The notes beneath the pieces were generated by a model. The model was not told the origin of the DNA. It saw nothing but the letters and a program-made list of their open reading frames with translations, and did not search any database. Of a stretch of 36,568 nt of DNA, positions 1-36,568 are shown one piece after another. Position numbers and translations under genes: made by a program. Numbering within the stretch: the first letter of the stretch is position 1; each line of letters begins with the position of its first letter. Origin of the DNA: a virus; the IMG/VR virus record IMGVR_UViG_3300020607_000011, positions 1 through 36,568 of that record; one strand, written 5' to 3'.

Positions 1-1
1 C

Positions 2-50
2 TGTAGCGTCGCACATGGTTTGGTCTTATTTCGCGGATGGTTTGGAACAC
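2..50 (+). repeat. Left terminus with two transposase-binding sites (late end of the phage)
   Basis: The terminal TGTAG (2-6) is followed by ATGGTTTGG at 15-23 and ATGGTTTGGAACAC at 37-50, 22 bp apart. The reverse complement of the right end starts TGTAG and carries ATGGTTAGGAACAC. Bases 29-43 (TTTCGCGGATGGTTT) recur exactly, inverted, at 36381-36395. Repeated end sites of this kind are where MuA-family transposases assemble on the phage ends. The site boundaries are inferred only from these matches. Confidence 0.8.
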
Positions 51-83
51 TTTTAGAGCAAATATACCTAGGTTATATCGTCA

Positions 84-118
84 TTTAAACCGGGTTTAAA
101 CGTGTCGTAGTGTCGTAG
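84..118. repeat. Perfect 8+1+8 palindrome and 8-bp tandem repeat beside the left end
   Basis: TTTAAACC-G-GGTTTAAA at 84-100 is a perfect inverted repeat. It is followed by TGTCGTAG twice in tandem (103-110 and 111-118). It lies between the transposase sites and the stop of the methyltransferase gene. There is no T run for a classical terminator on either strand. It may be a protein-binding site or a weak transcription-end hairpin; its role is unknown. Confidence 0.5.
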
Positions 119-128
119 TTAAAGTGAA

Positions 129-947
129 TTAAAACACCCCCATCATGCCGAGCATGTCTTGCTGCATTTTGGGGCCTGCGGCTGCCTTGTCATTCCAGAT
201 CAGGAGTTCCATAGCGTCGGTGCCGCTGCCGCCTCCTACTGTGTATTTGATCGGGCGGGTTTCCATGTGGAAGCCTGCGAACTCGGCGCGGATGTCCGGG
301 TGGTCGTTGATGCTGATGATCATCGCTCCTTGAACGCTTCTGGCCAGGCTGGCCATCGTTTGAAAGTGCTCCCATCCAAACTCGCAGCCGTAGCCTGCGG
401 TCTCCCAATACGGGGGATCGAGATAGTGCAGTGTGTGGGGGCGGTCGTATTTCTCCACTACCTTTTCCCAGCTCAGGTGCTCGATGTAGGTGCTTTGCAT
501 GCGCAGATGCGCTGCGCTCATGTCTTCCTCCAGGCGAAACAGGTTCAGCCTGGGCGGTGTGGTGGTTGCTGTGCCGAATGTTTGATCATCGACCTTGCCA
601 CCGAATGCGAGTTTTTGCAGGTAATAGAAACGCGCAGCGCGCTGAATATCGGTGAGTGTTTCGGGCGGTGTGGCCTGATGCCAGTCGTAGATTTTGCGGC
701 TGCTGAGCGCCCATTTGAACTGCCTGACAAGCTCTTCCGGGTGATGCTTGAGCACCCGGTACAGATTAATCAGTTCGTTGTTGACATCGTTGAGCACCTC
801 AACGTGCGCCGGTGGCTTGGCGAAATACAGCGCACCAGCCCCTGCGAAGGCTTCAACGTAGCATTCGTGCTTGGGGAATTTCGGCAGAATCCAGTCTACC
901 AGGCGTGCTTTGCCGCCCATCCAGGGAATTACGGGTTTGACCTGCAT
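129..947 (-). CDS. dam: D12-class (Dam-type) adenine-N6 DNA methyltransferase
   Basis: This 272-residue protein should transfer a methyl group from S-adenosylmethionine to adenine in DNA. It shows the D12/MethyltransfD12 hallmarks in order: PWMGGK near residues 8-13, the SAM-binding AFAGAGAL at about 33-40, and the catalytic DPPY at 177-180. The ATG at 947 is chosen because GGAGG precedes it by 4 bases. An in-frame ATG at 1037 would add 30 residues but has no Shine-Dalgarno, and D12 enzymes usually start close to the P-x-x-GGK motif. It is the last gene of the late operon, next to the phage end, where Mu carries its DNA-modification gene mom. An anti-restriction role is therefore likely. The target sequence cannot be told from the protein alone. 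Confidence 0.9.
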   Translation of the reverse strand: MQVKPVIPWMGGKARLVDWILPKFPKHECYVEAFAGAGALYFAKPPAHVEVLNDVNNELINLYRVLKHHPEELVRQFKWALSSRKIYDWHQATPPETLTDIQRAARFYYLQKLAFGGKVDDQTFGTATTTPPRLNLFRLEEDMSAAHLRMQSTYIEHLSWEKVVEKYDRPHTLHYLDPPYWETAGYGCEFGWEHFQTMASLARSVQGAMIISINDHPDIRAEFAGFHMETRPIKYTVGGGSGTDAMELLIWNDKAAAGPKMQQDMLGMMGVF

Positions 948-1075
948 GCTGCCTCCGTCATAGGCTCTACCGGCTGTGTACACAGTGGCGAGGCCATTGG
1001 TTTCTGCAGGTGCGTTGTCACCTAAAGAAGCGGTCATTCCGGTGTTGCTGCACCGGGGTGGTCGCCTCGTCTTAC

Positions 1076-3910
1076 TTATCGCTTATCCACTACAGCCGAC
1101 AGGTCTAAGGTGCTTGTCGAGTAAGTGATTGTCATTGTTGCCCCAGGTGCGCTACCACCCATAGTCGCCTGTAGCCGCAATTCTATTCGGTAGGTTTCTG
1201 TGCCCGTTATTTCGAAGCTGTCGTTGGCACCAAAAACATCCTCGTTTCCAGACGTCGGAAACGGGGCTTGAGCTGCACCTTTGCCGCCGCCTTGTTTGTA
1301 TAGTGTCCGGGATTTTTGATAGTCAAAATGACCCGTGTCTGTACTGTCTCGCAACTGCATAGTGAGATAACTGCCGGTATAGAGGGTGCTACCGGAATAG
1401 CTCACAGACTCAAACAATATATTGCCGTTGGAGTTATAGATGACTCTGTCCCCCGCACTGAGAGCGCCTAGATTTATCGACGCCAACACAATGGTTTCGT
1501 ACCCGGCGTTTATATCTTTCTGTATTAGCCACTCATCGCTATTAACGGGCAACACGGTGTCGTGATGGTGTTCCGATACTGCATTTGCAACCAGTCCCGA
1601 TGTTGTAACCAATGCGGGTTCGAACGTGTAGGTTTCCAGTCTGGAGTTAGCCGATACATTGCCGCTAGTGTCAACCAAAACCACGCCGATGGTGTGTTCC
1701 CCGGCGGGGATCTGGTTGGTCTCCCAGGGGACAGATTTAATCAAGCCAGTGTGTAGCAGTATGCCGCCGTTGGCGACACTGAGGTCGTCGTAGTTTGAGT
1801 GGATGCCAGCGCGGGCGCGGAATTCGTAGCCTGCAAAATCAACCGGCAGTTCGCCACTGATCGTGACTTCAAGCTTGCGATTGCTGGTGGGCAGTTCGGT
1901 GATGGTGAGGTCAGTTGGCGAAGGTGGCGGGCTGGTTTTGCCGATAACGGTATGGCCGTTGAGATACACCCAACTGCTGCGCTGGACCAGGGTGTTGACG
2001 GTGCGCACGCGCATGTCGTAGCTCTGGCCGTCGATGACGCCGACGATGTACTGATCTAAGGCGCGCGCAGGGGCTGCGGGTGTCCATGCTGAAAACGCGC
2101 TGAGTTTGTACTCAACTTCAAACTGTGCGGCGAATGCGTCGTTGTTTTGCCAACGCAGGTATATGCGGCTGAGCAGCACACCGGCGTTGATTACTACATG
2201 CGTCTCGCCGCTCTCTGCGTACAACAGGCTGGGCGGCACGACGTAGCTGGGGCTGGGCATGGTGGTGTTGGGTGCCAGATCGTAGCGAGTGGCCTCACCG
2301 TCGTTCCAGTCGTAAACCCCACTGGCGTATTCTTGCAGCAGCAGGTTGGCGCCGCCATCAGCCAGGCCCCACTTTTTCACGTGAAACAGTTTTTGCGCCC
2401 AACCGAGTTCGTCAATAGTGACCGGCACGACGTCGCCCACTGAATACTGCAAAGCCTTGTATTTTGCCGGGAACACCACGTGCAGCGCCTGGCGGGAATC
2501 TTCAAGTAGAATTTTGCCGAGACGCTGGCAGCGGGTTTGATCATCAGCGAGTGGTAGCTGTATCTCCTGGATGATCTCTTCACCATCCTCGGCGGCATAG
2601 GTCGGGTTTTTGTGCGGCGGGAAATCGGTGTTTTGATGGTGGTTTAAAGGATCAATAAAGGTGCCTTTAACGCCGTTAAAAAGCTCGCGGCGTGGTGCGC
2701 GGGGCGCAAACAGGATGTCGTCGCGAAGGTCGTCGGCATTTAGCTCAGGCTCGTAGGGTTGGGCCACCGCTTGGCCTGAGATGATGTGCCACTGGCCGTG
2801 CTGCCAGACGGCTTGGCCAGCGCCGTAAACCATCATCGCTTCGAGTGTTTCAATGCGGCTGCCGTCCATGAGTATCACGCCGTTCATTGTGTAACGCGGC
2901 TGCGTGCCAGCGCCAACCGTGACGCCCTCGTCGCAGTTGTTGGCCGATGCGATCCATTTTGCGCTCTCGATCTCGCTCGTTTGCACACCAAAGCCATAGC
3001 TCTGACGCATGTAATCGGCGACGCACAGCGCCCAATTGTTGCTGTATTTCGTGAGTGTGTCGCGCGGGTCGTAGATGTCGTTCTTGCCCGTGATGTCGAC
3101 AGAAATATTGGGCACGCCGTTGGGGTATGCATCGGTATTAAACGCCAAGCGGCAATAAAGATAGGCGCAGCCGCGCAGGCGATGGTTTGCCGTCCACTCG
3201 GGCACTTCGGCAACAAGGTCGGCATCGGCGGACTGGCTGCTATCGCCGAGATGTTTGTTGATGCGGTACGCCGTGGCGGCTTGTTGCGTGACGCGAACAT
3301 AAAATATGTTGCTCACGCCCACTACGGCAAACGATACGCCCGCCGTGGCACCGGTGATTTGTATCTGACCGTTGCCGATGTCAGCGGCAATGTAGTCGGG
3401 TTCGTCATCGATGAGGGTGGCCAACGCACCGATGCTGGCTGCCGAATGTGTTGTGCCAGCCACTTCGAGTTGATAGCCGCCCGCAGCGTCACCGCATTGC
3501 ACCGTGACAATGTGCGGCGTGTTGAACTGATCCCACTCGCTGACCGGGCGGTCGTTGAAATACACCTGGTCCAGCGATTGAACGCGATGGCCCGCCACGG
3601 GTATGACTAAATGCAGGTATTGTTGCTGGTCACCAGTGACAGCTGCAAAAACAATCGGCCCGGAAACTCGCGCGGTGCCGTAAACAAGCTGGCGCGGGGC
3701 GTCGCTCTGGCGGAACATCACCGTGCGGCCTTTTTGCTGGATGCCGTTGTTGTTGCCGCCGGGTTTGTTGGCGAAGACCTGATTGACTGCCTGAGTTGTG
3801 GCGTAAAGGGCCAGACTGTTGAAAAAAACCTGTTGAAACGCCACAGATGTGCCACCTGTCGCGACAGCCAATGTGGCCGTAATAGCTGCCTGTGTCACTG
3901 CCTCTGACAT
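1076..3910 (-). CDS. Tail tip / central fibre protein, J-like (receptor binding)
   Basis: This 944-residue protein is the largest tail gene product and sits at the end of the tail cluster, as J of lambda-type siphophages does. The N-terminal 40 residues are small and hydrophobic. Residues 60-110 carry a pattern typical of TipJ proteins (S.APRQLVYG followed by SGPIVF). A fibronectin-III-like stretch beginning SPPPSPTDLTITELP lies near residues 665-760. The C-terminal 190 residues are beta-rich and likely to contact the receptor. GGAG lies 8 bases before the ATG at 3910. By family, J-like proteins form the tail tip hub and decide host range. The assignment is by position, length and these motifs. 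Confidence 0.82.
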   Translation of the reverse strand: MSEAVTQAAITATLAVATGGTSVAFQQVFFNSLALYATTQAVNQVFANKPGGNNNGIQQKGRTVMFRQSDAPRQLVYGTARVSGPIVFAAVTGDQQQYLHLVIPVAGHRVQSLDQVYFNDRPVSEWDQFNTPHIVTVQCGDAAGGYQLEVAGTTHSAASIGALATLIDDEPDYIAADIGNGQIQITGATAGVSFAVVGVSNIFYVRVTQQAATAYRINKHLGDSSQSADADLVAEVPEWTANHRLRGCAYLYCRLAFNTDAYPNGVPNISVDITGKNDIYDPRDTLTKYSNNWALCVADYMRQSYGFGVQTSEIESAKWIASANNCDEGVTVGAGTQPRYTMNGVILMDGSRIETLEAMMVYGAGQAVWQHGQWHIISGQAVAQPYEPELNADDLRDDILFAPRAPRRELFNGVKGTFIDPLNHHQNTDFPPHKNPTYAAEDGEEIIQEIQLPLADDQTRCQRLGKILLEDSRQALHVVFPAKYKALQYSVGDVVPVTIDELGWAQKLFHVKKWGLADGGANLLLQEYASGVYDWNDGEATRYDLAPNTTMPSPSYVVPPSLLYAESGETHVVINAGVLLSRIYLRWQNNDAFAAQFEVEYKLSAFSAWTPAAPARALDQYIVGVIDGQSYDMRVRTVNTLVQRSSWVYLNGHTVIGKTSPPPSPTDLTITELPTSNRKLEVTISGELPVDFAGYEFRARAGIHSNYDDLSVANGGILLHTGLIKSVPWETNQIPAGEHTIGVVLVDTSGNVSANSRLETYTFEPALVTTSGLVANAVSEHHHDTVLPVNSDEWLIQKDINAGYETIVLASINLGALSAGDRVIYNSNGNILFESVSYSGSTLYTGSYLTMQLRDSTDTGHFDYQKSRTLYKQGGGKGAAQAPFPTSGNEDVFGANDSFEITGTETYRIELRLQATMGGSAPGATMTITYSTSTLDLSAVVDKR

Positions 3911-3947
3911 GTTCTATACTCCGACATCAGGTTATGGAGAAACTGTT

Positions 3948-4217
3948 ATGAATAAGGTGCTGTTTTTTATTGCGTGCATGGTTTGCGGTAGCGTTAATGC
4001 TGACAGCGTTACTGAGCCGGTCGTAAGCCCCACCGGCTGGTCAAGCCAAAACAAACCGCAGCACAGCGTGGCGATCACTCGCGCCATGAAAAGCGCCGCG
4101 ACGGAGTGCAACGGCGGCTTTAACATCAACGAGCAGTACGTTAGCAAGGCCGGTGAGGACTGGTTTTTTGTGCTCGATTACACCTGCCGCCCGGATGACG
4201 CGCCACCCAGCCTGTAG
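3948..4217 (+). CDS. Small secreted protein (moron-like), only + strand gene in the late region
   Basis: This 89-residue protein starts at the ATG at 3948, with GGAGA at 3936-3940 and 7 bases of spacing. A longer in-frame reading from 3849 lies inside the tail-tip gene and is rejected. Residues 1-18 form a signal peptide: Met-Asn-Lys, a hydrophobic core LFFIACMVCG, then a V-N-A cleavage site. The mature part of about 71 residues is soluble and has two cysteines (TEC and DYTC) that could form a disulphide in the periplasm. The gene points against all its neighbours, lies between the J-like and K-like genes, and has a TATACT -10-like hexamer at 3914-3919. This is the arrangement of a moron expressed from its own promoter in the lysogen. 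I do not recognise the family. Superinfection exclusion or another envelope function is inference only. Confidence 0.68.
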   Translation: MNKVLFFIACMVCGSVNADSVTEPVVSPTGWSSQNKPQHSVAITRAMKSAATECNGGFNINEQYVSKAGEDWFFVLDYTCRPDDAPPSL

Positions 4218-4219
4218 GC

Positions 4220-4693
4220 TTAAACCACCCACGCCTGAATCCAGTCGCGCATTGGTATCGTGGCGACACCATCCGGCCCTGCCGCCACTGCCGTTTTACC
4301 GGTGCAGATGGCCAGCGCCTTGCCGGTAACGACCCGCACCAACAACAAATCACCCACTTGAGCAAACATGGGCAGCATCGGCTGGCCGAGCTGTTGTTTT
4401 ACCGCCCCTTCCAGCGTTTTAATGAAGCGGTTTTGTTTGAGCATGAACGCAGCCTCTTTTTTGCTGTTGTAGCGGCCATGCCATTGCTGCATCAAATCTT
4501 CCCCGGTCATCGACTCAATGCATGCGGCGGCAAAATGCGCGCAGTCGTGGGTGCCCCAATCGAACGGCTTGTCGCGTAACTGCTCGATGGTTTTGTGCAG
4601 ATCGGCGCGCCAGTTGTCGTGCCGGGTGAGTACGACTTTAGCGCCGGAGCGCTTGCGGCCTGCCATCAGCACTTGATTCATCGCGGCCCCCAT
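4220..4693 (-). CDS. Tail-tip assembly protein with NlpC/P60-like Cys motif (DUF6950-like)
   Basis: This 157-residue protein has FDWGTHDCAHFAAACIE around residues 44-60, which resembles the catalytic cysteine region of NlpC/P60 peptidases (DC-x-x-F). The DUF6950 family, seen next to J-like genes in many siphophages, has this form. It probably helps tail-tip assembly or cleaves peptidoglycan peptides during DNA entry, as K-type proteins do. A clear catalytic histidine partner cannot be named from sequence alone. The start is uncertain: ATG codons at 4693, 4681 and 4666 are all in frame. The one at 4693 has AAAGAG upstream and overlaps the next gene by 16 bases, which favours translational coupling. 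Confidence 0.72.
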   Translation of the reverse strand: MGAAMNQVLMAGRKRSGAKVVLTRHDNWRADLHKTIEQLRDKPFDWGTHDCAHFAAACIESMTGEDLMQQWHGRYNSKKEAAFMLKQNRFIKTLEGAVKQQLGQPMLPMFAQVGDLLLVRVVTGKALAICTGKTAVAAGPDGVATIPMRDWIQAWVV

Positions 4694-5238
4694 ACCAACT
4701 CTTTGTTCGGCATTTCGCTGACGAATTCAAAACCCAGGTCGCCGGGGTATTGCGCCTGCTGCTCGGCGTTGGTGTAGCGGACGGTGCGTGGGCGCTCCCA
4801 GTCTGCGAGGCGGTTTTCGATGCTTAGCGTGAGGGTGTTTTTTTCGCCGATCTGGCCGTCGAGCGTGTCCATGCGCCCCGTCCAAGGGCCGATGGGTTCG
4901 CCGATGATTTGTAGCGTGTCGGGGTTTAAAAAAGCCACGCGAAGCAGCGCGGCCCGGCCCTGTATGTGTTCTTGCAGGGCGATGCTGACCAGTGCGGGGT
5001 TGAGCCCGTTTAATTCAAGCTGCACACCCCAGGCTTGCAGCTCGCCCGATTCTTCAATCTCCGAAATGCCGCCCAGATCACCCACGCCCAGGTAGGTGTT
5101 GCCGTTGAAGACAATATCACCGACGGCGCTGTGGGCGTAGACCATACCTGCGGGGAAGTCGAGATCGACCATAATGATTTGGCTAACGCTAGACTGATCT
5201 AGCTCGGCAAGGACGTCGGGGTGTACGGTGCGGCTCAT
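4678..5238 (-). CDS. Siphovirus distal-tail / tip-associated protein (BR0599-like)
   Basis: This 186-residue, beta-rich protein has no signal peptide or membrane segment. The stretch VYAHSAVGDIVFNGNTYLG near residues 33-51 and the later SIENRLADWERPR are typical of a conserved tail protein found just before the NlpC/K-like gene (DUF2163/BR0599-like) in siphophages and gene transfer agents. The role is therefore structural, at the distal end of the tail tube. Its ATG overlaps the stop of the upstream gene by 4 bases (5235-5238), so the two are translationally coupled. The family assignment rests on context and partial pattern matching. Confidence 0.65.
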   Translation of the reverse strand: MSRTVHPDVLAELDQSSVSQIIMVDLDFPAGMVYAHSAVGDIVFNGNTYLGVGDLGGISEIEESGELQAWGVQLELNGLNPALVSIALQEHIQGRAALLRVAFLNPDTLQIIGEPIGPWTGRMDTLDGQIGEKNTLTLSIENRLADWERPRTVRYTNAEQQAQYPGDLGFEFVSEMPNKELVWGPR

Positions 5239-5846
5239 GCGGTGATGTCCTCAATGAACGTGATTGAAGTGCCGCTCAGGTACCCGGTTTGGGTAATTTC
5301 CCCCTCGTTGTTGCTCGCCAACATCATCACGCTGGTGCAATAGCTCGTGCCTAAAACGAGCAAATCAGCAGGGCTTGAACGCAGCGGTGGCATAAACTCG
5401 ATAGTGGCTGCGCCGGTGCCGTCGCTGTCGACGTCGGCGGTGAGCACCTTCTGTTCTTCGCCGATCTGAATGCGGTCACCGGCCACCATTAAGCCCGTGG
5501 TGCTTAGCGGCCAGTTGTTGGTGTTGAGGCTGTTGCCGCTCTGGCCTGCGCCGCTGACGCGCGGCGTAAAACCGGCATGGCCGACGCCCTGGGTAGTCTC
5601 GCGCCCGTGGTGCCAAACCCTCACGCGATGCGCCAGGCCGTTGAGCTTGGCCAGCAGCGATTCGAGCACGCGAATCTCGCCGGGTTTCAGCGCCTGCACT
5701 TGCAGGGTGGCCTGCCAGGTCGTGCCTGGGCGAGTGTTTGTTGTGATGGCACCGCTGAGTGGGCTTTTGTGCGCGGCGGCATTGCTGACCAGCGTCCAGC
5801 GGATCATCCCAGGCCGAACAGCGGTGGGCCAGTCGTAAATATTCAT
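5235..5846 (-). CDS. Distal tail structural protein
   Basis: This 203-residue protein lies between the tape measure and the tip genes, where siphophages encode the distal-tail ring. The N-terminus, with W-P at residues 6-7 and PGMIRWTL soon after, is followed by beta-rich sequence. AATIEFMPPLRSSPA near residue 150 resembles a motif common in tail-tip proteins of B3-like phages (a membrane-proximal lipid or sugar-binding-like fold has been proposed for some). AGGAC lies 8 bases before the ATG at 5846. The gene overlaps its neighbours by 4 bases on each side. The specific function is inferred from position. Confidence 0.62.
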   Translation of the reverse strand: MNIYDWPTAVRPGMIRWTLVSNAAAHKSPLSGAITTNTRPGTTWQATLQVQALKPGEIRVLESLLAKLNGLAHRVRVWHHGRETTQGVGHAGFTPRVSGAGQSGNSLNTNNWPLSTTGLMVAGDRIQIGEEQKVLTADVDSDGTGAATIEFMPPLRSSPADLLVLGTSYCTSVMMLASNNEGEITQTGYLSGTSITFIEDITA

Positions 5847-7813
5847 GCGCGGCGTCCTGTTGCGCGGGCCATGCTGCCGCCGTTGTTGAGCTGGCGTTGC
5901 AGCTCCTGCTGCTGCTGACGCCCGATCTCGGCCATGCGCTGCTCGATGAGCGCGCGGTCGCTGGCGTTCACACCGCGCAGGTCGTTGTGGTTATTGATAA
6001 CCACCGTGGGTGCGGCGGGTGCGGGTGCGGCGGTTACTGAAGCAGCGCGGCCTGCCGGGGTTAGGCCGTCGATCTGATTGATGATCTGCTGGGACAGCAG
6101 GCTGCCGGTGTTGTCAATGCTCGGCGTGGCGCTAAACGCGGCATCAATGGCTTCAGGTGCGGGTGCTGCGCGGCCTGCCGGAGTTAGGCCTGAATTCTGA
6201 TCAATGATCTGCTGTGTTTGCTGGCTGCCGGTGTCGGTGCTGTAAGTGCTTGAGGTGGTGCCAAACGCGGAATCCATGATTTTCTGCACCGGCTGTTGCA
6301 GGTATTGCTCGTAATTAATGCGCAGCAATTCGTCGATAATGGTGTCAACGAATGAACTTAGCGATAGCTCGGCATTTTTGACCGAATCGACCCACGCATC
6401 TTCAAAGGCCCCGGCTGCACGGTCGCTGGCCTGCTGCATGCGGTCGAATGCCTCCTCAGCATCGTCGGCCATGCCGTTGATTTCGGCCCAAGCTTTTGTG
6501 CGGGCGCGGGTGGCGGTGTCTTCGTTAATAGCGTTGGCTTCGAGCAGTTTATTGATGCGCTCGATACGCGCCTCGTACAACTCAGTGGGGTTCAGCAGCG
6601 AGCGGGTCAGCGCTGCGCCTTCGCTCATCAGTCGATTGTGCTCGGTGCGAGCTGCGTTGGCCTCGCGTTGCGCAGCGGCCTGGTTAGCTCGTTCGGCGCG
6701 GCTTTCTTGCTCCAGCTCACGCTCTCGCAGCTCGATTTTTTCGGCCAGCAGGCGCACGTTTTCAATCTGCGCCGGGGTCATTTCAAGCTGCTGGGCTTTG
6801 TAAACGGCCAGCTCAATATTTGTCATGCCCAGGGTGTCGCGCTCGCGCTCCAGCTCGGCGATGTATTTTTGCACGTTGTTAATGCGCTGGTTTTCGTCGT
6901 CGCCGTTGCGCAGCTGCTCAAGCTCCTGCTCAGCAGCCGCCAGCGCCAGGCGGGCGTCGGTGAGTTCCTGGGTTTTGTCAATTTGGTCTTGACGGTTTTT
7001 TGCGAGGCGTTCGTCATCACCTGCGTTACTGCGAGATTTTTTCGGGCCTTCAAGCGACTCATCCAGGTCGCCTTCAAGATCGAGAATCAAATCGCGCAGC
7101 GCGTTGATGTCGGCTTCTGCGTTGCGCACCTGTACGTGATGCAGGTTGTCGACCATGCTTTCAAAGCGGCCTTCGAACCCATCAATAGCCTCCTCGCCGC
7201 GCATGAACGCGCTCACCATCGGGCCAGCAATCGCGCCGCCGATGGCCAAGACCGCGCCGACCATCGCGCCAGTTGGGCCGAAAACACTGGCGAGCTGCGA
7301 GCCCTGCTGCGTCAGCACCACCATTGGATTGACGCCCATTTGGAGCTGCACCGCCATATCCTGCAACTGATAACCAAGCTGGGTAGTTGCACCGCGCATC
7401 ATGCCCATGCTTTTGCCAGCTTTTTTTGTTCTTTCCTTGTGATTGTTGAGTTTTTTGTTGGTTTTGTCAGTCTCCCTACCAAGTCGCTGCTGAGAGTCAC
7501 TGAGCTGATCTAAATCGTCAGCTGTATTGTCCGACTGTTTGCCGAGGCGCTTTTGTGTGTCGCTTTGCTGATCCAGTTTACGCTTGGTTTTGTCGGTTTC
7601 ATTGCCGAGGCGCTTTTGTGTGCCGCTTTGTTGATCAAGCTCGCCCTTGGTTTTGTCGATTTCCTGACCCAGGCGCTTCTGTGTGTTAGCGAGAAGAGCC
7701 TGCTTGCCCGTGGTTTTCTCGGATTCCTTGCCTAGTTCTACAATGCCCTCAATTACGCCCATCATGCCGTTTTCTGTGGCAGTCAAACGCAACCCAACCA
7801 ATATTTCACTCAT
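5843..7813 (-). CDS. Tail tape measure protein
   Basis: This 656-residue protein sets tail length in siphophages and is ejected ahead of the DNA. Residues 44-127 are four 21-residue tandem repeats. Residues 179-204 are a hydrophobic, Gly/Ala-rich membrane-like segment (starting GPTGAMVGAVLAIGG). Residues about 225-490 are long charged helices with coiled-coil character. The C-terminus is Pro/Ala and Gln-rich with two copies of the phrase GLTPAGRAA. The preceding segment TTQLGYQLQDMAVQLQMG and VLTQQGSQLA is highly typical of tape measure proteins of this class. CGGGGA lies before the ATG at 7813, and the gene overlaps the end of the chaperone frame by 8 bases. At about 1.5 A per residue the tail would be near 100 nm. 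Confidence 0.92.
   Translation of the reverse strand: MSEILVGLRLTATENGMMGVIEGIVELGKESEKTTGKQALLANTQKRLGQEIDKTKGELDQQSGTQKRLGNETDKTKRKLDQQSDTQKRLGKQSDNTADDLDQLSDSQQRLGRETDKTNKKLNNHKERTKKAGKSMGMMRGATTQLGYQLQDMAVQLQMGVNPMVVLTQQGSQLASVFGPTGAMVGAVLAIGGAIAGPMVSAFMRGEEAIDGFEGRFESMVDNLHHVQVRNAEADINALRDLILDLEGDLDESLEGPKKSRSNAGDDERLAKNRQDQIDKTQELTDARLALAAAEQELEQLRNGDDENQRINNVQKYIAELERERDTLGMTNIELAVYKAQQLEMTPAQIENVRLLAEKIELRERELEQESRAERANQAAAQREANAARTEHNRLMSEGAALTRSLLNPTELYEARIERINKLLEANAINEDTATRARTKAWAEINGMADDAEEAFDRMQQASDRAAGAFEDAWVDSVKNAELSLSSFVDTIIDELLRINYEQYLQQPVQKIMDSAFGTTSSTYSTDTGSQQTQQIIDQNSGLTPAGRAAPAPEAIDAAFSATPSIDNTGSLLSQQIINQIDGLTPAGRAASVTAAPAPAAPTVVINNHNDLRGVNASDRALIEQRMAEIGRQQQQELQRQLNNGGSMARATGRRA
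7433..7684 (-). repeat. Four 63-bp tandem repeats in the tape measure gene
   Basis: Four contiguous in-frame units encode residues 44-64, 65-85, 86-106 and 107-127. The consensus is TQKRLG-x-E-x-DKTK-x-x-LDQQSD. Units 1 and 2 are closest to each other, while units 3 and 4 have diverged (TADDLDQ and NNHKE). The period is exactly 63 bases with no gaps, so copy number could change by slippage without breaking the frame and would change tail length by 21 residues per unit. Confidence 0.9.
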
Positions 7814-8473
7814 GCTCGTTCCCCGAGTGATACTCGCTCACGGCGGCGAATTCCATTTTTTGCAGATTGGCAAACAGGGCTTTCATATCGTGGTTTTTAT
7901 CTGCCGTATAAACGAGGTTTAAATAGGCGTTAACGCCCGCGTAATCGAGCCCAGTCAGGCCCTGCCGCCACTGCGTATCCAAGGCCAAAAAGTGGCGGAC
8001 GGTTTCCCAATTTTCGGGGTGTACCCAAAAAACCGGGGCAGCATTTTCAAGCCCCATCTCGCCGGGGTCGAGCCCGAAAGCTTCGGCATCGGCGGCGGAT
8101 TCATCAGCACCGCTGTTGCGTTTTATTTGCGCCGCCCAAAATCGAGCGGCTTTTGTTAGTTTTTTGCGGCCCGTCCTGCCGCGCACTGGCGGTAGCCGAG
8201 ATACAGCGCTGCGCGCACGTAGGGAATGTTGAGCAGCTTGTTGAGGTTTTCGGTGCTGTATTCTAGCTCTGATCCATCTTCGGCATGAATGTCGCGCCAG
8301 CCTTTAATCAGATCAACGTCGGGTACACTGTTGGCCGTGTCGTCGATGTCGCCAACGTCGCCCACGGCATATTTAATCGTGATCTCGTGCGGCTGGGTTT
8401 TTCCGCCGTCAATGGGGACGTGGATGATGACCGGCCACTCAACGACCAGGGGGGATGTTTGAAGTTTGAACAT
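7806..8473 (-). CDS. Tail assembly chaperone GT (product of -1 frameshift)
   Basis: The predicted fusion is 222 residues. It reads 105 codons from the ATG at 8473 through AAAAAAC, slips back one base at 8159, and continues for 117 codons to the stop at 7806-7808. The downstream part (starting LTKAARFWAAQIK) resembles DUF1799, the T half of siphophage chaperones. It has no ATG of its own: the only nearby start in that frame is a GTG at 8186 without a Shine-Dalgarno. GT-type proteins bridge tube protein and tape measure during tail assembly and are absent from the finished virion. The expected position, just upstream of the tape measure gene and downstream of the tube gene, is met. Confidence 0.82.
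8156..8473 (-). CDS. Tail assembly chaperone G (unshifted product)
   Basis: This is the 105-residue zero-frame product, ending at the TAA at 8156-8158 directly after the slippery heptamer. It starts MFKLQTSPLVVEWPV and contains a KYAVGDVGDIDD segment and a C-terminal LLNIPYVRAALYLGY helix. By analogy with lambda gpG, it coats the tape measure in excess over the frameshifted GT form. GAGG stands just before the ATG at 8473. The gene starts 8 bases after the tail tube gene stop, so the two are transcribed together. Confidence 0.8.
   Translation of the reverse strand: MFKLQTSPLVVEWPVIIHVPIDGGKTQPHEITIKYAVGDVGDIDDTANSVPDVDLIKGWRDIHAEDGSELEYSTENLNKLLNIPYVRAALYLGYRQCAAGRAAKN
8159..8165 (-). other. 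Programmed -1 ribosomal frameshift site, A AAA AAC
   Basis: On the - strand the zero-frame codons are GCA AAA AAC TAA, which gives the canonical X XXY YYZ heptamer A AAA AAC immediately before the stop codon. After a -1 slip the ribosome reads CTA ACA AAA GCC and enters the T frame. The stop codon directly after the slip site should promote pausing. A frameshift in this gene pair is conserved across long-tailed phages. Confidence 0.85.
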
Positions 8474-8481
8474 GGCCGCCT

Positions 8482-9399
8482 CTAGTGGTTTCGGAGTTTA
8501 AAGAGATACTCAAACTCGGCTGTGAGCGCAAAATCAATGTTCAGCATCGCCGTGCCATCCTGGTTGCCGTATTTGGTATCAATTATCTGTGCCGAATCAC
8601 CCCACGAGACAACAGAAGCCCTCGCCCCTATAGGCCCATGATTTACAGCGTACCGCTGCAGTGTTTCGCCCGTCTGTTCGGCCCAAAAATTGCGTGTGGC
8701 GACGCTGGGAGCCAAAATGCTCATGCTGGCCCGAGGTTTGCGGTCAGTGATAACGATCTCCTCTACCCCGGTTAAATCTCTGTGCTGTACCTCATTACCC
8801 ATGTCAAAACTAAACGAATGGGCAGAGACATTAACCGCACCGATAGCTGCCAGCGTGTTGGCGGCATTCATTGCCAAAGGCTTGGGCTGATTGGTGAAGG
8901 TGACCGCCGTTTGAGACTGCTCAACCGGCGCGGCATAAAGCGCCATTCCGGTGAACTCGCTCATGGGCACCTTTCCCGATGTGCCAGAAACCTTTAGATT
9001 GCCGCGCACACCGACCAGCTTGTGCAACTGAGTGTCGATATTGATGTACAGCGTCATTGACTCTTCAAGCGATTCGATAGGCAAATAGTCAACCGCGTCA
9101 ACCTCGATAGTTTCAGCGACGCCGCAAGCACGGTAAACAGCCGCAAACCCTGGTGGCGTGGTGGCCGTGCCGGAGCCCACAAACGGAATCTTAAAGCGAA
9201 TGCCGATGCCTTTTTTTGCTAACACATGAACGCTGTCACCAATCCGGCCACTGGCTCGCTGGTACTCATCGTATTCAGCGACGAGTGGGGTCAATTCGAC
9301 GTCGTAGGCAACCAGTGCGTTAGCACCTACGGTTGGCACGGGGTCTGTTCCGTAGGTAGTTTCGATTTCCGCCAAAACTGTTTTTTTAGCCCACTTCAT
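8482..9399 (-). CDS. Major tail tube protein
   Basis: This 305-residue protein begins MKWAKKTVLAEIETTYGTDP, a typical opening of siphovirus tube proteins. It continues with alternating beta strands such as IGIRFKIPFVGSGTAT and LVGVRGNLKVSGTSGK. The length fits the larger tube family found in B3-type phages. The gene lies between the tail terminator and the G/GT chaperones, the usual place. GGAGG is 8 bases before the ATG at 9399. It overlaps the small upstream gene by 4 bases. The protein should polymerise as hexameric rings around the tape measure. Confidence 0.87.
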   Translation of the reverse strand: MKWAKKTVLAEIETTYGTDPVPTVGANALVAYDVELTPLVAEYDEYQRASGRIGDSVHVLAKKGIGIRFKIPFVGSGTATTPPGFAAVYRACGVAETIEVDAVDYLPIESLEESMTLYINIDTQLHKLVGVRGNLKVSGTSGKVPMSEFTGMALYAAPVEQSQTAVTFTNQPKPLAMNAANTLAAIGAVNVSAHSFSFDMGNEVQHRDLTGVEEIVITDRKPRASMSILAPSVATRNFWAEQTGETLQRYAVNHGPIGARASVVSWGDSAQIIDTKYGNQDGTAMLNIDFALTAEFEYLFKLRNH

Positions 9400-9554
9400 G
9401 CTTCAACCTCCGGTTCCGGGTTTGCGGGTTCGGGCTCGCCTATTTGGGCGGGCGCGGTGCGCTGCACGAGTTGCAGTGATCCATCGGGCTGGCGGGTATA
9501 GCTGCCACCCTGGGTCGGTTGCTCAAATGGTTGTTCGGGCGTTTCTGTGCTCAT
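9396..9554 (-). CDS. Small Pro/Glu/Gln-rich protein of unknown function
   Basis: This 52-residue protein begins MSTETPEQPFEQPTQGG and ends in an acidic Pro-Glu tail (EPEPANPEPEVEA). The start at 9554 is supported by GGAG 8 bases upstream and by an ATGA overlap with the preceding stop. A longer in-frame reading from 9611 overlaps the upstream gene and lacks such support. The sequence is low complexity and probably disordered. Short genes of this kind are common just before tube genes in this phage group, but I know of no assigned role. Confidence 0.65.
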   Translation of the reverse strand: MSTETPEQPFEQPTQGGSYTRQPDGSLQLVQRTAPAQIGEPEPANPEPEVEA

Positions 9555-9988
9555 TGTTGAACTCCGGGGTGGTAGATTGAGGTGGTGGTTCTGTAGCTGT
9601 CCTGCCACCAAATAGTTGACTCGTTAAATTGCTGCAAGCGACCGGCAGCCGCTTCCACGGGGCTGTCGGCGTCGGCTGGCTGCCAGGCGACCAGCAGATC
9701 GCGCAATGCCAGGCGCTTTTCTCGCAGCTCGTCAAGGTGCTGTGCGCCAGAGCTGCTGCCCAGGTGTTTAACGGCCAGCAATATCGCGACAGTTTCGGTC
9801 TCGGTTTGATGCACGCCCTCGGTGCCGAGAATGTTTTTACCCGGCGCGCCCGCCTGGGGGATTAAAAACGCAACCGGGGTGGTGCGATATTCAGCGCGCG
9901 CGGCGGCAAAATCAGCGGCAACGCCGACTTTACGAAACAGCTTCGACTGGTCGATGCGCGCCTGCCACAGATTCAAATCAAGCGGCAT
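9551..9988 (-). CDS. Tail terminator / tail completion protein
   Basis: This 145-residue alpha/beta protein begins with the amphipathic stretch LNLWQARIDQSKLFRKVG and has ETETVAILLAVKHLG in the middle. This matches the tail-terminator-like family found between the head-tail connector gp36 and the tube gene in Mu/B3-like phages. By family it caps the tube at the head-proximal end and stops polymerisation. It is coupled at both ends: its ATG at 9988 touches the stop of the gp36-like gene, and its stop overlaps the next start by 4 bases. Confidence 0.7.
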   Translation of the reverse strand: MPLDLNLWQARIDQSKLFRKVGVAADFAAARAEYRTTPVAFLIPQAGAPGKNILGTEGVHQTETETVAILLAVKHLGSSSGAQHLDELREKRLALRDLLVAWQPADADSPVEAAAGRLQQFNESTIWWQDSYRTTTSIYHPGVQQ

Positions 9989-10404
9989 CAGAAGCCTCGC
10001 CGGTTGCGGTTGGTGAATTGGCGGCCAGATTCAGCAAACACCGGCTCGCCAATAGCGGCTGCGCTGGCATCGTTGCTGCCGGGTAGTTCCAGCTTGCCGT
10101 CGCGAATATCGCGCAGCAGGGCGCGGGCGCGGTTGCCTGCGTTGGTCACTGCGGCGTTTTCGATGTCGTCATAAAGCTGCACGCGAACCAGATCGCAGCT
10201 CAGGCCCGTCAGCAACGCCGGTACCGTGCTCAGCGGCAGGCTGTAACGAGTGCCGATGTGCGCGTCGATGATGGCATCGGCATCGGCGATGGCGCGCGCC
10301 ACAGCGGCATCGTCGATCTGGCCGAGGTTTTCGTCGTCGGTCAGCTCGCGCAGCTCGGTTTCGCCGAAGCGCTCAATCAGATCAGTGGTTGTGCAGTAGC
10401 TCAT
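9988..10404 (-). CDS. Head-tail connector, Mu gp36-like (DUF1320)
   Basis: This 138-residue protein starts MSYCTTTDLIERFGETELRE, the diagnostic N-terminus of the DUF1320/gp36 family. It has a following helix pair (DADAIIDAHIGTRYSLPL) and a Leu-Arg-Asp-Ile-Arg-Asp-Gly-Lys motif near residue 98. These proteins form the adaptor ring below the portal. The gene starts 4 bases inside the previous gene. Family membership is firm, and the adaptor role follows from homologous siphophages. Confidence 0.85.
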   Translation of the reverse strand: MSYCTTTDLIERFGETELRELTDDENLGQIDDAAVARAIADADAIIDAHIGTRYSLPLSTVPALLTGLSCDLVRVQLYDDIENAAVTNAGNRARALLRDIRDGKLELPGSNDASAAAIGEPVFAESGRQFTNRNRRGF

Positions 10405-10712
10405 GCGCCATCCGGTTTTATCAGCAAATAATCAAACTGCTCTTTTTTCGCACCGTCCTCGCCGTAGGTCGCGGTCACGGTCAGGCGGCGACGTTCGCGG
10501 CTGCCGCTGCCCTGCATCGCGTTGTGCGTTGCGCCAATCTCTAAAGTGAAGCTGCTGGCAGCGACTAACGAGGTATCGCCAACGACTTGACTGCCGTTAA
10601 TCACATCCAGGCGGTAGCTGACGCTGGCCGGGGTTTCGGCGGCGTTGTTGTCATCAGTGAACGTAATCTCAAGCGGAAGCGACTCACCGGCGATAACGAT
10701 TTCTGTGTTCAT
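10401..10712 (-). CDS. Small beta-rich virion-associated protein, unknown
   Basis: This 103-residue protein has alternating beta-strand character (for example SLPLEITFTDDNNAAETPA and VSYRLDVINGSQVVG) and looks like a single immunoglobulin-like or lipocalin-free beta sandwich. It has no signal peptide, cysteine or membrane segment. It lies between gp36-like and another structural gene, with short overlaps at both ends, so it is probably a minor head or fibre component. I do not recognise a named family. Confidence 0.55.
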   Translation of the reverse strand: MNTEIVIAGESLPLEITFTDDNNAAETPASVSYRLDVINGSQVVGDTSLVAASSFTLEIGATHNAMQGSGSRERRRLTVTATYGEDGAKKEQFDYLLIKPDGA

Positions 10713-11194
10713 CAGCTAAAAGTGATCGTTGCGTCTAATGTCCAAACTTGCCCGCTAGCTTTGGTGCCCTGGTTCGACACGCGGCGATTCAAATGCACGT
10801 CGCCCGCTGTGGCACCGTTAACAATTGCCAGCTCATTCCAGTTGAAGTTGGCGTCGTTGGCACCAAAGACGCTGCGAAATGTGATTGTCTGATTGCTGAT
10901 TTGCGGATAACCGGCTTCAACCGCTTGATAGTATTTGTTGGTCACGGCCTGCAGGCCGGTCTGGGTCGCCACAGCCGCTGTGTTGCTGTCACCCACGGCA
11001 AGGGCCGCGTTGGCATTACCGAAGTGCGCCGCCGCAGCGCCGGTGAGCAGATTCAACAGGGCGGTGATGCCGCTGTTTAACAGCAGGTTTCGTTCAAACA
11101 CGCTGGCGGACAGCAGCGGGCCTTTGCGGTAGTCAGCCTCGCTGGCGTAGCGTTCGATCCGCCATTTGATTTTGTAGCCGATGTGGTCTTGCAT
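10712..11194 (-). CDS. Probable virion structural protein (fibre/decoration-like)
   Basis: This 160-residue protein has N-terminal WRIERYASEADYRKGPLL, then a small hydrophobic helix (SGITALLNLLTGAAAAHFG) and a beta-rich C-terminus ending in TLDATITF. The pattern of a short N-terminal strand region, an Ala/Gly-rich helix and a segment like FNWNELAIVNGATAGDV resembles phage structural proteins that present a jelly-roll tip. GAGG is 9 bases upstream of the ATG. It follows a repeat-rich gene by 9 bases in the same operon. The function is inferred from context only. Confidence 0.5.
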   Translation of the reverse strand: MQDHIGYKIKWRIERYASEADYRKGPLLSASVFERNLLLNSGITALLNLLTGAAAAHFGNANAALAVGDSNTAAVATQTGLQAVTNKYYQAVEAGYPQISNQTITFRSVFGANDANFNWNELAIVNGATAGDVHLNRRVSNQGTKASGQVWTLDATITFS

Positions 11195-11203
11195 ATCAGG
11201 GCC

Positions 11204-11758
11204 TCAGTGCAGTCGGGTGATGTTGATCCGGTGCGGATGCAGCCGGGTGATCTGAACAGTGTGTGGGTAAAGGCGGGTGATGGTGATGTACGCAATCTGG
11301 CTCTCTGCATCAAAAGCCACCGCTGCGTCCAAGCCCGTCATAGTGTCGGCGACTTGCAGCAGCGCCTCAACAACCATCGACTCTGCTGCGATGGCGTTAT
11401 CCGCGAGGCTGAGCTGGGCAGAAACCGTTAACGCATCATTCGCCGTGGCGGTATCGGCAATCGTTTTGAATATTTGCTGAATCGCATTGACCGCGTCGGT
11501 GGCGGTGGCGGTGTCAGCAACCTGCAGGCTGGCGGCAATAAAAAACGCATCATTGGCCAGGCTGGCATCGCTGATTTGCAAACTGACCAGTGCGGGCGCT
11601 GTCACATCGCTGGCGCTGGCGCTGTCGGCTACCGACGCCGATACGGACAGCACGGCAGCATCTGAAGCCGTTGCGCTATCACTGACCGATTTCATGATTG
11701 CAGCCGCGAGTGCAAGACTGCGGCCCAGGGCAAAGGTGGCGAGCGGTGCGCGAATCAT
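11204..11758 (-). CDS. Repeat-rich probable fibre protein
   Basis: This 184-residue protein is dominated by seven imperfect 18-20-residue repeats beginning near residues 25, 43, 62, 80, 100, 118 and 136, with the core (V/I/L)-(S/A)-D-x-A-x-A-x-D-A. The C-terminus has a second, 10-residue repeat (ITITRLYPHT, VQITRLHPHR, INITRLH). Such Ala/Asp/Ser/Thr periodicity suggests a beta-solenoid or trimeric fibre shaft. The gene overlaps its upstream neighbour by 4 bases. It sits between capsid and connector genes, so it may be a head fibre rather than a tail fibre. No named family is recognised. Confidence 0.55.
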   Translation of the reverse strand: MIRAPLATFALGRSLALAAAIMKSVSDSATASDAAVLSVSASVADSASASDVTAPALVSLQISDASLANDAFFIAASLQVADTATATDAVNAIQQIFKTIADTATANDALTVSAQLSLADNAIAAESMVVEALLQVADTMTGLDAAVAFDAESQIAYITITRLYPHTVQITRLHPHRINITRLH

Positions 11759-12258
11759 TGGCCCACCGCCTGAATATCTGCAATCGCTGCGTCGATCAGG
11801 TCACGATCCAGTGCGTAGTTGCCGCCCGATATTGACAGCCTGGCAGCCGTCTCAACGCTGCTCATGTAGGCCGCGATTTCGTGCCATGCGCTGGATTTCG
11901 CCTGCCACTCTGCCGCCAACGCGGCGGGGTCGATGCCGTTGATGTCGATTTCCATCTGCAGATAGGTGCCGACAGTGCCGTCATTTAAATAGGCAGCAGC
12001 TTCGGCTTCTTTGGCGCGGTATTCAGCGTCCTTGCCCGGTGCTGAGGTCACGAACTCGGTGCGCTTTGCGGCCTCAGCCGCTTTTAGTTCAATCAGCAGG
12101 TCGTCGCGGTAGTCATACGCATTAATGAATATTTGCGCCTCGTCTTCACGAGCGAGGTCGATGCAGTGAAAGCTGCCGTCACCGTGCTGAATAACGTCCA
12201 GCCCGGCTGCGCGCAGCGCTTCAACCAGGCCGTGTCCTTTTTCGATCCAATTAATCAT
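11755..12258 (-). CDS. Conserved phage protein, possibly fibre-associated chaperone
   Basis: This 167-residue protein has an N-terminal segment that looks globular (VEALRAAGLDVIQHGDGSFH). A helical, Ala/Glu-rich middle (starting ELKAAEAAKRTEFVTSAPGK) resembles the central part of tail-fibre assembly/DUF4376-like proteins. The C-terminus has further helices ending DRDLIDAAIADIQAVGQ. The strong GGAGG, 5 bases before the ATG, and the 4-base overlap with the upstream structural gene suggest coupled synthesis with it. The chaperone role is only a suggestion from this similarity and context. Confidence 0.5.
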   Translation of the reverse strand: MINWIEKGHGLVEALRAAGLDVIQHGDGSFHCIDLAREDEAQIFINAYDYRDDLLIELKAAEAAKRTEFVTSAPGKDAEYRAKEAEAAAYLNDGTVGTYLQMEIDINGIDPAALAAEWQAKSSAWHEIAAYMSSVETAARLSISGGNYALDRDLIDAAIADIQAVGQ

Positions 12259-13145
12259 GCGGCCTCCAACATGGCCATGACATAGCCATAGGGATAGCCG
12301 TCAGAAATAGACGCGGTGGCGTATTCGGGGTCGACACTGCCGGTATCCCAGCCCGAGCCGGAGAGATTCACCATCGCCAGGCTGCGGTTTGTCACCGTGT
12401 TGACGCGGCTGCCCAGCGGGCTGAGCCCGACGGTGTCTGCATCAATTTGGCTTAAGCCCCAATTCGTATCGCTGACAATGCCCACATACACCCAGGTGGC
12501 GGCGGGGATTTCCACGCCCGTCACGGCGCGGACACTTTTTGCGCCGGTGCTGCCGATAACCGCAGAGGCGTCAATTTCAAGCAGCAGCGCGCCGGGCAGG
12601 ACATCATCGCGCATCAATGCAATGACGCACTTGGCCGTGCTACCGCTACTCGCAGCGCTGCGAACTTCAAACGACAGGCCGTCAATCGTCATGCGTTCGG
12701 TTGTTTCGAACGGCATCAGATACAAGGTGTTCGCTGAGGGTGAGTGGCTGCCGCCGTCATTCATCGCCATGTGTCGACTGCAAACGCCGTAGCCGTCCTG
12801 GTTGGCGCGGTGAATTTTGGGCATCGGCGCGCGCTGCGTGCTTGCAGTGGGCATAATGCTGATGGTCGCCGATCCGGAGAGGTTCAGCGGCGTAGCGCCG
12901 GTGGTGGTTTTACTGCCGCTGACCAGTGTTTCAATGATGCGGGGGCGCGTGATCGTGTTAGCGGTTTGATCAAAGGTGCCAACGCCAATTTCCATGTCAT
13001 CACCGTCTTCTATGACGTAATCCACATAGCTGCCATCGAGTACCGCCCCGTCGAAGGTGCTGAATCGCGCCGACACGGCACCGCCCAGCGTGACGGGGCC
13101 GGTACCGGTGGTTGCAGTGCTTTCGGAGATGGCGTTGGCAAGCAT
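12255..13145 (-). CDS. Probable virion (head fibre or decoration) protein
   Basis: This 296-residue protein has a two-part layout. Residues 1-95 form a beta-rich N-terminal domain with the sequence VDYVIEDGDDMEIGVGTFDQ and TRPRIIETLVSGSK. This pattern is seen at the start of many phage adsorption or fibre proteins (a short structural base). Residues about 110-296 form a separate beta domain (for example ERMTIDGLSFEVRS and ALLLEIDASAVIG) suggestive of a jelly-roll or carbohydrate-binding tip. The gene lies right after gp35-like and before the repeat protein, with a 4-base overlap downstream. It probably decorates the capsid or forms a side fibre. The exact family is unknown. Confidence 0.55.
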   Translation of the reverse strand: MLANAISESTATTGTGPVTLGGAVSARFSTFDGAVLDGSYVDYVIEDGDDMEIGVGTFDQTANTITRPRIIETLVSGSKTTTGATPLNLSGSATISIMPTASTQRAPMPKIHRANQDGYGVCSRHMAMNDGGSHSPSANTLYLMPFETTERMTIDGLSFEVRSAASSGSTAKCVIALMRDDVLPGALLLEIDASAVIGSTGAKSVRAVTGVEIPAATWVYVGIVSDTNWGLSQIDADTVGLSPLGSRVNTVTNRSLAMVNLSGSGWDTGSVDPEYATASISDGYPYGYVMAMLEAA

Positions 13146-13148
13146 GGG

Positions 13149-13499
13149 TTATTCCGCTGCGTTGAACTGCGCCCAGGCTTTATCGCGTAAAGCGGCGTTG
13201 ATTTGCACACCCAATACCCGCTCAATTGCGGCCACCTCAGGCTTGCCGGAGGTGGTGTAGTCTTTGTCTCGGTCTAAACCGGCAATGACGTCAACGACAG
13301 CCTCCACCGTGACATCGCCGGTCTTTTGCGCAGCATCTGGCAACGTCACCACTTCGAGCATGGGCTCAGTGCGCAGGGCTTTCAGTTGCGCTGGCGTGAA
13401 TCTATCGACAGGCACAACGGTTGTGCCGTGCCAAGCGCGATCCGCGCGGCGAAAGCCTTCGCGCAGCGCGGTAACTTGAATGGACTTTGATTGCGGCAT
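13149..13499 (-). CDS. Mu gp35-like head protein (FluMu gp35 / HI1506-like)
   Basis: This 116-residue protein begins MPQSKSIQVTALREGFRRA and continues with AWHGTTVVPVDRFTPAQLKA, the hallmark of the FluMu gp35 family. The C-terminal helix pair (IERVLGVQINAALRDKAW) resembles a small Rho-N or SAP-like fold found in this family. The ATG at 13499 is chosen because GGAGAG lies just upstream; an earlier in-frame start at 13523 has no such signal. It lies downstream of the capsid gene and its terminator. The family is conserved in Mu-like phages, but the function is not established. Confidence 0.8.
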   Translation of the reverse strand: MPQSKSIQVTALREGFRRADRAWHGTTVVPVDRFTPAQLKALRTEPMLEVVTLPDAAQKTGDVTVEAVVDVIAGLDRDKDYTTSGKPEVAAIERVLGVQINAALRDKAWAQFNAAE

Positions 13500-13541
13500 T
13501 GCGCTCTCCAAATAGGTCGGCAATCCCTTGCCTCGTTAAGC

Positions 13542-13557
13542 GCGAGCTTCTGCTCGC
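13542..13557. repeat. Hairpin between capsid terminator and gp35-like gene
   Basis: GCGAGC-TTCT-GCTCGC forms a perfect 6-bp stem with a 4-base loop in the leader of the gp35-like gene. On the + strand it is followed by TTT, but there is no long T run. It could shield the leader RNA on the - strand or act as a processing site. The role is not known. Confidence 0.4.
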
Positions 13558-13600
13558 TTTGGTGGTATTGGGTTTTTTTCAACCCTCAGCGAGGGCTCAG

Positions 13601-13629
13601 AAAAACCCGGTGGCAGCCAAGCCACCGGG
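13601..13629 (-). terminator. Rho-independent terminator after the major capsid gene
   Basis: Read on the - strand, CCCGGTGGC (13629-13621), loop TTGGCT and GCCACCGGG (13614-13606) form a perfect 9-bp GC-rich stem followed by TTTTT (13605-13601). It starts 22 bases after the capsid stop. The downstream genes have no obvious promoter in the remaining 100 bases, so termination is probably partial and would keep capsid mRNA more abundant than tail mRNA. Confidence 0.85.
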
Positions 13630-13651
13630 AATCCATCAACGATGGTGGAGA

Positions 13652-14557
13652 TTAGCCTGCGCCGGTGGAGCCGCCCGCCAACTGCCACAGGCCGAAGCCT
13701 GCGTTGCCGCGCGCCTCTGCGCCGAACTTGTAGACGCCCTTGCTAAAAACATCGTCAGCGCTCATGTCGGTCTGGCTGACAAATACCGGGGCTTTGCGTT
13801 CCTGGAACACAAACGGCTTGACCGGCTTGGTGGCGTCGATCAGAAACCAGGCTGTATCACTGGTCAGGCGTGCGTCGGCGACCACCTCGGCGGTGCCCCG
13901 GTAGGGGTTTGGCTTGCCATCCTCAAGGCGCTCGTTAGTCATTAACGAGTTAGCAAGGTCTTCAAGTGCCGTTGGTACCAGCAACACATTGGGCATGACG
14001 TTGAGCGGGCGGCCTTCGGCGTCTTTTTGCCCTTTGATCAAGGTGCGTAGCGCGCCGTAACTGGCTTTGGCGTTCGCGAGGGTGTCTATTGCCAGGGCTG
14101 CGGTGATTTTGTTGCTGGCCGAGGCGTCGCCTACCGGGTGATCGGTATCGAAAAAATACTGGCCGTCATAGCACAACGCGGTAAAGCCTGAGTTCACCAC
14201 ATCGAATACCAGCTCATCGGGCCACTGCTGAGCGGAATATCCCGCCATTTGCGCCTGCGGGCCATAAATGCCGAGATTGTCGTCTTCGACGTGATCGCGT
14301 TCCACCTTGACGGTGGCCTCAAAAGGGTGGTTTTCGATGGTGTACTTGAAGGCTTCCAGGTTTTTGATGTATTTGTCACCAATCCAGCGGCGCATTTTCG
14401 GGAAGCTGCTCAACCATGTGTAATCATTCTGGCCCGAGGTTGATGGAACGCGCATGGCGAACTTCGGCCATTTCGGCTCGGACGCGGCAAACGCGTTGTT
14501 AAATTCGGTTTTTAACGCTGTGAAAACCGCTGTCAGGGTAGCTTTGTTGACTAGCAT
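13652..14557 (-). CDS. T: Major capsid protein, Mu gpT-like
   Basis: This 301-residue HK97-fold capsid protein of the Mu T family shows TLTAVFTALKTEFNNAF at the N-terminus, then SSFPKMRRWIGDK, EATVKVERDHVEDDNLG near residue 80 and the C-terminal KFGAEARGNAGFGLWQLA. All of these are diagnostic for gpT. GGAGAG precedes the ATG at 14557. The order decoration protein, capsid, terminator matches its need for high expression. It assembles on the scaffold encoded by the nested Z start in the protease gene. Confidence 0.92.
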   Translation of the reverse strand: MLVNKATLTAVFTALKTEFNNAFAASEPKWPKFAMRVPSTSGQNDYTWLSSFPKMRRWIGDKYIKNLEAFKYTIENHPFEATVKVERDHVEDDNLGIYGPQAQMAGYSAQQWPDELVFDVVNSGFTALCYDGQYFFDTDHPVGDASASNKITAALAIDTLANAKASYGALRTLIKGQKDAEGRPLNVMPNVLLVPTALEDLANSLMTNERLEDGKPNPYRGTAEVVADARLTSDTAWFLIDATKPVKPFVFQERKAPVFVSQTDMSADDVFSKGVYKFGAEARGNAGFGLWQLAGGSTGAG

Positions 14558-14596
14558 TTTTTCTCTCCAGTGAGATGATCAATAAAGTGGCTGGGC

Positions 14597-15010
14597 TTAC
14601 AGGCCCATTCGAACCCAAACGCCTTCCGAGTCGATAGCCACAACCTTGCCTGCGGCTGAGCGCGTGCCGGTGCCGTCCGTTTTGGCGACCGTCTGGTCAT
14701 CGACGATGTAGCATGTGTCACCCACCTCGGCGATGGTGATCAGGTCGGCAGCAGCACTGTTAGCAAAAGAAAAAACGCCGCTTTCAACCATGCAATCAAA
14801 ATCGCCGTTTGCTCCGGCTGAATTGTCGATTTGCTGCAGGGCGCGACCAGCGCAAACCTGGCCGGTGGCCGTAGCGCCGGGAGTGAGATAGCCCGACGCA
14901 TTCAGCATGACGATGCTGCCCGCGAAGACGGTTTGAGAAGCCGCCACTGGCAGCTCGAAATAATCACCTGCACGTGCAGACGTGTTTCGATCAGAGGTTA
15001 ATGCTGGCAT
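14597..15010 (-). CDS. Capsid decoration / structural cement protein
   Basis: This 137-residue protein has pattern AGDYFELPVAASQTVFAGSIVML at the N-terminus (described in parts: AGDYFELPVAAS then VFAGSIVML) and alternating Ala/Gly-rich beta strands through ATGQVCAGRALQQID. It fits the DUF2190-like cement proteins that lie just upstream of Mu/B3-type capsid genes. These bind the outside of the capsid lattice and stabilise it. AGGAG lies 7 bases before the ATG at 15010. It is 12 bases from the protease/scaffold gene and 39 bases from the capsid gene. Confidence 0.75.
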   Translation of the reverse strand: MPALTSDRNTSARAGDYFELPVAASQTVFAGSIVMLNASGYLTPGATATGQVCAGRALQQIDNSAGANGDFDCMVESGVFSFANSAAADLITIAEVGDTCYIVDDQTVAKTDGTGTRSAAGKVVAIDSEGVWVRMGL

Positions 15011-15022
15011 TTTGGGCTCCTG

Positions 15023-15577
15023 TTACGCCGATGCGTTTTGAGTTTTGAGGTAATCCTCGTGACCAATACCCATCTGTTTGCAGACCGCTACGGCGGTTTC
15101 ATCCAGTTGGGTGTCGTTCTTGTCGCTGTGGTCGTTGCCATTGCTCTGGGTGCGCGCCAAAGCGGCGATGGCCGGAGTTTTGTCGATATAGGCCTTCAGT
15201 GATGCAATGTTGGCTTCACCGAGCGAACGCGCCCACTCGATCTGCGACTCAACCAGTTTGCCCTCGGTCTGCGCGGCGGCGATCAGCGTTTCCAGCTCGC
15301 TGGCTTCGTTGTTTGATTTCAGCGCGGCAACCTGCTGCTTTAAGTCTTCGACAACCGTGAGCGGTGCGTACTGGCTTAAATCCACACCCGCGCCTGCGTT
15401 AGATTTGAGCGTGGCAACCTTGGCGGCAACATCATCGCTGTCGGCCAGGCCCAGCGCCTCGGCAGTTTTGTCATGCGCTTGCGCTTTGGATTTCAGTGTT
15501 GCTAAGGCGGTTTCAATTGCACTATCTCCGGCATCGGCTGCCAGGCCGAGCAGAGCAATGAGTTGGGCTTTATCCAC
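15023..15577 (-). CDS. Z: Internal scaffold protein (nested in-frame in protease gene, Mu gpZ-like)
   Basis: The start is a GTG at 15577 (codons for V-D-K-A-Q-L). It is preceded by AGGAG with 6 bases of spacing, a stronger ribosome-binding site than that of the protease gene itself. It would give a 184-residue, mostly helical, charged protein: the typical nested scaffold of Mu (Z within I) and lambda (Nu3 within C). It begins right after the protease domain ends, at a His-rich linker (NPNHHHQ). The scaffold is expected to fill the prohead and be degraded by the protease. Confidence 0.72.
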   Translation of the reverse strand: MDKAQLIALLGLAADAGDSAIETALATLKSKAQAHDKTAEALGLADSDDVAAKVATLKSNAGAGVDLSQYAPLTVVEDLKQQVAALKSNNEASELETLIAAAQTEGKLVESQIEWARSLGEANIASLKAYIDKTPAIAALARTQSNGNDHSDKNDTQLDETAVAVCKQMGIGHEDYLKTQNASA

Positions 15578-16135
15578 GTCAGTCTCCTGGTGGTGATGGT
15601 TGGGGTTAAATTTGGCTACAGCCAGCTGATTGAGTGCCTCTTGCTGAACAATGGCGGGGTTGTTGGTCAGCGCCAGGTGCCAGAGATCAAGCGGCTGGCC
15701 CTCGTCGTCGTAAGGGAACACGGGTGAAACGTAGGCGTATTCGTCGGCTTCAATGGCCGTGCTGGCTTTTTTTGTCCAGCTCACATCGCCCACAACGCCC
15801 TCGCCCGGCACGTACTCGACCGATTGAGGGTCAACCCAACCGGCTGCCGGGGCGGGTTGGCCGTTGTATTCGCTGTTCAGCGTTTGGTGTTCGTAATCAA
15901 TAACAATGCGCGCCTGGCGCTTTTTGACTTTCGCAACAACCAGCGCGGCAGCCTCTGGCGTGGTGTTATGGATGACGCCGTTGCCCTCAAACTGGCCGTC
16001 GGGCAGCAGCACGAGGCGATCCGGCGCGCTGCCGGTTACGGTCATGCGCAAAACGGCCAGCGCACAATGCGACGGCGTTTTAGCGGCCAGCACGGCGATG
16101 GCTGTGGCGGGGAGTGATGTCGGGTTTCGTTGCAT
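15023..16135 (-). CDS. I: Prohead protease, Mu gpI-like
   Basis: This protein is 370 residues from the ATG at 16135. It is the maturation protease of Mu-type heads and would cleave scaffold and itself. Conserved signatures include a V-LLPDGQF segment, then IVIDYEHQT, AYVSPVFPYD with its serine, and LWHLALTNNPAI with its histidine. The C-terminal half is helical and charged and corresponds to the scaffold. Start choice is difficult: ATG at 16159, 16144 and 16135 all lack a Shine-Dalgarno. The promoter proposed just upstream would start RNA at about 16136, making 16135 a leaderless or nearly leaderless start. Confidence 0.82.
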   Translation of the reverse strand: MQRNPTSLPATAIAVLAAKTPSHCALAVLRMTVTGSAPDRLVLLPDGQFEGNGVIHNTTPEAAALVVAKVKKRQARIVIDYEHQTLNSEYNGQPAPAAGWVDPQSVEYVPGEGVVGDVSWTKKASTAIEADEYAYVSPVFPYDDEGQPLDLWHLALTNNPAIVQQEALNQLAVAKFNPNHHHQETDVDKAQLIALLGLAADAGDSAIETALATLKSKAQAHDKTAEALGLADSDDVAAKVATLKSNAGAGVDLSQYAPLTVVEDLKQQVAALKSNNEASELETLIAAAQTEGKLVESQIEWARSLGEANIASLKAYIDKTPAIAALARTQSNGNDHSDKNDTQLDETAVAVCKQMGIGHEDYLKTQNASA

Positions 16136-16142
16136 GCAGCGC

Positions 16143-16185
16143 ATTTTACTGCGGCACATCGGGGGTTATAACGGGAAGTGGTTCC
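16143..16185 (-). promoter_or_regulatory. Activator-type late promoter of the protease-capsid-tail operon
   Basis: The palindrome GGAAGTGGTTCC is at 16174-16185. A -10 hexamer TAAAAT (16148-16143 on the - strand) starts 26 bases inward. There is no good -35. The 15-base block CGGGAAGTGGTTCCG (16172-16186) occurs identically before the amidase operon. The centre of the palindrome lies about 44 bases upstream of the expected RNA start, which is where Mor/C-family activators bind in Mu. Confidence 0.6.
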
Positions 16186-16290
16186 GCGCAAAGGGTGGGG
16201 CGTGAATTACAAAATACCGGGGTTTTCGGGGTCAATCAATGCGGTTTTGCGCGGCTGATGCAAAATAACACCCCAGGCAGGATTCAGGAC

Positions 16291-16312
16291 ACCGTTTAAA
16301 TACCGTTTAAAT
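16291..16312. repeat. 11-bp perfect tandem repeat ACCGTTTAAAT in intergenic region
   Basis: ACCGTTTAAAT occurs twice head to tail at 16291-16301 and 16302-16312. It lies in the 237-base gap between the G-like and protease genes (16158-16394), upstream of the late promoter. The core CGTTTAAA also occurs near the right end (36313-36320), and GGTTTAAA forms half of the palindrome at 84-100. It could be a second regulator site; no protein can be named. Confidence 0.5.
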
Positions 16313-16370
16313 TGCCGCCAAATCAACGCGCAGGTTTTATCGGCGTCATGAGTTGGGTCTTGGATTACAA

Positions 16371-16390
16371 GGCCTCTGAGGGCCTCTGAG
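16371..16390. repeat. 10-bp tandem repeat GGCCTCTGAG just after the G-like gene
   Basis: GGCCTCTGAG is repeated exactly at 16371-16380 and 16381-16390, within 5 bases of the stop codon of the G-like gene. Each junction can form a short GGCC-N6-GGCC hairpin. There is no U run on the - strand, so it is not a standard terminator, but it may slow or process late mRNA between the two late operons. Confidence 0.45.
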
Positions 16391-16394
16391 AGGG

Positions 16395-16940
16395 TTAATC
16401 GTCAAAGCGTTCGATGTGCTCGGTGAGGATTTGTTCGATATGGTCGGCGTCTGCTGCTGAAACACCCAGGAACTCGCGGCCCGGAATATCACCCCACGGC
16501 ACGGGCGCGCCATTGCTGGCGGTGCCGTACTCGCCCTTATCAGCACCGAAGTGAAACGTGCCACCGTATTCCATCGGCGTGCCCACCAGCAGGCCCTCGG
16601 CATCAACCTGGTAGGTGATGGTTTTTGACAGCAGCCCGGTTTCACCGATGCCGGGGCGTTTGTTGATGGCCCGGCTTGAACCCTTGGCGGTGATCTTTCC
16701 GGTCTTCTTGCTGAAGCTGGTTTTATATTTGCCCAGGTATCGCAGGATGGTGGTTTGAGCGTTCGCAGCCCAGCTGCTGCCGTCGGGCGCTTCGCTGGTC
16801 TCAAAGCGCTGTTTGGTGCTGTCGGCCAGCACTTCGCCGATTTCATACCAGGCTGAATCCAGATCATCAGTCAGCTCGGCCAGCTTGTTAAATTTGCGCT
16901 TCGCCTCTTCGAGACCGGTTATTTCATTTTTAATTTCCAT
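16395..16940 (-). CDS. G: Virion morphogenesis protein, Mu gpG-like
   Basis: This 181-residue protein belongs to the phage virion morphogenesis family (Mu gpG, P2 gpS). Signatures are GLEEAKRKFNKLAEL near the N-terminus, FETSEAPDGSSWAAN, and IPGREFLGVSAADADHI near the C-terminus. The ATG at 16940 is preferred to a TTG five codons upstream. TGAGG lies 10 bases before it. It overlaps the F-like gene by 11 bases. In Mu it takes part in joining head and tail. It is the last gene of the packaging operon before the second late promoter. Confidence 0.85.
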   Translation of the reverse strand: MEIKNEITGLEEAKRKFNKLAELTDDLDSAWYEIGEVLADSTKQRFETSEAPDGSSWAANAQTTILRYLGKYKTSFSKKTGKITAKGSSRAINKRPGIGETGLLSKTITYQVDAEGLLVGTPMEYGGTFHFGADKGEYGTASNGAPVPWGDIPGREFLGVSAADADHIEQILTEHIERFDD

Positions 16941-18147
16941 CAATAATGGCCTCAATGGCGCGCCCCACCAGCCGCTCGAAATTCAGCAGGCTGGCGGCTG
17001 TTTGGATGCGACCGACAGCGATAGTGTGGGTGTTGTCTGCATTGACGCGCGCACCGGGCTGGCGGGTTTTGGCTGCAAAGCCGATGCTCAACACCTGCGC
17101 GCCATCGTTTTGCTCGCCAGGGTAGACGTACAACAAAGCCGGGCGTGTTTGCGTGTTGTCGAGCAGCACGGCCTGCGGTTGTTTGAGTTGATCGGGCAGG
17201 TTTTGCCAAAACAGTTCAGGCAGGCGGTCGGCTGCGGTGCTTGACAGCGCTGCATCAATAGCGCGGGCGCTGAGCGTTATGGCGGCGTTTTCGGGCTCCA
17301 GGTCGCGGGCGGTGAGCTGTTCAACCAGCTCGGCTGACAGCGCACCGACCACGCGGCTTTTAGCTCGGCGTTGCTGCGCTGCTCCGTTTGCCCAGGCTGC
17401 GTAGTCGTGCGCTGCGGTATCGCTATTGCCAGAGCGGGCAAAATAACGCGCGCCGAGCGCGGCAGGCAGGCGCTTTACGTTATCGCCCACTTGGCTGCGC
17501 AGCTCATCTGCAACCGACCCGCCCGGCATGTAATCCCAACCCTCGTCAATGCTTTCTTTTTGATCCGCAGGCGGTGGCGTAAATTTACCGCCCATTCGCT
17601 CGGCGGTTTTGCGGCTGACAGCGGTGACGTAGCACGAGCAGCCCCAGCCGTTGGGTGGGTAGTGTGTTTGCCACCATTCGTCGTCGGCTGCGAGTACGTG
17701 TTTGTTCCAGGCGAGATGATGCGGGCGTGGGTCGAGACTGCCGCCGTGACGGTACATCCAGTAGGGCGCGACGGCTTTAAGTTTCGGGTTTTTGAGTTGT
17801 TGCAGCCGCCCGGTGGCGTAGCTGGTGCGCAAGTTCGTGGTGTAAATCACGCGGGTACGCCAGTTGCGACTGCCGTTGTACTCCCAGCCTGTCTGCTTGA
17901 CCAGCTCGTCAAATTGCGAGCGAAACCATTCAATGCTTTTGCCCTCGGCGGCAGACTTTTCGATGAGCCGGGCCATGTCGCCGAGCACGTTGGCGCGGGT
18001 AGCACCGGCAACAACAAAGGCGCGGTCGTGCGCGTTGCGCTCGATGTCGCGCCATGTGGCAGTGTCGATGAGGTTTTCTGTGCGCGCCTTGATTGCCGCG
18101 ACTTGCTCAGAAAACGGCTGACGGATGGGGTGCTGTTTAGTCGGCAT
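16930..18147 (-). CDS. F: Minor head / head morphogenesis protein, Mu gpF-like
   Basis: This 405-residue protein has the Phage_Mu_F domain. It has RVIYTTNLRTSYATGR near residue 100, then RHGGSLDPRPHHLAWN and the Cys-containing HYPPNGWGCSCYVTA around residue 160, which is diagnostic for the family. It is bound to the portal inside procapsids and may enter the cell with DNA. The ATG at 18147 is preferred over a GTG at 18165. The GTG lies inside the stretch proposed to be an inserted integron-like cassette, while the ATG lies in the reconstructed phage sequence. It follows the cassette gene stop by 2 bases. Confidence 0.87.
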   Translation of the reverse strand: MPTKQHPIRQPFSEQVAAIKARTENLIDTATWRDIERNAHDRAFVVAGATRANVLGDMARLIEKSAAEGKSIEWFRSQFDELVKQTGWEYNGSRNWRTRVIYTTNLRTSYATGRLQQLKNPKLKAVAPYWMYRHGGSLDPRPHHLAWNKHVLAADDEWWQTHYPPNGWGCSCYVTAVSRKTAERMGGKFTPPPADQKESIDEGWDYMPGGSVADELRSQVGDNVKRLPAALGARYFARSGNSDTAAHDYAAWANGAAQQRRAKSRVVGALSAELVEQLTARDLEPENAAITLSARAIDAALSSTAADRLPELFWQNLPDQLKQPQAVLLDNTQTRPALLYVYPGEQNDGAQVLSIGFAAKTRQPGARVNADNTHTIAVGRIQTAASLLNFERLVGRAIEAIIDGN

Positions 18148-18149
18148 GG

Positions 18150-18356
18150 TTATGTGTTTACCCACGCCAGCCCTATAAAATCTCTGCGGCCCGTATTAAT
18201 ATCTTCAACGTGATGAATAACATCCCCATCAGCAACTTCGTGTTTTCCAATAACCTTAGCGACAGCGCTGCCTAATGCAAAACTCACTGTTGTTTCATCG
18301 CCAACACATAACAAGTCGTTTAACTCGGAATCGTCTTTCTTTGCTTCGCTCATCAT
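18150..18356 (-). CDS. Small protein of unknown function, probable integron-type cassette gene
   Basis: This 68-residue protein starts with two Met codons and then SEAKKDDSELNDLL; its first 15 residues nearly repeat those of the gene at 25798-26049. The rest differs (VSFALGSAVAKVIGKHEVADG and then VIHHVEDINTGRRDFIGLAW). That section looks like a small beta barrel and resembles cassette-encoded DUF-type proteins. GGAGAGG precedes the start. The Shine-Dalgarno, start and first codons lie in an attC-like site (18306-18383), and the TAA stop (18150-18152) is in the GTTA box at 18149. It separates the portal and F genes, which are normally adjacent in Mu-like phages. The function is unknown. Confidence 0.75.
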   Translation of the reverse strand: MMSEAKKDDSELNDLLCVGDETTVSFALGSAVAKVIGKHEVADGDVIHHVEDINTGRRDFIGLAWVNT

Positions 18357-18383
18357 TCCTCTCCGGTTAACTGGTCGTTAATT
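18306..18383 (+). other. attC-like integron recombination site (site 1)
   Basis: The R'' core ACATAAC is at 18306-18312 and the R' core GTTAATT at 18377-18383, 78 bases in all. Inside, TTAAC (18320-18324) can pair with GTTAA (18366-18370) and CGG (18326-18328) with CCG (18363-18365), leaving T18325 extrahelical. The stretch between R and L boxes is unpaired. This is the layout of an attC stem: R box, unpaired spacer, L box with an extra base, variable loop. Bases 18329-18372 are identical to 26022-26065. R boxes match the consensus only in their AAC/GTT cores. Confidence 0.62.
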
Positions 18384-18389
18384 ACAGCC

Positions 18390-20000
18390 CTACTGCTCGT
18401 CGACTTCGTCCTGCACGGCCTCGCGCCCGATGCCGTCTGCAACTGAAAACGCCAGGGCCATAACCTCTTGCAAGGCGCTGTCGTCCAAATCGCCGTAGGC
18501 AGCCAGCAGCGTGTCGCGCAGGTCGGCGAGGTCGTCGGCCTGTTCGGCCATTGCGCGAATCTGCTCGAACCACACGCGCAGCGGCTCGGCGGTCTCGGCT
18601 TCGAGCTGGTCGGCCAGTGTTTCGGGGGTGTCATTTTCGCGCCGGGATTTCAGCGCCGTCATCGTGCCACTGTAGTAATGGCGCAGGCTGGCGGTGGCCG
18701 GTGGTGGCTCGGTGGGCTCAGTGGGCTCGGGCTTTGGTGGTTGCAGCACCTCGTCCTGCTCGGTGGCTTGCGGTATGCCACTAACCTCGTGGGCATACCA
18801 GGTCGGTATTTGCATGCCCATGCTCACGAACGTGGGCAGCGACTCGCTCAGCAGCTTTAAATCCTCCGGCTCTTTGGTTTCGAGGTAAAAGCGCGGACAG
18901 CGGCGGCGGTCATCCAGCAGGCCGTTGAATGCCATCATTGGCCAGATCATGTATTCAGTGATACTGCTGCTGTATTGGCGCACATCCGAGCGGATGAGGC
19001 TTTTGGTGGTGCGCTCATGAACATTACCGAGGGCGTTGGTGTTAGTCCCCTCGCCGGTGCCGCTGGTGAGTGAGCCGCCCAGGATGGCTTTGGCTTTAGC
19101 GCGCTCGCACCAGTTCAGCATGGCCTCGAACATGTCTGACTTGCCGTCAGCCGCCTCCAGGTACTCGATGCTCATGCCTTCCGGGATGATGCCAGCGGCG
19201 CGGTGCCCCATCGTCGTTACCGCGCGCAGCAGAGTGGCTTTTTCATCCGGCGAGGCGTTGGTTGGGAACTTTCCCAATCGGGCCGGTATGCCATAAATCT
19301 CCAGCAACTCGGCGAGGTCTGCCAGTGCGTAGTTTTGAAACAGGTAGGGCCATGCCAGCACCCGGTGCAGGCCTGAGCGCGCCACATAACCGGCTTTAGC
19401 GCGGTGGCGGTGTTGCACCCAGCCGCCGTTCCACAGCTCGGCTCCGTTGCTGCTGTTGTCGCGCAGCATGAGTTTATTTTGGTCGGCGGTGTGCAGCCTG
19501 AACCAGCTGTGCGGCCTGAATATCGGCTGCTGCGGCTGGTGCCGCCCTTCGCGCAGCTCCCACGGTTGCTCCAGGTTGGCCCAGCCGTGGCCCACACCGG
19601 CACCGAGGTTGATAATCAAATCCTCAACCTCCAGCTCGGTGAACACCTCGTTGGCCCAGTCTGCGGCTTTTTGTTCGGCAGCACTGGCGTTGTCCGGTGC
19701 TTTAATCTGCCACTCCAGCTCGGCAGCCATGTTGACGCGCACGCCCAGGTCTGAGGCGATCTGTGCGTCTTTTTCTTCCATGTCTAAAAACAGCTCGTGC
19801 TGGGCTTTTAGGTCGCCGTGCTCAGCCGCCTCCAAAACCTGATAAAGCTTTGTGGGCGTGATGCCGTTGCTGACGTGCTCGGCAAACTCGCGATGCAGCA
19901 AGCCCACGCGCGCTTCATCTTCTGTTTGCTGTTCTTGCAGCGGGTTGCTGCCCGTTTGCCAGTTATCGAACAGGCGCTTGATGCGGTGCGGCATTTTCAT
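18390..20000 (-). CDS. Portal protein, Mu gp29-like (DUF935)
   Basis: This 536-residue protein would form the dodecameric ring at the DNA-entry vertex. DUF935 signatures include QVLEAAEHGDLKAQHELFLDM near residue 60 (in part LEAAEHGDLKAQHELF), the DAQIASDLGVR segment and the VLAWPYLFQNYALADLAELLE region near residue 215 (WPYLFQNYALAD). The C-terminal part is Pro-rich followed by helices. The ATG at 20000 has GGAGG 8 bases upstream and follows the large terminase stop directly. The only oddity is the downstream insertion that parts it from F. Confidence 0.9.
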   Translation of the reverse strand: MKMPHRIKRLFDNWQTGSNPLQEQQTEDEARVGLLHREFAEHVSNGITPTKLYQVLEAAEHGDLKAQHELFLDMEEKDAQIASDLGVRVNMAAELEWQIKAPDNASAAEQKAADWANEVFTELEVEDLIINLGAGVGHGWANLEQPWELREGRHQPQQPIFRPHSWFRLHTADQNKLMLRDNSSNGAELWNGGWVQHRHRAKAGYVARSGLHRVLAWPYLFQNYALADLAELLEIYGIPARLGKFPTNASPDEKATLLRAVTTMGHRAAGIIPEGMSIEYLEAADGKSDMFEAMLNWCERAKAKAILGGSLTSGTGEGTNTNALGNVHERTTKSLIRSDVRQYSSSITEYMIWPMMAFNGLLDDRRRCPRFYLETKEPEDLKLLSESLPTFVSMGMQIPTWYAHEVSGIPQATEQDEVLQPPKPEPTEPTEPPPATASLRHYYSGTMTALKSRRENDTPETLADQLEAETAEPLRVWFEQIRAMAEQADDLADLRDTLLAAYGDLDDSALQEVMALAFSVADGIGREAVQDEVDEQ

Positions 20001-21641
20001 CTAAAAACCTCCGGCTATTGACGGCAGATCGTCGTCATCAGCGTGATGACCGAGCCAGCTGTTTGCGGCTGGGGCAGCGGTGAATTCAATGGGTGAACTC
20101 AAATTGCGGCTGGCAAACCACATGAGCGCACCGGCGATGGCGGCATCGCCGTGGCGAACCAGGTCGGGCTCTTTGAGGTCGCGGCTTTCGAGTTTGGGCA
20201 CCATTGGTATGCCGTCCACCTCGACTACCGCGCGATGGTCTTCGAGCAGGTTGATGTCTTTGGGCAGCTCGATCATGCCGTCCTGAAATGCGTCGACGTA
20301 GTGGCGCATTTCTTCGCCGTACCATTTACGGCTGAGGGTGACCTGGTGAATGCCTGCACCGAATTTATCAGCCGTGTACTCGGCCAGGGTCTGGCCGGGG
20401 CCGGTCGCGTCGATTGCTCCACCGGCAAATTTGGGCAGGTTGTCAATCAACGCCCAGAGGATTTGCTCCTGCTGTCGGGTGGGCACGTTATGCAGCTCAA
20501 TGACGAACGGTACCGAGCGCTTTAGTGTTTGGCCAATGGCAGCAGGTTTGATAATGCTGAAATGTCGGTGCCGGGCAAAGTCCATGCCGAATACGTGCCG
20601 CAGGGACTCTTTAAGCAGCGGATAAAGCGGCTTTAAATGGTCGTTAATCCAGTCTTCACCCCAGCGGATTCGCTCGTACTCGTTGCGTTCAGCAAAGTCG
20701 TCAGGCAGCGCCAGACGCAGCACCGGGCGCTCTTCTGGCATGGCGTTTTCGACCCACACGCCGGGGATCGCCACGCCGGTGCCGTCACGCGGTATTGCAT
20801 CCAGCTCTTCGCGCATCGCAGCTTTGCGCGGGCCGTAGCTGTTGCGGATGCGGTTGTACCATTCCTTTTTGCCTGCTGCTGTGGGCGGCTTGTTGCGCAT
20901 AAAGCAGACGCGCTCATACAGGCCGTTTTCGACGGCGTCGTCAAACGTGACGCGGTAGACCACGGCATCTTTGCCGTATTGGCCGCTTTCAATGTCTTTA
21001 ATGAGCTGATTGAAGGGATTGGATTTGCCGTTGTGCGTACTGATGATGCGAATTTTACCGCCCCAGATCAGCAGCGCGGTGGCCGACTCGATAACGCCTT
21101 CGACATTGGCATGGAACGCGGCCTCGTCAATGACCACGATGCCCTGCAGTCCACGGATGTTTTCGGGACGCGAACTCAGTGCCGTGATGTGATGCCCGCT
21201 GGCAAAGCGGATGCGGTAACTGCTAATCGAGCGGCTGCTGCCGTCCGGTTGCTGGTCTTCAAACAAAAACTCCTCAATTGAGCTGACGCCAGTGTTTTGC
21301 GCGCGGGCGATGAGCTTGGCGAATTTGGCGCAATAGCCGATAAACTCCAGGCCTTTTTCTTTTGTGTCGCCGATGTAGTAAACATTGTCGCCGCCGGCGC
21401 TTTTACGGCTGGCTGCGGTAATCGTGTCGTCGTGCGCTTCGGCAAACGTGACGCCGGTTCGACGCCCTTTATCGGCGACCTTTATGTCGGATTTGATGCC
21501 CACCCATTCGGCCTGGTGCTTCATCAACAAGCCCATGCCGGTGATGTCGATGTCGTCGCGAATATCGCGGGCGCGCGGCGGCAGTTCGTCCCAGTCGATG
21601 GTGCGTTGGGTGTCCTGGAGCGGGGTTAAGTTTTTTGACAT
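20001..21641 (-). CDS. Terminase large subunit, Mu gp28-like
   Basis: This 546-residue packaging motor has an ATPase with a Walker A-like VADKGRRTGVTFAEA around residues 55-69 and a Walker B GIVVIDEAAFHANVEG near 168. The nuclease domain shows FGMDFARHRHFSIIKPAA, and GGAIDATGPGQTLAEY near 410, with acidic residues expected for the RNase H-like fold. It packages DNA into proheads by headful cutting, starting from the phage end in Mu-like phages. It overlaps the methyltransferase gene by 16 bases, with GAGG 7 bases before the ATG. Confidence 0.92.
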   Translation of the reverse strand: MSKNLTPLQDTQRTIDWDELPPRARDIRDDIDITGMGLLMKHQAEWVGIKSDIKVADKGRRTGVTFAEAHDDTITAASRKSAGGDNVYYIGDTKEKGLEFIGYCAKFAKLIARAQNTGVSSIEEFLFEDQQPDGSSRSISSYRIRFASGHHITALSSRPENIRGLQGIVVIDEAAFHANVEGVIESATALLIWGGKIRIISTHNGKSNPFNQLIKDIESGQYGKDAVVYRVTFDDAVENGLYERVCFMRNKPPTAAGKKEWYNRIRNSYGPRKAAMREELDAIPRDGTGVAIPGVWVENAMPEERPVLRLALPDDFAERNEYERIRWGEDWINDHLKPLYPLLKESLRHVFGMDFARHRHFSIIKPAAIGQTLKRSVPFVIELHNVPTRQQEQILWALIDNLPKFAGGAIDATGPGQTLAEYTADKFGAGIHQVTLSRKWYGEEMRHYVDAFQDGMIELPKDINLLEDHRAVVEVDGIPMVPKLESRDLKEPDLVRHGDAAIAGALMWFASRNLSSPIEFTAAPAANSWLGHHADDDDLPSIAGGF

Positions 21642-22429
21642 AACTCGGCCTCAGTTCCCTGCAGCCTTTCTACTGAAATGTCAAAATATTCCGGCACCAC
21701 TTCAATGCCGTGATACTGCAGACCATGTTTTAGGCATGCTACGCCGGTCGATGATGAACCCGCGAACGGATCAACGACCAGATCGCCCGGAGCTACACAG
21801 GCAATCAACTCTTCCATCAGTGCTACCGGCTTTTCTGTCAGGTGTTTTTTTCCGTTGGTTTTTGTGGTCGCCTTGATAATGCCGGGCTGGTAAACATCAT
21901 CACGCGGCAGGCGATTTCCGCCCCACAAAATATACTCTGCCTGCATTCGAAACCCGCCCTTGTAAGGCCGGGAAGCGTTGCCCTTGTCCCAGACCAAGCA
22001 GCCGCGCAGGCGCAAGCCGCTTTCAAAGATGAGTTCTGTCATCTGAGGCAAATGCCGCCAGTCGATAAAAAACGCGAAAAACGACTGAGGCTTCAGCACA
22101 CGACTTGTTTGCGCTAGTGAACTTAGAATGATCTCTTTCCATACGCTTTCTGGCAAACTATCACCGGCAAAGTCAGGTAGGTTGTCTTTATACTTCGCAT
22201 TAGCACCGACGTATTTATCCTTCGTGAATTTCATCATCTCGCGTGTGGTCATCCCGCCCGACCCGTAGGGTGGGTCTGTGATCACCGCGCCGACACTATT
22301 GGACGGCATTTGCGCCATGACGACTTGGTTGCTACCCATGCTCATTTTCCAGCCGTTACCCTGCTTCTCTTTGATTTGATCCAGCAGCGGCTGACCGCAC
22401 GTTTGGCAGGACTCCATAAATTCACTCAT
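21626..22429 (-). CDS. DNA methyltransferase (DPPY, N4/N6 beta-type order)
   Basis: This 267-residue amino-methyltransferase has the catalytic DPPY at 52-55 first and the SAM-binding DPFAGSSSTG at 220-229 last, the order of beta-class enzymes (N4-cytosine or N6-adenine). The N-terminus carries CQTCG, a possible half zinc knuckle. The target recognition segment probably lies between residues 60 and 200. It is inserted between small and large terminase genes, 4 bases after the former. It has no restriction partner here, so it is an orphan enzyme. Protection from host restriction is the likely role, and this is the second methyltransferase of the phage. Confidence 0.87.
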   Translation of the reverse strand: MSEFMESCQTCGQPLLDQIKEKQGNGWKMSMGSNQVVMAQMPSNSVGAVITDPPYGSGGMTTREMMKFTKDKYVGANAKYKDNLPDFAGDSLPESVWKEIILSSLAQTSRVLKPQSFFAFFIDWRHLPQMTELIFESGLRLRGCLVWDKGNASRPYKGGFRMQAEYILWGGNRLPRDDVYQPGIIKATTKTNGKKHLTEKPVALMEELIACVAPGDLVVDPFAGSSSTGVACLKHGLQYHGIEVVPEYFDISVERLQGTEAELCQKT

Positions 22430-22433
22430 GTCA

Positions 22434-23291
22434 CTACATCCCTTTTAAAAATTTGTCACGCCAGAATGCCGCTTGCTGGTCGTCCATACCGGCGGCAATG
22501 GCTGCCTCTTGGCCCACCTCTGCAGCCTGCTTAATGGTCTGCTCGCGCGCGGCGCGTTCGAGCTTTTGCTTTTCGGCATCGCGAAAACCGCGTTGCAACT
22601 GCGGCAGGGCTTTAACCAGCCCGCCGAGGCTGTCGTTGCCGTCGTTGTATTGGCGGCCTTCGATAGCGTCGAGGATCGCTGTGGTTGCGGTGCCCATTGC
22701 ACCCTGCATGATGCTGGCCGAATCGCCCTCGAATACTTCAGCGACGCGTTTGGCGATTTCGGCACGTTCGGCGTAGTGCGCGACGCGTTCCTTGAGTTTT
22801 TTGGCGTAGCGGCCCAGGGCGCTGTGGCTAATCGTTAAACCTTTTTGGGCCAATAGATTAACCAGCTCCTGATAGCTGAGCTTTTTGTCAATCAGGTTGG
22901 CATCCAGCCAGGCGCGGGTTTCTGCGTTGAGTTTGTCGACGCTGCTGGTTTTGCCCCGGCCTGCGGCGCTGGCCGGTGGCTGGTAGTCCGGGTTATAAAT
23001 CTCCAGCCCGTGAGCCTTGTCGGAGTGCAGCCATTCAGCGCCTGCAGGCGTAATGTAGGCTGCCATCCACGGCAGAGCGACATCGGCGACACGCACGACG
23101 CTTACAAGCCCGACATCGGCCAGGTATTCGATGCTATCGCGCACGCGCTCGACGGTTGGCTCTAGCTCGGCATCGTTGAGCAACAGGTTGAGCAGTGTGC
23201 GTTCACCCAGCGGATTGGGCGCGTAAAAGGACAGGTGCTGCAAGATGCGCAGGCGGCGCAGGCGGTGCCGATGTTGCTCGGTATCAGTCAC
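22434..23291 (-). CDS. Fused Mu gp26-like winged helix and gp27-like (DUF3486) small terminase
   Basis: This 285-residue protein has two parts. Residues 1-95 have a winged-helix pattern (RLRRLRILQHLSFYAP, then SIEYLADVGLVSVVRV, then YITPAGAEWL) matching the small gp26-type protein (VpaChn25_0724-like) of Mu-like phages. Residues about 112-285 are DUF3486/gp27: SSVDKLNAETRAWLDANL, LTISHSALGRYAKKLKE and a C-terminal helical part. In Mu these are separate genes. The product probably recognises phage DNA for packaging. The start is GTG at 23291 with GGAG 9 bases upstream, and it overlaps the gp25-like gene by 8 bases. Confidence 0.82.
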   Translation of the reverse strand: MTDTEQHRHRLRRLRILQHLSFYAPNPLGERTLLNLLLNDAELEPTVERVRDSIEYLADVGLVSVVRVADVALPWMAAYITPAGAEWLHSDKAHGLEIYNPDYQPPASAAGRGKTSSVDKLNAETRAWLDANLIDKKLSYQELVNLLAQKGLTISHSALGRYAKKLKERVAHYAERAEIAKRVAEVFEGDSASIMQGAMGTATTAILDAIEGRQYNDGNDSLGGLVKALPQLQRGFRDAEKQKLERAAREQTIKQAAEVGQEAAIAAGMDDQQAAFWRDKFLKGM

Positions 23292-23700
23292 GCTTGCGCT
23301 CCAGGGCCGACTTGATTTCGCTGATTATGGTCGATAGGCGGTCGTCCTGGGCCTGCTCCATTTTGCCGATGGTTTTGTTTAGGTCGCGCGCGATACCGCT
23401 GAGCCGTTCGTGAACGGCCTGCATTTGCTTTTCAAAGACCGCAGCCAGCTTGCCGGTTTCGCCTTTGCTCGCAAACTCGCTGCTGATGTGCTGTTGCAGC
23501 TCGACAAACATCTCGTCGTGTTTATTCAGGCGCTGGTTGTGCTGGTCGATCATTCGGCGGTTTTCATTGAGACGGTCATCCTGCAGGTCGTCGATTTGGT
23601 TGTCGCCCTTGTCGCGCCGTGACACGGCGTACTTGTGCCAGGTAAAGCCGATACCCAGCAAGCCGATAATCGTCGCCGCAAATGCTTCAATGCTGATCAT
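23284..23700 (-). CDS. Mu gp25-like membrane-anchored coiled coil (DUF2730-like)
   Basis: This 138-residue protein has residues 5-21 as one membrane segment (AFAATIIGLLGIGFTW), followed by basic residues and a long charged helix rich in Asp, Gln, Arg and Glu to the C-terminus. This is the DUF2730/gp25 layout. The start at 23700 is chosen from the ATGA overlap with the DksA-like gene and the GGGGG before it; an ATG 4 codons earlier is possible. It lies among lysis and packaging genes. It could help lysis or membrane association, but its role is unproven in Mu as well. Confidence 0.78.
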   Translation of the reverse strand: MISIEAFAATIIGLLGIGFTWHKYAVSRRDKGDNQIDDLQDDRLNENRRMIDQHNQRLNKHDEMFVELQQHISSEFASKGETGKLAAVFEKQMQAVHERLSGIARDLNKTIGKMEQAQDDRLSTIISEIKSALERKRD

Positions 23701-23924
23701 CGTTGCCCCCATTTTTCGTGCGCGGTTTTGCAGTCAACACAGCGGGCGGCTAGCGGGTGGATTTTCAGCCGCTCTTTGGGGATCGGGTCGCCGCAATCAA
23801 TGCAGATAATCTGGCCAAATTCGTCCTTTTCCTGATCCGGTTGGGGGGCGCGATTTTGGGCGTTTTTGAGCGCGTGGTCGCGCTGCATCATTTCCAGGTC
23901 TTTGGCGTGGTCGAGGTCGTCCAT
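23697..23924 (-). CDS. DksA/TraR-type C4 zinc finger protein
   Basis: This 75-residue protein has an N-terminal helix rich in Asp and Met (DLDHAKDLEMMQRDHALKN) and a C-terminal zinc finger with CIDCGDPIP and ARCVDCKTAHEKW, giving Cys-x2-Cys...Cys-x2-Cys. Small TraR/DksA-like proteins bind in the secondary channel of RNA polymerase and mimic DksA-ppGpp effects. Many Mu-like phages carry one near the lysis genes. It overlaps the hydrolase gene by one base and the gp25-like gene by 4. It may tune host transcription late in infection. Confidence 0.88.
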   Translation of the reverse strand: MDDLDHAKDLEMMQRDHALKNAQNRAPQPDQEKDEFGQIICIDCGDPIPKERLKIHPLAARCVDCKTAHEKWGQR

Positions 23925-24499
23925 CAGGGCTTGGCTCCACGGGCGGTTTTGTTGATGTGGTCAGCCAGTGGCACGAGGTTGGGGGAGCGGAAATAGTGCG
24001 AATGGTTTAAGGAAAACCGCCCCGGCGAGCTGTCAATAAAAGGCTTGTTTTGAATGCGCGGGTCGGGTGCGCCTTTGTAGCCTGATTGGCCCATCGCGCC
24101 GAAATCGTGCCACCAGAGCATTTTGCCGAGCGTGAGCGCGACGTCGTATTGGTTGTGGTAGTTATAAAGGTGCGTCATGCCGTGGCGCGGGAACGTGAAG
24201 TCGTCGTTCATCGCTGCGCCGAAAAACCACACCCGACCAAAACGAGCACCCATTTCCATAGCTCGCAGGGTCAACAGGCAGCCGTAGCTGTGGGCAATCA
24301 CCCAGTCGCCGGGTTGGTGGTGTTCAAGGATGATTTCGGCATTTTTGCGCTGCCGGGTGCGTGAGCGTGCGCCGAATGCGGAAACGCGCGGGTAACTGAT
24401 GTCAACACCGCTGTGGCCCAGTTTGTTGAGTTCGCTGTAAAGTCGGTCGATGTTGCCCTCGCCGTTGCTGCGAATACCGTTGATGCTCAAAAATCTCAT
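23924..24499 (-). CDS. Alpha/beta-hydrolase-like protein in the lysis region
   Basis: This 191-residue protein has a classic strand-nucleophile elbow, WVIAHSYGCLLTLRA, with Ser71 in AHSYG (a variant of G-x-S-x-G). Asp119 in NQYDVAL and His166 or His168 in NHSHYF fall where the rest of a catalytic triad is expected. The N-terminus (FLSINGIRSNGEGNIDRLY) fits the first strand and oxyanion loop. There is no signal peptide, so it acts in the cytoplasm or leaves with lysis. The substrate is unknown: lipid, ester or peptide bonds are all possible. It is coupled with the amidase by a 4-base overlap, so a role in lysis (LysB-like esterase) is possible but not shown. Confidence 0.72.
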   Translation of the reverse strand: MRFLSINGIRSNGEGNIDRLYSELNKLGHSGVDISYPRVSAFGARSRTRQRKNAEIILEHHQPGDWVIAHSYGCLLTLRAMEMGARFGRVWFFGAAMNDDFTFPRHGMTHLYNYHNQYDVALTLGKMLWWHDFGAMGQSGYKGAPDPRIQNKPFIDSSPGRFSLNHSHYFRSPNLVPLADHINKTARGAKP

Positions 24500-24999
24500 T
24501 GGTTATTTCCTTTGCAAGCTGGGTAGCGATTGGGGTGGCTGAGGTCGGGCCAGTGGTTGGCGTTTAGCCAGGTCTGCACGTCGAAGCCGGGGCAGGTTTT
24601 GCCGCTGTCGAGGTCGCAGTGCCCTAATACGTGCTGATTGCCGATGTTGAATAGACTTTGCAAACCGAGCACCAGGCGGCGCAGGGATTGCAATTGGCAT
24701 TCGGTGTATTGATCGTGGCCGATCAGGCAGATGCCGACGCTGTTGGCGTTGTGTCCTTTCACGTGCGCACCGGTTTCGTTCAGCGCCCGACCGGGCGTGA
24801 TCTGCCCGGCCAGGTCGATGACGTAGTGATAACCGATATGCCGCAGGCGTGGTGATACGTTGTTTTTTACTTCACGTTTAAACCCTCGTTCGTGGTGCCA
24901 ATTGTCTATGTCTTCTGCGCTCCACCACGCGCCATTGGGCACATCCGCACAATGGATGATGATGCGGTCAATGTTGGCGGTGTCGCGAAGGTTGGACAT
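24496..24999 (-). CDS. Endolysin, N-acetylmuramoyl-L-alanine amidase (Amidase_2, T7 lysozyme-like)
   Basis: This 167-residue zinc amidase cuts between N-acetylmuramic acid and L-alanine in peptidoglycan. The zinc ligands His16 (IIIHCADV), His127 (VLGHCDL) and Cys136 (KTCPGFD), with Tyr58 (GYHYVI) and Lys134, line up with those of T7 lysozyme (His17, His122, Cys130, Tyr46, Lys128). There is no signal peptide, so it would need a holin, but no clear holin gene was found. It is the first gene of the packaging/lysis late operon. Its proposed promoter starts RNA about 23 bases before the ATG at 24999. Confidence 0.92.
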   Translation of the reverse strand: MSNLRDTANIDRIIIHCADVPNGAWWSAEDIDNWHHERGFKREVKNNVSPRLRHIGYHYVIDLAGQITPGRALNETGAHVKGHNANSVGICLIGHDQYTECQLQSLRRLVLGLQSLFNIGNQHVLGHCDLDSGKTCPGFDVQTWLNANHWPDLSHPNRYPACKGNNQ

Positions 25000-25028
25000 G
25001 GCTGCTTCAGTCAGTTGCTGAGAGCCTA

Positions 25029-25072
25029 ATTCTACGGGGGGGAGGGTGCGATCTTGACCGGGAAGTGGTTCC
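25029..25072 (-). promoter_or_regulatory. Activator-type late promoter of the lysis-packaging operon
   Basis: The palindrome GGAAGTGGTTCC is at 25061-25072. A -10 hexamer TAGAAT (25034-25029 on the - strand, 5 of 6 consensus) has no recognisable -35 at the right distance (TCAAGA). The expected RNA start is near 25022. The palindrome is then centred near -44, as for Mor/C activators in Mu. The 15-base block at 25059-25073 is identical to that at 16172-16186. Confidence 0.62.
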
Positions 25073-25099
25073 GGCCTGGGGGGGTGGGGTGGAGTTTTT

Positions 25100-25127
25100 A
25101 GTCTACGCAGATTAAGGCGCAGTGCAA
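25100..25127 (-). promoter_or_regulatory. Possible sigma-70 type promoter
   Basis: On the - strand TTGCAC (25127-25122) and TAGACT (25105-25100) are separated by 16 bases, each with 4 of 6 consensus matches. It lies between the 55-residue gene and the amidase operon, upstream of the operator-containing promoter. It may be coincidental. Confidence 0.3.
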
Positions 25128-25158
25128 ATGGTTGGGGGCTGGCCTTCTGTTCTAGCTG

Positions 25159-25326
25159 TTATGAGTCTTTCGCCTTTTCCAGCGCGGCAGCCCAAATCCC
25201 CTGAAACTCTGCCCATGCGCCATCCGAGGGAAGAGAGCCCAGATCGCATGCGTTGTTGCTGTGCATGATGATCTCTTCGTCAATCTCTTCGATTAGGTTG
25301 TCAGGTATTTCAAGGGTTATTTTCAT
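25159..25326 (-). CDS. Small acidic protein, probable cassette gene, function unknown
   Basis: This 55-residue protein starts MKITLEIPDNLIEEIDEEI, a strand-helix opening that resembles small ribbon-helix-helix or Arc-like proteins, followed by an Asp/Ser-poor helix ending AAALEKAKDS. The ATG at 25326 has GGAGAGC closely upstream; a longer reading from 25626 overlaps the HNH gene and is rejected. The TAA stop (25159-25161) falls in a GTTATGA box, the same feature seen in the other cassette genes. I do not recognise its function; an antitoxin-like role is only a guess from the first strand. Confidence 0.6.
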   Translation of the reverse strand: MKITLEIPDNLIEEIDEEIIMHSNNACDLGSLPSDGAWAEFQGIWAAALEKAKDS

Positions 25327-25362
25327 CCTGCTCTCCGATCTAGGCGCGCCTTGTATGGTGCT

Positions 25363-25406
25363 GTATAACACGCCAAACAAGCAGGCCGTATAATCACCTG
25401 TTATAA
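25363..25406 (+). other. Possible short attC-like site (site 4)
   Basis: TATAAC (25364-25369) and GTTATAA (25400-25406) bracket 44 bases. The left arm, TATAACACGCCAAACAAG, resembles the start of Vibrio-type attC sites (TATAACAAACGCCTCAAG). The L arms pair poorly, and it is short for an attC. It is supported mainly by its place between two putative cassettes and by GTTA being the stop of the HNH gene. Confidence 0.35.
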
Positions 25407-25715
25407 CGCTAATTCGCCTTGGCCACTTTCGCGGCGCAACCGTTCGCGTCGGTTCTTTCTTCGCATCTCTGCATCGTGCCCGTTGTGGCATTTTTGGCAG
25501 AGCGCAGCCAGGTTCAGAAAGCTGGCCGCTTCCGGTCGGTGGTCGTAAACGTGCGCCGTGGTCAACACCACCTTGCTGCCTGTTTTTGGGTGCGGCTTCC
25601 CGTTCTCGGCTCCGCACCACTCGCACTTGTTTTTTGCTCGGTAGTGCCTGATAAACCGGCTGCGTAATTTCCAGTCTTTCGGGTATCTCGCTTTCATTTC
25701 CGGTCGTATCGGCAT
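25401..25715 (-). CDS. HNH endonuclease, probable cassette gene
   Basis: This 104-residue HNH nuclease has CEWCG (first zinc pair), the catalytic TTAHVYDHRPEA with its His, the Asn in FLNLAALC, and CQKCHNGHD with the second Cys pair and final His. Such small HNH proteins nick or cut DNA with a metal ion. Many phages place one beside the terminase, where it aids packaging. Here it lies 3.6 kb away, in the cassette-like region, so its role may differ. The ATG at 25715 is preceded by GGAG with 6 bases of spacing; a TTG two codons earlier is unlikely. The TAA stop is within the GTTA box at 25400-25403. Confidence 0.87.
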   Translation of the reverse strand: MPIRPEMKARYPKDWKLRSRFIRHYRAKNKCEWCGAENGKPHPKTGSKVVLTTAHVYDHRPEAASFLNLAALCQKCHNGHDAEMRRKNRRERLRRESGQGELAL

Positions 25716-25728
25716 AATCAACTCCGCG

Positions 25729-25803
25729 TTATAACAAGTCGGTCAAGTTCGCCCTTCGGGCGGGACGCTCGCAAGCTCGCGCCCCTTACCTCGGTCGTTA
25801 CCT
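25729..25803 (+). other. attC-like integron recombination site (site 3)
   Basis: TTATAAC (25729-25735) and GTTACCT (25797-25803) are the outer boxes, 75 bases apart end to end. The inner arms TCAAGTTCGCCC and GCGCCCCTTACC match the L'' (TCAAG) and L' (CCCTTA) arms of gammaproteobacterial attC sites. Between them are two small hairpins (GCCCTTCGGGC and GCGCGAGCTTGCGAGC on the - strand). The same order and spacing occur in Vibrio repeats (TATAACAAACGCCTCAAG ... CCCCTTAGGCGGGCGTTA). It is the most convincing of the four sites. Confidence 0.68.
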
Positions 25804-26049
25804 GGCGCAAACATGCGCTTCATCTTCAAGAATAAAGGTCATGCAGTCCGGGCATTCACCTACGACCTTTTCACCTTCGTCCTGCAACCCCTTCGCCACG
25901 CCTTCCAGTAATTCGCCCAGTGCGTTTCGGTCTTTTGCATACGGCGCGGAGAACTCCAATATTCCGTCTCCGAAAGTAAGTCGGTAACGAACATTGCCAC
26001 GTAACAATGCGTTCAACTCAAAATCGTCTTTCTTTGCTTCGCTCATCAT
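25798..26049 (-). CDS. Small zinc-ribbon-like protein, probable cassette gene
   Basis: This 83-residue protein has an N-terminus of two Mets and SEAKKDDFELNALL, nearly the same as in the gene at 18150-18356; from residue 16 on it is unrelated. The body is a strand-rich segment (VRYRLTFGDGILEFSAPYAK) and a helix (ALGELLEGVAKGLQ). The C-terminus VVGECPDCMTFILEDEAHVC has Cys-x2-Cys plus His and Cys, a likely zinc ribbon. GGAGAGG and the start codons lie inside the attC-like site at 25999-26076, and the TAA stop (25798-25800) is in the GTTA box of the next site. It is probably nucleic-acid or protein binding; the specific function is unknown. Confidence 0.75.
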   Translation of the reverse strand: MMSEAKKDDFELNALLRGNVRYRLTFGDGILEFSAPYAKDRNALGELLEGVAKGLQDEGEKVVGECPDCMTFILEDEAHVCAR

Positions 26050-26076
26050 TCCTCTCCGGTTAACTTGTCGTTATGC
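25999..26076 (+). other. attC-like integron recombination site (site 2)
   Basis: ACGTAAC (25999-26005) and GTTATGC (26070-26076) enclose 78 bases, the same length as site 1. AAC (26015-26017) can pair with GTT (26059-26061), C26019 with G26058, and T26018 is extrahelical. The block 26022-26065 is identical to that in site 1, after which one base differs and GTCGTTA is again shared, the identity ending at the recombination box. The TAA stop of the ATPase gene uses TTA at 26071-26073. Confidence 0.62.
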
Positions 26077-26985
26077 CCCACCAACATCGCCACCCATCAA
26101 CCTGACAACATACCCACTACCCTTTTTGGCTTTCTCAATCTGCCAGTGGATGCCGTTGTAGCGATCCAGTTGTTTGTTGGCGGCGTTGTCGTTGCGTTCG
26201 CGGCCGACGCTGCGCAGTAGCTCGGCTTTGTTTTGCTCCGGGTGGGCCTGCAGGCTGGCTTTGATACTGTCGATGAATGACTTATCTGCCTCGCTGGTGC
26301 GGGCCTCCTGGATGTCGAGTGCGGTCAGCCCAAGGGTTTGGGTGTTGATGCGCCAGGCGCAATCACTGATGCCGCCACGGTCTTTTTCCGCTGTGAGCAG
26401 GTAGTCGATGCGGCCTGCCGTTTGATCCAGTTGCAGCAGTGAAAACATGTTGTCGCAGCTGTTATAGATGTTGTTGCTGCCTTCGTAGTTTTTGCCGTCT
26501 TTATTGGCGTGGTTGAGCACTAACACGGTGGCACCGGCATCGCGCAAATTTTTCAACAGGGTCATGGCGTAGAGCGCGCCGGAGTCGCTGCGAATGTTGC
26601 CGATGTCGCGCAGACTATCGAGCACGACCAGTGTGCCGGTGAGTTCGTCGCGGTTGGCGTCGGCCAAGTGTTCCAGCATTTGCGCGGGGGTTAAATTGCT
26701 CACGCCGCGCTGCACATAATGCAGTGACGGGCAGGGCTCGATCAGCTTTTGCAAAATGCCGCGATCATTGAGCACTTGAATGGGGTTGTCGTAATCGAGA
26801 TAGATCACCTGGTTGTGCTGCGCGGCCAATTTTGCGATGGCGAGTGCCAGCCAGCTTTTGCCCTGCCCGCCTGCGGCGTAAACGAGGGTGATTTGTTCCT
26901 GGGCAACAAAGTCGGGGATTAGCCACTCGGTGTGCTGATTGAAATGGTTGGACGTGAGGGCGTGGTGGGTGATGAAGTCGAGCAT
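26071..26985 (-). CDS. RecA-fold ATPase, RepA/AAA_25-like
   Basis: This 304-residue protein has Walker A AAGGQGKSWLA with Lys43, Walker B TLVVLDSL with Asp123, and a sensor-like LNHANKDG near residue 160. The layout resembles RepA-type hexameric helicases and AAA_25 proteins that unwind DNA or load replication proteins. The C-terminal 70 residues form a separate helical domain with Arg/Lys near the end (KAKKGSGYVV). AAGGA is 7 bases before the ATG at 26985, only 2 bases after the Mor-like stop. Replication, recombination or a control role next to Mor are all possible. It is probably the last gene of the early/middle operon; its stop is in the GTTATGC box next to the cassettes. Confidence 0.8.
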   Translation of the reverse strand: MLDFITHHALTSNHFNQHTEWLIPDFVAQEQITLVYAAGGQGKSWLALAIAKLAAQHNQVIYLDYDNPIQVLNDRGILQKLIEPCPSLHYVQRGVSNLTPAQMLEHLADANRDELTGTLVVLDSLRDIGNIRSDSGALYAMTLLKNLRDAGATVLVLNHANKDGKNYEGSNNIYNSCDNMFSLLQLDQTAGRIDYLLTAEKDRGGISDCAWRINTQTLGLTALDIQEARTSEADKSFIDSIKASLQAHPEQNKAELLRSVGRERNDNAANKQLDRYNGIHWQIEKAKKGSGYVVRLMGGDVGGA

Positions 26986-26987
26986 TT

Positions 26988-27371
26988 TTAGTCCTTAAAT
27001 AAATCAATTTGCTGGGTTTCGGTTTCCGCTTTGGCGCGGGCTTTGATCGCCCGCACCCAGCGGTCTGATACGTTGAACTCTCCGGCCAGGTCAACGGTGC
27101 GGGCACCGCGATTGCTGGCTTCAATAATTTTTTGTTGTTGCTGGCGGGCGAGTACGTTTTTGCAGTTGGGGAGGTAAAACTGCTCGCCGCTGTAGTGTTC
27201 GATGAGAGTGCGCAGTGCTGTTTCGCCGATAATTGGATTTAGCCAGTGCCCGGCGCTGTATTTGACCGGCACTTTGAGTTCGCGCCCGCCGCGTGCGTTG
27301 ACGATGGCGCGCACGGCTTCGGTGCCGATAACGTCGATGAGATCAGCGATGGTGGCGGGGATATAATCCAT
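26988..27371 (-). CDS. mor: Mor-family transcription activator
   Basis: This 127-residue middle/late gene activator has a dimerisation region IADLIDVIGTEAVRAIVN, the beta-strand motif GGRELKVPVKY (the G-G-x-x-x-x-x-P typical of Mor/C) and a C-terminal helix-turn-helix TVDLAGEFNVSDRWVRAIKAR. Mor and C bind inverted repeats centred near -44 and recruit RNA polymerase to promoters with poor -35 boxes. The two palindromic promoters at 25029-25072 and 16143-16185 fit. The gene overlaps its upstream neighbour by 3 bases. I see no separate C-type activator, so this one may serve both middle and late control. Confidence 0.9.
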   Translation of the reverse strand: MDYIPATIADLIDVIGTEAVRAIVNARGGRELKVPVKYSAGHWLNPIIGETALRTLIEHYSGEQFYLPNCKNVLARQQQQKIIEASNRGARTVDLAGEFNVSDRWVRAIKARAKAETETQQIDLFKD

Positions 27372-27961
27372 TAGCGTTTTAGCGCCTCAATTTCTGCGCG
27401 CAGCTTTTCGATTTGCGGTAGCAGTTCGTCATTACCGGCACGCTCGCGCATGGTTTCGAGGTGTTTAAGCTCGCTGAGCTTGCTGTTTAAACGCTGTTTA
27501 AAGTTGTTTTTTTGCTGGGTTTTAACGTCGGCTGTGTGATCTTCCCAGCGGCGTTCGTTGAGCCACCGTTCGGCATACGCCGGGGTCGACGTTCGGGTTT
27601 TGCGCGCGGCTGCTTCACGCTTGGCTTCTGCCAGTATGCGGTGGTATTGCTCGTCGCTGATCGGGTCGAGCTTGACCCACGACAGCGCCGTTCTTTGGAG
27701 TGGAGCAAAGCTTTTTCCATAGGCTGCCCGGAACTCTTCAAGCCGCTGCTTTTCCGTCTGGCTCAGTTCTGCAAGCCAGTTTTTGTTTTCACGTTTCGTC
27801 GCTTCCTTTTTGGCCTGGTCACCAAACCCCCTTTTGCTCAGGAATTCCCAAAGCCACAGCGCATGGTTAAGGCGTTCCTCGGCGTTTTCGCAATTCGGTA
27901 GGGCGCGAATAAAGTAGTCACGCACAAAGTCGATCTGGGCTTTGGTGGCGGTCTGTTTCAT
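27371..27961 (-). CDS. Conserved phage protein of unknown function
   Basis: This 196-residue protein has the N-terminal segment ATKAQIDFVRDYFIRALPN, a middle with LSWVKLDPISDEQYHRILAEA, and RWLNERRWEDH, all helical and charged, ending in a coiled coil (KLSELKHLETMRERAGNDE and onwards). The RRWED motif is also found in replication-initiator-type proteins of phages. The ATG at 27961 is set by the ATGA overlap with GemA and GGAG 8 bases upstream; a longer reading from 28003 is rejected. It sits between GemA and Mor, so it may act in replication or control. No family is known to me. Confidence 0.65.
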   Translation of the reverse strand: MKQTATKAQIDFVRDYFIRALPNCENAEERLNHALWLWEFLSKRGFGDQAKKEATKRENKNWLAELSQTEKQRLEEFRAAYGKSFAPLQRTALSWVKLDPISDEQYHRILAEAKREAAARKTRTSTPAYAERWLNERRWEDHTADVKTQQKNNFKQRLNSKLSELKHLETMRERAGNDELLPQIEKLRAEIEALKR

Positions 27962-28404
27962 GTGTCTTGCTCCGTGGCTTGGCACTCCACGCGCTCGCGC
28001 CATTTTTTCAGCGACTCAATCACAGTGGTGGCTTGTCGTTCATTGCGCAGCCAATCAACACGGTCGATGCCGGTCAGGCGTTTTGCAAACTTATTGAGAT
28101 TGGTTTCTGTGGGATTTTTGACGATGCCGTCATTGCCCATCTCTATCCACAGTGCGCGGATTTTATCGAGCTGGGTTTTGCTGAGTTTGTGCGCGCTGGC
28201 GGGGCTTTTCTTTTTGCTGCGGCCTGGCTTCCAGCCCAGCGCCTTGAGGTGCATGACCACTTTGTAACGCCCGTGCATGTCCAGGTCGCGGCTGCTGTTT
28301 ACCCGTGCAACCGTCCAGAGCATGGAGCGATACGTGTCGTCATCCATGCCCAGCTCTTTTTTGGCGATGTGAATCTGAGCGAGTTGGTTGTTGCGGTTGG
28401 CCAC
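27958..28404 (-). CDS. gemA: Mu gp16/GemA-like regulatory protein (DUF1018)
   Basis: This 148-residue protein contains NNQLAQIHIAKKELGMDDD near the start and the SMLWTVARVNSSRDLDMHGR segment, which mark the gp16/GemA (DUF1018) family. The C-terminus is basic and helical (KFAKRLTGIDRVDWLRNERQ). In Mu, GemA modulates host gene expression and DNA supercoiling. A GTG at 28404, 4 bases after the preceding stop, is chosen as start. ATG codons at 28449 and 28509 are in frame but overlap the neighbouring gene and add a Pro/Trp-rich, unlikely N-terminus. The start remains uncertain. Confidence 0.82.
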   Translation of the reverse strand: MANRNNQLAQIHIAKKELGMDDDTYRSMLWTVARVNSSRDLDMHGRYKVVMHLKALGWKPGRSKKKSPASAHKLSKTQLDKIRALWIEMGNDGIVKNPTETNLNKFAKRLTGIDRVDWLRNERQATTVIESLKKWRERVECQATEQDT

Positions 28405-28408
28405 GGTG

Positions 28409-28678
28409 CTACTCGCTGCCCACCAGGGCGGTGTCGTGTTCGCTGGCATCGCTGATTTCAACCACGCGGGCGCAAGTCCACCCCACCTGCCGGGCGGGGC
28501 CGTAGGCATAAACCAGGCAGTTTTTTTCTGCCAGCAGGTTGCGCATCACGCGCGCGCCGACGGTGTGTTTGTGCAAGCCAGGTTCCGGGTTTTTGATGTG
28601 GCGGATGAAGTGCTCGTCATCGATGAGCATTTGCATGGCATCGCCACGCTGCGGCAATTCAAAGCGGATTAGCTTCAT
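28409..28678 (-). CDS. Small early protein of unknown function
   Basis: This 89-residue protein begins MKLIRFELPQRGDAMQMLID, then an HFIRHIKNPEPGLHKHTVG segment and a strand-rich C-terminus (NCLVYAYGPARQVGWTCARVV). Two cysteines are present, and there is no membrane segment. GGGGG precedes the ATG by 8 bases. Overlaps of 4 bases with the upstream gene and close spacing to gemA place it in the early operon. I do not recognise a family. Confidence 0.6.
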   Translation of the reverse strand: MKLIRFELPQRGDAMQMLIDDEHFIRHIKNPEPGLHKHTVGARVMRNLLAEKNCLVYAYGPARQVGWTCARVVEISDASEHDTALVGSE

Positions 28679-29034
28679 TGTGCAGCCCCCAAAACCTCTT
28701 TAGTCAGGTCTTTAACGCGAACAATGTCGGCGTGGCCCGGCAGGTGCTCAAGCAGGTCGAAGGCTTCAAGGTATTTAACTGCCTCGGTGACAATTTCTGT
28801 GTCGCGTTCGTTGCTGCCCAGGTCGAACCAGAGGCTCTTTGGGGCGGGTTTGGTTTGCGGCTCATTCGGGTTCGGAGTCAGGTGATTCAAGATGCTGTCG
28901 CCGTGGTCTTTGCCTACATTGCGTTGATTGTGTTCGATAAAAACACAAACCAGTGTGCATTCAATATCGCTGCGCGCGGCAGAGTAGGCCAGGCGGCGTT
29001 CTAGTTGGGCGATTTCGCGTGTTAATGCGGGCAT
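28675..29034 (-). CDS. Early protein of unknown function
   Basis: This 119-residue protein has an N-terminal helix (ALTREIAQLERRLAYSAARS) and strand (ECTLVCVFIEHNQ), a Pro/Asn-rich linker (LTPNPNEPQTKPAP) and a C-terminal helical domain with TEIVTEAVKYLEAFDLLEH. The last part looks like a winged helix or a small three-helix domain. It overlaps its upstream neighbour at TAATG and its downstream neighbour by 4 bases. The function is unknown. Confidence 0.6.
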   Translation of the reverse strand: MPALTREIAQLERRLAYSAARSDIECTLVCVFIEHNQRNVGKDHGDSILNHLTPNPNEPQTKPAPKSLWFDLGSNERDTEIVTEAVKYLEAFDLLEHLPGHADIVRVKDLTKEVLGAAQ

Positions 29035-29564
29035 TACGCGGCCTCCTCTGATGTGATGTTTTCGAACTGTTTCAACAGGGCGTTGACGGCCTTGTCGACG
29101 TCGCTATCTTGCGGTTTGATGACGGTGTTTTCGGTGTCACCTTCAATCCGAATGCCCAGGCGCTTGAGGTCGGCGGCTTTCAGGTCGGCCACGCTGGGTT
29201 TGTGTACAGACTCGCGCACCGTGACCAGCAGTACCGCCTGCTCTTCGGGCAGTTGGCGGCGGATTCGCTCGATGGTTTTTTGCTCGTCATCAATCTTTAC
29301 TTTGCCGCGTTGCGTTTGACGCCCAACCTTGACGCCGCTGAACGTGTAGCTGCGCGGCTTCTCGAACAGCTCTGGCTCGGCCTCAATGGCTGAGCGCAGG
29401 GCGGCATGGTGGTCGGCGGTGGCGGCGACCGCTTTGCGAATGCCGGGCAGCTCGCGGCGCACGAGCGCCAGTTGTTCGGCCTCCAGGGCGGCCAGCAGAT
29501 CGGCAACGCGGCTGCGGGCCTTGGCGTAGGTTTCGGTGAGTTTTTCAATTTCGTTTAATGGCAT
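29034..29564 (-). CDS. Host-nuclease inhibitor Gam-like protein
   Basis: This 176-residue protein has two long N-terminal helices (EIEKLTETYAKARSRVADLL and LALVRRELPGIRKAVAATA), then FEKPRSYTFSGVKVGRQTQR as a beta hairpin and further helices ending VDKAVNALLKQFENI. The arrangement matches proteins annotated as Gam-like in B3/D3112-type phages; Mu Gam binds DNA ends and blocks RecBCD. AGGAG is 7 bases before the ATG. Identification rests on this pattern and on position in the early operon, and the link to Mu Gam is remote. Confidence 0.6.
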   Translation of the reverse strand: MPLNEIEKLTETYAKARSRVADLLAALEAEQLALVRRELPGIRKAVAATADHHAALRSAIEAEPELFEKPRSYTFSGVKVGRQTQRGKVKIDDEQKTIERIRRQLPEEQAVLLVTVRESVHKPSVADLKAADLKRLGIRIEGDTENTVIKPQDSDVDKAVNALLKQFENITSEEAA

Positions 29565-29577
29565 GGTTTTCTCCTGT

Positions 29578-29934
29578 TTAGTTGGGCAGGCGCAGTTGGC
29601 CGCGCAGGTCGGGCACGCTGACGCGTTTCATCTGTGCGACTTGCTGTAGCGATGTCATGGCGCGTGCATACAAAAAGTCGCAGGCGCGATTCAATTCGGC
29701 TTCGTTGGCGGCGATGTAGTAGCCGGTGCTGGGGTGGCCGCAAATGTGCTGGCCGTCCTGCCGTAGCGCGGCAATGGCATGGCGCAACTGGCGGCGTTCG
29801 TTTTCGGCGCTGGGCATGGCCGGGCTGTGCCCGGTGATTTCGCAGACCAGCTCGTGCGCGTTGACACCGTTGCCAATGCCGATGTGGCGGGTCAGTGCGT
29901 TCAGCACTGTGGTTGTGTCGATATTGGTACTCAC
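29578..29934 (-). CDS. Early protein with winged-helix-like domain
   Basis: This 118-residue protein starts with GTG at 29934, with GGAGGA 6 bases upstream and a GTGA overlap with the upstream stop; an ATG 10 codons earlier is less likely. The body has a winged-helix pattern: IGIGNGVNAHELVCEITGHS, then NERRQLRHAIAALRQDGQHI and STGYYIAANEAELN as the wing. It may be a DNA-binding regulator or a replication helper. No named family is recognised. Confidence 0.62.
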   Translation of the reverse strand: MSTNIDTTTVLNALTRHIGIGNGVNAHELVCEITGHSPAMPSAENERRQLRHAIAALRQDGQHICGHPSTGYYIAANEAELNRACDFLYARAMTSLQQVAQMKRVSVPDLRGQLRLPN

Positions 29935-30233
29935 CGTGATTCCTCCAGTCTGTTTGTTTCCCATATGACGCGGCAGTGCTCCAGTCGAGCCTGATAGCGA
30001 TACCGCATGCCGCCCGGTTTGTTGCTGTGGGTGTAGCGCAGGCCGTTGAGCCGTTTCGATAGCGAGCGCTGATCAGCGATCACGACGGTGGGCGTCGATT
30101 CGATGCTCACGCTCAAAACGGTGCAGCCCATGTCGTTCAGTTTGATCACGCATTGCGCGGTGTTTCGGATGTGCTGCCGCATGATCTCGTTTTGCGTGTT
30201 GCGGCTGGGTACCAGTGGGTGGGTGGCGCTCAT
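29931..30233 (-). CDS. Small early protein of unknown function
   Basis: This 100-residue protein includes helical QNEIMRQHIRNTAQCVIKLN, then strands GCTVLSVSIESTPTVVIAD, and a basic C-terminus (SKRLNGLRYTHSNKPGGMRY). It has two cysteines, and the high Arg content suggests nucleic-acid binding. The ATG at 30233 has GGAGG 7 bases upstream. It is coupled to neighbours by 4-base overlaps at both ends. The function is unknown. Confidence 0.58.
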   Translation of the reverse strand: MSATHPLVPSRNTQNEIMRQHIRNTAQCVIKLNDMGCTVLSVSIESTPTVVIADQRSLSKRLNGLRYTHSNKPGGMRYRYQARLEHCRVIWETNRLEESR

Positions 30234-30676
30234 AGCGATTCCTCCATGCGTTCGGCGGCGGCGAGTATTCGTGCCCCGGCAATCAATGCCTCGCGGGCGA
30301 TGACTTTCAGGTCGCCGGTAGCGGCTGCCAGCTCATCGTTTAGCGCCTCGGCGCTTTCGGTTTTTAGGGTCGACGACTCGTGCGACACGCGCGACTCACT
30401 GACGGGTTCAGTGGTCTGCGGCGCTGTTTCCAATTGCGGTATGGCACCGGCTTTGTGCGTGGGCGCATGATTCGGCTCCGGTTGTGTGGTTAGAGTCCAG
30501 CGGTCGTCCAGGCCCTCAATGGCCAGGCCGCGCTGCTCCAGCTCGACCAGTAGGTTGTAAACATGGTTGGCGTCACTCTTGGTCGCCGACAGCGCTGCCA
30601 GTTCTTCGGCGCTGCGGGGTTGCTGACTCAGTAACGCGATGAGTTCGGGGATGAGTTGTTGGTAGGTTGGGGTCAT
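30230..30676 (-). CDS. Early winged-helix protein with disordered tail
   Basis: This 148-residue protein has residues 1-65 that look like a winged helix (LIPELIALLSQQPRSAEELA, then DANHVYNLLVELEQRGLAIE and a DDRWTL wing). Residues 66-105 are Pro/Thr/Ser-rich and disordered. The C-terminal 40 are helical and Ala-rich. GGAGG lies 8 bases before the ATG. It is one of several consecutive winged-helix-like genes in this operon. It is probably DNA binding; the role is unknown. Confidence 0.62.
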   Translation of the reverse strand: MTPTYQQLIPELIALLSQQPRSAEELAALSATKSDANHVYNLLVELEQRGLAIEGLDDRWTLTTQPEPNHAPTHKAGAIPQLETAPQTTEPVSESRVSHESSTLKTESAEALNDELAAATGDLKVIAREALIAGARILAAAERMEESL

Positions 30677-30679
30677 GGC

Positions 30680-31048
30680 TTAGCCCTCCAGTCGTGAGTG
30701 AGGGCAGCCGGAGCGGCAGGCCTTGTAGAGCTTGACGCGCAGGCTGTTGGCGTTCGAGTAGGGTGTTTTTTGATGTTCCAGGCAGCGGTTGCCGCGCATG
30801 GGGCCGAGCACCGGGCAATTGATGCGCTGGCCCATTAACGCGCCCTCAACGGCTTTTTTAACGGCCCCGTAATCGCCGGGGTATTTGTTGGTAACAACCT
30901 GGCTGACCGCCGTGGTTGAGTAGCCCACATCGGCTGCAATGGCTGCCTGGCTCTTGATGTCGCAGTGTTCGGCGAGCACCGCGACCCAATCGGGCAGGGT
31001 TTCACCCCAGGACTCGCGGGCCTTTTCGATGTTGCTTTTTTGGCTCAT
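30680..31048 (-). CDS. Early protein with helix-turn-helix and Cys-rich end
   Basis: This 122-residue protein begins MSQKSNIEKARESWGETLPD. The segment KSQAAIAADVGYSTTAVSQVV is a clear helix-turn-helix. The C-terminus has four cysteines (NCPVLGPMRGNRC, then KACRSGCPHSR) that could bind a metal. The ATG at 31048 is supported by GGAG 8 bases upstream and an ATGA overlap; an earlier start 9 codons upstream overlaps the neighbour. It is similar in design to small DNA-binding proteins of B3-like phages. The role is unknown. Confidence 0.68.
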   Translation of the reverse strand: MSQKSNIEKARESWGETLPDWVAVLAEHCDIKSQAAIAADVGYSTTAVSQVVTNKYPGDYGAVKKAVEGALMGQRINCPVLGPMRGNRCLEHQKTPYSNANSLRVKLYKACRSGCPHSRLEG

Positions 31049-31668
31049 TGGTCGACTCCGTCGGTGTGGCTCCACACCACTGTTTGCAGGTTGGCATCGA
31101 AAACGCTGTGGCTGCGTTGGATTTTCGGTGCCAGTGGGCCGCTCACGCGGGCGGGTATGAGGCGGTAACGGGTGGGGGTTTGGCCTTTTTTGCCTTTGGC
31201 TTCTACGCGCAGGTATCCGGCGCGTTTCAGTTTGGTGATGTAGGTTTTTACATACGCCTCTGAGGGCTGGACGTGGCTGCTTTGGCTATGCACCACGATG
31301 TCTTGCACAGAAAAGGTTTTGAGCACGCGCATGGCGTTCCAGATTTGTTCAGACATCAGGCCCAGGCGGCAGGGCTGGCCGTTGCGATCGACCCGTGGCG
31401 CATCCACGCCGCAGTCGTTAATGAGTTGATAACGGGCTGCGGTGAGTATTTTCTGGTCGTCGGTGCGCTGCACAAAGCCCGCTTTTGCCAGGCCTCGCAG
31501 GTAGGCGCGGATGGTGTCCTGGCTGGCGCGGGTTTTGCTCTCGATGCGTCCGACCGCTATGTTGTCGCGGAATTCGCGCACAGCGGCCCAAATCGCTTCG
31601 CGGTGATAGAGCATGTTGTGACGCAGCGGGCCATCAATTGGGCCGCGATGGGTTTTTGTGGCTGCCAT
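31045..31668 (-). CDS. Early protein with two winged-helix domains
   Basis: This 207-residue protein has an N-terminal domain HREAIWAAVREFRDNIAVGR, then SQDTIRAYLRGLAKAGFVQR with wing residues ILTAARYQL. The second domain is EQIWNAMRVLKTFSVQDIVVH, then EAYVKTYITKLKRAGYLRVE with wing TPTRYRLI. The repeated layout suggests an internal duplication. GGAGGG stands 8 bases before the ATG, directly after the TnpB stop. Genes of this type follow the ATPase in B3-like phages; a replication or control role is possible. Confidence 0.7.
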   Translation of the reverse strand: MAATKTHRGPIDGPLRHNMLYHREAIWAAVREFRDNIAVGRIESKTRASQDTIRAYLRGLAKAGFVQRTDDQKILTAARYQLINDCGVDAPRVDRNGQPCRLGLMSEQIWNAMRVLKTFSVQDIVVHSQSSHVQPSEAYVKTYITKLKRAGYLRVEAKGKKGQTPTRYRLIPARVSGPLAPKIQRSHSVFDANLQTVVWSHTDGVDQ

Positions 31669-32403
31669 TTACACAGCCCTCCGTGTTGCTACGCCGGTGA
31701 AGATGGGGTTGTCGCCCCACTCGTTGCTGCCAATGGCGCTCAGCCCGTGGGTGAGTGCGAATTCCTGCACGTTGGCGAGGTTGATGCAGGTGCGGCTGAC
31801 GTTGCCGCGACAGGCGTTAAAGATTTGCTGCAGCAGGTCGTCTTGTATGTCGACTTTGGTGCAGTACAGATCGGCCAGCTTTAAGGTGTCATCCCAGTCG
31901 CAGGCCTCGGCGGGCACCCAGTCGAGCACGCGATTGTGGAATCGTTCGTGCTGGCGCAGTTTGGTTTCGAGATTTTCCTCGCCGATGATCAGGATCGGAG
32001 CGCCGGAGCTGTCATACAGGTCGCGAATCATGTCGACCTGACCTTTTTTGATCAGGTAGTCGAACTCATCAATCAGTAATGGGCGGCCCGAGTCGGCCAA
32101 TTGCTGAGCAGCCTGGCTGGCCATGTCGGCGATGGTTTTCATGGGCTTGATGCGCATTTCTTCGAGCAGTTTTTGCAGGAAGGTTTTGCGCGACCAGGTG
32201 TCTTTTGCCTCGACGTAATAAGAGCGGTATTCGCTGTAAACAAACGTGGCGGCGGTGGATTTGCCCCAGCCGGATGGGCCGTAAAGACTGATGATGCCGG
32301 GCAAGTGGCCGGGTCGTTGCGTTACGCGCTGCAAGGCCATCATGCAGCGGCTGACGTTTTGCAACATCGCCAGCCTGTTGACGGCTTGGTTTGTGTCTGT
32401 CAT
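31669..32403 (-). CDS. B: Transposition ATPase, MuB-like
   Basis: This 244-residue AAA+ protein has Walker A SLYGPSGWGKSTAATF, Walker B PLLIDEFDYLIKKG, and a sensor-type ILIIGEENLETKLRQ. MuB-type proteins coat target DNA, choose the insertion target and stimulate the transposase. It is shorter than MuB (312 residues) because it lacks the N-terminal helix-turn-helix, as in B3. GGAG is 6 bases before the ATG at 32403, 62 bases after the transposase stop. Confidence 0.9.
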   Translation of the reverse strand: MTDTNQAVNRLAMLQNVSRCMMALQRVTQRPGHLPGIISLYGPSGWGKSTAATFVYSEYRSYYVEAKDTWSRKTFLQKLLEEMRIKPMKTIADMASQAAQQLADSGRPLLIDEFDYLIKKGQVDMIRDLYDSSGAPILIIGEENLETKLRQHERFHNRVLDWVPAEACDWDDTLKLADLYCTKVDIQDDLLQQIFNACRGNVSRTCINLANVQEFALTHGLSAIGSNEWGDNPIFTGVATRRAV

Positions 32404-32465
32404 TTTATTCTCCGTAAATCGTGGACTTTGGTTTGCATGGGCGGCTCTGGCAGGAGTCGCCTTTT

Positions 32466-34685
32466 TTATTGGCCGAGGCTTTCGCTCTGGCCAAATTTCT
32501 TAAGGCGTTTTCGCGCCTGATATTCGTTGCTCTGTTGGTAGTTACGCAGCCAGCGGCGATCCACTTCCAACAATGAGTCTTCTTTGTTTTCCAGCCTGCA
32601 AGCACGCGCAAAGCGCTGTTCGGGTGTTTCTGTTTTGATGCGTTGAACCGGTGCAGCCTTGGGGGCGGGTTGGGCCTTTTGTTGCTGGCGCGACTCAAGC
32701 TGTTTTTGCAGTTCCTTTTCCTGTTCGTTTAACCCGCCTTTATGCGGCTGTTTCGGGTTGCGGGCCTGGTGGGCTTTTTGTGCCGATTCGAGTGCGGGGG
32801 TGCTGTAGCGGTCTTTGCGCTTGGGCAGGTCGGTGACGTTGCCCGCTTCGGCTTTGCGATGCTCAATAACAGCCTGCACCGGGTTTTGCTTGATCTGGCG
32901 AGTGAAGCGGCGAGCCTCTGCGGCCTGTTCGGCCATGAATTTTTTCTGCGCGCTTTTGATCGCCTTGGCGTGTTCGTTACGGCTGATGCCGAGTATTTCG
33001 GGGCATTCAGCCCAGCAAAGGAACTGGCCGTCTTCGGCCAGATAAACGGCCAGGCGTCCGATGTCCTGCTCGTCATAGCGCAGCCGGACTTGCTCGCCCG
33101 CGTGGCGGAAGATCAGGCCGTCAAGGTCGTGGTAGTTGTGGTTGTTGAAGCGGATGCCTTTTTTACCGATCACGCGATCACCAGCAATATCGCTCATCAG
33201 CTCATCGAGTGCGTGAGGGTCGGTGATTTCGCGCAGCGTGTGCGAGTAAGAACGCCAGGCTTGCATCGGCGTTTGGCCGTTTAGGCCGCTGTGTGGTTCG
33301 TTTTCGTAGTAGGCCTCCACCCAGTCGTCGAGAATTTCTTGCAGTTGCTCAGGGGAGACGCTGACCTCGACCACCTCGTCCTTTTTCATGATTCTCTGGG
33401 CGAATGATTTGCGCGATTCAATCGCCTTGCGCTCGGCCACGTTGTGGCCAATAAAGCCTTCGAGCAGGTTAAGAATGCCGTGGCTCATGGTGCGGAAAAA
33501 CCGCTCGATGGTGCCTTTTTCTTCCGAGGCGAACGGCACGCAAATTTGGTGATCTATCTGTAGATCGAAAAGCAGGTTGTCGACCGATTCGCTGACGTAG
33601 TCTTTGCCGTTGTCGGTGCGGACGATTTCAGGGATGCCCCAGTCGAGAATGGAACGGCGCATGACTTGTTTCACGGCTGCGGCTGTGCTTGTTTTGCTGA
33701 CGTAAGGCTTGACGCGGCGTGTGTGTAAGTCGATGCAGCCAACAACGACGTGACGACTGCCGTCGGTGAGTAGCCATTCGCCGGGGGTGCTGTCCAGTTC
33801 CCAGATTTGATTAGGGCGGTGTACGTCTTCTGTGACAGAGCCGACGCCGCTCATGTAGATGTTTTTCCACCGGTCTGGGTTTTGCAGATAGGTGAGCAAC
33901 TGCGGGTTGTCGTCTCGCCATTGCTTTAAATAGTTGGCGATGGCGGATTGGCTGACGATGTTGAGATCAGGGCGCTCGGCTGCGATGAGCTGCTTGAGCG
34001 CTTTGCTGGTGATCTGTGGGTATTTTAAGAAATGGCCGAGCACCAGGCGCTGCAGTTCGGGGTGTTGGGATATTTTGCTCTGCCCTTTGCGGTTGCCGTA
34101 ATTGGTAACAAGCCCCCAGATGCCGTTGTTTTTATACGCCATCAGCCATTTGTATAAAGTGCTGGGCGATAGTTCGCGCGTGCCGCAGCGGTTGGGCAGC
34201 AGTTCTAAAACATGCTGGGGCAGAATAATTGCGCCGGTATTCACGCGGTACGCTAAGTGCTCTCCCGCCTGGCGATGGCTGATTTGTTCTATACGGCTGA
34301 TTTCAAAAATCTGTCGCACCAGCCAATGGCGGGCATCCGCTTTTATGCGGCGAGCATCGGTTCGATCAAGCGCGTTATATTGACGGCGACCCTCTTCGAT
34401 TTGTTTTATTTTTTGTGTTTGCTTCGCCGTGACCTGGTTTATTTTTTGTGCGCTGTCGTCGTTCAGTTCTTTAATTGCGCTTTGATTAATAATTTCTGTT
34501 GAACGGTGTTTATTGATGGCCTCTTTAATTTCCGCTGGAAGCTCGTCCATAAAATAAAGGCGCTTTTTTCCGCCTCGGCAGGTGGATTCAGAATAGGGCC
34601 AGTTGTTGCGCGTCGCGCGTTTTTCGATGGCGCGCTTGCTAACGCTCACTGCCTGCGCGATTTCTACAAGGTCAATCGTTTCCAT
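32466..34685 (-). CDS. A: Transposase, MuA-like (DDE integrase core)
   Basis: This 739-residue protein has an N-terminal Mu-type DNA-binding domain (VEIAQAVSVSKRAIEKRA with NNWPYSE) and a second helix-turn-helix part up to about residue 260. The DDE catalytic core has Asp298 in WELDSTPG, Asp358 in RTDNGKDY and Glu394 in KGTIERFF, spaced D-59-D-35-E. The C-terminal region is a mu-like beta barrel and a basic helical tail rich in Gln/Arg. It assembles on the end repeats and performs strand transfer with help from B and GemA-type factors. It overlaps the upstream gene by 14 bases. Confidence 0.95.
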   Translation of the reverse strand: METIDLVEIAQAVSVSKRAIEKRATRNNWPYSESTCRGGKKRLYFMDELPAEIKEAINKHRSTEIINQSAIKELNDDSAQKINQVTAKQTQKIKQIEEGRRQYNALDRTDARRIKADARHWLVRQIFEISRIEQISHRQAGEHLAYRVNTGAIILPQHVLELLPNRCGTRELSPSTLYKWLMAYKNNGIWGLVTNYGNRKGQSKISQHPELQRLVLGHFLKYPQITSKALKQLIAAERPDLNIVSQSAIANYLKQWRDDNPQLLTYLQNPDRWKNIYMSGVGSVTEDVHRPNQIWELDSTPGEWLLTDGSRHVVVGCIDLHTRRVKPYVSKTSTAAAVKQVMRRSILDWGIPEIVRTDNGKDYVSESVDNLLFDLQIDHQICVPFASEEKGTIERFFRTMSHGILNLLEGFIGHNVAERKAIESRKSFAQRIMKKDEVVEVSVSPEQLQEILDDWVEAYYENEPHSGLNGQTPMQAWRSYSHTLREITDPHALDELMSDIAGDRVIGKKGIRFNNHNYHDLDGLIFRHAGEQVRLRYDEQDIGRLAVYLAEDGQFLCWAECPEILGISRNEHAKAIKSAQKKFMAEQAAEARRFTRQIKQNPVQAVIEHRKAEAGNVTDLPKRKDRYSTPALESAQKAHQARNPKQPHKGGLNEQEKELQKQLESRQQQKAQPAPKAAPVQRIKTETPEQRFARACRLENKEDSLLEVDRRWLRNYQQSNEYQARKRLKKFGQSESLGQ

Positions 34686-35124
34686 CGTCCAACCCTTGAT
34701 TCTTTAACACGCTCTGCAGTTCTTTTATTTGCGCATCCATTTTTCTTTTCGATGTCATCAACCGGCCTAGCCGGGCGTTTAATACGTCGGCACCCCATGA
34801 CGCTTGGCCACCGCGCTTGTTGACCAGCCAATCTGTCAGTAAATGGCTGTGGCAAACCTGCTCAAGCAATGCGACTCGATAAAGCGGGATGTTGTGGTCG
34901 GGGCGTCCGGGGCTGGCCCAGGCGTCAAGCATGTTTTTGCTAACGTCATCACCGGAAAGGCGCGACATTTCGGCAGCGATTTGCCAGCGGTCATCCGGGT
35001 GCATTTTGAGCATTTCAGATACCCGGTTGGACACCTCAAAGGAGTAGTTGGCGCTGCCCGGATCGGGGTGTCTCTGTTCGGGTATGCTGAATAGGTCGAT
35101 GGTTTGCTCGTCTTTGCGGGCCAT
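34672..35124 (-). CDS. Early protein between ner and transposase, unknown function
   Basis: This 150-residue protein starts MARKDEQTIDLFSIPEQRHP, then a helical part with NRVSEMLKMHPDDRWQIAAE and a helix-turn-helix-like SRLSGDDVSKNMLDAWASPG. The C-terminus is a coiled coil (LMTSKRKMDAQIKELQSVLK). It resembles the small DNA-binding protein found at this position in B3-like phages. GGAGG is 9 bases before the ATG, and its end overlaps the transposase start by 14 bases. It may regulate or assist transposition. The function is not established. Confidence 0.68.
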   Translation of the reverse strand: MARKDEQTIDLFSIPEQRHPDPGSANYSFEVSNRVSEMLKMHPDDRWQIAAEMSRLSGDDVSKNMLDAWASPGRPDHNIPLYRVALLEQVCHSHLLTDWLVNKRGGQASWGADVLNARLGRLMTSKRKMDAQIKELQSVLKNQGLDDGND

Positions 35125-35125
35125 G

Positions 35126-35440
35126 TCAAAACGCCTCCGCAGTTTTTACATTACGCGCCATAGCGGCTTTGTTAGAATTCCTGGCACGTTGATTCTCGCG
35201 GCGGCGTTCATAGCGCGCTGCCCAGATGATTTCAGGTGCCAGGCCGAGGGCGTGAGCAATAATTTGCTCGCCTTTAGGCCAGTCACGATAAAGCGCATTG
35301 GCCACTGTGTTTGTGGATGTGTAGCCATGCTCTTTAGATAGCTGCCGAAGCGTTACCCCTGCCTTGTGCAGGGCCGCGACAATGTCGGCCTTATGCCAGT
35401 CCTCAAGAGGGCTTTTTTTGGCGTTTGTGTTTGTAGACAT
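35126..35440 (-). CDS. ner: Ner-like early transcription regulator
   Basis: This 104-residue Ner/Nlp family DNA-binding protein has the lambda-repressor-like fold: WHKADIVAALHKAGVTLRQL, then SKEHGYTSTNTVANALYRDW and PKGEQIIAHALGLAPEIIW. In Mu, Ner represses both early and repressor promoters after induction. The ATG at 35440 is chosen over a GTG at 35497: it is centred in a 16-bp palindrome and lies 7 bases after a -10, implying a leaderless mRNA. The GTG lies upstream of the promoter. The gene ends 2 bases before the next start, so the whole early operon follows from here. Confidence 0.88.
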   Translation of the reverse strand: MSTNTNAKKSPLEDWHKADIVAALHKAGVTLRQLSKEHGYTSTNTVANALYRDWPKGEQIIAHALGLAPEIIWAARYERRRENQRARNSNKAAMARNVKTAEAF

Positions 35441-35487
35441 GTCTACATTTAAGACACCAAACGGGAACCATGTCAACTCCCGTTTGG
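35432..35487 (-). promoter_or_regulatory. Early promoter with two palindromes (Pe of ner operon)
   Basis: A perfect -35 TTGACA (35476-35471 on the - strand) and a -10 TTAAAT (35452-35447) are 18 bases apart. The 16-bp palindrome TGTAGACATGTCTACA (35432-35447) covers the RNA start and the ner ATG, so Ner probably binds there. A second perfect inverted repeat, CCAAACGGGA (35457-35466) with TCCCGTTTGG (35478-35487), brackets the -35. RNA should start within a base or two of the ATG. Confidence 0.7.
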
Positions 35488-35489
35488 AC

Positions 35490-35632
35490 GTTCGCACTTG
35501 TTCGCACTTTCGGTTTTTCTAATATACGGCTCCCGAACGGGGATTTTGCTTATAAATCAATGACTTATGAAAGTGCGTACATGGGCACCGTTTTGTGCTC
35601 TTTTTTCGAACGGGGAGGAATTAAGTGCGAAC
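35490..35632. promoter_or_regulatory. Repressor operators GT(T/A)CGCACTT in the early control region
   Basis: GTTCGCACTT occurs twice in tandem at 35490-35499 and 35500-35509. It is inverted as AAGTGCGTAC at 35571-35580 and as AAGTGCGAAC at 35623-35632, the last overlapping the repressor start codon. CGAACGGGG occurs at 35534-35542 and 35607-35615. A further GTACGCACTT lies at 36323-36332 near the phage end. This is the pattern of repressor operators between ner and the repressor gene, and probably of an internal transposition enhancer. No strong + strand promoter was found in this stretch. Confidence 0.68.
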
Positions 35633-36293
35633 ATCGTCAATAGGCGAAAGAATCGCCAAAATCCGGGGTGGAGAGTCTCAGGTAGATGCTGCCAAGCGCT
35701 TTGGTGTGCATAAAACCAGCTGGGGAAGGTACGAAAGAAACGAGCGTGATCCCGATGCTGAGGTGCTGATTGCGCTAAGCAAAGCTGGCTGGAACCCCAC
35801 CTGGATTTTGCTCGGTGAAGGGCCAGAAAAACTGGGGGCATTACAAAATTTTGTGGCAGAAAATCGCGCTGAATACAGCGAGTCCGATTTCGCTAAAGTG
35901 CCGCTTTTTGACGTTACTGCATCGGCAGGTTATGGCGCTTTATCGGATGAATACGCAGGCTATAAAACTTTATCGTTTAGAAAAGAATGGCTTATAAATC
36001 AAGGGCTTACAGAAGGTAAACTCGCCGCTCTGGAGGTCAGTGGAGACTCAATGATGCCCACGCTGGCGTCGGGTGATACCGTCCTGATTGATCGCAAAAA
36101 CATCCAGCCAATCGTTGATGCAATCTACGTGATAGTGGTTGACGGCCTGCTCATGGCCAAGCGGCTCCAACTAACCGGTGATGGGCTGCTAGTGACCTCT
36201 GATAACCCTGTTTATAAAGGCTTCAAAGTGAGCGCGAATGATGACCTGGTGGTCATTGGTAAAGTGGTTTGGGCGGGTAGAAGTATGCGCTGA
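35625..36293 (+). CDS. Lysogeny repressor, S24/LexA-like with helix-turn-helix
   Basis: This 222-residue protein starts with GTG at 35625 after GGAGG (35614-35618). Residues 7-60 form a Cro/cI-type helix-turn-helix (SQVDAAKRFGVHKTSWGRY). Residues about 90-220 are a peptidase S24 domain: the expected Ala-Gly cleavage site at 101-102 (SAGYG), Ser142 in SGDSMMPTL and Lys179 in LLMAKRLQL. RecA-stimulated self-cleavage would link prophage induction to DNA damage. This differs from Mu's own repressor, which is not cleaved, but is shared by B3/D3-type phages. It is divergent from ner and has an operator overlapping its start, so it probably controls itself. Confidence 0.92.
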   Translation: MRTSSIGERIAKIRGGESQVDAAKRFGVHKTSWGRYERNERDPDAEVLIALSKAGWNPTWILLGEGPEKLGALQNFVAENRAEYSESDFAKVPLFDVTASAGYGALSDEYAGYKTLSFRKEWLINQGLTEGKLAALEVSGDSMMPTLASGDTVLIDRKNIQPIVDAIYVIVVDGLLMAKRLQLTGDGLLVTSDNPVYKGFKVSANDDLVVIGKVVWAGRSMR

Positions 36294-36514
36294 TTAAAGT
36301 GGCTTAAAACGGCGTTTAAAGTGTACGCACTTGTTCCAAACCATTCTGGAAATGCTCTCGTGTTATCATCAAAAACGCGAAAACCATCCGCGAAAGCAAT
36401 GTTCAACAATAAACATCGCAAAACGCCTGAGAGCCGCATTTTCATTAGGTTTATCCCACGAAATCCCGAAAAATCCAATTTTATCCCGTGTTCCTAACCA
36501 TATGAAGTTCTACA
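36294..36514. repeat. Right terminus with transposase-binding sites (early end of the phage)
   Basis: This stretch has no gene. Read on the - strand it has ATGGTTAGGAACAC (36488-36501), ATGGTTTTCGCG (36376-36387) preceded by TTTCGCGG, and ATGGTTTGGAACAAG (36330-36344). The phage ends at ACA, 36512-36514. An inverted repeat CTTAAAAC/GTTTAAAG (36303-36320) follows the repressor stop and may be a weak terminator. A repressor-type operator (36323-36332) overlaps the innermost transposase site. Confidence 0.78.
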
Positions 36515-36568
36515 AAAAGTAACCAAAAAAGCCGCCGCTGCGTTTCGGCTATTCAGCCATCGAAGCAC
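36515..36568. other. Flanking (probably host) DNA
   Basis: These 54 bases follow the CTACA terminus and contain AAAAGTAACCAAAAAAG, then GC-rich sequence. No gene can be recognised in so short a piece. Base 1 (c) would be the other flank. Confidence 0.6.

What the first reader, a model, noticed from the sequence alone, without database searches (positions are those of the whole stretch)
3911..4217. Lone + strand secreted protein within the tail operon
An 89-residue protein with signal peptide and two cysteines is transcribed against the late operon between the tail-tip and K-like genes, with its own good ribosome-binding site and a possible -10 (TATACT, 3914-3919). This position and orientation fit a lysogenic-conversion gene. 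A periplasmic exclusion factor beside the receptor-binding gene would be logical. No known family was recognised.
Basis: partly seen in the sequence, partly recalled or inferred. Interest (0 to 1): 0.58.

Follow-up and report, generated by a model that had tools for sequence, protein, structure and literature searches.

The report
Orphan exported-protein moron beside tail-tip gene
A bacterial virus carries a small extra gene, facing the opposite way between two tail genes, that looks real and seems to make a protein exported by the infected bacterium; it may keep out competing viruses, but it has no known relative and its job is untested.

Summary
A + strand ATG frame of 89 codons lies at 3948-4217, antisense to the tail operon, filling a 309-base gap between J (1076-3910) and a DUF6950 (K-like) gene (4220-4693). 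It is very probably a gene: its codon use scores above all 64 spurious frames compared and within the range of the phage's genes. It has a GGAG site, a promoter-like sequence (10 of 1216 + strand windows have one), a strong Sec-type signal peptide and two mature cysteines. No relative was found in any collection searched.

The neighbours explain it. In 135 of 142 related loci K-like and J abut, overlap or lie at most 55 bases apart; one Mesorhizobium phage has other inserted genes. So this is a moron: an extra gene slipped between two tail genes. phi80 has an annotated lipoprotein moron (MorF) with its own promoter between tail genes I and J. I propose a periplasmic lysogenic-conversion protein, most likely superinfection exclusion. 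Gene, export signal and insertion are supported; function is inference. Ordinary in kind, new in sequence: new member of a known kind.

The parts
3948..4217 (+). moron frame, 89 aa, ATG start
   Evidence: codon score above 64 of 64 spurious frames
3948..4001 (+). predicted signal peptide, residues 1-18 (cut read at VNA|D)
   Evidence: K at 3, hydrophobic core mean 3.1 (Kyte-Doolittle), highest of 14 starts passing a home-made filter; cut site is my reading
4002..4214 (+). mature part, 71 residues, Cys54 and Cys80; modelled as helix plus beta hairpin
   Evidence: AlphaFold2 mean pLDDT 63.9 without alignment
3892..3920 (+). sigma-70 promoter-like pair GTGTCA-17-TATACT
   Evidence: 9 of 12 consensus letters
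3936..3939 (+). GGAG ribosome-binding site, 8 bases before the ATG
   Evidence: sequence
1076..3910 (-). J-like central tail fibre / tail-tip protein, neighbour
   Evidence: PF13550 E 1.4e-6; phrog_5616 E 2e-78, phrog_31 E 2.1e-62
4220..4693 (-). DUF6950 (K-like) tail gene, neighbour
   Evidence: PF22262 E 4.5e-40; phrog_2134
4678..5238 (-). L-like minor tail protein, context
   Evidence: phrog_2048 E 9.3e-55
5235..5846 (-). distal tail protein, context
   Evidence: phrog_1302 E 1.1e-34

Best explanation
The frame is a moron: a single gene with its own promoter and ribosome-binding site, inserted antisense between the DUF6950 and J genes of a Mu-like phage that carries a siphophage-type tail tip. 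In the prophage, while the late operon is silent, host RNA polymerase makes a short mRNA from its sigma-70-like promoter. The 89-residue product is exported by Sec, cut after about residue 18 and left as a 71-residue periplasmic protein, a helix packed on a beta hairpin closed by a Cys54-Cys80 disulphide. It most likely protects the lysogen from phages using the same tail tip, by binding the periplasmic face of the receptor or the DNA entry path (superinfection exclusion; it would work like Cor/Llp without being one). Supported by sequence: coding status, export signal, insertion. Inferred: expression in lysogens, cleavage, disulphide. Guessed: exclusion and its target.
For: Codon score and shuffles; signal-peptide-like start with the most hydrophobic core in the window; promoter-like pair and GGAG; DUF6950 and J closed up (at most 55 bases apart) in 135 of 142 related loci, so the frame is an addition; precedents: phi80 MorF, exported, own promoter, between I and J, small genes at the same junction in a Mesorhizobium phage, one with a twin-arginine-like leader, an antisense gene for a hydrophobic protein in the tail operon of Mu-like phage Bise; independently transcribed genes antisense to prophage lytic genes described as typical accessory loci (PMC7067206, passages); small disulphide-bearing exclusion proteins encoded beside the receptor-binding gene in T5 (PMC9586334, passages).
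Against: No homologue, so no conservation test and no function by kinship. No lipobox, unlike Cor and Llp; no similarity to Cor. G+C and codon use do not look foreign. The -35 is weak and no convincing + strand terminator follows. Position beside J shows no function by itself.
Confidence: 0.4

Rival explanations
1. Exported moron that helps the lysogen in another way (envelope stress, inhibition of a host or rival enzyme, adhesion), with no role in excluding phages.
For: Same gene, export and insertion evidence. PMC7067206 (passage) cites a study in which 12 of 14 tested morons in P. aeruginosa changed diverse phenotypes, not only phage immunity.
Against: Position beside J and the resemblance in layout to exclusion genes favour exclusion, but only weakly.
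Confidence: 0.38
2. The + strand transcript matters more than the protein: read-through past 4217 makes antisense RNA over the DUF6950 and L-like genes, silencing them in an incoming sibling phage, as the antisense RNA STnc6030 of prophage BTP1 does over tailspike and injection genes.
For: Antisense position; no convincing + strand terminator (one weak stem at 4379-4393, near the shuffled expectation); precedent in PMC7067206 (passages).
Against: Coding bias and signal peptide show selection on the protein; the transcript end is unknown.
Confidence: 0.08
3. A lytic-cycle or virion factor (tail-tip or lysis accessory) that happens to be read from the other strand.
For: It lies among tail genes.
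Against: Absent from the same module in readable relatives; opposite to the late operon.
Confidence: 0.06
4. Not a gene: a chance open frame in a spacer or in the remnant of another insertion.
For: No relatives; a frame this long arises in 37 (ATG) or 132 (any start) of 5000 shuffles.
Against: Codon score, leader, ribosome site, promoter-like site and near-exact filling of the gap coincide.
Confidence: 0.08

Closest known systems
phi80 MorF moron (FN582354, between tail genes I and J)
   Same: Single gene with its own promoter, exported product, immediately upstream of J, absent from N15 at that place
   Different: Same strand as the tail operon, annotated as a lipoprotein, 177 codons in NC_021190, own terminator annotated; no sequence similarity
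Cor of N15 and phi80
   Same: Small exported phage protein encoded near J; candidate exclusion role
   Different: Cor has a lipobox (N15: LLLSGC) and lies downstream of J on the operon strand; BLASTP E 1.0 and 1.7 for the pair
Llp of phage T5
   Same: Small periplasmic protein beside the receptor-binding gene; intramolecular disulphide (PMC9586334, passages)
   Different: Llp is a lipoprotein; its sequence was not compared, because the accession tried was not held
YecR-like lipoproteins (PF13992)
   Same: Helix, Cys, then strands ending in Y-x-C; one occurs in Mu-like relative L042
   Different: No profile match for this protein, BLASTP E 0.37; no lipobox
STnc6030 antisense RNA of prophage BTP1
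   Same: Transcript antisense to tail genes in a prophage (PMC7067206, passages)
   Different: STnc6030 has no frame over 60 aa; here a protein is the main product

Membership tests
Moron (genetic kind) | Single gene inserted between two genes that are adjacent in related phages | tested here: met
   135 of 142 loci have the two neighbours closed up, at most 55 bases apart
Moron (genetic kind) | Own promoter | tested here: inconclusive
   Promoter-like pair, 9 of 12 letters, uncommon by chance; no transcript data
Moron (genetic kind) | Own terminator | tested here: inconclusive
   Only a weak + strand stem at 4379-4393, near the shuffled expectation
Moron (genetic kind) | Base composition unlike the neighbours | tested here: not met
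   G+C and codon use are like the phage's genes; PMC4378225 (passage) says morons 'usually' differ, so this is common rather than defining
Cor/Llp exclusion lipoproteins | Lipobox and lipidated cysteine | tested here: not met
   Cys10 and Cys13 are not in an acceptable lipobox; Cys10 would leave a 9-residue leader (sequence; rule recalled)
Cor/Llp exclusion lipoproteins | Sequence similarity to Cor | tested here: not met
   BLASTP E 1.0 and 1.7
Cor/Llp exclusion lipoproteins | Intramolecular disulphide | tested here: inconclusive
   Two mature cysteines at ends of modelled helix and hairpin; model of low confidence
Cor/Llp exclusion lipoproteins | Binds the receptor and blocks superinfection | not testable with these tools
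   needs experiment
YecR-like lipoprotein (PF13992) | Profile match over the cut-off of 27 bits | tested here: not met
   No match in the window at E <= 0.01; not listed at E up to 10

The most novel reading that the evidence does not exclude
One short transcription unit is two exclusion devices at once: it makes a new kind of non-lipidated, disulphide-closed periplasmic exclusion protein, and its 3' read-through is antisense RNA over the K-like tail gene of any incoming sibling phage.
Probability: 0.06. Interest if true: 0.65.

Novelty: new member of a known kind. Interest (0 to 1): 0.3.

Why it matters
It shows how an antisense frame can be told from noise in a phage, and points to the junction upstream of J as a place where unrelated phages have put genes for exported proteins (here; phi80 MorF; possibly Mesorhizobium phage P1). 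If it excludes, it would be an unlipidated counterpart of Cor/Llp in a Mu-like phage. As it stands it is one orphan moron of unproven function.

Tried and rejected
Homologue in the nearest terminase relative: a weak match in record G001 (E 0.0046) proved to lie antisense to myovirus-type baseplate genes and was rejected as chance. Plasmid tblastn matches (E 2-9), including a hypothetical protein in a copper-resistance region, and genome matches (E 0.097 and worse) were rejected as chance; so was Pfam BNIP3 (E 0.07, below its cut-off). YecR-likeness was tried because of the Cys-GY...YxC look and did not hold. Fold searches of low-confidence models gave no match with E <= 0.001. A core tail role is rejected because readable relatives lack the frame. 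Papers; none of those listings showed a paper on MorF, which says nothing beyond those terms. Read in passages only: PMC9586334, PMC4378225, PMC7067206, PMC11436027.

Full report
Setting. The window is a whole virus record of 36,568 bases as held (completeness not given). It is a Mu-like transposable phage: Mu-type transposase, AAA ATPase (MuB-like by position), Mu gpT-like major head protein, S24-type repressor, terminase 58-59% identical to that of Stenotrophomonas phages Bhz63 and phiSHP3. Its tail-tip genes are of another stock: distal tail, L-like, DUF6950 and J-like proteins that match siphophages such as Acinetobacter Loki and Roseobacter CRP phages at roughly 30-36% identity. DUF6950 was found in 0 of 50 Mu-like records related by terminase (no positive control in that set). 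No phage record matched window bases 1-25,000 at DNA level.

The frame. ATG 3948 to TAG 4217, + strand. GGAG lies 8 bases before the ATG; a promoter-like pair (GTGTCA, 17 bases, TATACT) at 3892-3920 would start RNA about 20 bases before the ATG (start inferred). The frame begins 37 bases beyond the first base of J and ends 2 bases before the stop of the DUF6950 gene, both on the other strand, so it nearly fills the gap.

Is it a gene? A codon log-odds score trained on 40 gene models of this phage against their other five frames gives 21.9 bits for 89 codons, 0.25 per codon. All 64 spurious frames of at least 70 aa inside genes score lower; the gene models score 0.11-0.63. The five other frames of the gap are negative. 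Length alone is weaker evidence: 37 of 5000 shuffles give an ATG frame as long (all). The promoter-like pair is found in 10 of 1216 windows of the + strand and in 160 of 5000 shuffles of the local 90 bases. In a filter for signal-peptide-like starts, 14 starts passed among 200 frames of at least 60 aa and this one had the most hydrophobic core (3.1 against at most 2.43). The filter is home-made, not SignalP; it placed its first acceptable cut at residue 14, and I read the cut at VNA|D, residue 18.

The protein. The mature part has 71 residues with Cys54 and Cys80. AlphaFold2 without an alignment gives a helix (36-53) and a beta hairpin (58-68, 71-80), mean pLDDT 63.9, blocks of 70-76 in the core; the full-length model was poorer, 53.2. 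The cysteines sit at the ends of helix and hairpin, which suggests a disulphide (inference). Searches without a credible relative: Pfam, PHROGs, NCBIfam, PADLOC, PDB sequences, phages and plasmids by tblastn, viral and genome contigs by pattern, 50 related virus records, 14 genomes, 369 genomes of one class with 0 matches and no positive control, and folds.

The junction in relatives. I gave the survey 142 loci with a DUF6950 gene (brought in). They are loci, not independent phages; at least two contigs are held twice. The script found DUF6950 and J overlapping or within 20 bases in 123, 55 bases apart in one (L133), more than 100 apart in nine, and unresolved in nine. Reading the outliers: in L170, L171, L172, L177, L180, L189 and L224 the J frame overlaps or begins at the DUF6950 stop and the script had missed it (in L224 J is frameshifted); the same holds for L160, L174, L178 and, by an open J-type frame up to the contig end, L199. 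So 135 of 142 are closed up. The rest: L124 broken genes; L154 (Synechococcus phage) a 155-base gap without a frame over 45 aa; L156 (Mesorhizobium phage P1) four small annotated genes, one antisense; L003 and L166 contig ends; L134 and L137 broken genes. The antisense exported-protein gene is thus an insertion peculiar to this phage among those seen. No relative is close, so its age is unknown.

Precedents. In phi80, MorF, annotated as a putative lipoprotein and 'moron gene product' with its own -35, -10, start site and terminator, sits between tail genes I and J. N15 has only a stem-loop annotated there. Cor lies downstream of J in both. In Mesorhizobium phage P1 one inserted gene begins MKRRSFLAMLG, which I read as a twin-arginine leader; its antisense neighbour shows no leader. 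Pseudomonas phage Bise, Mu-like by terminase and transposase annotation, has an antisense gene for a protein with long hydrophobic stretches between tail chaperone and tape measure. phiSHP3 has no annotated antisense gene in its late region. PMC7067206 (passages) describes an independently transcribed prophage gene antisense to lytic genes as characteristic of accessory loci, and an antisense RNA that excludes its own phage.

Mechanism. I commit to a lysogen-expressed, Sec-exported, periplasmic, disulphide-closed protein that excludes phages using the same receptor or entry path. My estimates: real gene 0.9; exported 0.85; expressed in lysogens 0.7 to 0.8; exclusion given these about 0.5; about 0.4 overall, the steps being correlated. 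Llp of T5 is the best worked model: it binds FhuA from the periplasm and folds outer loops inward (PMC9586334, passages). This protein works like that only by conjecture and is not a member of that family: no lipobox, no similarity to Cor.

Verdict. It is an orphan moron, ordinary in kind.

Noticed in passing
window 23924-24499 (-), beside amidase 24496-24999 (-): A 191-aa protein with a look of an alpha/beta hydrolase (AHSYG-type motif, my reading) overlaps by 4 bases the gene of an N-acetylmuramoyl-L-alanine amidase (Amidase_2); no Pfam or PHROGs match. Possible esterase in a lysis cassette.
   Followed up: partly
window 129-1037 (-) and 21626-22429 (-): Two DNA methyltransferases of different kinds: a D12-class N6-adenine enzyme at the end of the late region and an N6_N4_Mtase directly beside the terminase.
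   Followed up: no
window 18150-18356 (-) and 25798-26049 (-): Two short frames 7 kb apart begin with nearly the same residues (MMSEAKKDD[S/F]ELN), suggesting a duplicated piece.
   Followed up: no
window 11204-11758 (-): 184-aa protein with repeated '(A)DTATA(T/N)DA'-like segments and a tail of three near-repeats 'ITRL(Y/H)PH'; only a weak PHROGs match to a family of unknown function (E 0.0055).
   Followed up: partly
L042 4087-4422 (+): A Mu-like relative carries a YecR-like lipoprotein gene (PF13992, E 3.7e-21) beside a D12-type methyltransferase frame.
   Followed up: partly
L156 1667-2717: Mesorhizobium phage P1 has four small genes between the DUF6950-type gene and J, one with a twin-arginine-like leader and one antisense.
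   Followed up: partly
L241 23024-23314 (-): Pseudomonas phage Bise has an antisense gene for a 96-aa protein with long hydrophobic stretches between the tail chaperone and tape-measure genes, a possible membrane-protein moron.
   Followed up: partly

Follow-up and report, generated by a model that had tools for sequence, protein, structure and literature searches.

The window, i.e., the whole stretch of DNA analyzed here, is a virus record of 36,568 bases and represents a Mu-like phage whose main genes are nearly all located on the minus strand. The Mu-type portal gene (18390-20000, minus strand; PF06074, E 4e-84, in agreement with PHROGs) and the gene encoding the Mu F minor head protein (16930-18147, minus strand; PF04233, E 2e-11, also supported by PHROGs) carry the identities proposed in an initial annotation of this DNA. 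The F start given there, ATG 18147, was supported by the N-termini of relatives, which read MPISAEFRRPFPEQV as compared to MPTKQHPIRQPFSEQV in the window. A tape-measure-like gene contains three 63-bp tandem repeats (7524-7712).

An insertion of 228 bp (18150-18377) between the portal stop (18390) and the F start was confirmed. Along the junction the GC content changed from 0.61 to 0.44 within the insertion and then to 0.65, with steps at the insertion limits; the surrounding region is at about 0.60. The segment consists of a single cassette with an attC-like site of plus polarity and harbors, as annotated, a gene of 68 residues on the minus strand (18150-18356), designated P1. It had been described as a cassette splitting the portal and F genes; the insertion is real and lies between them, but neither gene is split. 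Deletion of 18150-18377 in silico yielded the junction GTCGGCATGG|TTAATTACAGCCC and left 14 nt between the portal stop and the F ATG, close to the 15 nt estimated before, and the coordinates given in the initial annotation held.

Portal and F genes were said to be normally adjacent in such phages, and this was found to be so. Both could be placed in 34 viral relatives, some of which are near-duplicate records, and in 29 of them the portal-F gap ranged from -17 to +13 nt, i.e., the genes overlap or lie within about 15 nt of each other. Five more distant relatives (L082, L086, L087, L091, and L092) carry unrelated small genes in this gap, none of them with an attC-like site; an unrelated gene lacking this site in all relatives had been named as the case that would speak against an insertion, and it was encountered in these five only. 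Hence, the portal-F gap is a tolerated place, but P1 is not ancestral. Two of the small open reading frames in the gap (L086, 2353-2561; L091, 1120-1345) encode cysteine-rich products (CLWCG...CDA.CRDDWER) and have no link to attC.

The closest relatives found share at most about 60-65% identity in the portal protein; therefore, the empty site is demonstrated by gene adjacency and not base by base. The alignment with relatives proposed initially thus gave adjacency, and a base-level uninterrupted junction was not found among the relatives retrieved. Since closer relatives are lacking, the exact ends of the insertion were set by the G|TT rule. Read in phage direction, the left junction G|TTA (18149-18152; coding strand, TAA|C) precedes the F ATG by 1-2 nt; the right junction G|TTA is at 18377-18380. 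Both ends share GTTA, and the sequence alone therefore places the crossover only to within 4 bp; the proposed clean insertion at G|TT with the boundary 18149/18377 is supported within this ambiguity. Crossover at G|TT is the rule for integrons, from which the point was taken here rather than from direct observation. G|TT is present at both recombination points (G18149|TT and G18377|TT), and the boxes at both deviate from the full GTTRRRY.

Loci encoding integron integrases (TIGR02249) were collected from 274 gammaproteobacterial genomes together with the adjoining arrays. Covariance models R1 and R2 were built from 18 and 66 attCs, respectively, of these cellular intI-adjacent arrays; none of the attCs came from the window. 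With both models, exactly three significant matches were obtained in the 36.6 kb, all on the plus strand. The site at the end of the P1 cassette (18306-18382) reached 20.4 bits with R1 (E 0.005, match 18309-18380) and 24.6 bits with R2 (E 0.0009); it contains the R''/L'' arm TAACAAGTCGTTTAAC and the L'/R' arm GTTAACTGGTCGTTA, i.e., the boxes expected of an integron cassette, in a weak hairpin. The best site of the window (25729-25802) scored 28.1 bits with R1 and 35.4 bits with R2 (E 3e-6), and the third (25999-26076), which is 91% identical to 18305-18380, scored 26.1 and 22.8 bits. The next-best matches reached only 9 bits with R1 and 11.1 bits at E 1.2 with R2. Among these low-scoring sites, a possible third attC of the array described below (25363-25406, plus strand; 7.7 bits, below significance) has an R' box coinciding with the expected boundary 25400|25401.

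Phage TJE1 has three published attCs, all of which were recovered with R2; their scores of 34.9-36.2 bits are comparable to that of the 25729 site. In the relatives (271 kb, plus 79 kb surrounding the same genes), R2 detected no attC of weight. R1 suggested an attC in relative L015 (E 0.045), for which R2 gave no confirmation. Next to this doubtful site, between gene G and the protease, Mu-like L015 has an XRE-like regulator and a metallopeptidase-like open reading frame (9126-10740). Furthermore, when 369 gammaproteobacterial genomes were searched with the 86-bp site, four matches were obtained, confined to the left arm; all four lie within model-recognized attCs of multi-attC cellular arrays and have the same polarity. 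The attC-like site noted initially together with the 68-residue gene is thus supported by both models and by its left arm, which is homologous to attCs of four cellular arrays. From the models and the same-polarity homology the orientation is known: attCs are on the plus strand and cassette genes on the minus strand. DNA patterns representing the 18306 site, whether exact or gapped, had no match in viral contigs, and an attC-like match in one gammaproteobacterial MAG was rejected, its loop being unrelated to that of the 18306 site.

P1 is an orphan gene that starts within the attC-like site; its TAA is formed by the first 3 nt of the cassette. In the coding-strand block GGAGAGGAATGATGAGCGAAGC, the attC loop holds both a sequence resembling a ribosome site and the start codon; a second ATG at 18353 would give a product of 67 aa. 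In 4.7% of shuffled sequences the P1 frame remained open throughout the cassette body, so that P1, taken by itself, is likely but not proven to be coding. Homologues of P1 were found neither in viral contigs nor in phages and plasmids. The single match in the 369 genomes was weak, lies inside a frame of 1408 codons, and was taken as chance. AlphaFold run without alignment returned a model of low confidence (pLDDT 59), and at a guess from this model the product may be a small beta-rich accessory protein of the moron type.

A second insertion (25159-26070, plus strand) is located between an AAA gene and the endolysin gene and forms an array of three cassettes (25159-25400, 25401-25797, and 25798-26070); GTTATG flanks this array on both sides. 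No viral relatives of the AAA gene were found for comparison at this site. All genes of the array are on the minus strand: a 55-aa open reading frame (25159-25326) with its TAA at the array boundary, an HNH endonuclease gene (25401-25721; phrog_1571, E 2e-20) with its TAA at the cassette boundary, and the 83-aa gene P2 (25798-26049), also with its TAA at the cassette boundary. P2 shares with P1 the attC-encoded N-terminus MMSEAKKDD.ELN.LL and has a different body; its frame was open in 3.7% of shuffles, its pLDDT was 56, and homologues were absent from viral contigs. The HNH homology shows that at least one antisense cassette frame is a real gene. Over 164 bp, the HNH gene is 81% identical in DNA sequence to a gene adjoining a tyrosine recombinase on a Sulfuricystis multivorans plasmid, where the annotation lists no cassette. 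With its sites at 25729 and 25999, the array falls under the definition of a CALIN (at least two attCs within a few kb and no intI); the 18150 cassette is single and lies apart from it.

All six cassette junctions begin G|TTA. The genes of the cassettes are oriented against their own attC and in the direction of phage transcription; P1 on the minus strand and its attC on the plus strand thus depart from the usual direction of an integron cassette. As calculated from the coordinates, antisense frames fill 91%, 92%, 81%, and 69% of the four phage cassettes and have their stops at the boundaries. Among 77 bacterial control cassettes, the antisense frame was longer than the sense frame in seven, two of which end at the boundary, and in none did an antisense frame fill at least 80% of the cassette. 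The ends 18149 and 25158 and the boundary 25400 were placed partly with the ends of the reading frames in view; therefore, the stop at 25798 is the only one to fall on an attC end that was called independently.

In our assessment, with a probability of about 0.68, segment 18150-18377 originated as a gene cassette of an integron and was inserted in trans by a host IntI at a G|TTA site which is neither attI nor attC; capture by a host IntI at a G|TT site other than attI is probable. No intI was found in the phage record, so the integrase would be that of the host, and it would insert a circular cassette at an attG-like G|TTA site of the phage genome. TAAC on the coding strand corresponds to G|TTA on the other strand and could serve as the target. 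Insertion at TAA|C between tightly packed genes would be harmless because the upstream stop is kept, as with the TAA of the AAA gene (26071-26073). It would force the attC polarity against phage transcription, and hence only cassettes with antisense genes would be read by the phage's own transcription. P1 would then be co-transcribed with the head genes and its protein produced. This single scheme would account jointly for polarity, junctions, and compactness. The source integron was not found among the cellular genomes searched, where attC homology was limited to the left arm.

To be functional, an attC has to fold in single-stranded form. For the 18306 and 25999 sites, folding energies of -3.9 and -3.5 kcal/mol were predicted with z near 0 against shuffles, so the 18306 site has no stable bottom-strand hairpin of the kind that belongs to an integron cassette. 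The 25729 site folds at -11.2 kcal/mol, yet no better than shuffles. The 66 control attCs had a median of -18.3 kcal/mol and z of -3.1, none being weaker than -6 kcal/mol, and the TJE1 attCs fold at -10 to -17.5 kcal/mol. Both weakly folding sites may be decayed and immobile; because of the weak folding, we term 18306-18382 attC-like or attC-derived and make no claim of present recombination. Chances are about even that the segment is a former cassette now fixed in place, its attC decayed or co-opted as the translation start of a phage gene. Apart from the weak folding of both near-identical sites, this explanation draws on the 76-bp copies 18305-18380 and 25998-26073, which differ at seven positions, all in the arms, and have an identical loop comprising the ribosome site and the first nine codons; under selection for recombination, the opposite of differing arms around an identical start-codon loop would be predicted. 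The R and L boxes still score well, however, and such a former cassette departs from the best explanation in present activity only, which makes it a refinement and not an opposite.

An ordinary phage moron, acquired by illegitimate recombination at the tolerated portal-F gap and carrying attC-like boxes by chance, is unlikely. It would agree with the lower GC content, which is typical of morons, and with the unrelated genes without attC in the same gap of the five distant relatives, but it leaves to chance three model matches (E 3e-6 to 0.0025) of one polarity at cassette ends with none in 350 kb of relatives; furthermore, a promoter-like site belonging to the P1 cassette itself was not found. 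We consider it still more improbable that the site and start block (25998-26073) were duplicated within the phage to 18305-18380 and joined to a new gene body without an integrase. The 91% identity of the two copies and their identical loop would be expected from such an event, but the gene bodies are unrelated and G|TTA is present at both ends of both insertions. Moreover, the attCs of a single chromosomal integron are normally near-identical.

If insertion of an integron cassette by a host IntI is correct, integron cassettes can enter a phage head operon singly and without harm. The backwards orientation would be explained, since TAAC stop codons are G|TT sites on the opposite strand, and a simple rule would emerge for where and in what direction phages capture bacterial cassettes, together with a route for small accessory genes between bacteria and phages. 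Only tentatively, and with the odds rather against it, these cassettes may represent a compact reverse class suited to phage operons, in which the attC points against transcription, the attC loop provides ribosome site and start, the boundary G|TTA provides the stop, and insertion at TAA|C spares the neighbors.

The combination seen in the window was not found in the literature searched, which was limited in extent; its elements resemble several known systems. Morons at head junctions of Mu-like phages are likewise small accessory genes between late genes, and this gap is used in L082, L086, L091, and L092, but they lack attC sites. Insertion of cassettes at attG sites of bacterial genomes, as reported by Loot et al. 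(2024) according to citing text in PMC12444791 and PMC12901181, also involves a genomic target that is neither attI nor attC, as proposed for the phage; it is described there for bacterial genomes. In Xanthomonas integrons, antisense cassettes, e.g., symE/sRNA-Xcc1 (PMC12444791), similarly carry genes opposite to the usual Pc direction. In bacteria they are a minority, whereas in the phage all cassettes are of this kind; the genes stop at the boundary, and two of them start within the attC. From phages, CALINs have been reported, in part with functional attCs, e.g., in Tetrasphaera phage TJE1 (Qi et al. 2023, PMC9892861), and segment 18150-18377 is a variant of these. That study required at least two attCs, whereas the 18150 insertion is a single cassette; additionally, TJE1 genes run with their attCs and those of the window against theirs, and TJE1 attCs fold well, unlike the 18306 site. 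In both phages, attC-bearing cassettes reside in the genome without intI, and the R2 scores of TJE1 match that of the 25729 site.
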